Shown here in pieces: positions 1-64,000 of a stretch of 64,000 nucleotides of DNA (the first letter of the stretch is position 1; each line of letters starts with the position of its first letter). The translations under genes and the position numbers were made by a program. The notes under the pieces are model-generated. The model was not told where the DNA came from, did no database searches, and worked only from the letters and a program-made list of their open reading frames with translations. Origin of the DNA: Acinetobacter sp. ANC 3781 (GTDB lineage: Bacteria; Pseudomonadota; Gammaproteobacteria; Pseudomonadales; Moraxellaceae); contig NZ_SJOH01000008.1 in NCBI RefSeq assembly GCF_004331285.1, positions 1-64,000 on the forward strand. The letters run 5' to 3'.

Positions 1-273
1 ACGGTACATGAAGAAAACCAGCCGGCGCATTTGAAGCTAACCGATGCTTCAATTCCAGTCAACGTCAACCTGCCGAAATGGGATGAGCCTGCTCAGCGCT
101 ATTGCCCGGCGGGGGTTTATGAAATCATGGAAAACAATGACGGCTCGAAACGTTTTCAGATCAATGCAGCCAACTGTGTACACTGCAAGACCTGTGACAT
201 CAAGGATCCCTCTCAGAACATCACCTGGGTAACGCCGGAAGGCGGTGGTGGTCCAAACTATCCAAACATGTAA
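1..273 (+). CDS. Electron transfer flavoprotein-ubiquinone oxidoreductase, C-terminal fragment
   Basis: The reading frame is open from the first base of the window and ends at TAA, so only about the last 90 residues are present. ETF-QO passes electrons from electron transfer flavoprotein to ubiquinone in the inner membrane, linking acyl-CoA and amino-acid dehydrogenases to respiration. The fragment carries the 4Fe-4S ligand pattern of the family: a Cys in the CPAGVYE motif followed by the cluster [13 protein letters not shown]. It ends in the typical [13 protein letters not shown] tail. The FAD-binding part lies outside the window. A strong terminator follows about 90 nt downstream. Confidence 0.95.
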
Positions 274-360
274 TGTCCTTGCGGCAGGTTAAAACAGTGT
301 TTTTCCCGCCGCATCTTGCGAAGCAATACTTCTCATATCCAAGCATGTAACTTTTAATAA

Positions 361-388
361 CCCCCCCCCTTTCGAGGGGGTTTTTTAT
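361..388 (+). terminator. Rho-independent terminator after the ETF-QO gene
   Basis: A 6-bp stem CCCCCT/AGGGGG closed by a TTCG tetraloop is followed directly by six T. The T run is on the + strand only, so it ends transcription of the ETF-QO gene and not of tusA. Confidence 0.9.
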
Positions 389-421
389 GTCATCTTAAAA
401 TGAAGACTAAAATATTCTGAA

Positions 422-679
422 TTAGCCTTTCTTGACCAAATAATGAAATTCTTTATTACCAGCTTCATCCAGCACTTCTTCTTGTAATAATAATTCATGA
501 CCCAAATGTATACAGAATTTTGGAATATCCCAAGACGTCGAATTATCCGTAGCATACACTTCCACCACATCACCCGATTTTGATTTACGAATCGCTTGAT
601 GCAACATCATTACAGGTTCAGGACAACGTAGTCCTCGTGTATTTAGCTGAATAGTGGGAGTAACAAGCGGTTCAGACAT
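422..679 (-). CDS. tusA: Sulfur carrier protein TusA
   Basis: An 85-residue protein of the TusA/SirA/YeeD family. TusA is a cytoplasmic persulfide carrier that hands sulfur from a cysteine desulfurase to the 2-thiouridine pathway of tRNA and to molybdenum cofactor synthesis. The family signature CPxP is present as Cys19-Pro-Glu-Pro, preceded by the usual LNTRGLR beta strand; Cys19 would carry the persulfide. Length matches the family (about 80 residues). It is transcribed on its own, convergent with the ETF-QO gene. The TusBCD and TusE partners are not in the window, so placement in thiouridylation is by family only. Confidence 0.9.
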   Translation of the reverse strand: MSEPLVTPTIQLNTRGLRCPEPVMMLHQAIRKSKSGDVVEVYATDNSTSWDIPKFCIHLGHELLLQEEVLDEAGNKEFHYLVKKG

Positions 680-811
680 TCTTAAACTCGGTATTAAAAA
701 ATCATGGCTATTTTAACATAAACTTGAATGTCATCTTTTGCTTTCAAACGTCATCTCAAAATCACAAGAAATGATGACTCAAGCATTCATGGAATACAGC
801 TATTTTATAGA

Positions 812-839
812 TAGACATCTATATTTTCTCGGGTATGAT
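812..839 (+). promoter_or_regulatory. Candidate sigma-70 promoter for corC-lnt
   Basis: TAGACA (812-817) and TATGAT (834-839) are separated by 16 nt and lie 43 nt before the corC start. Assigned by eye from the hexamers and their spacing. Confidence 0.5.
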
Positions 840-881
840 AAAATTTGTTTTTTTAGATATTAAGAGTCTTTAGGAAAGATC

Positions 882-1721
882 ATGCACGAGGAATCAGGCC
901 CGTCGTGGGGCATGCGCGGCTTACGTAAATGGTTAAGCACTGCACCCGAAACTCGCGACGAACTGCTAAAATTAGTACAAGATTCACGTCGTTTTTTAGA
1001 ACCCGATACTGTTGCAATGCTTGAAGGCGTACTTGACCTTCCTGCGACAAAAGTCCGTGAGGTCATGACCCCACGTACATCGATGATTAGTCTACAAGAA
1101 GATGATCAGCTACTCGACATCTTGCATACCCTTGTAGAGTCTGCACATTCTCGCTTCCCGGTATTTTCATCTGACCAACCCGACAATGTGGTCGGCATTT
1201 TATTGGCCAAGGACTTACTGCCATTTTTGACAGAACCGAACAATAAAGTCGATATTCGTGCGCTTATGCGCCAGCCGATCTTTGTTCCTGAAAGTGCCCG
1301 ATCCGACCAAGTCCTGCGTATGTTAAAAAATACCCAGACTCATATTGCAGTTGTGATTGATGAATATGGCACAACTTCTGGAGTAGTGACTTTAGAAGAC
1401 ATTTTAGAAGAAATTGTCGGTGAAATTGAAGACGAACATGATACGATCGATGAAGAGGCTCAATACATTATTCCGGATAATGACCCTCAAACGGCGAATA
1501 CCTGGCTCGTTCAAGCACTTACACCAATTGAACATTTTAACAATGTTTTAGAGGCTGAATTTTCTGATGATGAAGTAGAAACTGTCGGCGGTTTATTGCT
1601 TCAAGAAATTGGTTTAGTCAGCGATTTACAAGGTCAAATCATTGAACTTGAAAATTGGGAATTCACCATTGTAGAAGCAGATGCACGTACTATTCATCTG
1701 ATTCGAGCTGTCCGTAAATGA
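882..1721 (+). CDS. corC: CorC/HlyC family protein with two CBS domains
   Basis: A 279-residue cytoplasmic protein. The two CBS repeats occupy roughly residues 60-180 and include the family stretch EYGTTSGVVTLEDILEEIVG; a CorC_HlyC/transporter-associated domain follows at about 190-275. It lacks the N-terminal DUF21 membrane domain, so it matches the short YbeX/CorC form, implicated in magnesium and cobalt efflux and, in E. coli, in ribosome-related stress. The stop overlaps the lnt start by 4 nt (ATGA), indicating translational coupling. A corC-lnt pair is common in gammaproteobacteria. The exact biochemical role of the short form is not settled. Confidence 0.9.
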   Translation: MHEESGPSWGMRGLRKWLSTAPETRDELLKLVQDSRRFLEPDTVAMLEGVLDLPATKVREVMTPRTSMISLQEDDQLLDILHTLVESAHSRFPVFSSDQPDNVVGILLAKDLLPFLTEPNNKVDIRALMRQPIFVPESARSDQVLRMLKNTQTHIAVVIDEYGTTSGVVTLEDILEEIVGEIEDEHDTIDEEAQYIIPDNDPQTANTWLVQALTPIEHFNNVLEAEFSDDEVETVGGLLLQEIGLVSDLQGQIIELENWEFTIVEADARTIHLIRAVRK

Positions 1722-3277
1722 GAACATACTTTGATAAGCTGTTAAATTCCTCTCAACAAAAAAATCAGCTCCCGTTTATTTATCCCTTTTTAATTTCGTT
1801 GTTTTCAGGTGCCATGTTCAGTTTTGCGCTGGCACCGTATTATTACTGGTGGCTTGCACTGCTGTCCCCGGCCTTGCTCTATGCATCACTGCGTAAACGT
1901 TCGGCAAGACAAGCCTTTGGCATTGGCTGGGCTTACGGATTTGGCTTATGGTTTGTCGGTGCATTTTGGCTCTATACCTCTATCCATGTTTATGGTGATA
2001 CCAGTGCCTTTTTAAGTGTACTGATGATTGCTTTTATGGCTTTGGTGATGGGTTTATTTACGGCCTTGCAAACCTGGATTTACCGTCGATTCTTCCCGGA
2101 AACACCGCTGACTTTTGCCCCACTTTGGGTGCTGTTTGAATGGACAAAAACCTGGGTATTCACCGGTTTCCCCTGGTTATTTGTCGGCTATGCCTTCACC
2201 GAACGCTTTTTGGATAGCTATGCGCCGCTATTCGGGATCTTCGGTGTATCATTTGTAGTGATAATGCTGGCCTGTGCGCTGGTTGAAATTCTGAATAGAC
2301 GTGTATTCTGGATCATCCCTTCGGTGATCTTGCTGCTAGGTGCTTGGGCAGCGTCATATCTCAACTTCGTAGAAAAAAAGGATGAGAAGCCACTTTCAGT
2401 TTCCCTGATTCAAGGCAATATTCCGCAAGATTTAAAATGGCTTACAGAATATCAAGTCAAAACCTTGATGATTTACGCTAATTTAAGTCGTACAGAATGG
2501 GGACGTGACCTGATTGTTTGGCCCGAATCTTCCATTCCCATGTTCCAAACCGATATTGAACCTTTCTTGGATGCCATGAAAGTTCAGGCGGAAAAATCAG
2601 GCACAGCATGGGTCACAGGTCTTCCTTATTGGGATTTGAAAGAATCTAAATCTGAAGGCATGCCAATGTACTACAACAGTATTATGGCTATGGGTGACGC
2701 GTCTGAAGGGTTGTATAAGAAGCAGCGTCTGGTTCCATTTGGCGAATATGTGCCTTTATCTGGCTGGCTCAGTTGGGTCTTACCCGCATTACAAAATGAC
2801 CCGTCAATGAGTGGTTTCTCTCGTGGTGCGCGTGACCAAAAACCATTAGATATAAAAAACCATGCTCTTGGCGCGGCTATTTGTTATGAAGTGGCTTATC
2901 CAAACCTGACGCGTCGTAATGCCAGTCAAAGCGATTACTTGGTCACTGTCTCTAATGATGCATGGTTTACCGGTACTGCGGGACCTTGGCAACATTTACA
3001 GATGGTGCAAATGCGTGCCAAAGAAAATGGACGCTGGTTTATTCGTGCCACCAATACTGGTGTAACGGCCTTTATTGATCATAACGGTCATATTGTGAAA
3101 CAGGCACCGACGGATCAAACCGCAGTCCTTCGTGGCGAACTGCCTGCAATGCAAGGTAAAACCTTATATACGCGTCTGAGTGACTGGCCGATTCTTGGTT
3201 TCTCATTATTATTGCTGATTTTAGGTTGGATTTATCGTCCGCGTAAAATTGATATTTCGTTTAAGTCACGGCGTTAA
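1718..3277 (+). CDS. lnt: Apolipoprotein N-acyltransferase
   Basis: A 519-residue inner-membrane enzyme that adds the third acyl chain to the N-terminal Cys of lipoproteins, the last maturation step before Lol sorting. The N-terminal half has several hydrophobic segments (about residues 20-220). The rest is a nitrilase-fold domain facing the periplasm, with the catalytic triad visible as Glu270 (WPESSIP), Lys334/335 (KKQRLVPFGEY) and Cys389 (AICYEVAYP). Length is normal for the family. The start is fixed by the ATGA overlap with corC, with which it is co-transcribed. Confidence 0.96.
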   Translation: MRTYFDKLLNSSQQKNQLPFIYPFLISLFSGAMFSFALAPYYYWWLALLSPALLYASLRKRSARQAFGIGWAYGFGLWFVGAFWLYTSIHVYGDTSAFLSVLMIAFMALVMGLFTALQTWIYRRFFPETPLTFAPLWVLFEWTKTWVFTGFPWLFVGYAFTERFLDSYAPLFGIFGVSFVVIMLACALVEILNRRVFWIIPSVILLLGAWAASYLNFVEKKDEKPLSVSLIQGNIPQDLKWLTEYQVKTLMIYANLSRTEWGRDLIVWPESSIPMFQTDIEPFLDAMKVQAEKSGTAWVTGLPYWDLKESKSEGMPMYYNSIMAMGDASEGLYKKQRLVPFGEYVPLSGWLSWVLPALQNDPSMSGFSRGARDQKPLDIKNHALGAAICYEVAYPNLTRRNASQSDYLVTVSNDAWFTGTAGPWQHLQMVQMRAKENGRWFIRATNTGVTAFIDHNGHIVKQAPTDQTAVLRGELPAMQGKTLYTRLSDWPILGFSLLLLILGWIYRPRKIDISFKSRR

Positions 3278-3378
3278 GGTTTAAATTCTCTATCCTGAAC
3301 GAGCTTTAAAGCATTGCTTTTAAAGCGAAGTGCAAGTGAAGGCTTAGAGAGACCCTTAAAATCGCCCCTCTCTTTAAT

Positions 3379-3423
3379 CCTCTACCAAAGGTAGAGGAAA
3401 CTCCTCCCTTTAAAAGAGGGAGG
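3379..3423. repeat. Tandem double-hairpin (REP-like) intergenic element
   Basis: Two adjacent inverted repeats: CCTCTAC/GTAGAGG (3379-3397) and CCTCCC/GGGAGG (3403-3423). No open frame runs through it that looks like a protein. The pyrimidine/purine alternation and the paired hairpins downstream of a gene resemble dispersed REP-type elements; no second copy was found by eye in this window. Confidence 0.45.
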
Positions 3424-3460
3424 TGGAGAAGGATGAAATAATCCCTATACTTAATAAAAC

Positions 3461-3490
3461 AAAAAACCGAGGTCAATGCCTCGGTTTTTT
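3461..3490. terminator. Bidirectional terminator between lnt and the membrane protein gene
   Basis: AAAAAACCGAGG, a 6-nt loop, then CCTCGGTTTTTT: a perfect 12-bp inverted repeat with T runs on both strands, placed between two convergent genes. Confidence 0.9.
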
Positions 3491-3503
3491 GTTTCAACTG
3501 ATT

Positions 3504-3839
3504 TTATAACTGGGTAACTAAATAAGACATCATGGCTGTTAAAAACAGCATGGGGATATAACGATAAACATTGACAGCACCTTGTTCTAAAGCTGAAATC
3601 TGTTGTTGTTTTAATTTTAGTACAGTCGTTTTAAGTGCCGACCAAAAGCACAGAATAAACAGTGCGCTGAATAAACTGATAGCAAAAAAGCCCACCATAA
3701 TCTGGCTACTTCCTTCTGTGGCATGCCATAAACTTAGAATACCTTGACTGATCGGAAGCAAACTCAAAATTAAAAGAACAGACTTGAGCATTGCCCAATG
3801 AAATTGGTTAATTTCATCCGATATAATTAATGCTTTCAT
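3504..3839 (-). CDS. Small integral membrane protein of unknown function
   Basis: A 111-residue protein I do not recognise. The ATG at 3839 is preferred because GGGGAGA lies just upstream; a longer frame reaching 3884 lacks a ribosome binding site. Three hydrophobic stretches are visible (about residues 17-36, 47-70 and 92-108), separated by a short positively charged segment with KLKQQQ, so a three-helix inner-membrane protein is likely. It is monocistronic, with its 3' end at the shared terminator. The roughly 280 nt upstream (3840-4121) are very A/T-rich and show nothing beyond probable promoter sequence. Confidence 0.7.
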   Translation of the reverse strand: MKALIISDEINQFHWAMLKSVLLILSLLPISQGILSLWHATEGSSQIMVGFFAISLFSALFILCFWSALKTTVLKLKQQQISALEQGAVNVYRYIPMLFLTAMMSYLVTQL

Positions 3840-4121
3840 TCCATTCTCCCCGGTAAAATCTTTACCATTCAGAACATTATGCAAGCTTTTTAATAAATGG
3901 AAAGTCTATTTTTATTCATAAACCAGTCTTATTGTAACCATCAAACATGGTAATAATTCTTATTATAAATCTCAAACAGGGATTATTATTTAAATATATT
4001 AAAATTCAATACCTTATTATATATTTTATAATTAAGATTTATTATCACTTCACTTAGTAATAAACAGTTAGATTAAGTGAAGTGATTATTCTATTAATTC
4101 AGAATAAATCATGCTTCTGAA

Positions 4122-4559
4122 TTAAGGCTGATAATAAATATCGGCATTTGTTCCATCACCGCCTTCTTTACCATCGGCACCAAAAGAATATAAATCGAAT
4201 GCACGACCTTCGGCACCGGGAATGACATATTGAATATCATTATCCCAACTGTCTTTTGGATAACCACCTTTGACATAGCCACCCTGCATCCAGTTTTTTG
4301 CTGAAGCCGGCTGATTCACCAAGGCATCTAACCCTCCATCCTGCATGGACGGATATTTACCGTTATCCAGTTTGTATTGATCTAAAGCACCCGCCACCCC
4401 TTTTAAGGTAATGGCAGATGTATCCACCTTGGCTTTTTCACCACGTCCCATAACATTGGGTACAATCAGCGCAGCCAATACGCCCAAAATCACAATCACT
4501 ACCATGACTTCAATCAGGGTAAAGCCAGTCTGCTTGGCTTGATATATTTTCCCTTGCAT
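4122..4559 (-). CDS. gspG: Type II secretion system major pseudopilin GspG
   Basis: A 145-residue prepilin. From the ATG at 4559 (GAGAG just upstream) the leader is short and basic and ends in Gly before the type III signal FTLIEVMVVIVILGVLAA, which PilD-type peptidase would cleave and methylate at Phe. The C-terminal half has the GspG globular domain, including KYPS...GLDALV and an Asp-rich C-terminal loop typical of the calcium site. A TTG at 4574 would add five residues and is less likely. It lies 39 nt downstream of gspF on the same strand. Function: main subunit of the periplasmic pseudopilus that drives secretion. Confidence 0.93.
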   Translation of the reverse strand: MQGKIYQAKQTGFTLIEVMVVIVILGVLAALIVPNVMGRGEKAKVDTSAITLKGVAGALDQYKLDNGKYPSMQDGGLDALVNQPASAKNWMQGGYVKGGYPKDSWDNDIQYVIPGAEGRAFDLYSFGADGKEGGDGTNADIYYQP

Positions 4560-4598
4560 ATAACTCTCTCGCAAAAATCGTTATCTTTATAAGATGGA

Positions 4599-5804
4599 TT
4601 AAATCATATTATTCATATTTACAATCGGCAGCATCACCGCAATCACAATCACCAGGACAATACTGGCCATTAACACCAACATTAACGGTTCAAGTAAAGC
4701 CAAGAGTGTTGAAATGAGGGTAGTGACCTCCCGATCCTGCATGATCGAGGCTCGTTCCAGCATGCGATCCAGCTCACCTGACGCTTCGCCACTTTTGATC
4801 ATTTGTACCATCATCGGTGGGAAATAACCACTGCGTTCCAGTTGCGTTGCAAGGTTGCCACCTTCGGTGACTTTCTCGGCAGCCAGATTAACTGAATCAC
4901 GAATCACCCAGTTATTGCTCACTGCGGCACCAATTTTAAGTGCATCCACCAATGGTACGCCCGACTGGGTCAAAATAGATAAAGTACTGGCAAAGCGTGC
5001 GGCATTTATACCACGCGATAATTTACCAAATAATGGCAACTTGAGTGTTAAACGATCAAACGCATAATGCCCGGCAGAAGTTCTTAAAAAACGCGCCAAA
5101 GCAATAAAACCAACTACACTGGCTATCAGTAAAAATGGCCATGCCACGCGAATAAAATCACTGGCCTTCATCAGTGCCACTGTAATCCAGGGCAGTGCAT
5201 CTTTATTTTGGTCAAAGGTTTTGACAATATCTGGAACCACGTAGGTCATGAGGCCCATCACTATTGCAAAGGACATCAGCATCAGGATAATGGGATAAAT
5301 CATTGCGCCCTGTACTTTCTTTTGCATGGCAAAGCGGTTTTCGGTGTAATCTGACAACTGATCCAGAATTAAATCCAGATGTCCGGAGCGTTCACCGGCA
5401 GCAATGGTGGCAATATATAAGTCAGGTAAACGTCCGGCTTGCTGCAAGGCATTGGCTAATGAATGCCCTTCCATGACTTTGGAACGTACTGACATCAACA
5501 AATTTTGCACATGGGCTTTTTCACTTTGCTTGCCCACGGCGCGCAGCGCTTCTTCCAAAGGAATTCCGGCAGCCACCAGAACTGAAAGCTGCCTGGTAAA
5601 CAAGGCCAAATCATAAGCAGTGATTTTTTTCTGAAACCAGCGGGTGGAATTGTGCTTATCTTTTTGCTCAACAGGATCGACAGTCACAGGAATGAGTTCT
5701 TTATCTCTTAACTGTTGACGAATCTGACGTGCTGAATCTCCTTCCAACACGCCTTTTTGCTGCTTCCCTGAAGCATCAATGGCAGTAAATTGATATGCAG
5801 GCAT
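4599..5804 (-). CDS. gspF: Type II secretion system inner-membrane protein GspF
   Basis: A 401-residue platform protein that couples the GspE ATPase to pseudopilus assembly. It shows the two homologous T2SF domains (about residues 70-195 and 270-395) and three membrane segments near residues 170-190, 220-240 and 370-395, as in PilC/GspF proteins. It resembles the pilC product encoded at 56.3 kb but has the GspF-type start MPAYQFTAIDASGKQQKG. It is transcribed with gspG and diverges from priA. No other gsp gene is in the window, so the pair stands apart from the rest of the system. Confidence 0.93.
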   Translation of the reverse strand: MPAYQFTAIDASGKQQKGVLEGDSARQIRQQLRDKELIPVTVDPVEQKDKHNSTRWFQKKITAYDLALFTRQLSVLVAAGIPLEEALRAVGKQSEKAHVQNLLMSVRSKVMEGHSLANALQQAGRLPDLYIATIAAGERSGHLDLILDQLSDYTENRFAMQKKVQGAMIYPIILMLMSFAIVMGLMTYVVPDIVKTFDQNKDALPWITVALMKASDFIRVAWPFLLIASVVGFIALARFLRTSAGHYAFDRLTLKLPLFGKLSRGINAARFASTLSILTQSGVPLVDALKIGAAVSNNWVIRDSVNLAAEKVTEGGNLATQLERSGYFPPMMVQMIKSGEASGELDRMLERASIMQDREVTTLISTLLALLEPLMLVLMASIVLVIVIAVMLPIVNMNNMI

Positions 5805-5956
5805 TATGATGCTCTAATTTTCCAAAAATTGCTTCAGCGCTGTTGCGTCTGACCACCAAAATCATTCATATTCTTGGATATAAATGATTCGCTCACTCTA
5901 ACATAACTCGACCTTTAGCACGACGAAATTTGATCAGGACGCTTTGACCCCAATTT

Positions 5957-8179
5957 ATGCCAAATACACCATCGACTTCATCCGACCTTTATCGCATTCG
6001 TGTTGCAGTACCGGTCTATATTTATGACTGTTTTGATTACACTTTAACAGCTGAACAATACCAACAAGCTGAAGTCGGCGCGCGTGTTCTGGTGTCATTC
6101 GGACGACAAAATCTGGTCGGCATTATTGTCGAAAAATTAACCCAAAACACCCCGGTTGATCCGCGTTTTAAACTTAAAGCCATTACCGAGTTGCTGGATG
6201 ATGAGGCAATTTTAGATTCGAAAATCTTAAATTTACTCACTTGGTCAGCTCAATATTATCAATTTCCGATTGGTGAAGTTTTTCAGAGTGCCTTACCCAC
6301 CTTTCTACGTCAGGGAAAGCCATATAATTTATTGGCGCGAATGTGGAAAGTGCTGGATCTAAATGCGGAAACTAAAGTCACTCGCTCCGAAAAACAGCAA
6401 CAAGCGTATAAAATTTTAAAACTGCATCCTCAGGGCACGACAGAAAATATTTTAAATTTAGCCGGGATTGAAACTGCAACACTCAAAGCGCTGGAAAAAA
6501 AAACCATTGTAGAATGTGTTCTGGAAAATCAGGATTTTAGTCCGCAGCCGGTGACGTTGGCGCAAATGCCGTTAACGGCGAATGAAGACCAAAAAAAAGC
6601 GGTACAACAGGTGCTGAAAGCACAAAAAAAATATCAGGCTTTTTTACTGGATGGTTTAACCGGTAGCGGCAAAACCGAAGTCTATTTGCAAATCATGCAA
6701 GAGGTCCTGAAACAAGGCAAACAGGTCTTGGTTTTAGTGCCTGAAATTGGGCTTACTCCGCAAACCATCAGCCGTTTCCAGTCGCGCTTTCATGGCAATA
6801 TTGTGCTGCTGCATTCAGGACTGAATGATTCAAAACGCTTACAAGCCTGGCAGGCTGCACAAACTGGCAAAGCCTCGATTATTTTAGGCACACGTTCTGC
6901 CATTTACACCCCACTACCAAATTTGGGTTTAATTATTTTAGATGAAGAACACGACCTTTCGTTTAAACAGCAAGAAGGTTTTAGATATCACGCCCGTGAT
7001 GTCGCGATGTATCGTGCACATTTAGAGAACTGTCCGATTATTTTAGGTTCAGCTACACCGAGCATTGAAAGTTATGCTTTAGCAGATTCCGGAAAAATGA
7101 CGCGTTTGGAGCTGAATCAGCGAGCGGGTATCGCACTGATGCCAAAGATTCATCTGATTGATTTAAAAATTGCGCAGAAGCAAAATGGGATTAGCCAAAA
7201 CCTGATTGATGAAATTCAAAAACGCTTAGATAAGAAAGAACAGGTTCTGGTTTTTTTAAACCGCCGTGGGTATGCACCGGTACTGATTTGTGAAAGTTGT
7301 GCTTGGCAAGCCAAATGTCCACATTGCGACGCTAACTTTACCGTGCACCGCCAGCCTTATCAGCATTTGCATTGTCATCACTGTGGCAGCATTCACCGCA
7401 TGCCCGATCATTGTCCGCAGTGCCAACATACGGAACTGAAATCGATTGGCATGGGCACGGCTAAAGTTGAAGAACACCTGCAACAGCTTTTTCCCAATTT
7501 CGATGTGATTCGCGTAGACCGAGATTCCACCAGCCGGGTCGGTAGCTGGCAAAAAATTTATGACAAGATTCAGAAAAGTGAACCGATTATTTTACTTGGC
7601 ACACAAATGCTGGCCAAAGGACACCATTTCCCTTATGTCACTTTAGTGGCTATTTTGGATATTGATTCAGGCTTGCTCAGCGTGGATTTTCGTGCCACCG
7701 AACGTACTGCTCAACTAATCGTACAAGTGGCTGGTCGTGCCGGGCGCGGTGAACGCAAAGGTGAAGTCTATTTACAAACCCTGAGACCCGATCATCCCCT
7801 ACTCAATACCTTAATTGACAAAGATTACCGGCATTTTGCCAAGCAGACCTTAAAAGAACGTCAAGCGGCACTGTTGCCACCTTTTCGGTATGCCGCATTG
7901 ATTCGTTGCGAATCAAAAAGTCAGGAGCAGAATCAGGAATTTTTACAACAGCATGCTCAAGCCTTAAGACAAATTTCTGAACATCTAATTGATATCTGGG
8001 GACCAATTCCAGCGCCGATGGAACGTAAAGCCGGGCGTTATCAGGCGCATATGGTACTGTTATCGCATGATCGTGCCCGATTGCACTTTTATATTCGTGC
8101 CTGGTGGCAAAACATGTTGCATCAAAAGCCATCAACCATGAAACTTACACTGGATATAGACCCTCAGGAATTAAGCTAA
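5957..8179 (+). CDS. priA: Primosomal protein N', replication restart helicase PriA
   Basis: A 740-residue superfamily 2 helicase that recognises stalled forks and loads the replisome. After the N-terminal DNA-binding region the helicase core begins with Walker A GLTGSGKTEVY (about residue 232), followed by the DEEH box (about 329-332). A zinc-binding insert of eight cysteines begins near residue 445 (CESCAWQAKCPHC, then CHHCGS and CPQC), and motifs such as LGTQMLAKGHHFP and QVAGRAGRG follow. Length is typical. It is monocistronic and divergent from gspF, with 152 nt between the starts. No strong ribosome binding site is visible. Confidence 0.97.
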   Translation: MPNTPSTSSDLYRIRVAVPVYIYDCFDYTLTAEQYQQAEVGARVLVSFGRQNLVGIIVEKLTQNTPVDPRFKLKAITELLDDEAILDSKILNLLTWSAQYYQFPIGEVFQSALPTFLRQGKPYNLLARMWKVLDLNAETKVTRSEKQQQAYKILKLHPQGTTENILNLAGIETATLKALEKKTIVECVLENQDFSPQPVTLAQMPLTANEDQKKAVQQVLKAQKKYQAFLLDGLTGSGKTEVYLQIMQEVLKQGKQVLVLVPEIGLTPQTISRFQSRFHGNIVLLHSGLNDSKRLQAWQAAQTGKASIILGTRSAIYTPLPNLGLIILDEEHDLSFKQQEGFRYHARDVAMYRAHLENCPIILGSATPSIESYALADSGKMTRLELNQRAGIALMPKIHLIDLKIAQKQNGISQNLIDEIQKRLDKKEQVLVFLNRRGYAPVLICESCAWQAKCPHCDANFTVHRQPYQHLHCHHCGSIHRMPDHCPQCQHTELKSIGMGTAKVEEHLQQLFPNFDVIRVDRDSTSRVGSWQKIYDKIQKSEPIILLGTQMLAKGHHFPYVTLVAILDIDSGLLSVDFRATERTAQLIVQVAGRAGRGERKGEVYLQTLRPDHPLLNTLIDKDYRHFAKQTLKERQAALLPPFRYAALIRCESKSQEQNQEFLQQHAQALRQISEHLIDIWGPIPAPMERKAGRYQAHMVLLSHDRARLHFYIRAWWQNMLHQKPSTMKLTLDIDPQELS

Positions 8180-8238
8180 GCCAAAGTTTGTGCTTTGCTT
8201 AAATTTTTTGAAATTAGAATAAATTCTAGGACAGACCA

Positions 8239-10080
8239 ATGTCGCTACTGTTACAAATTACGATTTTCCTTGGTGCTTCCCTACTCTTGGTTCCCTTGGC
8301 CAAGCGCTTTGGAATTGCCACTGTACTCGGCTATTTGTTTACCGGTATTTTACTTGGTCCCAGTGTCTTTAATATTGCCAGTGACCCGGAAGCGATTCAG
8401 GAACTGGCGGAATTTGGCGTTATTCTGTTGATGTTTATTATTGGGCTGGAGCTGCGTCCGCAACGACTGTGGGAGATGCGTAAATCCATCTTTTTGATGG
8501 GTAGCCTGCAAGTCGGCATTACTGGCGTTATTCTTGCCAGCCTTATCTTTTTTGCCTTAAACCAGAGCCTTTCTGCCAGCTTTGTGATTGGCATGGCACT
8601 GGCACTTTCCTCTACGGCCTTTGTGTTACAGCTTCTAGCGGAAAAGCAGCAGCTGAATACCACCTTTGGGCAACAATCCTTTTCTATTCTACTGTTTCAG
8701 GATATTGCTGCCATTCCCTTGCTGGCGATTATTCCATTATTGGCCGGCACCGAATCGACCCATCATGGGGTTGCCTATTTTGCAGCAATTATTGCGACCT
8801 TTAGCGGTTTGTTTTTGTTTAGCCGCTATATGATGCGTCCGTTTTTTCGTTTCGTGGCCAAAAGTGGTGCGCATGAACTGATTACGGCAGTGGGCCTGTT
8901 TATTGTCTTGGGCGTGGTTACACTGATGGATGTGCTCGGAATCAGTACCACTTTGGGAGCTTTCTTAACGGGCGTCTTGCTCGCCGACTCTGAATTCCGC
9001 CATGAACTTGAAGCCAGCATTGCGCCCTTTAAAGGACTGTTGCTCGGTCTGTTCTTTATGACTGTCGGCATGACCACCCAGTTATCCCTGCTGGTGGATA
9101 TGCCTTGGCTGATTATCGGTGGTGCATTCATTTTAATGCTGATCAAAAGCATTACTCTGACTGTAATTGCTCGTTATTTAAAATATTCATGGCGTAATAG
9201 CTTACTGCTTGCCACCTGCTTATCTCAAGGGGGTGAATTTGCTTTTGTGGTGCTCAAAGTCGCCAGTAGTGAAAAAGTCATCACCCAAGCGATTCTTGAG
9301 CCTGTAACCTTGATTGTTACACTTTCCATGGTGCTCACCCCAATGCTGTACTGGCTGATCAGCAGCTGGATTATTCCTTTAATTGATAAAGAAAAAGTAC
9401 CTGTTTATGATGAAATTCCAGATACGCATAACCCGATGATCATTGCCGGCTTTGGTCGTTTCGGACAGATCATTGCCCGTATTGCCCATTTACAGCATCA
9501 ATCCTTTACCGCAATTGATAGCAATTTAGAAAAAGTGGACTTCGTGCGCAAGTATGGCGGTAAGGTATACTATGGTGATGCCACCCAACCTGATATCTTG
9601 CGTTCGGCAGGAATTGAACAGGCCAAAGTTTTTGTACTGGCAATTGATGATATTGAAGACTCGATGAATGTCGCACGTCATATTCGTTTAAACTATCCAA
9701 ACCTGAAACTTTTAGTACGGGCACGCGATCGTCATCATGTGCATTTACTGCGTGATTTAGGGGTAGCCCATATCTGGCGTGAAACGTATTTATCTTCATT
9801 GGGAATGGCCTACCGTGCCTTGCGCGAATTGAATATCAGTGAAGAAGATGCGAATAAAAGTATTGAATTGTTCCGTGATTACGATGAAAAGTTATTGCTT
9901 CAGCAACAACGGGTCTATACCGATGAACAAAAAATTTATGAAACACATCGTAATGCTTTAGCAGAGCTTGAACACTTATTTGAAAGTGATGCCCAGATTC
10001 GTCAAGAACCTACTGGCGTCAATTTACAACGCGGCTTAGCACATCAGCGTATTGATGTCACAAGAGATGATAGTAACTAG
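8239..10080 (+). CDS. kefC: CPA2-family monovalent cation:proton antiporter (KefB/KefC type)
   Basis: A 613-residue inner-membrane transporter. Residues about 1-380 form a CPA2 membrane domain of some 12 helices, with the family segments LGYLFTGILLGPS and LLMFIIGLELRP. A cytoplasmic RCK_N domain follows, with nucleotide-binding motif GFGRFG near residue 403. KefB/KefC proteins are glutathione-gated potassium efflux systems that protect against electrophiles. The KefF/KefG ancillary subunit is not encoded next to it, so glutathione gating is inferred from family only. The start has AGGACAG upstream. It lies 59 nt after priA and upstream of hslO. Confidence 0.88.
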   Translation: MSLLLQITIFLGASLLLVPLAKRFGIATVLGYLFTGILLGPSVFNIASDPEAIQELAEFGVILLMFIIGLELRPQRLWEMRKSIFLMGSLQVGITGVILASLIFFALNQSLSASFVIGMALALSSTAFVLQLLAEKQQLNTTFGQQSFSILLFQDIAAIPLLAIIPLLAGTESTHHGVAYFAAIIATFSGLFLFSRYMMRPFFRFVAKSGAHELITAVGLFIVLGVVTLMDVLGISTTLGAFLTGVLLADSEFRHELEASIAPFKGLLLGLFFMTVGMTTQLSLLVDMPWLIIGGAFILMLIKSITLTVIARYLKYSWRNSLLLATCLSQGGEFAFVVLKVASSEKVITQAILEPVTLIVTLSMVLTPMLYWLISSWIIPLIDKEKVPVYDEIPDTHNPMIIAGFGRFGQIIARIAHLQHQSFTAIDSNLEKVDFVRKYGGKVYYGDATQPDILRSAGIEQAKVFVLAIDDIEDSMNVARHIRLNYPNLKLLVRARDRHHVHLLRDLGVAHIWRETYLSSLGMAYRALRELNISEEDANKSIELFRDYDEKLLLQQQRVYTDEQKIYETHRNALAELEHLFESDAQIRQEPTGVNLQRGLAHQRIDVTRDDSN

Positions 10081-10130
10081 CTTGTGTTTTACAATGTAGA
10101 CACCATTAACACCGGCTATTGGAGAAATTT

Positions 10131-11006
10131 ATGTCTGAATTACGTCAACGCTTTTATATTGAGAATTGCCCGGTTCGTGGTGAAGTGGTGCATCTCGAAA
10201 AAGTTTTGCAAACCATTCTTGCTCAACGGGATTATCCTCAAGCCATAGAAGTGCTTTTAGGGGAAATGCTCAGTGCTACAGCTCTGCTCGCCAGCACTCT
10301 TAAAATTAAAGGCCGGATCAGCCTGCAAATTCAGGCAGCTGGAACATTCAAGTGGGCAATGGCAGAATGCGATCATTTGGGTCAGCTACGCGCTTCAGCA
10401 GATTACGAAGAAGATCCACGTTTCTTTCAAGCCAAAGACAGCAGTACTATTTTAACGTCTCTGGTCAATCCGGTGCTGTTTATTAATATTGAACCTGAGT
10501 TTGGTGAACGCTATCAAGGTATCATTGCCCTTGAACATCCTACATTAGCGGGTTGTTTGATGCAGTATTATGATTTATCTGCACAAATTCCGACAAAAAT
10601 TCGCTTGGCCAGTACTGCAAAACAATCTGGCGGCTTACTGATTCAGCTGTTACCCCGTAATAGTGAAGAAGAGCAGCACTGGGTAGATGAAGATCTCTGG
10701 CCGCGTTTGACCCTGTTAACTGAAACCTTAAAGCCAGAAGAGTTAACTGAGCTTGAAGCAACAGAAATTCTTTACCGTTTATATAATGAAGAAGATGTAC
10801 GCTTGCCAGAAGCCGAGCACTTAAGCTTTGGCTGTACCTGTTCCAAAGAGCGTTGTGCCAATGCATTGATTCAAATTGGGGTCGATGCGGTTCGTGAAAC
10901 CTTGGAGTTTCAAAATCCAATTACCATGGACTGCCAGTTCTGTAGCACCCGCTATACCTTTACCGCCGAAGAAGCGTTTGGGTTATTTGGCAAACATCTA
11001 AGCTAA
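10131..11006 (+). CDS. hslO: Redox-regulated molecular chaperone Hsp33
   Basis: A 291-residue cytoplasmic holdase activated by oxidation. The C-terminal redox switch is clear: a CxC (GCTCS) followed about 30 residues later by CxxC (CQFC), the four zinc ligands that form disulfides under hypochlorous or peroxide stress. The start is the ATG at 10131, which has GGAG 7 nt upstream; a TTG four codons earlier overlaps that ribosome binding site. It is 50 nt downstream of the kef-type gene and ends at a terminator. Confidence 0.95.
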   Translation: MSELRQRFYIENCPVRGEVVHLEKVLQTILAQRDYPQAIEVLLGEMLSATALLASTLKIKGRISLQIQAAGTFKWAMAECDHLGQLRASADYEEDPRFFQAKDSSTILTSLVNPVLFINIEPEFGERYQGIIALEHPTLAGCLMQYYDLSAQIPTKIRLASTAKQSGGLLIQLLPRNSEEEQHWVDEDLWPRLTLLTETLKPEELTELEATEILYRLYNEEDVRLPEAEHLSFGCTCSKERCANALIQIGVDAVRETLEFQNPITMDCQFCSTRYTFTAEEAFGLFGKHLS

Positions 11007-11027
11007 AGTTAGCTCCAATCGTTAAAA

Positions 11028-11057
11028 CAAGAGTGGCAATATAGCTGCTCTTTTTTA
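11028..11057 (+). terminator. Terminator after hslO
   Basis: The stem AAGAGTGGC/GCTGCTCTT contains two G-U pairs and is followed by TTTTTT, 22 nt after the hslO stop codon. Confidence 0.75.
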
Positions 11058-11220
11058 TCAGAAAATTTAAGCTTATATTCCTGTTGTGGTCTTATCTAAA
11101 GCTGCGTAGTTGTAGTCTGGCTATTTTTGAGGAAAATCTTCCTACAGATCAAAGCAAAAAATGACAATAACCCTTTATGTCTACAATATAAAAATAATCA
11201 ATTGCATTCGGAATATAGGG

Positions 11221-11904
11221 ATGAATAAAAAATATTTTTTTGTAGATTATTGCTTGTCAACACAGCTTTATTTATGCAGCAATCTTGAGCTTCACCAATA
11301 GATGAATACCCCTTGAAGACGAAGTAGAATATGCGCAGACAAACGTATTAATGACCAAACAAAGAATGGAGTTTATGTGGGAAGGATTATCAATGTGCCT
11401 CCTATTCCCTGTCGAACTGCAATTGATCATTAGGAAAAATATAAGGCTGCCTTAAAAAATGCACCACCGATTGTTCTCCACCTTCCTCTCAGGCATTCAA
11501 CCGGACTTCAAAAATAAAGACGACCTTCTTAATGATCATGTTCTAGCTTTCAGGTCATACCTACCAAAAAAACGCATACTGAAAGTAGCAAAAAACCCGA
11601 TGATTCTTATGAAGGAATCATGGTAACCACCCGAAATGTGCGAGGGGTAACAAACAAAATGACGATCCGTTCTAACTGCCCAGGTAACTTAAAAATAAAG
11701 CCTTTCTGGATTTACCTTTTACCGGAGGGCTTTAAACAAATTCTGGATAACTCAGATGAACTTAATCATGATCGGGTTATAGATCCTATCAATAATACTC
11801 TACAAGGCAAGTTACCTCTAAGTTCGAGTGACAAACAGTTAAATGCTCAAAGCTATGTTGGGGTTTCAGTAATTGGGCCTAGTGCAGCCTGGATCAGATA
11901 TTGA
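11221..11904 (+). pseudogene. Decayed gene for a probable secreted protein
   Basis: No intact gene fills 11.06-12.03 kb, but coding-like fragments follow each other on the + strand in changing frames. A start at 11221 reads MNKKYFF. A shift at a T run then gives a signal-peptide-like LLLVNTALFMQQS, a TGA stop and ASPIDEYP. Further on come KNGVYVGRIINVPPIPC and, after more stops, a 94-residue open stretch (11620-11904) beginning MVTTRNVRGVTNKMTIRSNC and ending PSAAWIRY. The pattern suggests one exported protein broken by at least two frameshifts and several stops. I do not recognise the family. The last fragment could still be expressed as a short protein. Confidence 0.5.
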
Positions 11905-11922
11905 TCTTATTCAAAATTTCTA

Positions 11923-11948
11923 AAGGCTGCTCACTGGGAGCTTTTTTG
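11923..11948 (+). terminator. Terminator after the decayed gene
   Basis: A short GCTC/GAGC hairpin with a five-base loop is followed by six T, just after the last open fragment. Its presence supports the view that a transcription unit once ended here. Confidence 0.55.
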
Positions 11949-12046
11949 TCATAATTTGAAACAATAAGGTACAGATCTACACTATTTCAATTTTATTAAA
12001 GGTTCAATAATGATTAAAACCTAACCAATTTTAGCTTCCTATTTTT

Positions 12047-13015
12047 ATGCCTAAAAGTCATTATGAAGTTCTTGGCATTACGCGTAATGCCACACCCGAT
12101 CAAATCAAGAAAGCCTATCGAAAATTGGCTCGAAAATATCATCCCGATGTAAGTAAAGAAGCGGATGCGGAAGAGAAGATGCAAGGCATTAATGTTGCCT
12201 ACGACACTTTAAGCAATGAAGAGAAAAAAGCTGAATATGATTTTCAGCTTGACCATCCTGAAGCTTTTCATCAATCGGGGACACAGACAGGAACCGGCGG
12301 TTTTGACAATGCCCACTTCTACCGCCAAGGATTTAACCAGCAAGACCATTCAGAATTTAGTGGCTTTGAAGACCTTTTTGGACGTTTCGGTTCAGGCTTT
12401 GGTGGAGGGAATTATCAATATCAAAAGCAGCAAAGACAACAGCAGCGTAGTTATCAAGGTGAAGACCAACATGCCAGTATTGAAGTTGATGTGGCGGTTG
12501 CATACCATGGCTCAACTCAACAGATCACTTTGCAGATTCCGACTTTAAATGCTTTTGGCGAAGCTGAAGTTCAGCGCAAAACTTTACAGGTCAAAATTCC
12601 TAAAGGAATGAAAGAAGGTCAAAGTATCCGTCTTTCCGGACAAGGTCAAACGGGAATCAATGGCGGGAAAAATGGCGATCTTTATATTGAAATTCACTAT
12701 AAAGATACTGAGAAAATTAGAGTGGAAGGTGCGGATATTTACTACACCATCAATGTTACACCCTGGGAAGCAGCCCTAGGACAAACTATTGAAACTTCAA
12801 CACCTGAAGGAACAAAAGTTCAAGTAAATCTGCCTAAAAATGCCAAGACAGGTCAGCAACTTCGGCTAAAAGATAAAGGGATACCCAGTAAAACACCCGG
12901 TCATTTATTTCTGGTATTAAATATCGTGTATCCAGCTGCGCAAACTGAACATGAACAGCAGGCTTATCAAGCTTTTGCAGAAGCTTTTTCAGCATTTAAG
13001 CCTCGCAATGGTTAA
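12047..13015 (+). CDS. cbpA: Curved DNA-binding protein CbpA (DnaJ-class co-chaperone)
   Basis: A 322-residue class B J-protein. The J domain covers residues 4-70 with the HPD tripeptide at 32-34 that stimulates DnaK. A Gly/Phe-rich linker (about 85-130) and two C-terminal beta domains with a dimerisation tail follow. There is no DnaJ zinc finger, which separates CbpA from DnaJ. CbpA also binds curved DNA in E. coli in stationary phase. It is followed 10 nt later by cbpM, encoding its dedicated inhibitor, which confirms the assignment. Confidence 0.93.
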   Translation: MPKSHYEVLGITRNATPDQIKKAYRKLARKYHPDVSKEADAEEKMQGINVAYDTLSNEEKKAEYDFQLDHPEAFHQSGTQTGTGGFDNAHFYRQGFNQQDHSEFSGFEDLFGRFGSGFGGGNYQYQKQQRQQQRSYQGEDQHASIEVDVAVAYHGSTQQITLQIPTLNAFGEAEVQRKTLQVKIPKGMKEGQSIRLSGQGQTGINGGKNGDLYIEIHYKDTEKIRVEGADIYYTINVTPWEAALGQTIETSTPEGTKVQVNLPKNAKTGQQLRLKDKGIPSKTPGHLFLVLNIVYPAAQTEHEQQAYQAFAEAFSAFKPRNG

Positions 13016-13025
13016 GGAGACAATC

Positions 13026-13364
13026 ATGACCACTATTCATTATCGTGAAATTGTATGTGATGGGTTTAATCATGCCGAAGTCATTGATGAACATCATAGT
13101 TTTGATTTAAAGCATTTTGCTGATGCGTGTGGACAAAGTCCGGAATGGGTTTTACAACTGCTTGAATACGATATTTTAGACACCCGCCCAGAAGAACGCA
13201 TTCACCAGTTCTTTGGTGATGATGTGTCTCGTGCACGTCGGGCTTATCGTTTACAACGCGACTTTGATGCCAGTCTTTCTGCGGTGGCGATGATGCTGGA
13301 TTTAATTGATGAAGTCCAACATTTACGCAAGCAAGTTAGACACATGAATGTAAAAGACTTTTGA
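13026..13364 (+). CDS. cbpM: Chaperone modulator CbpM
   Basis: A 112-residue helical protein of the CbpM/MerR-like family that binds the CbpA J domain and blocks both its co-chaperone and DNA-binding activity. The ATG at 13026 has AAGGAGA about 6 nt upstream, overlapping the end of cbpA. An in-frame extension into cbpA is not needed. The central segment FADACGQSPEWVLQLLEYDIL resembles the family helix-turn-helix-like core. Length is close to E. coli CbpM (101 residues). Confidence 0.88.
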   Translation: MTTIHYREIVCDGFNHAEVIDEHHSFDLKHFADACGQSPEWVLQLLEYDILDTRPEERIHQFFGDDVSRARRAYRLQRDFDASLSAVAMMLDLIDEVQHLRKQVRHMNVKDF

Positions 13365-13463
13365 TTGAGTCTTTGAAACTGAATCGTACTGCTATATAGG
13401 GGCAAGTACATAGTTGTTATTTTTATCCTGAAACCAACTTTTTTGTGAGAATAATCTAGGCTT

Positions 13464-13730
13464 ATGAAAACCAAAGAATGCAATAAAAAAGTGAAAAAGA
13501 TGTTTCCAGAGCATCAGGAACTCATCCATAAACTGCGTCATGATGATCCTCATTTTGCAAAAATATTTGAGAGTCATCAGGAACTGGATAAAGAAATTGC
13601 TCAACTTGAACTCAATCCGGTTCATCTGATCAATGATGATATTGAGTCAATGAAGCGCAAAAAACTTAAAATAAAAGACGAGATTTATAAAATACTGACG
13701 CGAAATACTCAAGTGGTTGATCCTTCTTAA
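13464..13730 (+). CDS. DUF465 (YdcH-like) family small protein
   Basis: An 88-residue, highly charged helical protein. From residue 13 onward it follows the YdcH/DUF465 pattern: MFPEHQELIHKL, then FAKIFESHQELDKEIAQLE and MKRKKLKIKDEIYKIL. The family start would correspond to the ATG at 13500, giving 76 residues; the ATG at 13464 adds a basic stretch. Neither has a good ribosome binding site, so the start is open. The function of the family is unknown. It stands alone about 100 nt after cbpM. Confidence 0.75.
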   Translation: MKTKECNKKVKKMFPEHQELIHKLRHDDPHFAKIFESHQELDKEIAQLELNPVHLINDDIESMKRKKLKIKDEIYKILTRNTQVVDPS

Positions 13731-13814
13731 TTTTTAGTTTTAATGAGAAAAGACAGATCATTCCACTTAGCTGATTTTAAGTTTAAAGCAACTTATCGAG
13801 TGGCACTTAAAAAC

Positions 13815-13857
13815 AGGATTTCTTTTTATAAAAAGTGATTTATAAAAAAGCAAATCC
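13815..13857. terminator. Imperfect A/T-rich inverted repeat between convergent genes
   Basis: GGATTTCTTTTTATAAA and a near complement ending AAGCAAATCC flank a short centre, between the DUF465 gene and the CorA-family gene that face each other. It could act as a weak bidirectional terminator. Confidence 0.4.
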
Positions 13858-15093
13858 CTATTTCAACTTGGTCATTTTTTCAACTCCTTTTATGGTTTCT
13901 TTAACAGATTGCTTAATTGGCTCATAGTCCAGGAACCAAAATAGATTCACGTGTTGATCTTTATGTTGTTGTGCCAACAGATCAATTACGCTCCGCTCCC
14001 CTCGCCCCACCAAGTGTCTGCGATAAAAATAATAAATCAGCAACACCGTGGTGATGAGCATGACGATTAACATACTCCAAAACCCGGTTGGGGATTTTAA
14101 ACCTGGAATAAACTCAAAGTTCATTCCATAAACCCCGGTTAATAAAGTCAGCGGTGCAAAAATAGCGGTGATAATGGCCAGGATGCGCATATTTTCATTG
14201 GTTTGATTGGCAATGGCCGAAAAATGTAAATCTATTGCTGCTTGAATGGAAGCACGGAGACGAATCGTATGTTTTTGAATTCTTTCTACATGGCTGACCA
14301 AATCATTCATACGGACCAGCACAATATCCTGTCGTTCAGACTTCTTCTGGCCTTTTAAATGTGGGTAATTATCGACAATTTCATCTCTTAGTTCTTGTAA
14401 AGCATCAATTTGTTCTTCACAAAGATTTTCCACTTGCTGGAAAGACATACTTTCTTGTAATAACTGATTCCACTTCGCAAACCGGCGATGACCTTGCAAC
14501 AATTCCTGCTGCCAAAACTCAACCCGTCGGGTGAGTGGCACACGCAAATCCAGATAACCATCCACCATACTGTTGAGCAAGCGCAAAGATAAATCGAGTG
14601 GTGTAACTGGAAGTTTTCGTGACTTATTCTGTTCTTGAGTAGAACGGATAAAATTGGTTTCAATACGGGAAATATAATTTTCTATTGCTTTATTACCTTG
14701 CTCACGCACCGTAATCAGCACTTGAGGTGTCATGATAAAACTAATCGGTGTGGTGGCTAAACCAAAGGTGTTTTCATGCTGTTCAAGCGCCTGCTCACCC
14801 GTTTCTATTTCATCATCTGGGGTAATCAGTTTACGAAAAATAAGTAAATCATATTCATCCATAGTATCAAATGCGCAAGGATGTTCTAAATTCAGAATAT
14901 CCCTGATATGAAATTCGTTTAAGCACACAGGTGTATGCTGATTTATTTCTTTTTGCCATACTTCCGCACGAGTGACCACATCAGCCCGAGTACAATCGAT
15001 CCAGATAAATTCCGGTTCAGCTTCAGTGTTTAGCTGTTTTTGTACAAAAATATGATGTTCTGTCGGATGTTGATAGAAATAATAAACCTGCAT
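13858..15093 (-). CDS. CorA-family divalent cation transporter
   Basis: A 411-residue inner-membrane protein of the CorA/ZntB superfamily. A long cytoplasmic domain rich in helices (about residues 1-300) is followed by two membrane helices near 300-325 and 335-355. The selectivity-filter motif GMN lies at about residue 325, after which comes an unusually basic tail of some 50 residues including YYFYRRHLVGRGERS. CorA proteins carry magnesium and cobalt in; ZntB members move zinc. Which ion applies here cannot be read from the sequence. Its C-terminal extension past helix 2 is longer than in E. coli CorA, which ends almost at the membrane. Confidence 0.85.
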   Translation of the reverse strand: MQVYYFYQHPTEHHIFVQKQLNTEAEPEFIWIDCTRADVVTRAEVWQKEINQHTPVCLNEFHIRDILNLEHPCAFDTMDEYDLLIFRKLITPDDEIETGEQALEQHENTFGLATTPISFIMTPQVLITVREQGNKAIENYISRIETNFIRSTQEQNKSRKLPVTPLDLSLRLLNSMVDGYLDLRVPLTRRVEFWQQELLQGHRRFAKWNQLLQESMSFQQVENLCEEQIDALQELRDEIVDNYPHLKGQKKSERQDIVLVRMNDLVSHVERIQKHTIRLRASIQAAIDLHFSAIANQTNENMRILAIITAIFAPLTLLTGVYGMNFEFIPGLKSPTGFWSMLIVMLITTVLLIYYFYRRHLVGRGERSVIDLLAQQHKDQHVNLFWFLDYEPIKQSVKETIKGVEKMTKLK

Positions 15094-15249
15094 TAAAACA
15101 ATTCTCTATTCACAATTTTGCTTTTTTGTTGTTACTCGATAGAAACCTGAGCAACTCCATCTATCGGTCTTAAAATTATGAGCTGCGCTGCAAACTTAAG
15201 CAATCAAATAACGTTTTATTTCTAGATCTCTCAATCTAAGTCAACTCTC

Positions 15250-15304
15250 AAAAAAAAGCCCCGAGCAAGTCAAAGTTATTCCTTTGACCAAGCTCAAGGC
15301 TTTT
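15250..15304 (-). terminator. Strong terminator after pnp
   Basis: On the - strand a long stem with short bulges begins AAGCC..GAGC..GGTCAAAG, has a six-base loop, closes with CTTTGAC..GCTC..GGCTT and runs into eight T. It ends the rpsO-pnp transcript 48 nt after the pnp stop. Confidence 0.9.
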
Positions 15305-15351
15305 CATATATTTTCGTTCACATGAATTAACTCATGTGAATATTCAAGACA

Positions 15352-17445
15352 TTAAACTTGTTCGATGTCTTTCATAGTCAATTTAATACGACCACGGTTA
15401 TCTACGTCAGCAACTTGTACTTTAATTTCCTGACCTTCTGTCAATACGTCTGCAACATTGGCAATACGTTCGTTAGAAATTTGAGAAATATGAAGTAGGC
15501 CGTCAGTACCTGGCATGATGTTTACAAACGCACCGAATTCAACAATACGAATCACTTTACCTACGTAAATTGTACCTGGCTCGATTTCAGCAGTAAGTGC
15601 CTGAATTTTAGCAACCGCAGCAGCTGCAGCCGCTTTAGTTTCACCAAATACGCGAACTGTACCGTTATCTTCGATATCAATTGCAGCTTTAGTTTCTTCA
15701 GTGATTGCACGAATAGTCGCGCCACCTTTACCGATCACATCACGGATTTTGTCCGGGTTAATGTTAATCACTTGGAATGTAGGCGCATGCATAGAAATTT
15801 CAGGACGAGCGCGTGAAATCACTTGGTTCATCTCGTTCAAGATGTGCATACGACCCGCATATGCTTGGTTCAATGCAGCTTCCATGATCTCTTCAGTGAT
15901 ACCTTCGATCTTGATATCCATTTGAAGCGCAGTAATACCGTTTGCAGAACCGGCAACTTTAAAGTCCATGTCACCTAAGTGATCTTCGTCACCCAAGATG
16001 TCAGAAAGAACAGCGAAACGTTCGCCTTCTTTCACTAGACCCATTGCGATACCCGCAACTGGTGCTTTAAGTGGAACACCTGCATCCATAAGTGATAATG
16101 AAGCACCACAAACAGAAGCCATTGACGATGAACCGTTAGATTCAGTGATGTCAGATACAATACGGATGACGTACGGGAAGCGGTCAGCAGGTGGAAGCAC
16201 AGCTTGGACACCACGGCGCGCCAAACGACCATGACCGATTTCACGACGTTTAGGACCAGATTCACGACCCGTTTCACCTACAGAGTATGCAGGGAAGTTG
16301 TAGTGCAACATGAAGTTGTCAGTTTTAGTGCCTGACAATGTATCTACCATCAATGCATCACGTGTATTACCCAAAGTCGTTGTTACCAACGCTTGAGTTT
16401 CACCGCGTGTGAACAATGCTGAACCGTGTGCACGACCCAATACGCCCACTTGAACATCAATAGCACGAACAGTTTTTGTGTCACGACCATCAATACGTGG
16501 CTTACCAGACAAGATGTTGTCACGTACTGTACGGTATTTTAAGTCTTCAAATAATTCATTTACTTCGTCAGCAATACCAGTTTCGTCATTTTCTGGAACG
16601 AACTGAGCAACAGCTTCAGCATAAAGTGCATCAAGTGCCGCATAACGGTCTTGTTTAACTGCAATTGTGTAGGCTTCAGAAATTTTTGCTTCGAATGCAT
16701 CTTTTAATTGACCAAGAAGCGTTTCATTTTTAACTGGAGCAACCCAAGTTGATTCAACCGCACCCGCAGCTGCAGCAAATTCTTTAATCGCTTGAATCGC
16801 GATTTGCATTTCGTCATGACCGAAAAGTACAGCACCCAGCATTTGGTCTTCTGAAAGTTCTTTCGCTTCAGATTCAACCATCAATACTGCAGATTCAGTA
16901 CCCGCAACAACCAAATCAAGATCAGATTCTTTCAATTGTTCGTTGTTCGGGTTAAGAATGTATTCGCCGTTGATTAGACCAACACGCGCGCCCGCGATTG
17001 GACCACGGAATGGAACACCTGCAATCGACATTGCAGCTGAAGTACCGAGCATTGCAGCAATGTCGGCATCCATGGTTTTGTCAGAAGAAATAACAGTCGC
17101 TGTTACTTGAATTTCGTTATAAAAACCTTCTGGGAACAATGGACGAATTGGACGGTCAATCAAACGTGAAATTAAAGTTTCAGCTTCAGACTGACGACCT
17201 TCACGCTTACCATAACCCCCTGGGATACGACCGGCAGCATATTGTTTTTCTTGATAGTTAACAGTAAGTGGGAAGAAATCCTGTCCTGCTTTTGCTTTTG
17301 GTTGTGCGACAACAGCAACAAGTACCGTTACGCCGCCCATAGTAATGACAACTGTGTTGGCTTGACGTGCAACACGACCAGTTTCAAGTACAACTTGGTG
17401 TTGACCGAACTGAAATTCTTTACGAATAATATTAAACATCGACAT
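15352..17445 (-). CDS. pnp: Polyribonucleotide nucleotidyltransferase (PNPase)
   Basis: A 697-residue 3'-5' phosphorolytic exoribonuclease and degradosome component. It has two RNase PH domains (about residues 1-215 and 310-540) joined by a helical linker, a KH domain with the motif [17 protein letters not shown], and a C-terminal S1 domain ([26 protein letters not shown] split over two strands). The ATG at 17445 is favoured by AGGAA about 10 nt upstream; the ATG at 17439 starts the more familiar MFNIIRKEF. It is downstream of rpsO, as in E. coli, with a structured 257-nt spacer. Confidence 0.97.
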
Positions 17446-17592
17446 GTATTTATATTTCCTAGTTCTTGTGAACAACTATTCTAGTGGAGACCCCTAAGGT
17501 TTGGCATTCACATTACTCAGCTGTAAGTATAAATGACAAAGCTTAGAAGCCGACCTCACCAGATTTTCAAAACACTAATTTAAGACACAAAG

Positions 17593-17641
17593 AAGGAGCG
17601 AAACATCGCCCCTTCCCCTTACCTGGTTGGAGCCAGGTAGA
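17593..17641 (-). promoter_or_regulatory. Double hairpin in the rpsO-pnp spacer
   Basis: On the - strand ACCTGG/CCAGGT with a 6-nt loop is followed by GGGGCGA/TCGCTCC with a TGTT loop. The first lacks a T run, so it is more likely a processing or stabilising stem than a terminator. In E. coli the same spacer holds an attenuator and an RNase III stem through which PNPase controls its own synthesis. The same role here is an inference from position and structure. Confidence 0.55.
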
Positions 17642-17702
17642 CTTTCTTTTTCAGTCTGACAGCATTCAAAATGCAATAGTCCGAAAAATAAGTTTAATCG
17701 AA

Positions 17703-17972
17703 TTAACGACGTAAACCTAAAGCAGCGATCAAAGCGCTGTAACGAGTAGTATCTTTACCTTTAAGGTAGTCAAGAAGCTTACGACGTTGGTTAACCATAC
17801 GGATAAGACCGCGACGGCTATGATGGTCGTGTTTGTGTTCTTTAAAGTGACCTTGCAAATCATTGATTTGTGCAGTCAACAAAGCTACTTGTACTTCAGG
17901 TGAACCAGTGTCGTTTTCAGCGCGAGCATATTTAGCAACGATCTCTGCGCGATCTGCGTTTGTTAAAGCCAT
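17703..17972 (-). CDS. rpsO: 30S ribosomal protein S15
   Basis: An 89-residue protein with the conserved S15 core: [31 protein letters not shown] and [13 protein letters not shown]15 binds the central domain of 16S rRNA early in assembly and in several bacteria also represses its own mRNA. Length is exactly as in E. coli (89 residues). CGGAGA lies just upstream of the start. It heads the rpsO-pnp unit; truB, which precedes rpsO in E. coli, is absent here. Confidence 0.98.
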
Positions 17973-18063
17973 TCGATTTCTCCGAGATGCTTAAAAAATT
18001 ACATATGATAGGAATCAATTGATTACTCAATTGACTGCCGTGCATCACTACAGCAAGTGCGCT

Positions 18064-18092
18064 ATTTTAAGGGAAAAGTCGGGTGATTGCAA
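18064..18092 (-). promoter_or_regulatory. Sigma-70 promoter of rpsO
   Basis: On the - strand TTGCAA (18087-18092) and TAAAAT (18064-18069) are separated by 17 nt, about 90 nt before the rpsO start, leaving a 5' UTR long enough for translational control. Confidence 0.7.
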
Positions 18093-18287
18093 AAATAGAA
18101 ACGTGTTTTCATCTTTTTATTTCAATTCACTGATCCGCTATAGCCTTTCTTTTTCTATCTGTAAATTTAACTTACCAATTTAGCAATAAAATCACGCCTT
18201 ACCCTTCCATCTTTTATTATTTTTCTATTTTGAGAAGTATCCTCTTAAGTAGTCGTATCCATTGCCTATATCACACGAATAAAAGAT

Positions 18288-18322
18288 AAAAAAAAGCCCA
18301 AGCTAGGCTTGGGCTTTTTTGC
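18288..18322. terminator. Intergenic bidirectional terminator hairpin
   Basis: AAGCCCAAG and CTTGGGCTT enclose a 3-4 nt loop, with six T on the + side and eight or nine on the - side. No protein gene reads into it directly from either side, which is why an RNA gene is proposed. Confidence 0.85.
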
Positions 18323-18400
18323 GCTGTAGTTTCTTATGTTTTAATAATTATTATTTTATTTATAGTAATAATGTTCGCTTTTCGCGGTTATTATTATAAA
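18288..18400 (-). ncRNA. Candidate small RNA 2 (about 95-100 nt)
   Basis: No protein is evident in 18.10-18.95 kb. On the - strand a TATAAT (18393-18398) is followed by AACCGCGAAAAGCGAAC, which can fold into a CGC/GCG hairpin, then A/T-rich sequence that can pair ATTATT/AATAAT, then GAAACTACAGCGC, and finally a perfect AAGCCCAAG/CTTGGGCTT terminator stem with nine T. The -10 box to T-run distance is about 98 nt. The architecture and several sequence blocks match candidate 1 some 400 nt upstream. A good -35 box is not seen. Confidence 0.4.
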
Positions 18401-18697
18401 CAATCCTTGTGTAACTGGTACTTCCCTGTGAAATTGATTTTGACATAAAGCTTTGTGTAAAGAAGTCGCCTTTTGCGTATCTATTTGTAAGCTTTTACGT
18501 ACATTAATTATTTTTTTATTAATGCTATACTGTGATTAATTTATCATTTCCCTTTAAATACAATAACTAATTGGTCATATACTATCTATTACATACAGAA
18601 TCTGACATTTGAGCCCAAGTTAAAATACACCGATCAATATTTTTAGTGTTCATAACAGATTAAGTAAATCATATTGTGAAAAGCGGTATTTTTTGCA

Positions 18698-18830
18698 TAT
18701 AAAAAAGCCCTGTAGTCTCTCCCAAAACTACAAGGCTTAGCGGCTGTAAGTTTCCTCTTTTTACTTACTTCACTGTAAGTTCGCTGTCTTTCGACATTAT
18801 TATTATATTTTATGGCGATTTTACCCAACT
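18698..18830 (-). ncRNA. Candidate small RNA 1 (about 95 nt)
   Basis: On the - strand TATAAT (18802-18807), with a possible -35 near 18823-18830, precedes a transcript predicted to start near 18795. It opens with GTCGAAAGAC (a GNRA-loop hairpin) and contains CTTAC, GTAAG and a second CTTAC, which allow two mutually exclusive hairpins, one presenting AGAGGAA in its loop. It ends in a terminator stem AAGCCTTGTAGT/ACTACAGGGCTT with six T. The terminator would also serve recD, 210 nt upstream, so an extended recD 3' UTR is the main alternative. Confidence 0.45.
18701..18739 (-). terminator. Terminator downstream of recD and of small RNA candidate 1
   Basis: The stem AGCCTTGTAGT/ACTACAGGGCT on the - strand has an 11-nt loop and is followed by six T. 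Confidence 0.85.
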
Positions 18831-18950
18831 TTCCGTGTTGAGCTTTTTATGTGCAGCCATCATCTCAAAAATGATCTTAAAGCTCTATGCGTCAATTTCT
18901 CGAATCGATGTAAGCAATTTCGTACAAAAATAAAGATTAGTTATTTATTA

Positions 18951-20726
18951 TTAACAATCGAGGCAAGAATCCAATAAATTGTTAACCTTCTCTAATACTC
19001 CACTTTTCCTCATGGTTTTAACGGTTAAAGATTGTACTAAAGCATCTTGATCTGCCAAAAGACTCACCACCTTTTTGGCACGGGTGATAGCGGTGTACAG
19101 TAACTCTTTACTTAATAAATCCTTTGCTGTTTCATCTAAAACAACTGCGGTATGAGTAAATTCCGAACCTTGCGATTTATGAATCGTCAGTACAAATGCC
19201 GTTTCTATACTTTTTGGTAAACGGGTAGCCGGCACCCATTTTTCCAAACTGGGGAAATAAACTTCAAATTGTGACTGTCCATCTCGACTGCGTTTAAAGC
19301 AGATCCCGATATCACCATTTGACAAACCCAGCTGGTAATCGTTATAGGTCATCATCACTGGACGACCGACATACCAATCCCCTTGCTTGCTCATCTGTAA
19401 TGATAAAGCCTCCAGTAAGCGCTGTTCGACTTGCAAATTCAGTTGGGTCAAACCCAAAGCGCCATGTCGGATGGCGGCCAAAATCCGATAATCATCAAAA
19501 ACTTTAACTACTTGCTGCACCCAAAGTTCAGGTTCATCGGCAGTTAAATAGCTTTTCAGTGCATTAACATAAGGCTGATAACCCAACATCAGTTTGTCGT
19601 AATAGGATGTTCGATCAAATTGCTTGGACATATTCGGTGGCAGATATTCCAGTTGAATCTGGTCATCCATTTCGGATTGAAGAGATACCGATTGAATTTC
19701 ACTTGGACGAACCACTTGCTGGGCAAACTTTTCTAGCAATGTTGCGCCATTTTGAGTAGCTTGTTGCGCCTGAATAAATTTCGCCATTTGCCCAATGAGT
19801 GCACCTTCCTTAAAACGGCGACTGCTGACCAAGTTCACTCGATTCTCGGCTAAAGCGGGAACTTGTTGTAAATCTGCCAGCACCGAACCGACATCTACAG
19901 CAGCCAACTGATCTGCATCACCCAATAAAATTAAACGTGCATGATCTGGCACTGCAGACAGCAGCATGTTGGCCAAACTTAGGTCCAGCATCGAGGCTTC
20001 ATCAATTACAATCACATCATAGGGTAAAGGTTGTTTGGCATGAAATCGCGGCTGATAAGTCGTTCCTAAACCCAATAGACGGTGAAGCGTAATAGGACTA
20101 AGTTGTTTTAAATCATCAGTGACCAAATCTTGTAACTTTTCATCGTTCAGCGAGTTTTGCAGCGCCTCTTTCATGCGCTGCGCAGCCTTACCGGTGGGGG
20201 CTGCCATGGCAATGCGGATACTCGGCATCGCCTGGTTCAGCACGGCAATAATACGTGCCAGGGTGTAAGTTTTTCCGGTTCCCGGCCCACCAGTAATGAT
20301 ATTTAAGCCTTGCTTCGCCACCATACTTAAGGCTTTTAGTTGATGTTCATCGCTCAATAAATTTCGATAAGCCGAAATATCAACAGCTTCAATAGCTTGC
20401 TGCTTTAAACGCGCAACTTGCTGCGCCAAAGATTGTTCCAGCGCCCAATAGCGATACAAATACAATCTTTGATCTTCATATACAAAGGGAGCGATATGTT
20501 GCTGAATATTGGCTACTGAGACTACTAAATCATTCAGGGTGTCGGCTTGCGCTTGAGTTGCAGAAATACAACTGTCGCCTTGTTGAATTGCTTCCAGAAC
20601 CTGTTCAATAATATCATGGTCATTTTCATCCTGTGCTGCCTGACTAAAAGGCTTCTGGCGAATAAACCGACTCCAAGTGCTGATCCATTCAGCGCTTTGA
20701 TCATCTTTATATTGTTTATTTTCCAC
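18951..20726 (-). CDS. recD: Exodeoxyribonuclease V subunit alpha, RecD
   Basis: About 591 residues. RecD is the 5'-3' superfamily 1B helicase motor of RecBCD, which processes double-strand ends up to Chi. Walker A GGPGTGKTYTL is near residue 147, followed by VIDEASMLDL (Walker B), LLGDADQLAAVDVGSVL and the C-terminal motif TIHKSQGSEF...LLYTAITRAKK. I place the start at the GTG at 20726, which has AGGA 7 nt upstream; another GTG at 20750 is in frame. It follows recB by about 60 nt. Confidence 0.93.
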   Translation of the reverse strand: MENKQYKDDQSAEWISTWSRFIRQKPFSQAAQDENDHDIIEQVLEAIQQGDSCISATQAQADTLNDLVVSVANIQQHIAPFVYEDQRLYLYRYWALEQSLAQQVARLKQQAIEAVDISAYRNLLSDEHQLKALSMVAKQGLNIITGGPGTGKTYTLARIIAVLNQAMPSIRIAMAAPTGKAAQRMKEALQNSLNDEKLQDLVTDDLKQLSPITLHRLLGLGTTYQPRFHAKQPLPYDVIVIDEASMLDLSLANMLLSAVPDHARLILLGDADQLAAVDVGSVLADLQQVPALAENRVNLVSSRRFKEGALIGQMAKFIQAQQATQNGATLLEKFAQQVVRPSEIQSVSLQSEMDDQIQLEYLPPNMSKQFDRTSYYDKLMLGYQPYVNALKSYLTADEPELWVQQVVKVFDDYRILAAIRHGALGLTQLNLQVEQRLLEALSLQMSKQGDWYVGRPVMMTYNDYQLGLSNGDIGICFKRSRDGQSQFEVYFPSLEKWVPATRLPKSIETAFVLTIHKSQGSEFTHTAVVLDETAKDLLSKELLYTAITRAKKVVSLLADQDALVQSLTVKTMRKSGVLEKVNNLLDSCLDC

Positions 20727-20751
20727 ACAGTTATCCTCAAAGTTATCCACA
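20719..20751 (+). promoter_or_regulatory. Three DnaA-box-like 9-mers spaced 12 bp apart
   Basis: TTTTCCACA (20719), TTATCCTCA (20731) and TTATCCACA (20743) lie in exact 12-bp register at the recB-recD junction. The last is a perfect consensus DnaA box and the others differ by one base. The stretch overlaps the recD start region, where it encodes a repetitive VDNF/EDNC/VENK, so coding repetition could also explain it. Confidence 0.4.
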
Positions 20752-20789
20752 GCTTAATTGTTTGTTTAAAAGCTATTAATTTCGTTAAA

Positions 20790-23700
20790 TTAAGCGATTT
20801 TGCTGCTTTTACCTTCAGCAAAATAGCCCAAAATAGCATCAAGACGCAGGACAAATTCAGCATCTGGTTTCCAGTGATAAAAACCCTGTTCAGCCTGTCC
20901 GTTCATGCCACGTAAATACAGATAACTTGCACCGCCCAAATGTTTTTCAATGGCATAGTCCTGCATTTGCACCGTTAAATAACGGTGTAATGCCACCAGA
21001 TACAGGCCTGCCTGTAACCAGTAGCTGGCTTGCGACATACTCTGCCGAATTTCGCCATCAACATAATGCGCTTGATCGGTGCCTAAAAAGTTACTTTTAT
21101 AATCGGCAATATGATATTGCTGACCATCAAAATAAACCAGATCAATTGAACCGGTTAAATACCGCGCGGAATTGGCCTGATTGAAATCTAGCATTTCAAT
21201 ACCATGTTCGGCATAGAGCTGATGAATACGTTGAATCGCTAAGACATGGTCTGATAGAGACAAATAAAAGGGAAATTCAGCCAGATGTTCATGTTCAGTC
21301 AGTTGATTCAGTTGAAAATCCTGATGCAAAGGGGTAGCTAAAACCTGTTGCAACCATTCACTCATCCAGGCAATCAGCTGTTCTTCATCCTGCTGCTGAA
21401 ACTCTTGTTCATATTTATTTGATAATTCTAACCATAAACCTGGATAGTCATTCTTAAAACGGCGGCGAATTTCCAGAGGCCAGTCCTGCTGATCTTTGAA
21501 ATCAATATGTTCAAAGATTTCGTGCAGGAAGGTTCCAGCCACGGTTCCCATCGGAAAATTACGCTTGATCCATGACAGCGGTCGAGTCGCTACCGTGGCA
21601 ACCGGTTCAATCACGTGAATTTCATCTGCCGCGCTGAGCATTTGGTCGGTATTTACCGCTAAGGCATCGATGGCTTGTTTACGCGTTAAATGTTGCGCCA
21701 AGGCACTAAAACTGGTTTTGGAACGTGGATAAAAACGCTTTTTTGGAAATTCCAAAGCCTGTAAAGGCAAAGGTGGTTGTTGCTGCTTGACCTGTAACTT
21801 GATCGGCTTGTCATTCAGCAAAGCTTCCTCTGCACTGGCGGGATGAATAAAAGCTTGTCCGCGCCAGAAAGCCAAACCATGATTCGTTTTGCCGTCCTGA
21901 TCTTGCAACATGGCATAGACCCGATGACTGGCTCGGGTCAACGCCACATACCAAAGCCGATGTTGCTCTGCCACGGCACGAGCATTGTGCTGATCAATTG
22001 CGCCCTGTTGCAGCAAGTTCTTGTCATTCACCGCCACCACACGCTGCACCTCCACTTTTCCAGTTACCGGATGGACATGTTCTACAGTGGAAAAATTCAG
22101 GGTTTTGTTCATTTCCCTGAAGTCTTTATCGGCACCGAGCAAGAATACAATTTTAAACTCCAGACCTTTGGACTGATGAATAGTCATCAGTTGCACCCCT
22201 GCCTCATTCGACAGTTTACGCTCCAGTTCCCACTCGCGTTCCGCCGGAGATTGCAGTTGTTTCAAATACCAGTGATAAAGCTTTTGTGCGCCTTGATATT
22301 GCTCACTGTGCTGACTCAGCAATTCGGTCAGATGGCGCAAGTTCACCACCGTGCGTTCATTATCCCGGCTTTGGGTGGCGACCAGATTTTTCCAGACTTG
22401 AAATAAATTCAGACAATATTGCCACGCGGTTAAAAAGCCTTTTTCCAGCCACATTTCACGAATGCAGTCGAAGTCGTAAATGAACTGGCTTAAGCCATCC
22501 GCTCGGGCTTCAAGCTGAATCAGTTGTTGCAAATTAAAGCCCAATAATCGGCTGAGTAAGGCCCGCTTAATTTTGCCTTCATCATAGGGATGCAGGATCG
22601 CACTTAGTACCGCGCCAACATCTTTGGCGACTTGATGATCAAACACACTGCGTTTCGACGGGCGATTGACCCGAATACCGAGGCGTTCCAATTCATATTG
22701 GGCTTTATCCAGACCATCATGATTTTTCGATAAAATCGCGATGTCATTTTCAATCAGATATCTGGGGCCAGTTTTTTCTGCCAGATAGAGTTTTTCTTCA
22801 ATCCCCTGATTCAGTAAATCCCGAATTTTCCATGCGACCTGAATCGGCTCTGCTTTTTTATCGCTCAATTGCAACCAGCGTAGCGGCTGATGATTTTCAC
22901 CCTGTGCATCAATGAGCGGTGGATGGGGACGTACACCAGCCTGAACTGGACTGTAAAACACCTCTTCACCAAAATCCATCTGGCGCTGGAATAAAGCATC
23001 GACCGCTTCTACTAGTGCTTTAACTGAACGATGGTTGTGTCGCAAACTGTATTCCTGACCTTGCTTGGACAGCACATCGGCTCGGGCCTTGTTATAGGTC
23101 AGCATGTCGCCACCACGAAAACCGTAAATTGCCTGTTTCGGGTCACCCACCATGATCATGCAGCCTTGCATATAGCGCTTCTGATCCCGCCAGATTCGCG
23201 CCAGCATATCGTCCTGATCCTGATTGGTATCCTGAAATTCATCCACCAAAATCAAGGGATAATGGGCCTGCACAAACTTTGCAAAACGCAGCCCTTGCTC
23301 GCCTTGCAAGGCTTCCGCCAAAGTTCGAATTTGCTGGGCAAAGGTGGTTTCACTTTTTTGCTGCAGCACTTGTGGCAAGCGCTTTTTGACTTCGCGGCTA
23401 AGATAAAATTTCAGATAGGCATCCAGTAAATCCAGATCCATATTCAGCTTAGACAAAGCCTCGCAAAAACTTTTCAGTGCTTGAATCAGCCCGTGGTGCT
23501 CGAACTGATGCAGCACATCTTCGGCACATTTATTTAAGACTTTTTTAGTCGCCAGATCCGTCAAGTTTTTCAGGGTATTTTCAAAATGTGGTGCAAATAA
23601 AGCATAACAGCGCTGTTCAGCCAAAGCCTGAATAAAAGCCGGTAAATCATCACACAACGTACGCTGCATCAAGCCATCAGTACGCCATTTCTTACCAATC

Positions 23701-24491
23701 ACCGAATGATATTGTCCATCAGCCGAATAATATTCGCTTAAGGTGGAAATCAGGCTTAAATCCAGCTGAATAAAGTTATCCACTAGCTGTTCAAACTGGT
23801 TTAAATCCAGTTCTGGCGCAGTGACTTCCTGAAACTGTGCCGAAGCGAAGTTCAGGGTGTTTTCCACAACAGGAACATAGGCCTCCTGCGACTTCAACTT
23901 TTGATTGAGCAACAGATAATTGACCACATTTTGCGGTTGCAATTGAATCCATTCGCGCAAGACATCATGAATTAGTTGATGGGTATAACTCTTGGCATCA
24001 TCGGTGATATCAGCCCGTTCAATCTTGCCGCTTTCAAATGAAAACTCGCGCAACAGCTTTTGGCTGAAACTATCCAAGGTACCGACAAACAGTTCATCCA
24101 GCTGGTCAATCACCAGTTTCAAACGCTCACTAGCGAAATCCACCCGCGTGGCATAATCGCTTAACACCTTTTGAAATAAAGGATCTGTTTCAGCGGCAAT
24201 TTTGGCCTGAATTTCAGCATCGGTAAGTTTTTGGCAGCTTTCAAAATAACGTAAGGTTTCAACCAGACGCAGCCGAATCCGGTTTTTCAATTCAGCTGCA
24301 GCGGCACGGGTAAACGTGGTAGCTACCACCTGATTCGGCAAATACTGATTCAGGAATATCCGCACCATCAAACTGGACAGGGTAAAGGTTTTTCCTGTGC
24401 CGGCCGACGCTTCAATCCAGTGTAAACCTTTGAACTGCATATCCATAATCGGATTAAACGACGGCTTTTTTAATGTTTGAGGATGATTCAT
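20790..24491 (-). CDS. recB: Exodeoxyribonuclease V subunit beta, RecB
   Basis: A 1233-residue protein combining a 3'-5' UvrD-type helicase and the RecBCD nuclease. Walker A ASAGTGKTFTL is at residues 28-37, followed by VDEFQDTNQDQDDML (motif II), GDPKQAIYGFRGGD (motif III), MTIHQSKGLEFKIVFL (motif V) and LWYVALTRA (motif VI). The C-terminal nuclease domain shows GSIDLVYFDGQQYHIADYKSN-like spacing of catalytic Asp and DYK near residues 1110-1140. It is 6 nt downstream of recC in a recC-recB-recD order. Confidence 0.97.
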   Translation of the reverse strand: MNHPQTLKKPSFNPIMDMQFKGLHWIEASAGTGKTFTLSSLMVRIFLNQYLPNQVVATTFTRAAAAELKNRIRLRLVETLRYFESCQKLTDAEIQAKIAAETDPLFQKVLSDYATRVDFASERLKLVIDQLDELFVGTLDSFSQKLLREFSFESGKIERADITDDAKSYTHQLIHDVLREWIQLQPQNVVNYLLLNQKLKSQEAYVPVVENTLNFASAQFQEVTAPELDLNQFEQLVDNFIQLDLSLISTLSEYYSADGQYHSVIGKKWRTDGLMQRTLCDDLPAFIQALAEQRCYALFAPHFENTLKNLTDLATKKVLNKCAEDVLHQFEHHGLIQALKSFCEALSKLNMDLDLLDAYLKFYLSREVKKRLPQVLQQKSETTFAQQIRTLAEALQGEQGLRFAKFVQAHYPLILVDEFQDTNQDQDDMLARIWRDQKRYMQGCMIMVGDPKQAIYGFRGGDMLTYNKARADVLSKQGQEYSLRHNHRSVKALVEAVDALFQRQMDFGEEVFYSPVQAGVRPHPPLIDAQGENHQPLRWLQLSDKKAEPIQVAWKIRDLLNQGIEEKLYLAEKTGPRYLIENDIAILSKNHDGLDKAQYELERLGIRVNRPSKRSVFDHQVAKDVGAVLSAILHPYDEGKIKRALLSRLLGFNLQQLIQLEARADGLSQFIYDFDCIREMWLEKGFLTAWQYCLNLFQVWKNLVATQSRDNERTVVNLRHLTELLSQHSEQYQGAQKLYHWYLKQLQSPAEREWELERKLSNEAGVQLMTIHQSKGLEFKIVFLLGADKDFREMNKTLNFSTVEHVHPVTGKVEVQRVVAVNDKNLLQQGAIDQHNARAVAEQHRLWYVALTRASHRVYAMLQDQDGKTNHGLAFWRGQAFIHPASAEEALLNDKPIKLQVKQQQPPLPLQALEFPKKRFYPRSKTSFSALAQHLTRKQAIDALAVNTDQMLSAADEIHVIEPVATVATRPLSWIKRNFPMGTVAGTFLHEIFEHIDFKDQQDWPLEIRRRFKNDYPGLWLELSNKYEQEFQQQDEEQLIAWMSEWLQQVLATPLHQDFQLNQLTEHEHLAEFPFYLSLSDHVLAIQRIHQLYAEHGIEMLDFNQANSARYLTGSIDLVYFDGQQYHIADYKSNFLGTDQAHYVDGEIRQSMSQASYWLQAGLYLVALHRYLTVQMQDYAIEKHLGGASYLYLRGMNGQAEQGFYHWKPDAEFVLRLDAILGYFAEGKSSKIA

Positions 24492-24497
24492 TTACTC

Positions 24498-27400
24498 TTA
24501 TTCCTCAATCACTTGTTGATGCCAGAACACGGGCTGATAAAGCTGATAGGAAAATTGCGCACAGGCATCTTCTAATAAAGCGGTCGCATCCTGTTCCTGC
24601 AAAATAAACTGCCAGTCCCGATGCATTTTAGTCGCTTCGTTATCCGCGACCGAAAAACCGGTAAACTTGCCATCCTCATGCCAGTCTTTATAGAGCACAT
24701 CCATATCGTCAATGCACATCTGGTTCTGTTCATTGGCTTGCCAGTCATGCTGTTTGTCTTTTTCAGCAATTTTTAGCAGCAAGGCGGCTGGTAAAACCAG
24801 CGGTTGGCTTTGCCCATATTTCCAGGCAGCCAGCCAGTGATCCAGCCACTCGCGTGCTTTGTTCGAAGTGACGCCATGACATAAAATGGTTCGGTCACTA
24901 AACACTACAATCCGCGTTAGCTTTTCACCGCCTTCACCCATATTCAGATAAGCCAGCCAGAGCAGATATTCCAGCCAGACTTTGGCACGACGTTTGGCAC
25001 GCGCACTCGATGCTTCCAGACTGACCCATTTTTCTGCACTATTTTTTGGCAGGGTAATATTCATATAGACCTGATCATTGACCTTCCACACCTGCTGCGT
25101 GGTCGGTGTGACCTCAGGCGCATATTTTAGCAACCGCGCTTTTAAACGTTCTTGCTCCACCACGCTCATCTGCCAGCTAGTTTGCTGCAGTTTGCCAATC
25201 GGCAATTGATCCATCAATAATTCAGGTTGCGCCGCACCCTCCTGCTTTTGCAAGAACTGGCGCACTGCATAACGTGCCAGACCATCCAGTAACAAAGGTT
25301 CTTGCACCGCAGGTAAATCTTCGAGGCGCAAATTTTCTACGCCTAGGGTTTTTAAATAGAGCCGTGCAGGGAAAGTCACATCCTGAATCCATTGATGACT
25401 GTCCAGCACCTGAACCTCTTGCTGCAGATTTTGATATGGCGTATTCACCCAAGACGAACGCTGTCCCGTGGCATGGCGAAGCTGCCCAGCCACACAGAAC
25501 CATTGATCCTGATAACGCACCGGTCGAGTCGACTCAAATCCCACCGGATCAAAAGGCAATAAAGGATGGACATGATAAAGTGACTGCAATTGTTCAGGCA
25601 CTACCACGCCATTAATCTCCACGGTTGCATCCGCTGCTGTATCGGGCTGTTGAGTCTGCACAATAAAAGCCAGATGCTGAACCAGTTCCTGCAACACAGT
25701 CGATGGATCACGTACTTCACCATCATTAATATCGAAGCCGTTATAAAACAGCCATAAGTTATTCTGCGCCAACAGCAGATTATCTAAAAATGCGCCTTGA
25801 TCATCTTCCAGACGGGAACGGTCCCCCAACTGGGGTTTCAGTAAATCCATCAAATCGAAAGGTAAATGCTGGCTGCGATTTGGAAACTTGCCGCTATCAA
25901 GTCCAAGCATCACAATCAATTTATACGGTACAGGACGAATCTGCCCGATTTGGCTAAAGGTGATTTGACCGGTCGGTTCAGCATGTTCCAACTGGGTTTC
26001 CAGCGTGTTATTAATTTCCGCCAGCAAATAAGGCAAGGGCAAGCTTAAACTGCGTAAGGCATGATGATCATGTTCATCATAAAAACTGGCCAGTGTCAGC
26101 ATCCGTTCCTGTTTTTTGATAATTTTATAAACCGCTGTTAAGGATTCAACACCACTTTCTTCAAACTCGGCAATGTCCTGCATCAGGTGTTTTAGCCAGT
26201 GCTCTACAGGTACAGTTTTACCCTGCTCATGTGCAATCATCCAGTCACGACGTGCATCAAAATCATGATAAATTTGAATCAACTTGGCAATCAACTCAAA
26301 GTCGTTTGGCAGGACTTTGGCAAAACTCAGCGTGCCTTGAAACAAGCTATGTTCAGGAATGGCAATGCCCAAAGCCAAACGATCAAGCGCAAACTTAAAA
26401 CTAAAACGATAGTCCTCATCGCCCTCACACAAACTACGCTGTAAATGCTGGGCATCCAGTCCACGTTTAAAGCCGGCATCTATCAGCAATTCAGTGATTC
26501 GTTCAATTGAATTGACTTCTAAAGCGTAGCGCTGCTGGGTGGCACTTAAGCTAAGCCAATCGGCAAAATCTTCGATAGTAAAACGCCGTTGAATCAGCTC
26601 AATACGCCCCAGCACTGCTTTCCAGGCATTCAGCGCATCCAGTTGGGTCACGCCGGCAATTTTAATCGGCAGATAAACACTGTCTTTGAACAGTTGATGA
26701 CTGCTCCCCGTTTTTTGCTGAATCAGGTCGCGTTCACTGGGTGGCGGTGCAAATACACTACGAATTAAGGGTTCAAGCTCACTCAAGCTTGGGCTTAAAA
26801 CCAAGATGTCATTTGGCCTGCGTGGTGCATCTTTTGTGCCTTGTGCCAGCCAATGAGTCAATTGTTCTTTTAAAACCTCGAGCTGTCGCAAACTGGAATG
26901 GCAGACATGGATCTGAATCGAATCATCCTGCTCATCCAAAATATATTGATGCTGTTCTGGTTCGACCAGATACAGCACATCGGACTGAATTTTACCGAGC
27001 AGATTACTTTGATATTCATCGACAAAGGCATCTGCCCAGACCCCATCTTCGCCGGAAGACAAGTTGGACAGCAATGAAAAATGATCTCGCGCCTGTTTAC
27101 CAAAACGGGTCAGTAATGGATGGCGCGATTCACGCTGTTCTGCATTGAAGTTTAAGGTGAATTCCTGAAAGAATTTCTCAATATCGGCATCACTGGCTTG
27201 CGGATTTTTGGCAATAAAGCGTTCTTTGACCCGTACGTCGTAACGCGCTTTCCAGTTCGGATCGACACTGTCTGCCCAATATTCCTGTGATGGGTTGTAA
27301 TGTAGAATATAGATGTCAATGTACTGCCCTAAACGGCGCAAAAATGCCAGTTGCATCGGCGGCAAATCGAGTAAGGTAAAAATTACCAATTGTTGCGGCA

Positions 27401-28190
27401 GTTTTTTTAAAGCCGCTTTACGTGTTTCAGGATCATCCAGAATTTCCCAGAACATGGCATCAATACTTTGCATTTGCTCAAAGTCCTGATGAAACACTTC
27501 CTGCCATAACCAGCGCTGCCACGCTTCCAGTTCACGTGCCTGATTTAAGGTAAATTCGGAAATTTCAGTATTGGTTTTAAAGAACATGTCTTCAATGGAG
27601 AGTGCTTTATTTTGCCCCCACGCCTGTAACCAGTTGGTTTGGCAACTGCACATCTTCGGCGGACAATTTTTCTGGCAATGCCCGCGATATTCCATGTAAT
27701 GGCTAAACAGGCGTGACACCTGTTCTGCCACCCAATACAGCATGCCCTGCTTTTTCAGCTGTTTTTCGATGCCTTGCTCTAAACGGTCGGCACTGTCATA
27801 AATCCGCTGCACAATCGAATGTAAAGGGTGATCGTGTACCAAAGAATTTTGTTCAGCCTGAATAAAGGCTTTGAGTGCCTGAAAAACGCGCCACTTAATA
27901 ATAATGCGCGGGATATTGGCTTTACGGACTTGTTCTTTTTGCTCAGTCAGCACCCATTGATAGGCTGACCATTGAAAACCACGAATACGATGATGAAACT
28001 GGGTATTGGCACTGATGCCTTTTTGTTCGGCCAGTTTTTGTGTCAGCCAGGCTTCAACTGCATGCGACGGTACAATAAAATGCTGGGTTTGCAACACTTG
28101 AAAAGGCGTACTCGCAGGCTTATTCACGGTCGTCAGCATAGCATGTACCAGTACATCAATACGTTGACTTTGAATCACATGAATTGCCAT
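24498..28190 (-). CDS. recC: Exodeoxyribonuclease V subunit gamma, RecC
   Basis: A 1230-residue subunit that splits the DNA duplex ahead of RecB and RecD and reads the Chi sequence in the RecB-unwound strand. It carries the helicase-like but inactive fold of the family; recognisable stretches are VVIFTLLDLPPMQLAFL-type sequence near residue 280, LGLDSGKFPNRSQHLPFDLM near residue 760 and LLLAQNNLWLFYNGFDINDGE shortly after. No Walker A is expected or seen. Length is slightly above the E. coli protein (1122 residues). It leads the operon and diverges from the small gene at 28375. The Chi sequence recognised cannot be inferred. Confidence 0.95.
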   Translation of the reverse strand: MAIHVIQSQRIDVLVHAMLTTVNKPASTPFQVLQTQHFIVPSHAVEAWLTQKLAEQKGISANTQFHHRIRGFQWSAYQWVLTEQKEQVRKANIPRIIIKWRVFQALKAFIQAEQNSLVHDHPLHSIVQRIYDSADRLEQGIEKQLKKQGMLYWVAEQVSRLFSHYMEYRGHCQKNCPPKMCSCQTNWLQAWGQNKALSIEDMFFKTNTEISEFTLNQARELEAWQRWLWQEVFHQDFEQMQSIDAMFWEILDDPETRKAALKKLPQQLVIFTLLDLPPMQLAFLRRLGQYIDIYILHYNPSQEYWADSVDPNWKARYDVRVKERFIAKNPQASDADIEKFFQEFTLNFNAEQRESRHPLLTRFGKQARDHFSLLSNLSSGEDGVWADAFVDEYQSNLLGKIQSDVLYLVEPEQHQYILDEQDDSIQIHVCHSSLRQLEVLKEQLTHWLAQGTKDAPRRPNDILVLSPSLSELEPLIRSVFAPPPSERDLIQQKTGSSHQLFKDSVYLPIKIAGVTQLDALNAWKAVLGRIELIQRRFTIEDFADWLSLSATQQRYALEVNSIERITELLIDAGFKRGLDAQHLQRSLCEGDEDYRFSFKFALDRLALGIAIPEHSLFQGTLSFAKVLPNDFELIAKLIQIYHDFDARRDWMIAHEQGKTVPVEHWLKHLMQDIAEFEESGVESLTAVYKIIKKQERMLTLASFYDEHDHHALRSLSLPLPYLLAEINNTLETQLEHAEPTGQITFSQIGQIRPVPYKLIVMLGLDSGKFPNRSQHLPFDLMDLLKPQLGDRSRLEDDQGAFLDNLLLAQNNLWLFYNGFDINDGEVRDPSTVLQELVQHLAFIVQTQQPDTAADATVEINGVVVPEQLQSLYHVHPLLPFDPVGFESTRPVRYQDQWFCVAGQLRHATGQRSSWVNTPYQNLQQEVQVLDSHQWIQDVTFPARLYLKTLGVENLRLEDLPAVQEPLLLDGLARYAVRQFLQKQEGAAQPELLMDQLPIGKLQQTSWQMSVVEQERLKARLLKYAPEVTPTTQQVWKVNDQVYMNITLPKNSAEKWVSLEASSARAKRRAKVWLEYLLWLAYLNMGEGGEKLTRIVVFSDRTILCHGVTSNKAREWLDHWLAAWKYGQSQPLVLPAALLLKIAEKDKQHDWQANEQNQMCIDDMDVLYKDWHEDGKFTGFSVADNEATKMHRDWQFILQEQDATALLEDACAQFSYQLYQPVFWHQQVIEE

Positions 28191-28374
28191 AAATGAGCTA
28201 CACCTTTAATGTTAGAAAATGAAATGCCTACAAAACCATAAAAATTATTTACTATACATCTGCATCTGTCTATGTCACTTTTAGATTTCAGCTCGAATCA
28301 AAAACATGTTTGAAATTCGCGCCTTAATAATGATTGAATATAAAAACCAACATCAAGTTCAAGGTATTTACATT

Positions 28375-28881
28375 ATGAAAATAGATACAGTTCCAGACTC
28401 AATAGATCCAACATTAAATTTGGAAACCATTCGTGCAGAATGCTTAGAACTTGTGAAAAAACGTGCTTATTTTTCTGCAGGTGCTGCCGTCGTTCCCGTT
28501 CCGTTTCTGGATGTTGTCATCGACGTCGGAATTTTGTCACAACTCATTCCAGAAGTGAATGCACGTTTTGGTTTAGCTCCTGAACAAATCAGTGTTTATG
28601 ATCCAGAAACCAAACAAGTACAGTGGAATGAACTGCGTAAACGTGGAGTCGAATTCTCCGGTTTGGTCGTGGCACGTACTGCCGTGAAAAAATCCCTTAA
28701 CAACGTGGCAGCCAAGGTCATCACCAAACAGGTAACTAAATTTATTCCTTTAGGCGGGCAAATTATTGCGGCAAGTTTAGGTTATTTTGTGATGAAAAAG
28801 GTGGCCGAGGCACATGTAGAAGAATGTTACAAAATTGCCAGTGGCATTCAGCAAAAACAAAAAGCCCATGTCGTGAATTAA
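28375..28881 (+). CDS. Hypothetical membrane-associated protein
   Basis: A 168-residue protein from the ATG at 28375, which has AAGG about 10 nt upstream; an earlier in-frame ATG at 28306 lacks one. I do not recognise it with certainty. Two hydrophobic stretches are visible, AGAAVVPVPFLDVVIDVGIL (about residues 33-52) and a Gly/Ala-rich FIPLGGQIIAASLGYFVM near residue 125. The Pro-x-Pro-x-x-Asp turn in the first recalls membrane proteins of the DUF697/YcjF type. It is monocistronic, divergent from recC and convergent with the polyphosphate enzyme gene. Confidence 0.65.
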   Translation: MKIDTVPDSIDPTLNLETIRAECLELVKKRAYFSAGAAVVPVPFLDVVIDVGILSQLIPEVNARFGLAPEQISVYDPETKQVQWNELRKRGVEFSGLVVARTAVKKSLNNVAAKVITKQVTKFIPLGGQIIAASLGYFVMKKVAEAHVEECYKIASGIQQKQKAHVVN

Positions 28882-28940
28882 ACCTTATGTGCGAAATCTT
28901 ACATGATCCAAGCTGCTTATAATCAAAAATAATCTTAAAG

Positions 28941-28970
28941 CTGAGAGCTTATTCCGCTCTCAGTTGTTTT
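28941..28970. terminator. Terminator hairpin overlapping the end of the pap gene
   Basis: CTGAGAGC and GCTCTCAG form a perfect 8-bp stem followed by TTGTTTT on the + strand. The hairpin contains the stop codon of the convergent gene on the other strand, so coding and termination share the same bases. Confidence 0.7.
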
Positions 28971-30367
28971 AAAATAGCGCGTAATACTTCTAAACGCGCG
29001 GTATTTTTATCATTGTTGGCAATAATATACCACGGTGCATAAGCGGTACTGGTTCGTTCAAACATATCTGCCGCAGCATTTAAATACTCATCCCATTTTT
29101 CACGATTACGCCAATCATCTGCGGTAATTTTAAAGCGTTTATGCGGGGTCTCTTCACGTGCCTTAAAGCGCGCTTCTTGTTCATCCTTACTAATGGCCAG
29201 CCACAATTTAATCACCACCGTTTGGCTCTTGACTAAATCTTTTTCAAAACGGTTAATTTCATCATAAGCGCGTTGCCACTCGACCTCACTGGCAAAACCT
29301 TCTACCCGCTCGACCAATACCCGCCCATACCAGGAACGGTCAAAAATGGTAATATCTTCATCGGTCTGTAATTTATTCCAGAATCGCCATAAATACGGGT
29401 GACGCAATTCATATTTTTCAGGTGCGGCAATGGTGTGAATATCATATTCACGTGGATCCAGATTTTTGACAATCCGTTTAATTGCACCGCCTTTACCTGC
29501 CGCGTCCATCCCTTCAAAAACAATAATGGCTTGACGATCATCAAAACGCAGGGCTTCGGCCACTTTTAGGGAGAGTTTTTTCAACTCTTTTTTATAGTCT
29601 TCATTACTTGAAGGCTGGTTTTCTGGATGCAATAAAGCCTCTGGAACAATCGCTTGTTTCCATTCAACTTGGGTTTTAGCTAAGTGTTCTGGACAATCCT
29701 CTAAGGCAGCTAAAATGATGCGTGCAAATTGCTGATCCCGTGCTTTTTCATCCTCACATTCAATCACCGTCCAGTCATCGGTAAAGCGCTGGCGCAGCTT
29801 TTGTACATTGTCATATTGCTTTTTATTGCGCCAGTCCAGACCATGCAATTTATGCCAGTGCACTTCACTCGGATCCATATTGTCGAGTCGTTTCTGCAAA
29901 GATTTCCAAGACAGGTCAAACCAGACCTTAATCACATCAACATGATTATTTTTTAAATCCTGCTCAAACGCCCGCATATCTTCAATATAGGCATCAAACA
30001 CAGTTTCATCTAGCGGTTTAGACACATGCAAGGCGGTGACCAGCAAATCACTGTACCAATTGCCAAACATCACCATGATTTGCCCTTCAGCAGGAATGAA
30101 AGGTGCATAAGGTTGCCAAAAAGTTTGCTTCTGATCCAGCATAATCGGTGGATCGGCCTTGACTCGCAAATAACGCGGATCGACCCATTCACGCAGTTGC
30201 TTAACCGACTCCCCTTTACCTGCCAATTCAATTCCATTGACTAAAACCAGCACGCTCTTGGCATTTTTTTGGTCGCGGGTATTTTTTAAAAGATATTGCG
30301 CTTCAACCAGGCTCAAGGAGAGTTCATCTTCATCCATGAGCTGAATTTCTGTTTTTTCTGAAGGCAT
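28949..30367 (-). CDS. pap: Polyphosphate:AMP phosphotransferase (two-domain PPK2)
   Basis: About 472 residues with two fused PPK2 domains, the class II PPK2 layout described for Acinetobacter johnsonii PAP, which phosphorylates AMP to ADP with polyphosphate. Domain 1 has a P-loop-like GIELAGKGE and domain 2 the full GMDAAGKGGAIKRI with the lid/Walker B segment FDRSWYGRVLVERVEGF. In this class the C-terminal domain is generally the active one. The start is taken at the ATG at 30367, giving MPSEKTEIQ, close to the known length of 475; in-frame starts further upstream lack ribosome binding sites. Confidence 0.9.
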   Translation of the reverse strand: MPSEKTEIQLMDEDELSLSLVEAQYLLKNTRDQKNAKSVLVLVNGIELAGKGESVKQLREWVDPRYLRVKADPPIMLDQKQTFWQPYAPFIPAEGQIMVMFGNWYSDLLVTALHVSKPLDETVFDAYIEDMRAFEQDLKNNHVDVIKVWFDLSWKSLQKRLDNMDPSEVHWHKLHGLDWRNKKQYDNVQKLRQRFTDDWTVIECEDEKARDQQFARIILAALEDCPEHLAKTQVEWKQAIVPEALLHPENQPSSNEDYKKELKKLSLKVAEALRFDDRQAIIVFEGMDAAGKGGAIKRIVKNLDPREYDIHTIAAPEKYELRHPYLWRFWNKLQTDEDITIFDRSWYGRVLVERVEGFASEVEWQRAYDEINRFEKDLVKSQTVVIKLWLAISKDEQEARFKAREETPHKRFKITADDWRNREKWDEYLNAAADMFERTSTAYAPWYIIANNDKNTARLEVLRAILKQLRAE

Positions 30368-30571
30368 CTTATTCTCTAATCTATTGTTCTTCATTGCAGT
30401 ATAGCGAAGCTCAAAACCACACAACAGAGCAAGATGTTCAGTTTATGTTGCTTAGAATTGATTGTTTCGACATCAAACTGACCGAGTTAAAATCATTTTT
30501 CTATCACATTGTCATAGCGACTTCATCAATCTCCCTCTAATATTCGTCTATCTAAAAAATAATAGAGACGC

Positions 30572-31279
30572 ATGATGTCAAAACTGGCTGCATTAGATGA
30601 TTTATTAGAGTTGTACTACCAATTGAATTATCATCAGAACCCTGACATTTTCCAACGTCTTCGAGATGTGCAAGCCTGGCAAAAACAGCGCATGCAAAAC
30701 ACGCATGTCAAACAATTTGCAGAACGACACAATATTTTAATGTCCGAATACTTTCTGAATCGACTGTATGGCGGTCCAGATTTTGATGCTTTAGCAGAGC
30801 AAATTGCCCGTTTAGCCAAATATGCCCATAAAGCAGAAAAGCTGATTCCGGAAAATGCCATTAAAACCGGCACATCTGGAGTGGAACTGGCGATTTTAGC
30901 CGTACAGCTAGATGAACAAGTCGCCATGCAATTGCTCGAAGATTATCATCCCCATGAAACTTTAAATGATGAGATGATGCGTCTGACTTATCTTAAACTG
31001 AATCAGGGACAACATCGCCTCAAGCAGTTGGGTTTACTGGATCAGCTCGGTTTTAGCCTAGATAAATACATGCGTTCATTCATGGTTTATACCGCATTTA
31101 AAATGTGTAAAGGCACTGCTCAAAAATATAACTTTCAGGTGATGTATGAGTTTATGCAGGATGGCTTTTTAGCGATGAAACCGTTAAAGTCGGCAGAGAA
31201 GTTTGTCAAAGATTTTACTGCGGTTGAACGTCAAATCATTCATAAAGTTCATGCAGGCGACCCTAATCCGTTTCAATAA
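30572..31279 (+). CDS. Conserved hypothetical protein with an FFLEELY-like motif
   Basis: A 235-residue soluble, helix-rich protein. It contains YFLNRLYGGPDF around residue 62, which resembles the FFLEELYG motif used to name a Moraxellaceae and Pseudomonadales family of unknown function. No signal peptide or membrane helix is visible. The start is ATGATG at 30572 with GAGACG upstream. It diverges from pap with about 200 nt between starts and precedes ubiE by 165 nt. Family naming is from memory of the motif and is tentative. Confidence 0.7.
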   Translation: MMSKLAALDDLLELYYQLNYHQNPDIFQRLRDVQAWQKQRMQNTHVKQFAERHNILMSEYFLNRLYGGPDFDALAEQIARLAKYAHKAEKLIPENAIKTGTSGVELAILAVQLDEQVAMQLLEDYHPHETLNDEMMRLTYLKLNQGQHRLKQLGLLDQLGFSLDKYMRSFMVYTAFKMCKGTAQKYNFQVMYEFMQDGFLAMKPLKSAEKFVKDFTAVERQIIHKVHAGDPNPFQ

Positions 31280-31444
31280 CGTGATGCTGTGATGGAAATA
31301 ACAATGAGCTGCGAATAAAAACACAGAGCAGATTTCTGTATATTATTCATAACAATTGCATGCTGATTACTGTACAACGTCTTAGAATCTGTCATCATGC
31401 AAGCACTGCAACATTAACCCTATTTTTATGTTAGGAGTGACTCT

Positions 31445-32389
31445 ATGTCTAACGAAAATCAAACGCCTACCTCTACACCCGAGTCGGCACAAAATACAGA
31501 CAAAGTGAGTCCATTCTTAACTGAACCATTACCGCAAGGGACAGCCCAAGGTCAGCAACACACCTTACAACAACAGTTGACCGATACGCCTGTCACCGGT
31601 TCAGTTCCTAAATACAATCTGCCGCGTGGCGCAAACACCGGTAATGTCGGTGAAACCACTCACTTTGGTTTTAAAACGGTAAGCAGCGAAGACAAAGCAC
31701 AAAAAGTCGCTGAAGTCTTCCATTCTGTAGCCAGCAAATACGACATCATGAATGACCTGATGTCATTTGGTATTCACCGTTTATGGAAGCGCTTTGCGAT
31801 TAACATGTCTGGCGTACGTCGTGGTCAGCATGTACTGGATATTGCAGGCGGTACAGGCGACCTGGCTAAAGTATTCAGCCGTGAAGTCGGCCCTACCGGT
31901 CATGTGGTTTTATCAGACATTAACGAATCAATGTTGAATGTCGGTCGTGACCGTCTAATTGATGCCGGCTGTACCAATGTGGACTTCGTTTTAGCCAATG
32001 CTGAAACTCTAGAGCCGTTTGCAGACAACAGCTTTGACCTGCTCACCATCAGCTTCGGTTTACGTAACGTAACTGACAAAGATGCGGCACTTGCTGCAAT
32101 GTACCGCGTACTTAAGCCAGGTGGTCGTTTATTGGTGCTTGAGTTCTCTAAACCAGTATTTGAGCCGTTCTCTAAACTGTATGACTTGTATTCGTTTACC
32201 GCTTTACCGATCATGGGCAAAATTATTGCCAATGACTCGGAAAGTTATAAATACCTGGCAGAATCCATTCGCATGCACCCTGACCAACGTACCCTTAAAG
32301 GTATGATGGAAAATGCAGGCTTCCAGAACTGTGATTACCACAACTTAACCGGTGGTATTGTGGCGGTTCACCGCGGCTTTAAACTTTAA
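31445..32389 (+). CDS. ubiE: Ubiquinone/menaquinone C-methyltransferase UbiE
   Basis: A 314-residue SAM-dependent methyltransferase that methylates the ring carbon of the benzoquinol intermediate. The SAM site [15 protein letters not shown] lies near residue 135, followed by SDINESML and the UbiE signatures [18 protein letters not shown] and SFGLRNVTD. Homology to E. coli UbiE (251 residues) begins near ETTHFGF. About 65 residues before that are Gln/Thr/Pro-rich and of low complexity, an unusual N-terminal extension. TTAGGAGTGA is a clear ribosome binding site for this start. It heads the ubiE-ubiJ-ubiB unit. Confidence 0.96.
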
Positions 32390-32400
32390 GGTTTCATGCT

Positions 32401-33069
32401 ATGTGGTCGATTCTGGCACTCGGTGCAGTTGAACGATTAATTCATCATGTGATTGATCTGGATGCGATTACCCGTATTCAACTGAATGAATTACAAGGCA
32501 AAATGTTGCGTGTGGTGATTGATTCACCACAGCTTTCTGTCGATGTATTCTTTGACCAAGACAAAGTTCGTTTAGAACCAACAGTCACAGGTCAAAGCGA
32601 GACACCCTCCATCTTTGAACAGCGTCCATTCGATAAAAATGACCAGCTTTCTGAAGCAACGGCGACTTTACAGGTTAAAAATGTGGTCGAGCTGTTGAAG
32701 CTGTTACTGGCGGATGAGGTCGGCAATATTCCGCTACAAGGTGACTATCACCTGTTGCAGGATATTCAACGTATCATGCAACAGGCCGAACCAGATTTAG
32801 CCTCGCATTTAAGTCCGTGGATTGGTCCTGCCCTTGCGCATGAACTGGGTAAAATCCAGCTGGCACCGAAACATTTAAAACGTACGCTTTCAAGCTATGC
32901 GTTCTTTGCCGGAGATGCATTAAAAGAAGATACAGGTTTGTTTGCCCCACGCTGGCAAATAGATGACTTAAATCAAGACACCCGAATTTTCAATCAAAAT
33001 TTAGATCGTGCCGAAGCCAAAATTCAGCAGCTTCAGGCACAGATTGATTCAACTCAAAACCAGGTATAA
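32401..33069 (+). CDS. ubiJ: Ubiquinone biosynthesis accessory factor UbiJ
   Basis: A 222-residue protein placed between ubiE and ubiB exactly as in E. coli. It has an N-terminal SCP2-type lipid-binding domain (about residues 10-110) and a C-terminal coiled-coil-like tail rich in Gln (AEAKIQQLQAQIDS). UbiJ binds the polyprenylated intermediates and helps organise the soluble Ubi complex with UbiK. It starts 12 nt after ubiE and ends 7 nt before ubiB, indicating one transcript. Confidence 0.9.
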   Translation: MWSILALGAVERLIHHVIDLDAITRIQLNELQGKMLRVVIDSPQLSVDVFFDQDKVRLEPTVTGQSETPSIFEQRPFDKNDQLSEATATLQVKNVVELLKLLLADEVGNIPLQGDYHLLQDIQRIMQQAEPDLASHLSPWIGPALAHELGKIQLAPKHLKRTLSSYAFFAGDALKEDTGLFAPRWQIDDLNQDTRIFNQNLDRAEAKIQQLQAQIDSTQNQV

Positions 33070-33075
33070 ACATTT

Positions 33076-34695
33076 ATGATTCCGCACGTTTCACGTTTAC
33101 TCGAACTTTGGCGCATCGCCGCGCACTATAGACTCGACACGTTGTTTCCTGCAGAAGAATTACCTGAAAAAGCCCGTCATGTTCTCAGCTTGATTCGCAT
33201 GCACCCTGCTGCCTGGTCTAGCCGTGAACGTAAAAATCCACTCAAGCTGAAAGAAGCTTTAGAGGATATGGGGCCGCTAGCGATTAAACTCGGGCAATTG
33301 CTCTCGACCCGCCGCGATTTGATTCCACCCGAAGTTTTACAACAATTGGTGCTTTTACAAGACAAAGTCAAACCGTTTGACAACAACGTTGCCAAAATGC
33401 GTATCCAAGAATCGCTAAAAGCCGATGTAAATACCCTGTTTGCCCGTTTTGATGAGCAACCGCTTGCAGCCGCGTCCATTGCTCAAGTGCATACCGCAGC
33501 GCTACATGATGGCCGTGAAGTGGTGGTAAAAGTCACCCGCCCCAATATTCGCACTCAAATTTTGCAAGATTTTGAAATTCTGGATTGGCTCGGTGCTGCC
33601 TTAGAAAAACGCTTGGAAGCAGCACGTGCACTGCATTTATCGGAAATTATTCAGGACTATCGTCAAATCATTCTGAATGAACTGGATTTGACTTTAGAAG
33701 CCGACAACACTCGTCGTATGCGCCATTATTTTACCGGCTCAAGCATGATGTATGTACCTGAAGTATATATGGACAGCAAAGACGTGATGGTGGCTGAACG
33801 CATCACTGGTGTTCCCATTTCCGATATTGCCACTTTTGACCGTATGGGCATGAATCGCGCGGACTTGGCAGAGAAAGGTTTAACCATTTTCTTTACCCAA
33901 GTATTCCGTGACAACTTCTTTCATGCCGACATGCACCCGGGTAATGTGTTTGTTGAAACCATTAACCCGAGTAATCCACGCTTTATTGCGCTGGATTGCG
34001 CGATTATGGGTGAACTGTCCAAACACGATCAAATGACCGTGGCACGCATGTTACTGGCAGTGATGAACAGCGACTTTATGCAACTAATTCTGGTGGTGCA
34101 TCAAGCCGGTTGGATTCCACCAGGTACAGACCAAGATGCTTTAGCACGTGAAATGCGTCGTACTGTGGGACCCATGGTATCGAAGCCTATGCATGAGCTG
34201 GACTTTGCCGGCATCCTGATTCAAGTGATGGATATTGCCCGTCGTTTCCACCTGGAAATTCCACCGCAGTTAATGCTGTTGCTGAAAACATTAGTGCATG
34301 TCGAAGGCTTGGGAACAGACCTTTATCCTGAACTGGATATCTGGAAACTGGCGAAACCAATCCTCACCGACTGGATTAAAGCGCAAATGAATCCGCAGAA
34401 AAACCTGAAGGAATTGGGACAAAAAATTCCTGATCTTTTACTTGGTGCACAGGATTTACCTAGCTTGATGATCGACAGTTTGAATGGTCTAAAAAATCAG
34501 TCTGCTTGGCATTCAAAACAGTTAAATGAATTGCAAAGCATGCGTTTGCAAATGGAAAATCAACAAAAACGCAGCTGGATTTTCGGTAGTTTGATGGCGA
34601 TCTTATTATCGATTGCGATTATTGCGCCGTGGTATGTTTCGATTCTGCTGATTGTATTTTCCAGCTTACTTGCTGTTTGGCGTGTAGTGAAATAA
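33076..34695 (+). CDS. ubiB: Ubiquinone biosynthesis regulatory ATPase UbiB
   Basis: A 539-residue atypical kinase-like ATPase of the ABC1/ADCK family needed for coenzyme Q synthesis. Family motifs seen are the KxGQ motif as AIKLGQLLSTR, the Ala-rich loop AAASIAQVH in place of a kinase Gly loop, and the catalytic ADMHPGNVF and LDCAIMGEL segments. The C-terminal hydrophobic helices (about residues 495-535) anchor it in the inner membrane. It is the last gene of the ubiEJB unit and is followed by a strong terminator. Confidence 0.96.
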   Translation: MIPHVSRLLELWRIAAHYRLDTLFPAEELPEKARHVLSLIRMHPAAWSSRERKNPLKLKEALEDMGPLAIKLGQLLSTRRDLIPPEVLQQLVLLQDKVKPFDNNVAKMRIQESLKADVNTLFARFDEQPLAAASIAQVHTAALHDGREVVVKVTRPNIRTQILQDFEILDWLGAALEKRLEAARALHLSEIIQDYRQIILNELDLTLEADNTRRMRHYFTGSSMMYVPEVYMDSKDVMVAERITGVPISDIATFDRMGMNRADLAEKGLTIFFTQVFRDNFFHADMHPGNVFVETINPSNPRFIALDCAIMGELSKHDQMTVARMLLAVMNSDFMQLILVVHQAGWIPPGTDQDALAREMRRTVGPMVSKPMHELDFAGILIQVMDIARRFHLEIPPQLMLLLKTLVHVEGLGTDLYPELDIWKLAKPILTDWIKAQMNPQKNLKELGQKIPDLLLGAQDLPSLMIDSLNGLKNQSAWHSKQLNELQSMRLQMENQQKRSWIFGSLMAILLSIAIIAPWYVSILLIVFSSLLAVWRVVK

Positions 34696-34725
34696 TCAAA
34701 CATACTTTCCTCTACCGATATGTTT

Positions 34726-34761
34726 AAACAGCGGGATGATTTAAATCATCCCGCTGTTTTT
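34726..34761 (+). terminator. Terminator after ubiB
   Basis: AAACAGCGGGATGAT and its exact complement form a stem of about 15 bp closed by a short TTAA-centred loop, followed by TTTT. It is palindromic enough to work in both directions. Confidence 0.9.
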
Positions 34762-34862
34762 CTATATAATGACTGAGCAGTCAACAACTGATGACTCTCG
34801 CCATTGTTGCCTATATATAACAGCTTAAAATAACAGCACACTTGTATATTCAATGATAGATC

Positions 34863-35942
34863 ATGACGCAAATCCTGCAGAAACGTCCGCCTGCATTAAA
34901 CTTACGTGCCGGATACCTTGCTCGTGAACTGATTGTAAAAGAAGGTTTACAAGCACGCTTGGTGGATACTATTCCCGGAGCAGCAGGTGGTCCAAAAGGT
35001 ATTGGCATTCAGGGTTTAGACCAAGCCATTTTTGGCGATTTCTTGGCGCAAGCACCGCAGCGTAGAACTTTGGTTGGTTCATCGATTGGTAGCTGGCGTT
35101 TTGCCAGTATTCTTGCTTGGGGTGCTAAAGAAGGCACTGAACGTCTTTCAGAACTTTATACCAACCTGTATTTCCATAAAAAAATGTCACGTCACGATGT
35201 GGGCAATATTTGCAGAGGCATGTTGATTGATCTGATTCAAGGCAAAGAACAACAACTGGTGAATCATCCTGACTATCATCTCGCTGTGATTTCAATTAAA
35301 GCCCAGCATATTTTTCAGAGTGATCATTCGCTGCCATTACTGGCATCTGTAGCAGGCATTATTGGCAGTAATGCACTCGGTCGTAAACACAATCGTCTGT
35401 TTATGCAGCGCGTGATCAGCCAACCTGAAATTGGTACACAATTTAAAGTAGATGATGATTTTGTCACCCATTATCAGACTTTAAATAGCGATAATGTTAC
35501 ACCTTGGCTCATGGCTTCTGCTTCTATTCCCGGTGTTATGGCAGCGATTCGTGATATTCCCGATGCACCCAAAGGCAGTTACCGCGATGGCGGGTTAATT
35601 GACTATCACATCGACCTGCCTTTTGAGAGTCAAGGGATTGTGCTTTATCCGCACTTTAGTGACCGCATTACACCCGGCTGGTTCGATAAAATGTTAAAAA
35701 AACGTCAAGCCAACCCTGAAAATCAGGCACGAACTTTACTGATTTCCCCTTCACAAGAATATTTGCAATCCTTACCTTTGGGTCGCTTGCCAGATCGTAA
35801 GGATTTCACCTTAAAAGGTTTAGATCAGAAACAGCGCATCCAAATGTGGAACCAATGCGTGGCAGAAAGCCAGCGTCTGGGCGATGAATTTCTCGAAATG
35901 GTGGAAAAACAAAATTTCCCGCAATTTATACAAAATTTATAA
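34863..35942 (+). CDS. Patatin-like phospholipase family protein
   Basis: A 359-residue protein with the patatin layout: an oxyanion loop GGPKGIG (about residues 42-48), the nucleophile elbow GSSIGS (GxSxG, about residue 74) and the Asp motif DGGLIDYHID (about residue 247) completing a Ser-Asp dyad. Patatin enzymes are lipid acyl hydrolases; the substrate is not predictable here. No signal peptide is visible, so it is probably cytoplasmic. It is monocistronic between the ubiB terminator and hisIE. Confidence 0.88.
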   Translation: MTQILQKRPPALNLRAGYLARELIVKEGLQARLVDTIPGAAGGPKGIGIQGLDQAIFGDFLAQAPQRRTLVGSSIGSWRFASILAWGAKEGTERLSELYTNLYFHKKMSRHDVGNICRGMLIDLIQGKEQQLVNHPDYHLAVISIKAQHIFQSDHSLPLLASVAGIIGSNALGRKHNRLFMQRVISQPEIGTQFKVDDDFVTHYQTLNSDNVTPWLMASASIPGVMAAIRDIPDAPKGSYRDGGLIDYHIDLPFESQGIVLYPHFSDRITPGWFDKMLKKRQANPENQARTLLISPSQEYLQSLPLGRLPDRKDFTLKGLDQKQRIQMWNQCVAESQRLGDEFLEMVEKQNFPQFIQNL

Positions 35943-36193
35943 AGCCGTTTTAGGCTGCCGTCCGTATAGCCTGAGCTACACTTTTGGTTTCAAATCTGCA
36001 GTCTTTTCAATTCTTTTGATGCTATAAAAATAGAGCACAATATTTTTAAGCTTTTATATTGTAAAGAGATCAAGCGCAATTATGCGCATACGGCGTATAT
36101 TTTTTTCTCAAAGCAGTGCTAATCACGTACACTATGCGATGGCGATTTTCATTCGCTCTTTTTAATTTTGAACATATTTTTGGTGAAATTCTC

Positions 36194-36985
36194 ATGAACA
36201 ACGTGCAATGGCTCGATGAAGTAAAATTTAACGAACAAGGTCTGATTCCTGCCATTGCACAGCACCATCAAACTGGCCGTGTGCTCATGGTTGCATGGAT
36301 GAACCGTGACGCTTTAACCTTAACTGCAGAAAAAAAACAGGCGGTTTACTTCTCCCGTTCACGTCAAAAATTGTGGCATAAAGGTGAAGAATCCGGTCAT
36401 TTTCAAACCGTGCATGAAATCCGTCTGGACTGTGATGCCGATGTGATTGTGTTACAAATTGAACAACACGGCGGCATTGCCTGCCATACCGGCCGTGAAT
36501 CATGTTTCTACCGTAAATTGACACCAAATGGTTGGGAAATTGTCGATGCACAATTGAAAGATCCAAGCCAAATTTACGCTGAAAAATCTGCCCAATCACA
36601 TAATCCCCATACGCTGGTCATGAATGCCTCAACGGCCCAGTCTGAACAGGTCGAAGTACTGGATTATTTGGGTCAGATGATGACAGAGCGCAAAGCAGCC
36701 GATCCAGATTCATCTTATGTAGCCAAGCTGTATCACAAGGGCTTAAACAAGATTTTAGAAAAAGTCGGTGAAGAAAGCATTGAAACTGTCATCGCAGCGA
36801 AAGACTTTAAAGCTGAAGCGCATGAAGACAATAAAAACGACCTGATTTATGAAGTGGCGGATTTATGGTTCCACACCATTGTCATGCTTGGCTATTTTGA
36901 TCTTGAACCACAATTGGTTTTAAATGAACTGGCACGTCGCCAAGGCTTATCCGGCCTGGTTGAAAAAGCCAACCGTCAACATTAA
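36194..36985 (+). CDS. hisIE: Bifunctional phosphoribosyl-AMP cyclohydrolase / phosphoribosyl-ATP pyrophosphatase
   Basis: A 263-residue fusion catalysing the second and third steps of histidine synthesis. The HisI half (about residues 1-130) has [15 protein letters not shown] and the zinc/metal-binding [10 protein letters not shown]. The HisE half (about 150-263) has [20 protein letters not shown] and [13 protein letters not shown]. The ATG at 36194 gives the normal N terminus; frames starting earlier are not supported. The next gene begins 4 nt after its stop, so hisIE is probably co-transcribed with the helicase gene. Confidence 0.95.
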
Positions 36986-36989
36986 GCCC

Positions 36990-38501
36990 ATGACTGTGTC
37001 TAATTCGCAAAAACCAAGCCCGACCTATGAGCAAGCCATTGCTATAGACAATGGGCGTTTAGGCAAATCCTTTAAAGTGATTGCTTATGCAGGCACAGGT
37101 AAAACCACTACTTTACAAATGATCAGTGATGCCATGCCCGAGCGGCGTGGCATGTATCTGGCGTTTAATAAAGCGATTGCATCAGAAGCACAAAGTAAAT
37201 TTCATCGTAATGTCGACTGTCGCACCTTTCACTCACTGGCTTTTCGTAGCGCGCCGCGTGGCGTAACTGACAAATTGCGTTTACCGCGTTTAAGTCCGAG
37301 TTTCATTGCCAAGGAATATCGCCTGCAACCGATTACCCTGCGCCGGATGATGGGTGGACGTTATGAAAAGTACGTAATGATGCCAAGTCGTCTGGCCAGT
37401 CTGGTTGCCAATGCGGTGAGTTATTTCTGTTCGACCAGTTCGCAATATCCTGCCCCCCGTCATCTGCAGGCACCGAGCTGGTTGCATCCCGACGATATTA
37501 CAGAACTACAAAAGCATCTTTATCCTGCCATTGAACGGCGCTGGTTAGAGTCGATTGATCCGAATCATCAGGCCGGTATTGGTCATGATATTTATCTGAA
37601 ACTCTGGGCATTGTCTGAACCGAATATTCCGGCAGATTATGTACTGTTTGATGAAGCGCAGGATGCTGATCCATTGATGCTGGGAATTTTGCTGCGTCAA
37701 AGAAATACCCAGGTGATTTATGTGGGGGACGCGCATCAACAGATTTATGCTTGGCGTGGTGCAGTCAATGCCATGAAACAGCTGCCCTTACCTGAATCCC
37801 GGTTAACCACCTCATTTCGTTTCGGGGAAGAAATTGCCTTGAATGCCAATGCAATTTTGGGTGCTTTAAATGAAACCGTACCTTTACTTGGTAATCCACA
37901 TCTCCACTCTAAAATAGTCAATAAACCGCATATCAAACAACGTGATGCGATTTTATGCCGCACCAATGCCCGTGCAATGGAATTACTGCTTGCCGGTTTG
38001 TTGCATGGCGACAAGGTCAGTTTGCAAGCCGACCATGTCAAACTGAATCGCTTTGTCGATGCGGCCAGCATGCTCAAACAAGGCCGCCGTGTCGTTGATG
38101 TACCTGAACTGGCCTGGTTCAATTCCTGGCATGACGTACATGAATACTGTGAAACCAATGACGGCAGTGACATTAAACCTTTAGTGAAACTGGTCGATGA
38201 TCACGGTACTGATCCACTTAAAAGAGCGCTGGCGAAAATTACCCCGATTGGACAGGCAGACTACATTATCTCGACAGCACACAAAGCCAAAGGTTTAGAG
38301 TGGGACCGGGTACATATTGAAGATGACTATCAATTTAAGGTCAATGAAAAAGACCATAAAATTAGTGACGAAGAGTTAAGATTACTTTACGTTGCCTGTA
38401 CACGTGCTAAAGTAAGTTTAAATATTCACCACATTTACGATCTGGTACAACAACTTAAAAAGCAAATGCCATTATCGCTGCGTAAAGCTGTGGGAGAATA
38501 A
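36990..38501 (+). CDS. Compact UvrD/FBH1-like superfamily 1 helicase
   Basis: A 503-residue DNA helicase. All SF1A motifs are present: a Q-motif-like YEQAIAI, Walker A AYAGTGKTTTL (34-43), Walker B VLFDEAQDADPLM (about 217), VGDAHQQIYAWRGAVNAM (motif III), TTSFRF (IV), STAHKAKGLEWDRVHI (V, about 428) and LLYVACTRAK (VI, about 466). The 1B and 2B insertions of UvrD are much reduced, so it resembles eukaryotic FBH1 and phage-defence helicases such as GajB in size. No nuclease domain is seen. It starts 4 nt after hisIE and lies 30 nt before an ATPase gene, suggesting joint expression. Confidence 0.88.
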   Translation: MTVSNSQKPSPTYEQAIAIDNGRLGKSFKVIAYAGTGKTTTLQMISDAMPERRGMYLAFNKAIASEAQSKFHRNVDCRTFHSLAFRSAPRGVTDKLRLPRLSPSFIAKEYRLQPITLRRMMGGRYEKYVMMPSRLASLVANAVSYFCSTSSQYPAPRHLQAPSWLHPDDITELQKHLYPAIERRWLESIDPNHQAGIGHDIYLKLWALSEPNIPADYVLFDEAQDADPLMLGILLRQRNTQVIYVGDAHQQIYAWRGAVNAMKQLPLPESRLTTSFRFGEEIALNANAILGALNETVPLLGNPHLHSKIVNKPHIKQRDAILCRTNARAMELLLAGLLHGDKVSLQADHVKLNRFVDAASMLKQGRRVVDVPELAWFNSWHDVHEYCETNDGSDIKPLVKLVDDHGTDPLKRALAKITPIGQADYIISTAHKAKGLEWDRVHIEDDYQFKVNEKDHKISDEELRLLYVACTRAKVSLNIHHIYDLVQQLKKQMPLSLRKAVGE

Positions 38502-38531
38502 TTCCAGCTTATTTTGCAATACAGGTGTTTT

Positions 38532-39899
38532 ATGAAAATCGAATCTGTTCAACTTAAACACGCACTGCATTTTGCTGATCTCAAGCTGAAATTTAACGAC
38601 AAACCTATCACCCTGATTCTTGGCGATCAAAGCTCAGGCAAAACTGCGATTTTAAAACTCACTTATCAGGCGCTGACCTGGTTTGCCGCACGCTACAAAG
38701 ACTTTCGTACTGCAGGTCTAGTGATGCTTGATCAGGACATTATGCTTACACGCTTGCAATCCAAAATTGATATTCGGGTTAGAATTCCCAATGATATTGG
38801 TATCTTAACCCAAGCCAGTGAACCACAAGCCAAAGCGCTTTCTAATTTCGATTGGCAGCTGTACAAAACTCTAAATAGTCATGGCATTGGCACCAGCAAA
38901 GCCGAAACCCAGCAATTGGAAAACTTGGTCGAACTTTATCAAAATGCGATCAAACACGATCAGTTGCAAGGATTGCCGCTCATTGCCTATTATCCTGCAG
39001 AACGTTTTGTCAATGAAATGAATCTTCAGAGCAAGAATAATCCGGCCGTTTTCCAGACCTCATATGCTTATGAAATTTCAACTATTTCTTATACGACCTT
39101 TAGCCGTTTTTTTGAATGGTTACGTGAAATTAGTGATATTGAAAATGCCCAAATTGCACAACTTTTTCAACAATTGCTGTCCAATCCATCTATCCAGAAA
39201 AATAAAGATACAGATTTTTTGCAACAATTGGTCAATGCTCAAAAACAAATGAATGCACCCAGTCTGGATGCTTTAAAACAGGCATTAAGCACAATAATTC
39301 CTGCTTTAGAAGATATTTATATCCAGTACCAGCCCAAATTAAAGTTGATGGTGAGTTATCAAGGCAAAACCATGCTTTATCAACAACTTTCCAATAGCGT
39401 TAAAAACTGGATTGCTCTGGTGGGCGATATCGTACGCCGTTTATGCTTGCTCAATCCGAACAGTCTATATCCATGTCTTGAAGGGGATGGAATTTTACTG
39501 ATTGATGAGATTGATCATCAGCTTGACCAAAATTCTACGCAAGTCATTTTACAGCGCTTGCATCAGGCTTTTCCGCGGCTACAAATTATTGCTACCGGCA
39601 ACCGTAGCGAATTACTGGAACATGCTGCAGATTATCAATGTTTAAAACTTGAAAATAAACAGATTTTTGATATGCAGTTACAACCCTTAAAAGATAAGTT
39701 TGATCATATTTATGAAAATCTGGTTTTTAATGAAGAAGTGATTGAAACAGAGGCATGGCTTGAACCCGAATTAGAAAGCATCACCCCACAAACTATGTTG
39801 CAGCAGATTCAACAACATTTAAGTATAGAACAACAAGCTGAATTGCTTCATTTAATGAGTCAGCAAAATAATACCTCTTCACCCCATTCCCTACCCTGA
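38532..39899 (+). CDS. RecF/OLD-like AAA family ATPase
   Basis: A 455-residue ATPase with the ABC/SMC head fold. Walker A is GDQSSGKT at residues 31-38 and Walker B is LLIDEIDHQLD near 322-332, with an overlapping D-loop. The signature region near SNSVKNWIALVGDI is degenerate, and where a switch His is usual it has IATGNRSEL. The middle (about 90-280) is helical. No TOPRIM, HNH or PLD nuclease residues are visible in the last 100 residues, unlike GajA of Gabija. AGGTG lies 4 nt before the ATG at 38532. It is probably co-transcribed with the helicase. Cellular role unknown. Confidence 0.8.
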   Translation: MKIESVQLKHALHFADLKLKFNDKPITLILGDQSSGKTAILKLTYQALTWFAARYKDFRTAGLVMLDQDIMLTRLQSKIDIRVRIPNDIGILTQASEPQAKALSNFDWQLYKTLNSHGIGTSKAETQQLENLVELYQNAIKHDQLQGLPLIAYYPAERFVNEMNLQSKNNPAVFQTSYAYEISTISYTTFSRFFEWLREISDIENAQIAQLFQQLLSNPSIQKNKDTDFLQQLVNAQKQMNAPSLDALKQALSTIIPALEDIYIQYQPKLKLMVSYQGKTMLYQQLSNSVKNWIALVGDIVRRLCLLNPNSLYPCLEGDGILLIDEIDHQLDQNSTQVILQRLHQAFPRLQIIATGNRSELLEHAADYQCLKLENKQIFDMQLQPLKDKFDHIYENLVFNEEVIETEAWLEPELESITPQTMLQQIQQHLSIEQQAELLHLMSQQNNTSSPHSLP

Positions 39900-40253
39900 A
39901 ACAAAATATTGGATGCATTAAAAGAGTCGATATTTTAAAGCGTTATTTTTAAATTTTAATCTCTCTAAACACACGACACTCAGAAAGGCTTGAGCGGGCG
40001 TATAATAAAGTCAGCTGGGCGCAAAAAGAATTGATGTTGTTTTACTCATGTAATAAAATCAAGTATCTTTAAAGTTTTATAGTAAAATCCGATTTTACTG
40101 TCACTTTTTACAAGTTGCGCAACACAGCTTGTTTTTCAGTTTTTTGAATTCAATTTGGCTTTCAAGATTGAGAAGTTTTGGATCGCTCCTTGTGGTCCTG
40201 TAGTCCTTGAAAGATAAGATTCACCCTTAGGTTTTACAAACCTAATCACGACA
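39900..40253 (+). promoter_or_regulatory. Gene-free leader upstream of the Mrp operon
   Basis: This 354-nt stretch holds no convincing gene. A TATAAT at 40001-40006 could be a -10 box and would give a leader of nearly 250 nt. Within it are a perfect AGTAAAAT/ATTTTACT hairpin (40081-40099), an ACAAG/CTTGT hairpin followed by T (40109-40133), and TAGGTTT/AAACCTA (40228-40244), which ends only 9 nt before the mrpA ATG. No clear ribosome binding site precedes that ATG. The structure suggests post-transcriptional control but matches no riboswitch I know. Confidence 0.45.
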
Positions 40254-43094
40254 ATGGATATCAGTGTGCTACCGATTATTATATTGTTACCGTTAGTACT
40301 AGGCACAACCCTTGTCTCGTGGCTGAAAAATTTTTCACGCGGGCTAACCGCTTTAGCGGCAATTGGTGTCAGTCTAAGCAGTCTCATCTTGTTATTGACT
40401 CAAGCAAAATATGTTTTTAATGGCGGAACCATCACCCAAAGCTGGTCATGGTTACCCCAGTTAGGCATCGATTTAAGCTTTCGTCTGGATGCTTTAGGCC
40501 TGTTATTTTCTCTGCTGATTAGCGGTATCGGTACCCTGATTTATATTTATGCCTATTATTATTTAAGTCCAAGAAACTCTCTCAGCAAACTTTACCTGTT
40601 ACTGATGTTCTTTATGGCAGCCATGCTAGGCATCTCGCTGTCGAATAATTTAATTTTAATGCTGATTTTTTGGGAACTGACCAGTATTTCATCGTTCCTT
40701 TTGGTCGGTTACTGGAGCAATTACGAGGCTGCGCAACGTGGTTCGCGTATGGCGTTGACGATCACCGGGCTGGGTGGTCTGTCGATGCTCGGTGGCTTTA
40801 TTCTACTCGGTCAAATTACTGGAACTTACCAGATAGACCAAATTTTAATGATGACAGAGAAAATTCAAAGCCATTCCTTGTTTGTTCCTACTCTATTGCT
40901 GATTTTAATCGGTGCATTTACCAAAAGTGCCCAGTTTCCCTTTCATTTTTGGCTCCCCAATGCCATGGCGGCGCCAACACCTGTATCGGCATATTTACAT
41001 TCGGCTACCATGGTCAAAGCCGGAATTTTCCTGCTGGCACGTTTTACCCCCATTTTTGTCGGTGCAGCGCTTTATCATAATATTGTAACTTTCGTGGGAT
41101 TATTTACCCTGTGTATGGCGGCTTTTTTTGCCATTTTTAAAGAAGATTTAAAAGGCTTACTCGCCTATTCTACCATTAGTCATTTAGGTTTGATTGTCTG
41201 CCTCTTGGGAATTGGATCGCCGCTCGCGATTGCCGCAGCCATTTTTCACATCATTAATCATGCGACTTTTAAAGCAGCCTTGTTCATGATTGCCGGGATT
41301 ATTGACCATGAAACCGGAACTCGTGATTTACGCAAGTTAAATGGGATCTGGCAATTATTACCCTTTACTGCAACCCTGACCATGATTACTGCTGCCTCTA
41401 TGGCTGGCGTGCCGCTGACCAACGGTTTCTTGTCAAAGGAAATGTTCTTTACTGAACTACTGAACAATCTCTCTGGGCCAGTGATGATTTTCTCGGCAAT
41501 TATGGCCACACTGGCAGGGATCTTCGCGGTCGCTTATTCAGTACGTTTGGTGCATGGGGTCTTTTTTGATGGTCCGCTTGGACCACAAGTCCCCAATCAA
41601 AATGCACATGAGCCGCCTTTCGGCATGCGTGCACCAGCGCTTGTCCTGGCTGTTTTATGTATTTTAGTCGGTTTGGCCCCTGCCCTTTTGGTTGAAAAGA
41701 TTGTCAATTCAACCACGCGTGCCAGCACTCAATTACCTGACTTTGCAGGCACCCATCTGGCAATTTGGCATGGCTTCAATGCCCCTTTAGTGATGAGTAT
41801 TATTGCGCTATTGGGTGGGGTAATTTTCTATTTCGCTTTTGCCAAAAACGGTAAAATCCGTGAGATTGACCTTGATCCTTTACTGGGTAAATTCCAAGGC
41901 AGAATCCTGTTTGATTTATTCTTAAAGCATCTGTTAGTCAATTCACGTAAGTTTAAACGTAAAACTGAAAATGGTTCACTGCAAAGCTATTTAACGTGGA
42001 TTGTATTATTTAGTGCTGCATTACTGGCCATGCCACTGCTTAATCAGGGACTCACCACAGGTACACGTGAATTAACTCATGCACCTGCAATTGCGATTGT
42101 GCTTTGGCTGATCTTGTTCTCTGCCTGCTGGATGATGTTGTGGTTCCATCATGAACGGATTAAAGCAGTCCTGATCAGCGGTGCTGTCGGTTTAGTGGTG
42201 ACCATGGTTTTTGTGACCTTGTCTGCACCCGATCTGGCCTTAACCCAGATTACAGTTGATGTGGTTACCACCGTACTCTTGCTAATGAGCTTATCCTTAT
42301 TGCCACAGCTTACCCCGTATGAATCCAGTGTCTCACGTCGCTGGCGTGATGCAATCATTGCCATTGGTGGCGGTCTCGGTATCGGCTGGATTGCATGGCT
42401 GATTTTGACCCGTGATCACAACTCGATTTCGTGGTTCTTCATGCAGCAATCGATTCCACTGGGCGGTGGAACCAATGTGGTGAATGTGATTTTGGTCGAC
42501 TTCCGTGGTTTCGATACCTTTGGTGAGATTACCGTACTCGGTATTGCTGCCATTGGTGCCTTGTGTTTAATGGATGGCATGCGTACCCACGGCACCACTA
42601 TCACCCAAGGCCTAACTTACCGTTTTAACCCCTCTCCATTAATGTTCCGTATCACTGCATCCTGGGTTTTACCATTGGCCCTAGTGGTCAGTCTTTACAT
42701 CTTCCTGCGCGGTCATAACTTGCCGGGGGGTGGATTTATTGCCGGTTTAATTACCTCACTTGCCCTTTTGATTCAATATATTGCACTGGGTCAAGATCAG
42801 GCCGAACAAATGCTGAAAGCCAAGTCCGGACGCTTATATGAAATCTGGATTGGTTCCGGCTTAACTATTGCCGGACTGACCGGAATGGGTGCCTGGTTCT
42901 GGGGACGTCCCTTCCTCACCAGCGCACACATCTATATCTCACCACCAGTTTTAGGTGAAATTCATCTGGCTTCTGCTGCCTTATTTGATGTCGGGGTGTA
43001 TGTCACGGTTGTTGGTGCAACTATGCTGATGATTTCAGTCTTAGGTGACTCTCGTCATTCCAGCATGGCTGGCCCAGTATTGAAGGGAGAATAA
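40254..43094 (+). CDS. mrpA: Mrp-type Na+/H+ antiporter, fused subunits A and B
   Basis: A 946-residue inner-membrane protein related to NADH dehydrogenase subunit NuoL. Residues 1 to about 500 are the proton-translocating domain, with conserved Glu in FWELTS (about 141) and Lys in segments such as GAFTKSAQFPFHFWLP. About 600-760 carry the MrpA C-terminal helices. Residues 797-925 (SWVLPLALVVSLYIFLRGHNLPGGGF) are an MrpB domain, so A and B form one chain, as in proteobacterial PhaAB. No separate mrpB follows. It is the first gene of a tightly packed six-gene operon. Confidence 0.94.
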   Translation: MDISVLPIIILLPLVLGTTLVSWLKNFSRGLTALAAIGVSLSSLILLLTQAKYVFNGGTITQSWSWLPQLGIDLSFRLDALGLLFSLLISGIGTLIYIYAYYYLSPRNSLSKLYLLLMFFMAAMLGISLSNNLILMLIFWELTSISSFLLVGYWSNYEAAQRGSRMALTITGLGGLSMLGGFILLGQITGTYQIDQILMMTEKIQSHSLFVPTLLLILIGAFTKSAQFPFHFWLPNAMAAPTPVSAYLHSATMVKAGIFLLARFTPIFVGAALYHNIVTFVGLFTLCMAAFFAIFKEDLKGLLAYSTISHLGLIVCLLGIGSPLAIAAAIFHIINHATFKAALFMIAGIIDHETGTRDLRKLNGIWQLLPFTATLTMITAASMAGVPLTNGFLSKEMFFTELLNNLSGPVMIFSAIMATLAGIFAVAYSVRLVHGVFFDGPLGPQVPNQNAHEPPFGMRAPALVLAVLCILVGLAPALLVEKIVNSTTRASTQLPDFAGTHLAIWHGFNAPLVMSIIALLGGVIFYFAFAKNGKIREIDLDPLLGKFQGRILFDLFLKHLLVNSRKFKRKTENGSLQSYLTWIVLFSAALLAMPLLNQGLTTGTRELTHAPAIAIVLWLILFSACWMMLWFHHERIKAVLISGAVGLVVTMVFVTLSAPDLALTQITVDVVTTVLLLMSLSLLPQLTPYESSVSRRWRDAIIAIGGGLGIGWIAWLILTRDHNSISWFFMQQSIPLGGGTNVVNVILVDFRGFDTFGEITVLGIAAIGALCLMDGMRTHGTTITQGLTYRFNPSPLMFRITASWVLPLALVVSLYIFLRGHNLPGGGFIAGLITSLALLIQYIALGQDQAEQMLKAKSGRLYEIWIGSGLTIAGLTGMGAWFWGRPFLTSAHIYISPPVLGEIHLASAALFDVGVYVTVVGATMLMISVLGDSRHSSMAGPVLKGE

Positions 43095-43095
43095 A

Positions 43096-43461
43096 ATGAT
43101 CAGTCTAGAATTTTTACTCGCCTCTGCTATTGGATTACTGACAGCAACGGGAATTTATCTTATTTTGCGTGCCCGTACCTTTCCTGTGGTTCTGGGCCTT
43201 GCCATGATTGGTTATGCGGTCAATTTATTCCTGTTTGCCATGGGGCGGATTCAGGTCAATGCTCCAGCGGTTCTGACTGAAACCACCAAGGCAACCGATC
43301 CGTTACCACAAGCTTTAGTTTTAACAGCGATTGTCATTGGCTTTGCAACTACCGCCTTTATTATACAGCTGGCTTTACGCAGTCGTTATGAAACCGGAAC
43401 AGATCACGTTGACTCTAAAGAGGATATTGTGCCAATTGACCCGCGTGAGGATGAGCCTTAA
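43096..43461 (+). CDS. mrpC: Mrp antiporter subunit C
   Basis: A 121-residue homologue of NuoK with three membrane helices (about residues 2-22, 30-50 and 72-97) and a charged C-terminal tail. The GLAMIGYAVNLFLFAMGR segment and the helix-3 LVLTAIVIGFATTAFIIQLALR pattern are characteristic of MrpC/MnhC. It starts 1 nt after the A/B fusion gene, and its stop shares a base with the mrpD start (TAATG). Confidence 0.93.
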   Translation: MISLEFLLASAIGLLTATGIYLILRARTFPVVLGLAMIGYAVNLFLFAMGRIQVNAPAVLTETTKATDPLPQALVLTAIVIGFATTAFIIQLALRSRYETGTDHVDSKEDIVPIDPREDEP

Positions 43462-45269
43462 TGAATGCTGTCATCCAGTTTTGGACTGAACATACCCCTA
43501 TTTTTAGCATTTTAATTCCAGCTTTTACCGCATTTATCTTGGTACTTTTGGGGAATCCAGGCGCAGGTGCATTATCAGAGGACTGGCGTCAACCCTGGCG
43601 TCGCGGGATTAGTTACATCTCATCCATTTTGGGCCTAACCACGGCTATTCTGTATTTAAACTTGGCCAGTAATGGGCAAATCAGTATCTATAGTTTAGGT
43701 GAATGGTCTGCCCCATTCGGGATTGTCTTGGTGCTAGATCAGCTGTCTGCCCTGATGCTGGTTCTTACCTATGCCCTAGCGGCTCCTATTTTATGGTATG
43801 CCAGTCATGAATGGGATACACGAGGACGCTATTTTCATGTCATGTTCCATTTCTTGCTCATGGGCTTATGTGGTGCATTCCTGACAGGCGACTTATTTAA
43901 CCTATTTGTATTTTTTGAAATCTTGTTGATGGCATCTTATGTGCTGCTGGTACATGGACAAGGCAAGGCACGTTTTCAACTCGGAATTCATTACGTCACC
44001 ATTAACTTACTGGCCTCTGCCCTGTTTTTAATTGGTTTAGGCATGATCTATGGCAGTGTGGGCAGTTTAAACATGGCAGATGTCGCGCGTCTGATTCCAC
44101 TCTTAGAACCTGACCAACACAAACTCGCAGTCGCAGGCGGCTTACTGTTATTTGTCGTATTTGGGATTAAGGCCGCCATGTTGCCGGTAGGTTTCTGGTT
44201 ACCGAAAACCTATGCCGTGGCAACAACGCCTGTTGCAGCAATTTTTACCATCATGACTAAAGTCGGCATTTATGCGATTCTCAGAATTAATGGTACCGTT
44301 TTTGACGATGATTTAAGCCACAGCATTTTAGCGAGCTGGTTACTGCCGATTGGTCTTATCACCTCTATTTATGGGGTAATCGGGGCGATTGGTGCAGAAC
44401 GCTTACGTCGCTTCGTTGGTTTTATGATTCTGTCTTCGATCGGAACCATCTTAATCGCGATTTCATTGTTTAATACTTTGGCATGGGCTGCGGCACTTTA
44501 TTATTTAGTGCATAGCACCCTGATCGGGGCTGCATTTTATTTGCTCTCGGGCTGGATTACTTCACAACGTGGCGTATTTAAAGACCATTTCAATATTGCA
44601 CCGCAAATGAAACAACATAAAGTGGTGTCATTGGTGTTCTTTTTAATTGCATTGATGATGGCCGGTTTACCGCCATTCAGCGGTTTTTTAGGCAAAGTTT
44701 TTATCTTGCAAGCCACCTCACATTCACCTTATCAACTGGTGATTATTATTGTGGTGCTGATGGTGAGTTTACTCAGTATTATTGCATTTACCCGAATTGG
44801 CTTTGTGCTGTTTTGGCGTGCAACCGTGCCTGAAGACAATCCAAATAAAGAAGAGTTTAAAGCCTATCAAGCTTTGCCTGAACAATCACCTGCACGAAAT
44901 GATAAAACCATCTATTTACTGCTTTCGGGTTTAGTCATCTATATGATCTGTGCCGGCCCTATTCAGCAATATATGTTTAACACGGCTGAACAAATGCAAA
45001 ATAACGTCCTCTATGAAGGTATTATCCTGCATAAAGACAATCTTAATCAGGTCATTAGCATTCAACCTTATGATCCTGAAAACCTGCCTGAAACCAAATA
45101 TGGCGGTGAAACGGTTGATCCTAATGCGCATTTGATTCCCTATATCATTTCTGAAAAAACGCTACAAGGTGAGCATATATCCGAGTATAAACAACGCCAA
45201 ATCAATCAACAGCAAACGCAGGAACCTGTCCATCCAGATGATGCCAAGCTCAAACCGAGGGAGCCTTAA
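43461..45269 (+). CDS. mrpD: Mrp antiporter subunit D
   Basis: A 602-residue NuoM/N-like proton channel subunit with about 14 membrane helices and the ion-path motifs FFEILLMASYVLLV and FGIKAAMLPVGFWLPKTYA. Family members are usually about 500 residues. Here a hydrophilic C-terminal tail of around 90 residues after the last helix (IQQYMFNTAEQ to the end), ending in Gln- and Pro-rich sequence, makes it longer. The start overlaps the mrpC stop by one base. Confidence 0.93.
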   Translation: MNAVIQFWTEHTPIFSILIPAFTAFILVLLGNPGAGALSEDWRQPWRRGISYISSILGLTTAILYLNLASNGQISIYSLGEWSAPFGIVLVLDQLSALMLVLTYALAAPILWYASHEWDTRGRYFHVMFHFLLMGLCGAFLTGDLFNLFVFFEILLMASYVLLVHGQGKARFQLGIHYVTINLLASALFLIGLGMIYGSVGSLNMADVARLIPLLEPDQHKLAVAGGLLLFVVFGIKAAMLPVGFWLPKTYAVATTPVAAIFTIMTKVGIYAILRINGTVFDDDLSHSILASWLLPIGLITSIYGVIGAIGAERLRRFVGFMILSSIGTILIAISLFNTLAWAAALYYLVHSTLIGAAFYLLSGWITSQRGVFKDHFNIAPQMKQHKVVSLVFFLIALMMAGLPPFSGFLGKVFILQATSHSPYQLVIIIVVLMVSLLSIIAFTRIGFVLFWRATVPEDNPNKEEFKAYQALPEQSPARNDKTIYLLLSGLVIYMICAGPIQQYMFNTAEQMQNNVLYEGIILHKDNLNQVISIQPYDPENLPETKYGGETVDPNAHLIPYIISEKTLQGEHISEYKQRQINQQQTQEPVHPDDAKLKPREP

Positions 45270-45271
45270 CC

Positions 45272-45793
45272 ATGCAAAAAACATCTTTCCGGGAAAATTG
45301 GTTACCGCATCCATTTGTATCGGTGATTGTGGCTTTAAGCTGGGTTATGCTGACGCATAACCTAGATGCAGCAACACTTCTTATGGCTTTGTTGCTCGGG
45401 ATTCTGATTCCGCGAATGGTTAATCCATTTATTACCCGTACGCCAAATATCAACTGGCGACTGGCTGTAAAATTATTTTTTGTGGTGCTGTGGGACATTA
45501 TTGTTTGTAATATTCAAGTGGCTAAATTGGTTTTGGGACCAACCCATAAACTGCATCCCAAATGGTTTCGCGTACCTTTAGAAACGCAGCATGAACAAGT
45601 CAATGTCTTACTGGCGCTGATTATTACCACTACTCCGGGTACCGTGACTGCAGGAATTGATGATGATCGCGGTGATATTTTAGTGCATGCCTTAAGTACT
45701 GATAATACCGAAATAGATATTCTAGAAATTAAAAATCGTTATGAAAAGGCACTCATGGCTATTTTTGCTGTAGAAGTAGGAGAAGATTCATGA
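45272..45793 (+). CDS. mrpE: Mrp antiporter subunit E
   Basis: A 173-residue protein of the MrpE/PhaE family. It has two to three N-terminal membrane helices (about residues 15-50 and 65-85) and a cytoplasmic domain with the family stretch LLALIITTTPGTVTAGIDDD, followed by the HALSTD segment. It starts 2 nt after mrpD and overlaps mrpF by 4 nt. Confidence 0.93.
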   Translation: MQKTSFRENWLPHPFVSVIVALSWVMLTHNLDAATLLMALLLGILIPRMVNPFITRTPNINWRLAVKLFFVVLWDIIVCNIQVAKLVLGPTHKLHPKWFRVPLETQHEQVNVLLALIITTTPGTVTAGIDDDRGDILVHALSTDNTEIDILEIKNRYEKALMAIFAVEVGEDS

Positions 45794-46065
45794 GCATTTT
45801 GCCTTATGCACTCGGCATATGCATGGTGGCTATCACTATCTCGATGTTTCTTTGCCTGGTCCGTTTAGTTATGGGTCCATCCATTGTGGACCGCCTTCTG
45901 GCGCTAGATACCTTATTCCTCAATGCCACCTGTTTAATTGTGATTTTAGGTATTTACTGGACCAGTACTGCCTTATTTGAAGGGGCGTTATTAGTAGCCA
46001 TGCTTGGATTCGTTTCTACCGCAGCCCTTGCACGCTACTTTACTACTGGCCATGTGGTCGATTAG
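45790..46065 (+). CDS. mrpF: Mrp antiporter subunit F
   Basis: A 91-residue protein with three membrane helices. The family signature RLVMGPSIVDRLLALDTL lies at the first cytoplasmic loop and is followed by LFEGALLVAMLGFVSTAALARY. Its start overlaps the end of mrpE (ATGA) and the ribosome binding site GGAG lies inside mrpE. Confidence 0.93.
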   Translation: MSILPYALGICMVAITISMFLCLVRLVMGPSIVDRLLALDTLFLNATCLIVILGIYWTSTALFEGALLVAMLGFVSTAALARYFTTGHVVD

Positions 46066-46076
46066 GAGAAACAGAG

Positions 46077-46478
46077 ATGCAACTTGCGATGGAAATTCTG
46101 GTTTCGATTTTTTTATTGATTGGCTCATTCTTCATGCTCGTTGGCGGTATTGGTATGGTTCGCCTACCCGACTTATTTATGCGTCTACATGCTCCGACAA
46201 AATCCAGCACCTTAGGTTTAGGCAGTTTTTTAATTGCAGCCATGATTTTTGCAGCATTTCAGGGTCGGTTTGGTTTTGCGGAACTGTTATTGACTCTATT
46301 GGCGTTCATTACCGCGCCCGTATCTGCAAATTTGATGGCGCAAGCCGCTTTACATTTGCGCTTACGCTCAACCGGTGGTGAAGTGCCTGAAGCGATTGAG
46401 CGCCCTTTACCTTGGCAACGCAGCCGTCGTCGTGCTCCGACTGAAGACAAAAATAGCTCACATGATGATCTGGCCTGA
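46077..46478 (+). CDS. mrpG: Mrp antiporter subunit G
   Basis: A 133-residue protein with three membrane helices and the MrpG pattern GGIGMVRLPDLFMRLHAPTKSSTLG. TTAGGAGAAA precedes the start by a few bases. The C-terminal tail after about residue 95 is basic and hydrophilic. It is the last gene of the Mrp operon, which as a whole exports Na+ (or K+) in exchange for protons and supports alkaline and salt tolerance. Confidence 0.93.
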   Translation: MQLAMEILVSIFLLIGSFFMLVGGIGMVRLPDLFMRLHAPTKSSTLGLGSFLIAAMIFAAFQGRFGFAELLLTLLAFITAPVSANLMAQAALHLRLRSTGGEVPEAIERPLPWQRSRRRAPTEDKNSSHDDLA

Positions 46479-46529
46479 AATCAGGTTCATTTTGCCGAGC
46501 TTGAATGAAAAAAATTTTTACTTTAAGTT

Positions 46530-46566
46530 TTGACTCAGTTGAAGTTACAGTAGACTGAGTCAATTT
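46530..46566 (+). terminator. Possible terminator after the Mrp operon
   Basis: TTGACTCAGT and ACTGAGTCAA form a perfect 10-bp stem with a 14-nt loop, 50 nt after mrpG, but only a short T run follows. Confidence 0.5.
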
Positions 46567-46568
46567 AA

Positions 46569-47064
46569 TTAATTTTCAGCCAAAACTTTAACCTTTTCTT
46601 TTTCAAATTCCTGTTTAGTGAGCACACCCTCATCTAATAATTTTTTAAGGCTGTAAGTTCCTCATATTTAGCTACAGCGAGATTATTATTTCCATTCTCA
46701 GCTTTCTCAATTCACTCAAATAGTCGTTCTACCCGTGGAAAATCCCCCAATATATATGGAGGCTTTACAACAGTTTCAGTAAGGCTGCATGCATTGCTTT
46801 ATCTTTAGATGCGCAAAAAGTAATTGATGCGTGTTGGGCATTTTCTTGCACAGTTTGTAATGATACAAAACCTGTTGCTGCTTTCCGGAAAACACGATAT
46901 GAATCTTCACTCCTCTTTGTCGACTGATCCCATATCACATTCCCGCCGCCAAAAACCGTATTTTCAAATGAAGACCTACTTTTTGAAGCCAATTGAATAG
47001 ACGGTACACTTGAGCAACTTGAAATGATAAGTACAGAAAAGATAAAAAACAGCTTATTCATCAT
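46569..47064 (-). pseudogene. Broken lipoprotein gene with a C-terminal SHOCT domain
   Basis: On the - strand an open frame from 47064 begins MMNKLFFIFSVLIISSCSS, a lipoprotein signal with Cys in the lipobox, and closes early at 46765. Coding sequence continues in another frame (TETVVKPPYILGDFPRVERL), meets a TGA at 46712-46714 and continues as IEKAENGNNNLAVAKYEELT. After a one-base loss in an A run (46641-46646) it becomes KKLLDEGVLTKQEFEKEK, a typical SHOCT motif, ending at 46569. Two frameshifts and one stop thus disrupt one ancestral gene of about 165 codons. The truncated N-terminal lipoprotein of 99 residues could still be made. Confidence 0.75.
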
Positions 47065-47185
47065 ATTATAGCTTTCACAATGAAATTTCAGCCCGTCAAA
47101 TCTTTTAAACAGTCTTTAAATTAATTATAAAATCAATTATTTAACTTAAAAGTAAAAGTATTCAATTATTGAAAATCATCTAAAT

Positions 47186-47216
47186 AAAAAAAAGCCACCC
47201 GGAGGTGGCTTTTTTA
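47186..47216. terminator. Terminator after rbfA
   Basis: AAAGCCACC/GGTGGCTTT with a CGGA loop has T runs on both strands. It ends the rimP-nusA-infB-rbfA transcript 10 nt after the rbfA stop. Confidence 0.92.
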
Positions 47217-47225
47217 TGACATTAA

Positions 47226-47630
47226 TTATTCATCATCTTGCTTTGCTTCAGCAGGCGGTAAATCCTTCACTGCTTCTGCAATCAGACCAAACATATAATT
47301 GCCGTAAGCATTGGTTTTGTCATAATGGAAACGCAAACGTGGCGTAATACGTGTCTTGATACGACGACTCAATTCGTGACGCAAGAACCCAGATGCTTTA
47401 TTCAATACATCTAGAGTTTCTTTGTTGGCGGCTTCACTTTGGTCATCACCAAGTTCACGACCCATTACAGTCACATAAACTTCGGCATATCCTAAGTCTG
47501 CGCTAACTTTCACCGCAGAGATGGTCACAAGACCACCTAAGCGTGGATCTTTCAGCTCCTGACGAATCAGTTCAGACAACTCGCGCTGAACTGAATCACC
47601 CATACGCTTAAGACGCTGACTACCCGCCAT
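47226..47630 (-). CDS. rbfA: Ribosome-binding factor A
   Basis: A 134-residue KH-fold protein that binds the 30S subunit during late 16S rRNA maturation and cold adaptation. Family features are QRELSELIRQELKDPRLGG near the start and LDVLNKASGFLRHELSRRI in the core. The start shares one base with the infB stop (TAATG), so the two are translationally coupled. In E. coli truB follows; here a terminator follows instead. Confidence 0.96.
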   Translation of the reverse strand: MAGSQRLKRMGDSVQRELSELIRQELKDPRLGGLVTISAVKVSADLGYAEVYVTVMGRELGDDQSEAANKETLDVLNKASGFLRHELSRRIKTRITPRLRFHYDKTNAYGNYMFGLIAEAVKDLPPAEAKQDDE

Positions 47631-50341
47631 TAAAGACTCCGTTTAATCAATTGAACATCGTACACTTCGATCTTATCGAGTGCTTTGATGTCTTTATAGC
47701 CTTTCACCGCAAGACCACATTCCATACCGGCACGAACTTCTTCAACCACTTCTTTATAGCGACGAAGAGATTCAAGCTCACCTTGGAATACAACCACGTC
47801 ATCACGTAATACGCGAATCGGTTTATTACGATGCAACATACCTTCAAGAACCATACAGCCCGCAGCCGCACCGAATTTGCTTGAGTGGAATACTTCACGT
47901 ACTTGAGCCACACCAAGAATCGTTTCACGATGCTCAGGAGCCAACTTACCGCTCATCGCTGCTTTCACGTCATCAATCAATTCATAGATGATGCTGTAGT
48001 AACGAATATCAATGCCGTCTGCATCCGCTTTTTGACGTGCTGTAGTATCTGCACGTACGTTAAAGCCAAGCAGAACTGCTTCAGAAGATTCAGCAAGAGT
48101 TACGTCTGATTCAGTGATTGCGCCAACACCAGAACCAATTACACGAACGCGTACTTCATCTGTTGCCAATGCTTGCAATGCTACGGTCAATGCTTCCAAG
48201 GTACCGCGTACGTCAGTCTTAAGCACCACGTTCACATAAGGCACATCTTTTTTGCCCATAGACGCCATGATGTTTTCAAGACGCATTGCACTTTGACGTT
48301 CAAGACGTTTTTCACGTTCACGTGCCATACGTGCATCAGCGACTTCGCGTGCTTTCTTCTCATCATTAACAACAAGAACTTCATCACCCGCCATTGGCGC
48401 TTCAGGAAGACCCAAGATTTCTACTGGAATCGAAGGTCCTGCTGATTTAATACGTTTACCGTTTTCATCCACCATCGCACGAACACGACCGTAAGATGAA
48501 CCAGCAAGCACCAAATCACCCACATTCAATGTACCGTTTTGTACAAGAATAGAAGCAACCGCACCGCGGTCTTTATCTACACGTGCTTCAATGACCACAC
48601 CTTGTGCAGCACCTTCTTCAGATGCTTTCAATTCAAGCATTTCTGATTGAATCGAAATAAGATCAAGTAGTTCATCAATACCTTGACCAGAATGTGCAGA
48701 AACCATGGCTACAGGTACGTCACCGCCCCATTGTTCAGGTACGATCTGTTTAGCAGTCAATTCATTCAATACGCGATCTGGATCGGCAGATTCTTTATCC
48801 ATCTTGTTGATTGCAACAATAATTGGCGTACCTGCAGCACGCGCATGATCAATTGCTTCTGCAGTTTGTGGCATTACACCATCATCAGCAGCAACAACCA
48901 GAACCACGATATCAGTCGCTTTCGCACCACGTGAACGCATAGAAGTAAACGCTGCATGTCCCGGTGTGTCTAAGAAAGTGATAATGCCTTTATCCGTTTT
49001 AACGTGATATGCACCGATATGCTGTGTGATACCGCCCGCTTCGCCCGCAGCCACTTTGGTACGACGAATACGGTCAAGAAGCGATGTTTTACCATGGTCA
49101 ACGTGACCCATGATGGTTACAACTGGCGCACGAGTGGTTTGAACGCCACGCGCTTCTTCAGCTGCTTCAAGTAAGTTATCTTCAGCTTGAGTATCAGAAA
49201 CTAGAACAGGGTTATGCCCCATTTCTTCAACTACGAGTGCCGCAATTTCTTGCTCAATCGCTTGGTTCTGAGTCACAAGCTCACCCATTTTCATGAGCGA
49301 TTTGATGACTTCACGAACTTTAATCGCCATCTTCGCAGCTAAGTCTGCAACAACAATGGTTTCACCGATTTCAACATCATAAATTTGTTTTTTAACCGGT
49401 TTTTCAAAGCCATGCTTGTTGCCTTGGCTGGTTTTCAAACCACGTTTAGGCTGTTTACTGAAGCTTTGCTCTTCTTGACCACGACGTCCACCTTTTTTCG
49501 GTGCACGTGCAGTTGGCGTATTGGTACCACGTTTGATTTCGCGGTCTTCTTTCGCAAATGAATCTTCATAAGCCTGACCAACAAGACCAGCCGCCAATGG
49601 AGAATCATCGACCACACGAATTGTTGCAGTGGTATCTTCAGAGGTGTACTTAGACGCCATCTGACGCATTTGTTCAAGCGTACGTTGTTGAGCTTCTTCA
49701 GCCGATTTACGACGTGCTGCTTCTTCAACTGCTTTTAATTGCGCTGATTGAGCTTCACGTACTTTTTTCTGTTCAGCTGTTTCAACTTGCTTAACCGTTT
49801 GTTTCACAATCGGTTTGTTATTCGACTTACGCGTTACCACAACAGCAGCCTTGGAAACTTCTTGCTTAGCTGTTTGTTGCTGAGCAGCAGCACGCATTGC
49901 TTCTAAAGCCTGTTTTGCTTTAGACACGCCAGTTTGGTTTGCAGCATCTGCAGGCGCAGCAGCTTTGGGTTCAACTGCTGCAGTAGTTGCAGTTTGTTGA
50001 CCTTGCGCTTTTGCCAATGCTTCAGCTTTAATTTGTTCAGGGTCTGGCTTGGTAAATGTATGCTTCTTGCGAACTTCTACATTAATGGTTTTCGCCTTAC
50101 CTGATGTACTTGCCACTTTAGCAGTACTGGTTGTTTTACGTTTCAACGTGATTTTTCCTGCATTCCCATCGTTTTGACCATGAATTTTCTTCAAATGGTT
50201 AACGAGAGTATTTTGTTGTTCAGTGGAAATAATATCGTCAGCTTTACGTTGTGGTAAGCCTGCGTCACGAACCTGCTCTAGGAGCTTCTCAACAGGACGT
50301 TCTACGCTGAGAGCTAACTCTTTAATCGACTTGTCCGGCAT
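47630..50341 (-). CDS. infB: Translation initiation factor IF-2
   Basis: A 903-residue GTPase that delivers initiator tRNA to the 30S complex. The first roughly 70 residues are an IF2_N domain ([13 protein letters not shown]), then a long Lys/Ala/Gln-rich linker to about residue 330 and a second IF2_N-like segment. The G domain follows with [12 protein letters not shown] (about residue 405), DTPGHAAF and NKMDK. Domains II, III and IV complete the C terminus. It lies 10 nt after nusA and overlaps rbfA by one base. Confidence 0.97.
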
Positions 50342-50351
50342 ATATTTCCTC

Positions 50352-51836
50352 CTAGTTAAACCATGATTCGCGCGCTTTCATAATGAATTGGCCCGCTTTT
50401 TCAGCACCTAAACCTTCAATATCTGCAATATCGTCCGTTGCCTGGTCTGCCAAATCATCTACTGTTACCACACCGCGAGCTGCAAGTGCATACGCGATTT
50501 CCTGTGTCATCCCAGCCATTGCAATGAGTTCTGCACTTGGTTCCTGGATGTCTTCTTGTTGTCTTAAAGCATCAGCCAAGGTAATTTCTTTGGCACGGCT
50601 TTGCAATAATTCAACAGTTTCAGCATCTAATTCAATTTCATCGAATGTTTCAGCTGGAACATAAGCAATTTCTTCAAGAGAAGTAAAGCCCATTTCAACC
50701 AAAGCCATTGCCAAATCTTCTTCAATATCCAAACGTGTCACAAACATGTCGAGATACTGTTGAGCTTCATTTTGCTGACGCGCGTAGAATTCCTCTTCGA
50801 GCATCATATCCAATTTATAGCCAGTCAATTCAGAAGCTAAACGAACATTTTGACCTTGTGATCCAATGGCACGTGCCAACTGATCCGTTGCTGCAAAAAT
50901 AATATCTGCGCTATGGACATCTTCATCAATCACAATACTCGATACATCAGCAGGCTCTAAAGCGCTAGCAATATACTGTGCTGGATCATCAGACCATACC
51001 ACTACATCAATACGTTCACCGTTCAATTCTGATTGTACCGCTTGGATACGTGTACCACGCATACCAATACATGCACCCACAGGATCAATACGATGATCGT
51101 TGGTTTTCACAGCAATTTTAGCACGAACACCCGGTTGGCGTGCAGCTGCTTTAATTTCAATGATTTCTTCAGAAATTTCAGGAATTTCTTTCTTCATTAA
51201 CGCAATCAGCATTTCTGGGCGTGCACGTGACAATAGTAATTGTGCGCCACGACCTTCACGATTCACGCTATATAAAATGGCGTTCATACGTTGCTTAGGA
51301 CGAAGAATTTCTTTAGGAATCATTTCTTCACGAGCAAGATATGCTTCAGCATTGTCACCCAAGTCAATAATGAAGCCATCTTTGGTTTGTTTTTTCACTT
51401 CACCGTAGATAAGTTCACCAACTTTAGATTCATATGCATCAGCGACTAAAGCACGCTCAGCTTCACGAATTTTTTGCACAATCACTTGTTTCGCAATTTG
51501 TGCAGCAATTCGACCGAAGTCAATCGACTCAACTTCAAGCTCACGAATATCACCGATTGCCCATTGTTCCGGGTCAAGATCCGAGATTGCATCCTGACAG
51601 GCAGGCATTTCATGATCTTCGTCCGCTACCACTTCCCATTGACGGAAAGTACGGTAGTCACCCGTCTTACGATCGATTTCCACACGTAAACGTGCTTCTT
51701 CTGCATGGGTGCCTTCGTAAAATTTCTTTTTAGTCGCAGCAACTAAAGCTTGTTCAAGCGCTTCAAAAATTGCATCACGACTTACACCTTTTTCGTTACT
51801 AACCGTTTCTACTACGGTAAGAATTTCACGAGCCAT
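50352..51836 (-). CDS. nusA: Transcription termination/antitermination factor NusA
   Basis: A 494-residue protein that binds RNA polymerase near the RNA exit channel. Order of domains: N-terminal RNAP-binding domain (about 1-125), S1 (about 130-200, [19 protein letters not shown]), two KH domains (about 205-345, with [14 protein letters not shown]) and two acidic C-terminal helix-hairpin-helix repeats (about 360-494), present in gammaproteobacteria. It is in the middle of the rimP-nusA-infB-rbfA operon, 39 nt after rimP. Confidence 0.97.
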
Positions 51837-51875
51837 AAGTCACCTATTCGTTCAGATTCTTATTGATTGAATGAA

Positions 51876-52400
51876 TTAATCTTGAAAGATCAAATTTGAT
51901 TTGTCGATATTATGACTGTCGATTTCAAGTACGTGTTGATTTTCAACTTCGACTTGAATAATTTCATTCTCAAGATCAACAGCAATCAGTTTCGCTTGGA
52001 ATTTACGACGGTTCTCTACAGCACTGATCAGACGTAAAGCAATTTGCTGCCCAATATAGGCAGGCATTTGCGCAAGTTGAAAGAAAGGACGATCCCAACC
52101 TGGAGAAGACACTTCAAGTGAGTATTCGCCAGAAATTGGATCATGCACGTCAAGCATTGCGCCTACTTGCTGGGTTACGCGAACACAGTCTTGTACGCCA
52201 ATACCCTGACCTTGTTCAAGCTCACCATCTTCATTCATAACAGGTTGTGTGTTATTTTCGTTGGTTTTATCAATATAGATACGCAATAAAGAACGCTTAC
52301 CCTGAGGAATAAATTCAATTCCCCAAAGATCTACATTACAAGCTTGCACTGCAGGAGTTATAAGGTCTTGGAGTGCTTGAGTTTTATTTGATAGCTTCAT
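51876..52400 (-). CDS. rimP: Ribosome maturation factor RimP
   Basis: A 174-residue two-domain protein needed for early 30S assembly. The N-terminal alpha/beta domain includes [19 protein letters not shown] and [16 protein letters not shown]; the segment [15 protein letters not shown] is the strongest RimP signature. It is the first protein gene of the operon and sits downstream of the initiator tRNA genes, as rimP sits downstream of metY in E. coli. Two terminator-like hairpins lie between the tRNA and rimP. Confidence 0.95.
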
Positions 52401-52520
52401 TTACTCTCGTCATTGTTGTGCGATTCAATGGTCAATATGACCAGTTCAGACTAACTCAACTATATTAGTAGTGAAACATGACAATTTGACCAATGGATGT
52501 CGACACTACACGATAGCCAA

Positions 52521-52542
52521 TAAAAAAGGGCGTAATCGCCCC
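52521..52542 (-). terminator. Terminator upstream of rimP
   Basis: On the - strand GGGCGATTACGCCC is followed by TTTTTTAT. It is the second of two hairpins after the initiator tRNA copy A and could attenuate read-through into rimP. Confidence 0.7.
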
Positions 52543-52574
52543 TGTGTACACAGAAAAACCAAAGTCCACTGTGC

Positions 52575-52604
52575 AAAAAGGCCCACCATTTTTGTGAGCC
52601 TTTT
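52575..52604 (-). terminator. Terminator directly after initiator tRNA copy A
   Basis: On the - strand GGCTCAC/GTGGGCC (one G-U pair) with a short loop and five T follows the tRNA by about 10 nt. Confidence 0.75.
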
Positions 52605-52611
52605 AGAAACT

Positions 52612-52688
<77 letters not shown>

Positions 52689-52701
52689 ACAACGTGCAAA
52701 A

Positions 52702-52730
52702 ATTATATACAATTCATTGAGCATTTTCAA
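52702..52730 (-). promoter_or_regulatory. Sigma-70 promoter of initiator tRNA copy A
   Basis: On the - strand TTGAAA (52725-52730), 17 nt, then a perfect TATAAT (52702-52707), 13 nt before the tRNA 5' end. Confidence 0.8.
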
Positions 52731-52780
52731 TCAAAAACTGTTCAATGGTTGCTTGATTAAGTTGCACCCTAATCAAAAAG

Positions 52781-52857
<77 letters not shown>

Positions 52858-52928
52858 ACAACATGCAAAAATCAATCACCATTTAAATATTATTTAAATC
52901 GCCTATTTAGTTTGCTTCTAAATAGTAT

Positions 52929-53005
<77 letters not shown>

Positions 53006-53052
53006 TCAACAGATTTGCTGCACAACACCAACTTATGTTCTGGATTACAAGT

Positions 53053-53137
53053 TGGTGCGGAAGGGGGGACTTGAACCCCCACGCCCGAAGGCACTACCAC
53101 CTCAAGGTAGCGTGTCTACCAATTCCACCACCACCGC
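53053..53137 (-). tRNA. tRNA-Leu (GAG) with a weakened acceptor stem
   Basis: An 85-nt class II tRNA with long variable arm (TGCCTTCGGGCG), D-loop AATTGGTAGAC, anticodon loop CTTGAGG and encoded CCA. The 5' acceptor strand is GCGGTGG and the 3' strand CTTCCGC, leaving a U-U mismatch at position 5-68 and a G-U at 6-67; the 3' strand would pair perfectly with GCGGAAG. A possible -10 box TAGAAT lies 12 nt upstream. It follows secG as leuU does in E. coli. Confidence 0.92.
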
Positions 53138-53190
53138 AGCTGTGTCGCATTCTAGTCGGATCAAACCCAAAAAGAAAGAACTAAATCGCG

Positions 53191-53520
53191 TTATTGGCCT
53201 GTTTTCGGTGCGACTGGCGAAGTTTCATTCGAATTCACCGGAGCAGTCGTGGTAGTTTGCACCGATTTCAAGCTATAAGCATCTGTGGTTTGTTTTTTGG
53301 CAAACACTGCTAAAGTTAAACTGGTGACAAAAAATAAAGCTGTCAAAATACCCGTTAAGCGAGTCATGAAATTCGCTGAACCTGAAGCACCAAATACAGT
53401 CGCAGCACCGCCGCCACCAAATGATGCGCCTGCATCTGCACCTTTACCATGTTGTACCAGAATCAATACAATCATTAAAATGGCTAAGATAATATGTACC
53501 ACCAGCACAAAAGTTTGCAT
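53191..53520 (-). CDS. secG: Preprotein translocase subunit SecG
   Basis: A 109-residue inner-membrane protein of the SecYEG channel. It has two membrane helices (residues about 2-22 and 53-73) joined by the conserved Gly-rich loop QHGKGADAGASFGGGGAATVFG, and a hydrophilic C-terminal tail rich in Thr and Pro. It lies 13 nt downstream of tpiA, a common arrangement, and upstream of tRNA-Leu. Confidence 0.95.
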   Translation of the reverse strand: MQTFVLVVHIILAILMIVLILVQHGKGADAGASFGGGGAATVFGASGSANFMTRLTGILTALFFVTSLTLAVFAKKQTTDAYSLKSVQTTTTAPVNSNETSPVAPKTGQ

Positions 53521-53533
53521 GCTGAACTCCTAA

Positions 53534-54325
53534 TTATTTTGTATTTGCAAAAGCCTGAGCAATTTTATAGAAAGACTCTGCATTTAAAGATGCACCACCA
53601 ACCAGCGCACCATTAATATCTGGACAGGCAGCCAACTCTACTGCATTTTCAGCTTTAACACTACCGCCATACAGAAGGGCAATGCCTGGACCGAACGATG
53701 TAATTTGAGTTAAGCCTTCACGAATTTTGGCATGCATGGCTTGTGCATCTTCCGGGGAAGCCGTTTTACCGGTACCAATTGCCCAGATTGGTTCATAGGC
53801 AATCACAATCTTTTGCCACTGTTCAGCTTGAACCACTGCGGCAATATCACAGATTTGTTGCAATACCACCTGCTCTGCTTGGCCATTTTCACGTTGCTCC
53901 AGGCTTTCACCTACGCAGTAAATAATGGTTAATCCTGCATTTAAAGCATTTTTAACTTTTTCATTCAGTATTTGCGCAGTTTCGCCAAAGATCTCGCGAC
54001 GCTCCGAATGACCAATCAGTACAAACTCAATTTGATGATCTTTCAGAAGTTCGGCGCTCACTTCTCCGGTATAGGCACCTGTACCTGCCATACAAGAAAT
54101 ATTCTGAGCAACGGTATCAATAGGGCGTACTGAACTTGCCAATTCCGCTTGAACACTGGCCAAGGCAAGCATGTTAGGGGCAACACCGATACGACATTTT
54201 TCTTCTTTAATTTCATTGTCTTGCAATAATTTTTTAAAACTTTTGATCAGCTCTTTGGTGTCTGCCTGCATTGGGTTCATTTTCCAATTGCCAACAACCC
54301 AAGGAGTAATAGCCGAACCCGACAT
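53534..54325 (-). CDS. tpiA: Triosephosphate isomerase
   Basis: A 263-residue TIM-barrel enzyme interconverting dihydroxyacetone phosphate and glyceraldehyde 3-phosphate. The active site is visible: [10 protein letters not shown] (Asn and catalytic Lys), [13 protein letters not shown] (electrophilic His), [17 protein letters not shown] (catalytic Glu and loop 6) and YGGSVK plus GALVGGASL (phosphate binding). The start at 54325 gives the normal N terminus. It is transcribed with secG and diverges from pilB. Confidence 0.96.
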
Positions 54326-54605
54326 ACAGTAACCTATTAAAAACAATTCATTTAACCGCGCGTATTCTACACGGAATTCAATATTTTTTAGAAAATTTTC
54401 ACCTGGCTTTTTATGTCATTATTATTTTTTACACGTTATTCTTGAATTCTCTATAAAAACTTTCTCCATGTAATTACGACTGGTTCAAGCTTTTGTCTAA
54501 TATTAACTAGATGACAACATTTTCAGATATGGTATTTTTATATAACAAAAGTATAATTTAAAAATACCAATTATAAACAAATTGATTGAGCGGGCATATT
54601 AAAGC

Positions 54606-56318
54606 ATGACAGCATTACAAGGTTCACCAAGATTCACTGGTTTTATTCGCCGTTTGGTTGAAGATGGCTTAGTTTCTGCTGAAAACATGCAGAATGCCGT
54701 ATTAAGTGCAAAAAAAGCCAATCAAGATATTGTTCCTTTTTTGATTGATCAATTAAAACTTTCTCCCTTGGATATTGCCGAGAAAATTTCTCAAGAATTT
54801 GGGGAACCACTTTTTGACCTCAGCGTATATGATTCTGCACAAATTATCCGCGAAGGAATTGATGAAAAGCTAATTACCAAACATCGGGTTTTACCTATTT
54901 TTAAACGTGGCAACTTACTTTATGTTGCCACCAGTAATCCCACCAATATGGATGCCATGGATGCCATCCGCTTCAGTAGTAAAATGAATATTGAAGCCGT
55001 GATTGTTGAACATCCAAAATTAATCAAACTGATTGAACAAAACTTTGCCGAAGCAGATAGCTTCGAATTTTCTGATGATGATATCGATCTAAATCTTGAA
55101 CAAGAAGATCTTAGTCAAAAAGACGATGAAGAACATGATCAAAAAGAAGATGAAGCACCGATTGTTAAATATATTAATAAATTATTGATTGATGCGATTC
55201 GGATGGGTGCTTCAGATTTACATTTTGAACCCTATGAAAAAAGTTATCGTGTTCGCTATCGTGTCGATGGTGTTCTACGTCAAATTGCTAACCCGCCATT
55301 ACAACTCGCGACACGTTTAGCCTCGCGCTTAAAAGTGATGTCTCAAATGGATATTTCTGAAAAGCGCTTACCGCAAGATGGCCGTATTAAACTTAAACTC
55401 TCAAAATCCAAAGCCATTGATTTTCGTGTTAACTCACTTCCTACCCTATTTGGAGAAAAACTGGTACTGCGTATCCTGGATCCATCCAGTGCGATGCTGG
55501 GTATTGATGCATTGGGCTATGAACCCGAGCAAAAAGAATTATTTATGCAAGCTCTGGACAAACCTCAAGGTATGCTGTTGATCACAGGCCCAACGGGTTC
55601 CGGTAAAACCGTTTCTTTATATACCGGCTTGAATATTCTCAATCGTGAAGATACCAATATTTCGACGGCCGAGGATCCTGTGGAAATTAACCTGGAAGGG
55701 ATCAATCAGGTCAATGTCAATGCCAAAGTCGGCTTAACCTTCTCTGCTGCCCTCAAGTCATTCCTGCGTCAGGACCCTGATATTGTGATGGTCGGTGAGA
55801 TCCGAGATTTAGAAACGGCAGAAATTGCTGTTAAAGCGGCTCAGACGGGTCATATGGTCATGTCAACGCTCCACACCAACAGTGCACCTGAAACCTTAAC
55901 GCGCTTAAGGAATATGGGCGTCCCTTCCTTTAACATTGCTACCTCTGTAAACTTGGTAATTGCGCAACGTTTAGCTCGACGTCTATGTCCACAATGTAAA
56001 ATTCCTGCTGATGTTCCAGAACCAAGTTTACTGGAAATGGGATTTCGAGAAGAAGATCTTAAACACCCGGATTTTCAAGTATATCAACCTGTCGGCTGTT
56101 CAGAATGTCGGGAAGGTTATAAGGGTCGTGTCGGTATTTATGAAGTCATGAAAGTGACACCTGAAATTTCGAAAATTATTATGGAAGATGGCAATGCACT
56201 TGAAATTGCAGCAGCATCTACAAGATCGGGGTTTAATAATTTACGGCGTTCAGGGTTAATAAAGGTCATGCAGGGGGTGACTTCTCTTCAAGAAGTCAAT
56301 CGTGTGACCAGTGAATAG
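54606..56318 (+). CDS. pilB: Type IV pilus assembly ATPase PilB
   Basis: A 570-residue hexameric ATPase that powers pilus extension from the cytoplasm. The N-terminal N1/MshEN-like domain spans about residues 1-150, then the core with Walker A GPTGSGKTVSLY (about 328-339), Asp box, Walker B VGEIRDLETAEIA and His box. A four-Cys zinc site lies at about 461-505 (LCPQCKIPA and CSECREGYKGRVG). It heads the pilB-pilC-pilD-coaE unit. The ribosome binding site is unclear. Confidence 0.96.
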   Translation: MTALQGSPRFTGFIRRLVEDGLVSAENMQNAVLSAKKANQDIVPFLIDQLKLSPLDIAEKISQEFGEPLFDLSVYDSAQIIREGIDEKLITKHRVLPIFKRGNLLYVATSNPTNMDAMDAIRFSSKMNIEAVIVEHPKLIKLIEQNFAEADSFEFSDDDIDLNLEQEDLSQKDDEEHDQKEDEAPIVKYINKLLIDAIRMGASDLHFEPYEKSYRVRYRVDGVLRQIANPPLQLATRLASRLKVMSQMDISEKRLPQDGRIKLKLSKSKAIDFRVNSLPTLFGEKLVLRILDPSSAMLGIDALGYEPEQKELFMQALDKPQGMLLITGPTGSGKTVSLYTGLNILNREDTNISTAEDPVEINLEGINQVNVNAKVGLTFSAALKSFLRQDPDIVMVGEIRDLETAEIAVKAAQTGHMVMSTLHTNSAPETLTRLRNMGVPSFNIATSVNLVIAQRLARRLCPQCKIPADVPEPSLLEMGFREEDLKHPDFQVYQPVGCSECREGYKGRVGIYEVMKVTPEISKIIMEDGNALEIAAASTRSGFNNLRRSGLIKVMQGVTSLQEVNRVTSE

Positions 56319-56347
56319 AGAAAGTATTTAAAAATAAGGATAAATTC

Positions 56348-57574
56348 ATGGCTGTCAAAAAAGCACAGATGATGCCCACCTTCAGTTATGAAGGGGTTGA
56401 TCGTAAAGGGGAAAAGCTTAAAGGAGAATTACCTGCACGTAACATGGCACTTGCAAAAGTGACTTTACGCAAACAGGGAATTACCATCAAGACGATTCGG
56501 GAAAAAAGAAAAAATATTCTCGAAGGCTTAATGAAAAAAAAGGTATCTACACTTGATATCACCATTTTTACACGCCAGCTGGCGACCATGATGAAAGCAG
56601 GTGTACCTTTGGTACAAAGCTTTGAAATTGTTGCTGAAGGTCTTGAAAATCCCTCTATGCGCGAAGTGGTGTTAGGCATTAAAGGTGAAGTCGAAGGCGG
56701 AAATACCTTTGCCGGCGCACTCAAAAAATACCCTCAATATTTTGATAACTTATTTTGCTCACTCGTTGAATCTGGTGAACAGTCCGGTGCCTTGGAAACC
56801 ATGCTTGACCGGGTTGCTATTTATAAAGAAAAAAGTGAACTTTTAAAGCAAAAAATTAAAAAGGCCATGAAATATCCTATGGCTGTTATTGTCGTTGCAC
56901 TTGTTGTGACCATTATTTTGATGGTGAAAGTCGTCCCTGTCTTTCAGGATTTATTTAGTTCATTTGGTGCAGATTTACCGGCATTTACTAAAATGGTTGT
57001 CGGTATGTCGGAATGGATGCAAAAATACTGGTTTGTTTTAATTATTGTCATTGGTGCCATTATAGCCGGTTTTATGGAAGCAAAAAAACGCAGCAAAAAA
57101 TTTCGTGATTTCCTCGATAAAGCAGCGCTCAAAGCCCCTATTTTTGGAGACCTGGTGTATAAAGCCATTATCGCGCGTTACAGTCGTACTTTAGCAACCA
57201 CATTTGCTGCCGGTGTACCTTTAATTGATGCTTTAGAGTCAACCGCTGGTGCAACAAACAATTGTGTCTATGAAGAAGCGGTGATGAAAATTCGCGATGA
57301 TGTTGCCACAGGTCAACAATTGCAATTTGCCATGCGTGTCACCAACAAATTCCCCTCCATGGCCGTGCAAATGGTCGCAATCGGTGAGGAGTCAGGTGCA
57401 TTGGACAGTATGCTGGACAAGGTGGCGACTCATTTTGAAAATGAAGTCGATAATGCTGTTGATGGCTTAACTTCAATGATGGAGCCATTAATTATGGCTG
57501 TACTTGGCGTCCTCGTTGGTGGTCTAGTTATTGCCATGTACCTGCCAATTTTCCAAATGGGTTCTGTGGTGTAA
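56348..57574 (+). CDS. pilC: Type IV pilus inner-membrane platform protein PilC
   Basis: A 408-residue protein with two T2SF domains (about residues 75-200 and 280-400) and three membrane helices (about 180-200, 225-250 and 380-402). It starts MPTFSYEGVDRKGEKLKGE after a short basic lead and has the signature FTRQLATMMKAGVPLVQ. AGGA precedes the start at 56348. Its stop shares a base with the pilD start. It is a paralogue of the gspF product at 4.6-5.8 kb. Confidence 0.96.
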   Translation: MAVKKAQMMPTFSYEGVDRKGEKLKGELPARNMALAKVTLRKQGITIKTIREKRKNILEGLMKKKVSTLDITIFTRQLATMMKAGVPLVQSFEIVAEGLENPSMREVVLGIKGEVEGGNTFAGALKKYPQYFDNLFCSLVESGEQSGALETMLDRVAIYKEKSELLKQKIKKAMKYPMAVIVVALVVTIILMVKVVPVFQDLFSSFGADLPAFTKMVVGMSEWMQKYWFVLIIVIGAIIAGFMEAKKRSKKFRDFLDKAALKAPIFGDLVYKAIIARYSRTLATTFAAGVPLIDALESTAGATNNCVYEEAVMKIRDDVATGQQLQFAMRVTNKFPSMAVQMVAIGEESGALDSMLDKVATHFENEVDNAVDGLTSMMEPLIMAVLGVLVGGLVIAMYLPIFQMGSVV

Positions 57575-58434
57575 TGCAAGAATTTATCTCTTATTTTATC
57601 AATAACCCAACTGCGCTTTATTTTGCAGTTGGGCTTTTCAGTCTCTGTATTGGTAGTTTTCTGAATGTCGTTATTTATAGAACACCCAAGATAATGGAGC
57701 AAGAATGGCGACAAGATTGTCAAATGCTACTTCATCCTGAACAACCGATTATTGATGAATCTAAACTTAGCCTGAGCAAACCTGCATCCACCTGTCCTAA
57801 GTGCCATACAGAAATTCGTTGGTATCAAAATATTCCTGTAATTAGTTGGCTAGTTTTAGGGGGCAAATGCGGTTCTTGCAAAAATCCAATCAGCATTCGT
57901 TACCCTTTAATTGAGCTACTCACTGCCCTATGTTCATTGGTGATAGTTGCGGTCTTCGGGCCAACCCTACAAATGCTCTTTGGGTTGCTTTTGACTTGGA
58001 TACTCATCGCACTGACCTTTATTGATTTTGATACTCAGCTCCTACCGGATCGTTATACCTTAACTTTAGCAGCACTCGGTTTAGGCATTAATAGTTATGC
58101 TATTTATACCTCTCCTATGTCTGCAATCTGGGGCTATATTATTGGCTTCTTGTGCCTTTGGATTGTGTACTACCTGTTTAAAGTCATTACCGGTAAAGAA
58201 GGTATGGGCTATGGAGACTTTAAGTTACTGGCTGCTTTAGGTGCCTGGATGGGACCTTTAATGCTACCTTTAATTGTGCTGCTTTCATCCATGGTCGGAG
58301 CAATCATTGGCATTATTCTGCTGAAAATACGTAAAGAAAACCAGCCTTTTGCTTTCGGTCCTTATATTGCTATTGCAGGTTGGATTGCGTTTATTTGGGG
58401 TGAGCAGATTATGAAAGTTTATTTAGGACAATAA
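57574..58434 (+). CDS. pilD: Prepilin peptidase / N-methyltransferase PilD
   Basis: A 286-residue inner-membrane aspartyl protease that cleaves and methylates type IV prepilins and type II pseudopilins. It has a cytoplasmic zinc domain with CPKCHTEI and CGSCKNP (about residues 72-110) and about seven further helices. The two catalytic aspartates are in FIDFDTQLLPD (about 150) and GMGYGDFKLL (about 215). It would process the gspG product in this window as well. It is coupled to pilC by a TAATG overlap. Confidence 0.96.
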   Translation: MQEFISYFINNPTALYFAVGLFSLCIGSFLNVVIYRTPKIMEQEWRQDCQMLLHPEQPIIDESKLSLSKPASTCPKCHTEIRWYQNIPVISWLVLGGKCGSCKNPISIRYPLIELLTALCSLVIVAVFGPTLQMLFGLLLTWILIALTFIDFDTQLLPDRYTLTLAALGLGINSYAIYTSPMSAIWGYIIGFLCLWIVYYLFKVITGKEGMGYGDFKLLAALGAWMGPLMLPLIVLLSSMVGAIIGIILLKIRKENQPFAFGPYIAIAGWIAFIWGEQIMKVYLGQ

Positions 58435-58449
58435 TTTTTGGATGAATAC

Positions 58450-59064
58450 ATGACATTTATCTTGGGTTTAACAGGCGGTATTGGCAGCGGGAAATCGGCC
58501 GCAAGTACATGGTTTGAAGCCCAAGGAATCACCGTTGTGGATGCCGACATGGTGGCACGTCAGATTGTAGAAAAAGGACAACCCGCGTTACAACAAATTC
58601 ACGCGGCTTTTGGGGATTGGGTTCTGTTAGACAATGGAGAACTGAATCGCCGGGCTTTACGTGAACATATTTTTAAGGATCCAAATGCACGTAAAGTGTT
58701 GGAAAGCATCACCCACCCTGCTATTCGTCAATCAATTATTCAACAACTGCATGCCGCAACCAGTCCCTATGCGATTCTGGTTTCTCCCCTGCTGTTTGAA
58801 ACCAATCAACATGAATTAACCGATCATACGTTACTTATTGATGCGACTGAAGAATTACAAATTCAACGTGCTAGCCAACGTGATGGGCAATCCACTGAAC
58901 AGATTCAGAAAATCATTCAGGCACAAATGCCACGTCAGCAGAAACTAAGCCTGGCAGATGATATCGTGCTGAATGACGGACATCTTGATCATTTATATAG
59001 CCATTTAAAACCGCTGCATAATACTTATTTGCAACGTAGCAAGCAAAAAAAAGCAGCCGATTAA
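58450..59064 (+). CDS. coaE: Dephospho-CoA kinase
   Basis: A 204-residue P-loop kinase for the last step of coenzyme A synthesis. The P-loop is GGIGSGKS at residues 9-16, followed by VVDADMVARQIV and LVSPLLFETNQH, typical of CoaE. The ATG at 58450 is the likely start; a TTG 12 nt earlier is less probable. It is the last gene of pilBCD-coaE, an order shared with Pseudomonas. Its end overlaps the convergent transporter gene by 4 nt. Confidence 0.95.
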   Translation: MTFILGLTGGIGSGKSAASTWFEAQGITVVDADMVARQIVEKGQPALQQIHAAFGDWVLLDNGELNRRALREHIFKDPNARKVLESITHPAIRQSIIQQLHAATSPYAILVSPLLFETNQHELTDHTLLIDATEELQIQRASQRDGQSTEQIQKIIQAQMPRQQKLSLADDIVLNDGHLDHLYSHLKPLHNTYLQRSKQKKAAD

Positions 59065-59078
59065 GACTGCTTTTTTTG
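59047..59078. terminator. Bidirectional terminator covering two convergent stop codons
   Basis: AAAAGCAG/CTGCTTTT with a 10-nt loop and T runs on both strands. Its loop holds the overlapping stop codons of coaE and the transporter gene. Confidence 0.85.
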
Positions 59079-59978
59079 TTGATCCAGTTGCTGCTGTAAA
59101 CTGTCTTTATGCATGATCCAGCGCCACGGCTGCAAAGCACCAATCGCTATGCCAATCAAGCCACACATAATCGCCAGACTTAAGGGTTCACCTAAAAGCG
59201 GCACAGCTAGAATTGCTGCCATAAACGGGGCCAAAGTCACGATACTGCCGGTCTTAAATGCACCCAGTCGTTTGATGGCTTCGACATAAGTCAGTGTCGC
59301 CACAATCACCACAAAAATGCCGTGAAAAATCACCTGCATCAGTAAATGGAGCGGCTCAGGTTCAGTTAAATTTTTCGGCAAGAACAACAGATAAATCGGC
59401 ACATAAACGATCGCTGACCAGATGGCAACACCGGCCATAGAATGCCATGCAGAAAGTTTCCATTGCCGTAATAGCACGGTAAAAACACCCCACCAGATTG
59501 CACTCAACAAGAACAGCATGTCGCCAAAACCAAAAGCGATACCGGTTTCCTGATACATTAAAAAACTCATGGCAGCAATTGCAGTCAACATAATGCCCAG
59601 ACTAATCCAGGTATGCTGATCAAAAGGCTGTTTAAACAGCAAAAATGCGGCCACTGCGGTACACAAAGGAATACAGCCATTCAGAAAAATCGCCGCATGG
59701 GCTGCAGGGACATAGTGAAATGCGCTGTATGAGGTCAGGCAATATCCTACCCCGCCAATCATCGCCAAAAGAAACGGTTCTTTTTTCCATAAAAAGGCGA
59801 GGTCTTTTTTATAGATCAGAATCGGCATTAAAATACAAAATGCCAGAGCAAAACGTAAAGCCGTGATATCCCAAGCGCTGATTCCCCACTGTGCATTTAA
59901 GCGGGACGTAATGGTAAATCCCCCCCAGATGCACATGGTAATGGCGACATAGAGATAACCTTGAGACCGGGGAGACAT
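59061..59978 (-). CDS. EamA/DMT-family transporter
   Basis: A 305-residue inner-membrane protein with about ten helices and two EamA repeats (about residues 10-140 and 150-285). It begins MSPRSQGYLYVAITMCIWG and contains the family-like PAAHAAIFLNGCIPLCTAVAA stretch and an LLGEPLS segment late in repeat two. DMT transporters export amino acids or other metabolites; the substrate is not predictable. The ATG at 59978 is chosen over a TTG at 59987. It is monocistronic. Confidence 0.87.
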   Translation of the reverse strand: MSPRSQGYLYVAITMCIWGGFTITSRLNAQWGISAWDITALRFALAFCILMPILIYKKDLAFLWKKEPFLLAMIGGVGYCLTSYSAFHYVPAAHAAIFLNGCIPLCTAVAAFLLFKQPFDQHTWISLGIMLTAIAAMSFLMYQETGIAFGFGDMLFLLSAIWWGVFTVLLRQWKLSAWHSMAGVAIWSAIVYVPIYLLFLPKNLTEPEPLHLLMQVIFHGIFVVIVATLTYVEAIKRLGAFKTGSIVTLAPFMAAILAVPLLGEPLSLAIMCGLIGIAIGALQPWRWIMHKDSLQQQLDQQKKQS

Positions 59979-60009
59979 AGCAAACAACTATTAAATTGAG
60001 ATGATAAAA

Positions 60010-60759
60010 TTACACATTACGCTGGCGGCAAGCTTCATATAAAGCCATACCTGTTGCCACACTCACATTCAAACTTTGCAAGTTTCCTGCCATAGGAATA
60101 TAAACCGTTTGATCGCACTGTGACTGGGTAATTGGACGCAAGCCGGTATCTTCCGCGCCCATCACCACACAGATACCTGTTCCGGTAAAATCAAACTGCT
60201 GCACTGGTAATGCTTTTTCATCTAGCATGGTACCGACAACACGTACATTGAATTCATCTTTGATATTACCCAAGGTACGTGCAAGATTGGTTACTTGAAT
60301 AAACTTCACTTTCTCTGCACCACCTGCAGCAATTTTACGTGCTGTCGGGGTTAAGCTTGCAGAACGATCACGCGAGACAATCACCGCTTCAACACCCATA
60401 GCCGCTGCTGTACGAATACAAGCACCCAGATTATGTGGATCAGTGACTTGGTCTAAAGCCAACAACAGTGCTTGAGGATTTTGTTTCAGCAAATCATCCA
60501 AATCCTGTTCATTCAATGTTGGATGTGGACGAACTGCAGCAACCACCCCTTGATGAAAAGGCTGACCCGCCAATTTTTCCAGTTTGTCACGACTGGCCTG
60601 TTGTACACTGATTCCAAAAGGATCTGCCAAAGCCAAAACGTTTTTCAAACGCTGATCATCACGACCTTTTAGCGTAAATAAAGTAAGTACACGCTCTGGC
60701 TCAAGCTCAAGTAATGACTCCACTGAGTGAACGCCATAAAAATATTCGGTTTTTGCCAT
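60010..60759 (-). CDS. rlmB: 23S rRNA (guanosine(2251)-2'-O)-methyltransferase RlmB
   Basis: A 249-residue SPOUT-class methyltransferase. An N-terminal L30e-like substrate-binding domain (about residues 1-75, FYGVHSVESLLE) precedes the knotted catalytic domain with LLALDQVTDPHNLGACIRTA, the Gly-rich VVMGAEDTGL and IPMAGNLQSLNVSVATGMAL. These are the three SPOUT motifs that form the SAM site. AGAGG lies about 8 nt before the start. It is transcribed in the same direction as ppnP but separated by a terminator. Confidence 0.95.
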   Translation of the reverse strand: MAKTEYFYGVHSVESLLELEPERVLTLFTLKGRDDQRLKNVLALADPFGISVQQASRDKLEKLAGQPFHQGVVAAVRPHPTLNEQDLDDLLKQNPQALLLALDQVTDPHNLGACIRTAAAMGVEAVIVSRDRSASLTPTARKIAAGGAEKVKFIQVTNLARTLGNIKDEFNVRVVGTMLDEKALPVQQFDFTGTGICVVMGAEDTGLRPITQSQCDQTVYIPMAGNLQSLNVSVATGMALYEACRQRNV

Positions 60760-60792
60760 GAACGGCCTCTAAAATGTATTTATACAATGTAA

Positions 60793-60827
60793 AAAGAAAA
60801 ATCCTGCAAAGCTGACTTTACAGGATT
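60793..60827 (-). terminator. Terminator after ppnP
   Basis: On the - strand AATCCTGTAAAG/CTTTGCAGGATT (one G-U pair) with a TCAG loop is followed by TTTTTC. Confidence 0.88.
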
Positions 60828-60889
60828 GATGCTTAAATCTAGTTTAACTGATTCAGGCTAAAATTTCTTTGCCTTAGTCCGACTTATGT

Positions 60890-61213
60890 TTAGCCTTCTA
60901 AATGGCAAACATAATCTAAAACTTCATCGGTCTCAATTTTAAAACGGCTATTACCTGGGACATAAAAAGACTGTCCTGCACGGAACAATTCACTCTCGAT
61001 TTTATCCGCGATTTGTACACGGCACTCCCCTGAAATAATTTCCATACGTTCAGGTACATGAGTTTCGAAAGTCAGTGCTTGTTCAGTCGGTAAAATTACC
61101 CCTAGTGTCTTTTTTGTGCCATCTTCGAATTGCACGGTATGACTAATACATGAACCGCCGAAATAAACATTCGATTTTTTGATAACAGAAACATGATCAA
61201 ACTGATTTGACAT
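60890..61213 (-). CDS. ppnP: Pyrimidine/purine nucleoside phosphorylase PpnP
   Basis: A 107-residue single-domain cupin of the DUF1255 (YaiE) family, which phosphorolyses several nucleosides. The pattern [35 protein letters not shown] and [14 protein letters not shown] matches the family along its whole length. The ATG at 61213 has GGAGAA 8 nt upstream. It is monocistronic and ends in a strong hairpin terminator. Confidence 0.92.
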
Positions 61214-61331
61214 GCGTATTCTCCAGATAATGCGCATTTATAATTTTTGATTGATGTAGTTTAAAGGCCTGCATTCAACTAATCAATCGGTGTTTCATAC
61301 GGCTAAATCAATATTTTACAAATTGTTGCAG

Positions 61332-61621
61332 TTATTTTCCTACATCAATAAGACTAAGATTTACCACGATTTTGTGAGAGTCTAAATCAACCTTAGCATA
61401 AGCACAAATAAGTTTTTGTACTTCATCGACTAAAGGTCTATCTGCTTTTCCATAGAGTAGATGTTGCAGCAAAACAATCACCATCTGTCAGGCAATTTGT
61501 TATAGGTCTGAAGCTTAGCGGGATGAGTCAATTTAGTATTTAAACTTCGACCCAAGATACTTATCAAGGAATACTGATCCATGATTTGTATGGATAGATA
61601 TTTGCCTAGTGTGCGGAGCAT
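61332..61621 (-). pseudogene. Possible frameshifted remnant gene in the ppnP-recN spacer
   Basis: On the - strand a 47-codon frame from 61621 (MLRTLGKYLSIQIMDQYS) ends at a TGA at 61478-61480. A second frame overlapping it by a few bases runs from 61484 to 61332 and contains QHLLYGKADRPLVDEVQKLI. They could be halves of one decayed gene. Neither half resembles a family I know, and chance open frames of this size are common, so this is weak. Confidence 0.25.
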
Positions 61622-61632
61622 TTTTTAACAGT

Positions 61633-61961
61633 ATGAAGGTGAAACTCCTTAAAAAATCTATAAAATCAAATATCTATTTAGATAAAAATTCCCCAGATTA
61701 TTGGAGCATGACTGATAGAGGTTTATCTGGGTTAGATTCTCTTCTCGCAGGCTTGGCTAGCTGCAAACCTATAGCGTAGTAATATTGAATTCAATGGAAG
61801 TAGATATTGTTTTTATAAGGTATCTTCAGTAAAAAGTATTTTCATTATAAATATCAGGTAAAATAATAATGTTTTACGTCATCTTAAAATAAGAGCTGGC
61901 TTGTGACCAAAACAAAATTTCACTATCTTAGATTAAAACTTTTCGCAGCTCGGATGCGTTT
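61633..61961. other. Spacer upstream of recN without a recognisable gene
   Basis: The only frame of note is a 48-codon one on the + strand (61633-61779, MKVKLLKKSIKSN...ASCKPIA) with no ribosome binding site and no known domain. The remainder up to recN is A/T-rich and must contain the recN promoter. No SOS-type LexA box (CTG-N10-CAG) was seen. Confidence 0.4.
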
Positions 61962-63623
61962 ATGCTGACACACTTAACTCTGATCAATTTCGCTTTAGCC
62001 GATCATTTAGCCATTGATATTGAACCAGGTTTCAATGTCCTGACTGGGGAGACAGGTGCGGGTAAATCTTTACTGCTGGATGCCCTCTCTGCCTGTTTGG
62101 GTGAGCGCACCGATACCAATTACGTCCGTTTTGGTTCAGACAAAGCCGATGTTACCGCTGTTTTCAGTTATAAAGAACAAAGTCCCGAAGCTGAATGGCT
62201 TAAAGCACATGAGTTGGATGATGAATCTGGCGAGATTCATTTAAGACGGGTGATTTTTGCGACAGGTCGCAGCAAAGCATGGATTAATGGTCGCCCAAGC
62301 AGCTTGGCTGAACTGAAAGAAATTGGTCGTTTACTGGTGCAACTTTATAGTCAGCACAGTCAGCAACAATTGTTGGAACATCCTTATCCCAAGCATTGGT
62401 TAGATCGTTACAACAACTTTTATCAGCCTGCACAAGATGTCCGAGATGCCTATAGCACCTGGCAAAAAGATATTCGTCAGCATCAAGCGGCATTAGATGC
62501 ACAAGTGACGCGTAAACAACGGATTGAAACTTTAGAATTACAGCTTGAAGAACTCGAAGAAATCACTCACATTGACTATAAAGAGATTGAGCAAGAGTTC
62601 GACCGTTTAAGTCATCATGAACATATCATGCTGGATTGTAGCTATAGCTTAAATGCGCTGGATGAAGCTGAACAAAATATCACCCAAGAGGTTTCTTCGA
62701 TTATTCGTCGTTTGGAATCGCATGCCGGTCGCAGTGAGCTACTCGCAGAAATTTATAATTCATTAGTAAATGCACAAAGTGAACTTGCTGATGCGACGGC
62801 GAATTTACATCAATTTATTGACCGCCAAAGTTTTGATCCTGAACGCATGGAAGAGCTCAACTTGCAACTGGAAATCTTCCATCGTTTAGCGCGTAAATAT
62901 CGTACTCAACCTGAAACGCTAAAAGAAGAATATGAGGCCTGGCAGGCGGAACTTGAACAGCTCCATCAACTGGAAGATCCTGAGACTTTAGCTGAACAAG
63001 TAGAATTGTCACATCAAGACTTTTTAGCCAAAGCTCAGCACCTAGATGATATTCGTCGTGAAGCCGCGAGTCCGTTAGCTAAAAAACTCACAGAACAAGT
63101 GAAACAACTGGCATTGCCTGAAGCCCATTTTGAATTCAAGTTTGAACCTTTGGAACAAGCATCATCAGAAGGCCTCAGCTTTATTCAATTGCTGTTTACC
63201 GCAAATAAAGGCATTCCTGCACAACCCTTGGCACGTGTAGCTTCTGGTGGTGAACTGTCACGTATTGCTCTGGTCATGCAAGTGATGAATGCTGAAAAAA
63301 CCGAATCTGAAGTGTTGGTGTTCGATGAAATTGATGTCGGAATCAGTGGCGGTACGGCAGAAATGGTTGGACGCTTATTGGCAGATTTAGCCCAACATGT
63401 ACAGATTTTATGTATTACCCATCAAGCTCAAGTGGCAGCACAATCCGATCAACATCTGTTGGTGAAGAAACGCCAAACGGATCCTGCAAGCAGCACCATT
63501 ATCGACCTGAGCGAAGAACAACGTATTGATGAGTTGGCGCGTATGACCGGCGGTGTCGAAATTAATGACACAACCCTGCAACATGCCAAGCAATTACGTC
63601 AACTTAAGTTTCATCAGGTATAA
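61962..63623 (+). CDS. recN: DNA repair protein RecN
   Basis: A 553-residue SMC-like ATPase that acts in double-strand break repair by holding DNA ends and sister chromatids. Walker A GETGAGKSLLLDAL is near residues 29-42. A central coiled coil spans about 155-370, with a hinge-like break. The ABC signature VASGGELSRIALVMQ and Walker B VLVFDEIDVGISG (about 453) are near the C terminus, followed by CITHQAQVAA. Length matches E. coli RecN exactly (553 residues). Confidence 0.96.
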   Translation: MLTHLTLINFALADHLAIDIEPGFNVLTGETGAGKSLLLDALSACLGERTDTNYVRFGSDKADVTAVFSYKEQSPEAEWLKAHELDDESGEIHLRRVIFATGRSKAWINGRPSSLAELKEIGRLLVQLYSQHSQQQLLEHPYPKHWLDRYNNFYQPAQDVRDAYSTWQKDIRQHQAALDAQVTRKQRIETLELQLEELEEITHIDYKEIEQEFDRLSHHEHIMLDCSYSLNALDEAEQNITQEVSSIIRRLESHAGRSELLAEIYNSLVNAQSELADATANLHQFIDRQSFDPERMEELNLQLEIFHRLARKYRTQPETLKEEYEAWQAELEQLHQLEDPETLAEQVELSHQDFLAKAQHLDDIRREAASPLAKKLTEQVKQLALPEAHFEFKFEPLEQASSEGLSFIQLLFTANKGIPAQPLARVASGGELSRIALVMQVMNAEKTESEVLVFDEIDVGISGGTAEMVGRLLADLAQHVQILCITHQAQVAAQSDQHLLVKKRQTDPASSTIIDLSEEQRIDELARMTGGVEINDTTLQHAKQLRQLKFHQV

Positions 63624-63741
63624 GTTTGTAGGCTAAATCACAAAAAATGATTGGCGAAATTCAATTAGTTTAGTAAGTTGCTTATAAAAGCATTATTATT
63701 AATTTAATCAGATTTTTTGATTTTAAGGGGGGATAGCTTAG

Positions 63742-64000
63742 ATGACTAAACAATATCTGACACATCGCTGTCTGATTGCACCTCCTGATTCAGCCGATGA
63801 TTTTTTTGCCAATACGGTTATTTATTTGGCACGACATGATGAAGATGGTGCTCAAGGCATTATCATTAACCGCCCTTCCGGTCTTTCAATCAAAGAGTTA
63901 TTGAATGACTTGGAAATTGAAGCGGATAATGTCAATCCCCATGATGTATTACAGGGTGGGCCGTTACGTCCGGAAGCAGGCTTTGTGCTGCATACTGGTC
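63742..64000 (+). CDS. yqgE: YqgE/AlgH family protein, 5' part
   Basis: The first 86 codons of a UPF0301 (YqgE/AlgH) protein; the rest is beyond the window. The start [15 protein letters not shown] follows an A/G-rich stretch with GGGGGGA about 8 nt upstream. Conserved family stretches [12 protein letters not shown] and [17 protein letters not shown] are present. The family has no firmly established function; in Pseudomonas AlgH is linked to alginate regulation. In many gammaproteobacteria the next gene encodes the Holliday junction resolvase RuvX/YqgF. Confidence 0.92.

Follow-up and report, generated by a model that had tools for sequence, protein, structure and literature searches.

What are the two small genes on the minus strand between rpsO (17703-17972, -) and recD (18951-20750, -) of Acinetobacter sp. 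ANC 3781, and which regulatory system do they serve? The locus lies in a 64-kb window, by which we mean the whole stretch of DNA that was analysed, and an earlier note made from the letters alone had described it as a tandem of two related small RNA genes. Here we place the pair most likely in the Gac/Csr system, where both genes probably encode output RNAs of the Gac/Csr (Rsm) switch that titrate CsrA.

Two small RNA genes between rpsO and recD

The sole open reading frame of at least 60 aa that overlaps 17973-18950 (18643-18828, -) lies atop the gene called unit 1 here, and the species alignment carries frame-breaking indels where it does so, in agreement with the earlier reading of the region as free of protein genes. 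The minus strand has two strong terminator-like sites, at 18738-18705 and 18320-18290. Together with transcripts published for A. baumannii, these terminators uphold the claim of two discrete minus strand small RNAs, and two such genes are present between rpsO and recD. The features are as follows.

18909..18926, -, GacA/UvrY box of unit 1, TGTACGAAATTGCTTACA (exact-site search)
18859..18864, -, putative -10 of unit 1, GATGAT (inspection; about 7 nt before a 5' end that fits the published 154 nt)
18701..18852, -, unit 1 RNA, predicted 152 nt (probe match, published size, covariance model R1)
18823..18843, -, 5' hairpin of unit 1 with loop ACGGAAA, candidate CsrA site 1, GGA at 18832-18834 (covariation)
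18797..18807, -, TATAATAATAA, A-rich linker inside the unit 1 RNA, taken for a -10 in the earlier note (alignment)
18753..18755, -, second GGA of unit 1, AGAGGAAAC (part of the search pattern)
18740..18753, -, AAACTTACAGCCGC block of unit 1, partly common to unit 2 (alignment)
18705..18738, -, terminator of unit 1 with loop GGGA, GGA at 18720-18722 (terminator scan)
18486..18503, -, GacA/UvrY box of unit 2, TGTACGTAAAAGCTTACA (exact-site search)
18437..18442, -, putative -10 of unit 2, CAAAAT, inferred from conserved columns of alignment A2
18288..18430, -, unit 2 RNA, predicted 143 nt (probe match in A. nosocomialis L072)
18423..18425, -, first GGA of unit 2 (AGGGA), candidate CsrA site at the 5' end (alignment A2)
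18404..18406, -, second GGA of unit 2, ACACAAGGATTGT (hairpin partly supported)
18321..18333, -, GAAACTACAGCGC block of unit 2 (61 of 94 loci carry an AC..ACAGCGC block after the box)
18290..18320, -, terminator of unit 2 (terminator scan)

In A. baumannii AB5075, Weiss et al. (2016; PMC5320573) reported ABUWs076/art70 (160 nt) and ABUWs077/art71 (154 nt), both on the minus strand with 3' ends 454 nt apart and both detected by Northern blots; ABUWs076 is the sRNA99 of an Hfq RIL-seq study (PMC12802169). The ABUWs077 probe matches unit 1 at 24 of 25 positions in A. nosocomialis L072 and at 15 of 25 in the window itself, and the ABUWs076 probe matches unit 2 at 23 of 25 and 16 of 25 positions, respectively. 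In L072, unit 2 is predicted at 161 nt and the 3' ends of the units lie 450 nt apart. Judged by probes, strand, order and spacing, on which the identity with the A. baumannii genes rests, unit 1 is the ortholog of ABUWs077/art71 and unit 2 that of ABUWs076/art70 (sRNA99). Aar was considered as an identity and rejected: Weiss et al. locate it near 862 kb in AB5075, far from the pair at about 3.57 Mb, and it is the pair that the probes fit. ABUWs076 was said to be confined to A. baumannii and missing from A. baylyi (PMC5320573), whereas we find unit 2 in other Acinetobacter species too, though poorly conserved; its orthologs were called by position, box and 3' block rather than by overall similarity. 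Neither RNA appears among the multi-copy groups of Table 2 of that paper, to which the pair therefore does not belong, and the sections consulted state no Gac or Csr link for either.

More widely, the two units share the GacA box, a CACAUAA-like start and an AACU(U)ACAGC(C)GC block, and the motifs quoted in the earlier note are all present where it placed them. A comparison with Rfam returned no Csr/Rsm family for the pair, either at the gathering threshold or at E<=10 over 18250-18950, where there were weak matches only (the best to AgvB, 26 bits). Base pairing between unit 1 and unit 2 was considered and rejected: the duplex scored -40.3 against -34.6 (sd 4.9) for shuffles, 14.5% of which were as low.

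Conservation, GGA sites and Hfq

Csr/Rsm RNAs typically have a GacA/UvrY box upstream, GGA in hairpin loops and a Rho-independent terminator, and are encoded by more than one gene per genome. The pair resembles RsmX/RsmY/RsmZ and CsrB/CsrC in its upstream boxes, GGA hairpin loops, terminators and gene number, and differs from them in having two or three GGA sites and no Rfam model match; classical Csr RNAs carry more sites.

Unit 1 was found by BLAST in 147 of 149 genomes of the genus, and the covariance model R1 matched 59 of 59. When the draw was widened to the family, R1 matched 26/26 Acinetobacter and 5/93 other genomes. Three of these five matches belong to the sister genus g10 and follow recD (a fourth g10 genome had no match); all three loci (L191-L193) have a box-like TGTGAG-N6-CTCACA, followed 74 nt later by the first GGA, just as in the window, and also carry the ACAGCCGC block. 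The matches in g7 (L195) and g9 (L194) were discarded, comprising the terminator part only with no adjacent RecD. Within Acinetobacter, an exact search with a 24-base core gave 93 unit 1 loci. The rpsO start, where found, follows the core by 0.4-0.9 kb in some species, 1.8-2.2 kb in others and 3.8 kb in one, and this variable distance indicates gains or losses of sequence next to the pair.

From 88 unique unit 1 sequences, all bearing the search core, 43 with less than 90% identity were aligned. Covariation between species, which had been named beforehand as a check, is evident: in the first hairpin, six of the seven pairs have both-side changes and 95.7% of cells are paired, and the covariation score of the two unit 1 helices was reached by 0/500 shuffles. 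Both the GGA of the 5' hairpin loop and the GGGA terminator loop are invariant (43/43 each). The second GGA is invariant in the 93 loci because it is part of the search pattern, and it is not general among divergent copies. The earlier hint at CsrA pointed in the right direction, but the main GGA site is the 5' hairpin, which lies outside unit 1 as it was then drawn.

As a check outside the search core, we chose 20 divergent or extra copies of unit 1. In the 14 with an adjacent RecD match, the box has 0 mismatches in 8, 1 in 2, 2 in 2 and 4 in 2, and the 5' GGA is present in 10 of the 11 that are readable; in the six without a RecD match in the stretch, the box has 0 mismatches in 1, 1 in 2 and 4 in 3, and the 5' GGA is present in 3. 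ACAGC before the loop occurs in only 6/20 copies. The mutually exclusive CTTAC/GTAAG stems proposed for unit 1 are both possible in the window, but the segment forming the second partner is not general, and GAGGAA before the terminator loop is found in 1/20 copies. The GGGAGAGA of the terminator loop is present in 20/20 copies (L224-L243), even where little else remains, though GGGAGAGA is itself part of the query or model by which these copies were recovered. Extra copies with no RecD match in the stretch were seen at L048, L196, L197, L232, L233, L234, L241, L242 and L243; some extra copies have no box and some are shortened.

For unit 2, alignment A2 holds 31 sequences with less than 90% identity drawn from the 61 of 94 loci that have a box (<=2 mismatches) and the 3' block, the other 33 being left out. 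ANARGGA is invariant in 31/31 sequences against a mean column identity of 60%, and, apart from the promoter, the 3' block and single A columns, what stays invariant in A2 is GGA. ARGGA lies near the predicted start in 66 of 88 boxed loci, namely in 60/61 with the 3' block and 6/27 without it; the 5' ARGGA site is restricted to a single type of unit 2. Another type (L045, L050, L059, L069, L087 and others) lacks the 3' block and has a hairpin loop AGAGGG where GGA is expected. Around the second GGA, the hairpin is partly supported, with 71.6% of cells paired and a covariation score reached by 1/500 shuffles. ANGGA in a conserved hairpin loop is a feature of unit 1 and, in part, of unit 2.

Plain GGA counts, which hardly rise above those of shuffles, weigh against titration of CsrA, as does the type of unit 2 that has no such site. 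Unit 1 has 3.35 GGA against 2.60 in dinucleotide shuffles (43 RNAs) and unit 2 has 2.08 against 2.04 (86 RNAs), with ANGGA at 1.60 against 0.94 in unit 2 and fewer than two GGA in 18 of the 86 unit 2 RNAs. Conservation of GGA by position was adopted after these counts had shown no real enrichment and is, in this sense, a post hoc choice.

It is conceivable, though in our judgement unlikely, that these are Gac-controlled, Hfq-dependent RNAs without CsrA action, which would work by mRNA pairing via AACU(U)ACAGC(C)GC or by CrcZ-like occupation of the Hfq distal face, with the GGA sites incidental. According to the RIL-seq study, no sRNA is more prevalent than sRNA99 in the Hfq chimeras of A. baumannii; it is mostly RNA1 and has three potential AAN motifs. 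The authors compare it to CrcZ rather than to Csr RNAs, and the main text has no GacA, GacS or Rsm (PMC12802169). The longest AAN runs of unit 2 exceed those of shuffles, as would suit an A-rich, CrcZ-type decoy of the Hfq distal face, the 3' block, possession of which was a selection criterion for A2, ranks in that alignment with the most conserved portions of unit 2, and unit 2 is not enriched in GGA. Set against this are the invariance of GGA in A2 outside the promoter, single A columns and 3' block, the location of the unit 1 GGA in a covarying loop at the same offset in g10, and the recD-adjacent divergent copies, which retain the GGA hairpin and many of which no longer have the 3' block. 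The likeness of sRNA99 to P. aeruginosa CrcZ lies in its A-rich motifs and its RNA1 position on Hfq (PMC12802169). The pair differs in its GacA boxes and GGA sites. CrcZ itself is driven by CbrB and RpoN.

GacA/UvrY boxes at the pair and across the genome

Upstream of each unit lies an exact TGTACG-N6-CTTACA, its centre about 65 nt ahead of the predicted start, compared with -183 at E. coli csrB (PMC4682653); the upstream GacA/UvrY box of Gac-controlled Csr/Rsm sRNAs is thus found at both units. The pattern used for searching, TGTAMG-N6-CTTACA, also allows C at position 5, where the published UvrY consensus TGTAAGNNNNNNCTTACA has A, and csrB and csrC are by far the strongest UvrY targets (PMC4682653). 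Within the 64-kb window, two boxes were observed against 0.02 expected, and 1/100 shuffles also reached two.

The 3.39-Mb genome contains seven exact boxes (reversed control 0), six of which precede stretches with 3-10 GGA. Counted 60-330 nt after the box start, which for unit 2 runs partly beyond the RNA, the GGA numbers are 10 at L138, 9 at L140, 8 at L141, 7 at L142, 3 at unit 1, 5 at unit 2 and 1 at L139. The boxed, GGA-rich loci L138, L140, L141 and L142 (G000:C2:45145, C13:58641, C14:47819 and C20:24065; 7-10 GGA) are candidate Rsm-type RNAs of this genome. A sense-strand terminator after the box was flagged by the terminator scan at L138 and L141; at L142 the scan flagged an opposite-strand terminator only, though inspection by eye reveals a hairpin with T behind it. 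No terminator after the box was flagged at L140, which is perhaps a broken copy. The boxes of L140 and L142 sit within mechanical ORFs, and L141 and L142 have ACGACAGGAGTTATACC in common. Across seven related loci, the other boxed ones included, Rfam gave no match at gathering. At L139 (G000:C5:108676-108693), the box precedes an ORF of about 395 codons with a signal-peptide-like start, possibly a direct GacA target outside the RNAs.

Across the genus, the box was found in 148 of 149 genomes, with a reversed control of at most 2 per column and palindromic TGTAAG sites scored on both strands. The best site at unit 1 is exact in 82 of the 92 testable loci and has 1 mismatch in 9 and 4 in 1, and at unit 2 it is exact in 63 of 92 and has 1 mismatch in 19, 2 in 6, 3 in 3 and 4 in 1; simple shuffles of the same stretches never gave a 0-mismatch site. 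Two exceptions were seen: G031 (assembly 90% complete) has no exact box and none before unit 1, and G076 has a unit 1 without box and without 5' GGA, yet both encode GacA and CsrA. The present genome encodes CsrA, and its best GacA match scores 267 bits (next 82), short of the family cut-off of 280. GacA and CsrA are encoded in all 12 relatives tested; therefore, the phyletic pattern is uninformative. Taken together, control by GacA is well supported.

Could another regulator of the NarL/LuxR type bind the boxes instead, the pair being conserved regulated sRNAs outside the Gac system? The GacA family model does give 16 additional, weaker matches in the genome, but the box fits the published UvrY consensus (PMC4682653), and most of the few genomic boxes precede GGA-rich stretches; we regard this as quite improbable. 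That unit 1 is only the recD 3' UTR is very improbable indeed. Its predicted start in the window lies 99 nt after the end of recD on the same strand, and in 90 of 93 loci the match to recD stops 178-224 nt short of the core (the others being L048, a copy elsewhere, and L105 and L110, at contig edges). However, unit 1 has its own box at a near-fixed distance, always 146-152 nt before the GAGGAAACTT core in the 91 of 92 loci with 0-1 mismatches; extra boxed copies (0-1 mismatch) without a RecD match in the stretch exist, e.g. L197 and L242; and the AB5075 transcript is discrete (PMC5320573).

We give next to no credence to the original model of two duplicated RNAs of about 95 nt starting at TATAATAATAA, whose motifs are present and whose stretch scores above shuffles in the window, since the published RNAs are 154 and 160 nt long (152 and 143 nt predicted here, not about 96), conserved RNA structure lies upstream of the proposed -10, which falls within the RNA at both units, and TATAAT is found in the zone in only 33/94 unit 1 and 6/88 unit 2 loci. 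Duplication was likewise abandoned: the TATAATAATAA/AGCGAAC similarity scores 29 in the window against 19 (sd 3) for shuffles, but the middle similarity is limited to a few loci, GCGAAC occurring in unit 2 of 7/88 loci and 42.5% of 80 unit-1/unit-2 pairs reaching an empirical p<=0.05.

A probable Gac-controlled RNA pair in Acinetobacter

Kulkarni reportedly predicted Csr-type RNAs for Acinetobacter in 2006. Two RsmA-regulating RNAs predicted in A. baylyi ADP1, flanked by ACIAD0018/0019 and ACIAD2750/2751, are described in PMC5568370, which cites an earlier prediction. In a 2020 review (PMC7366521), RsmX, RsmY and RsmZ are bracketed for A. baumannii, which denotes discovery by genome inspection, and the sRNA partners of CsrA in this species are said not to be experimentally characterised. 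Our literature search listed no paper tying art70, art71 or sRNA99 to Gac or CsrA.

Returning to the Gac/Csr reading, the mechanism that we infer from the observed genes, boxes, conservation and covariation comprises GacA activation, CsrA binding and titration. Phosphorylated GacA would bind the 18-bp box about 65 bp before each start and turn on two RNAs of about 150 nt. Unit 1 would present ANGGA-type sites in the conserved loop of its 5' hairpin and in that of its terminator, and unit 2 at its 5' end and again about 20 nt later; CsrA would bind these sites and be drawn off its mRNA targets. The A-rich AAN linkers may let Hfq bind too, and for the unit 2 ortholog sRNA99, Hfq association has been shown by others (PMC12802169). 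Judging from sequence, CsrA binding by unit 1 is moderately supported and that by unit 2 less so, Hfq binding being the better documented property of unit 2.

It is also possible, although doubtful, that the pair acts as a two-way decoy, in which one Gac signal would raise RNAs whose GGA hairpins sequester CsrA and whose AAN linkers simultaneously do the same to Hfq. According to the RIL-seq study, A. baumannii reportedly requires CsrA as an essential protein on rich medium (PMC12802169). If the two-way decoy is true, the same switch would tune both CsrA and Hfq, which are both reported to be critical for A. baumannii growth. With art71 and sRNA99 as candidate CsrA partners that have defined control sites, the Gac-Csr circuit of the genus becomes testable, and sRNA99, the busiest Hfq RNA of A. 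baumannii, gains a proposed role.
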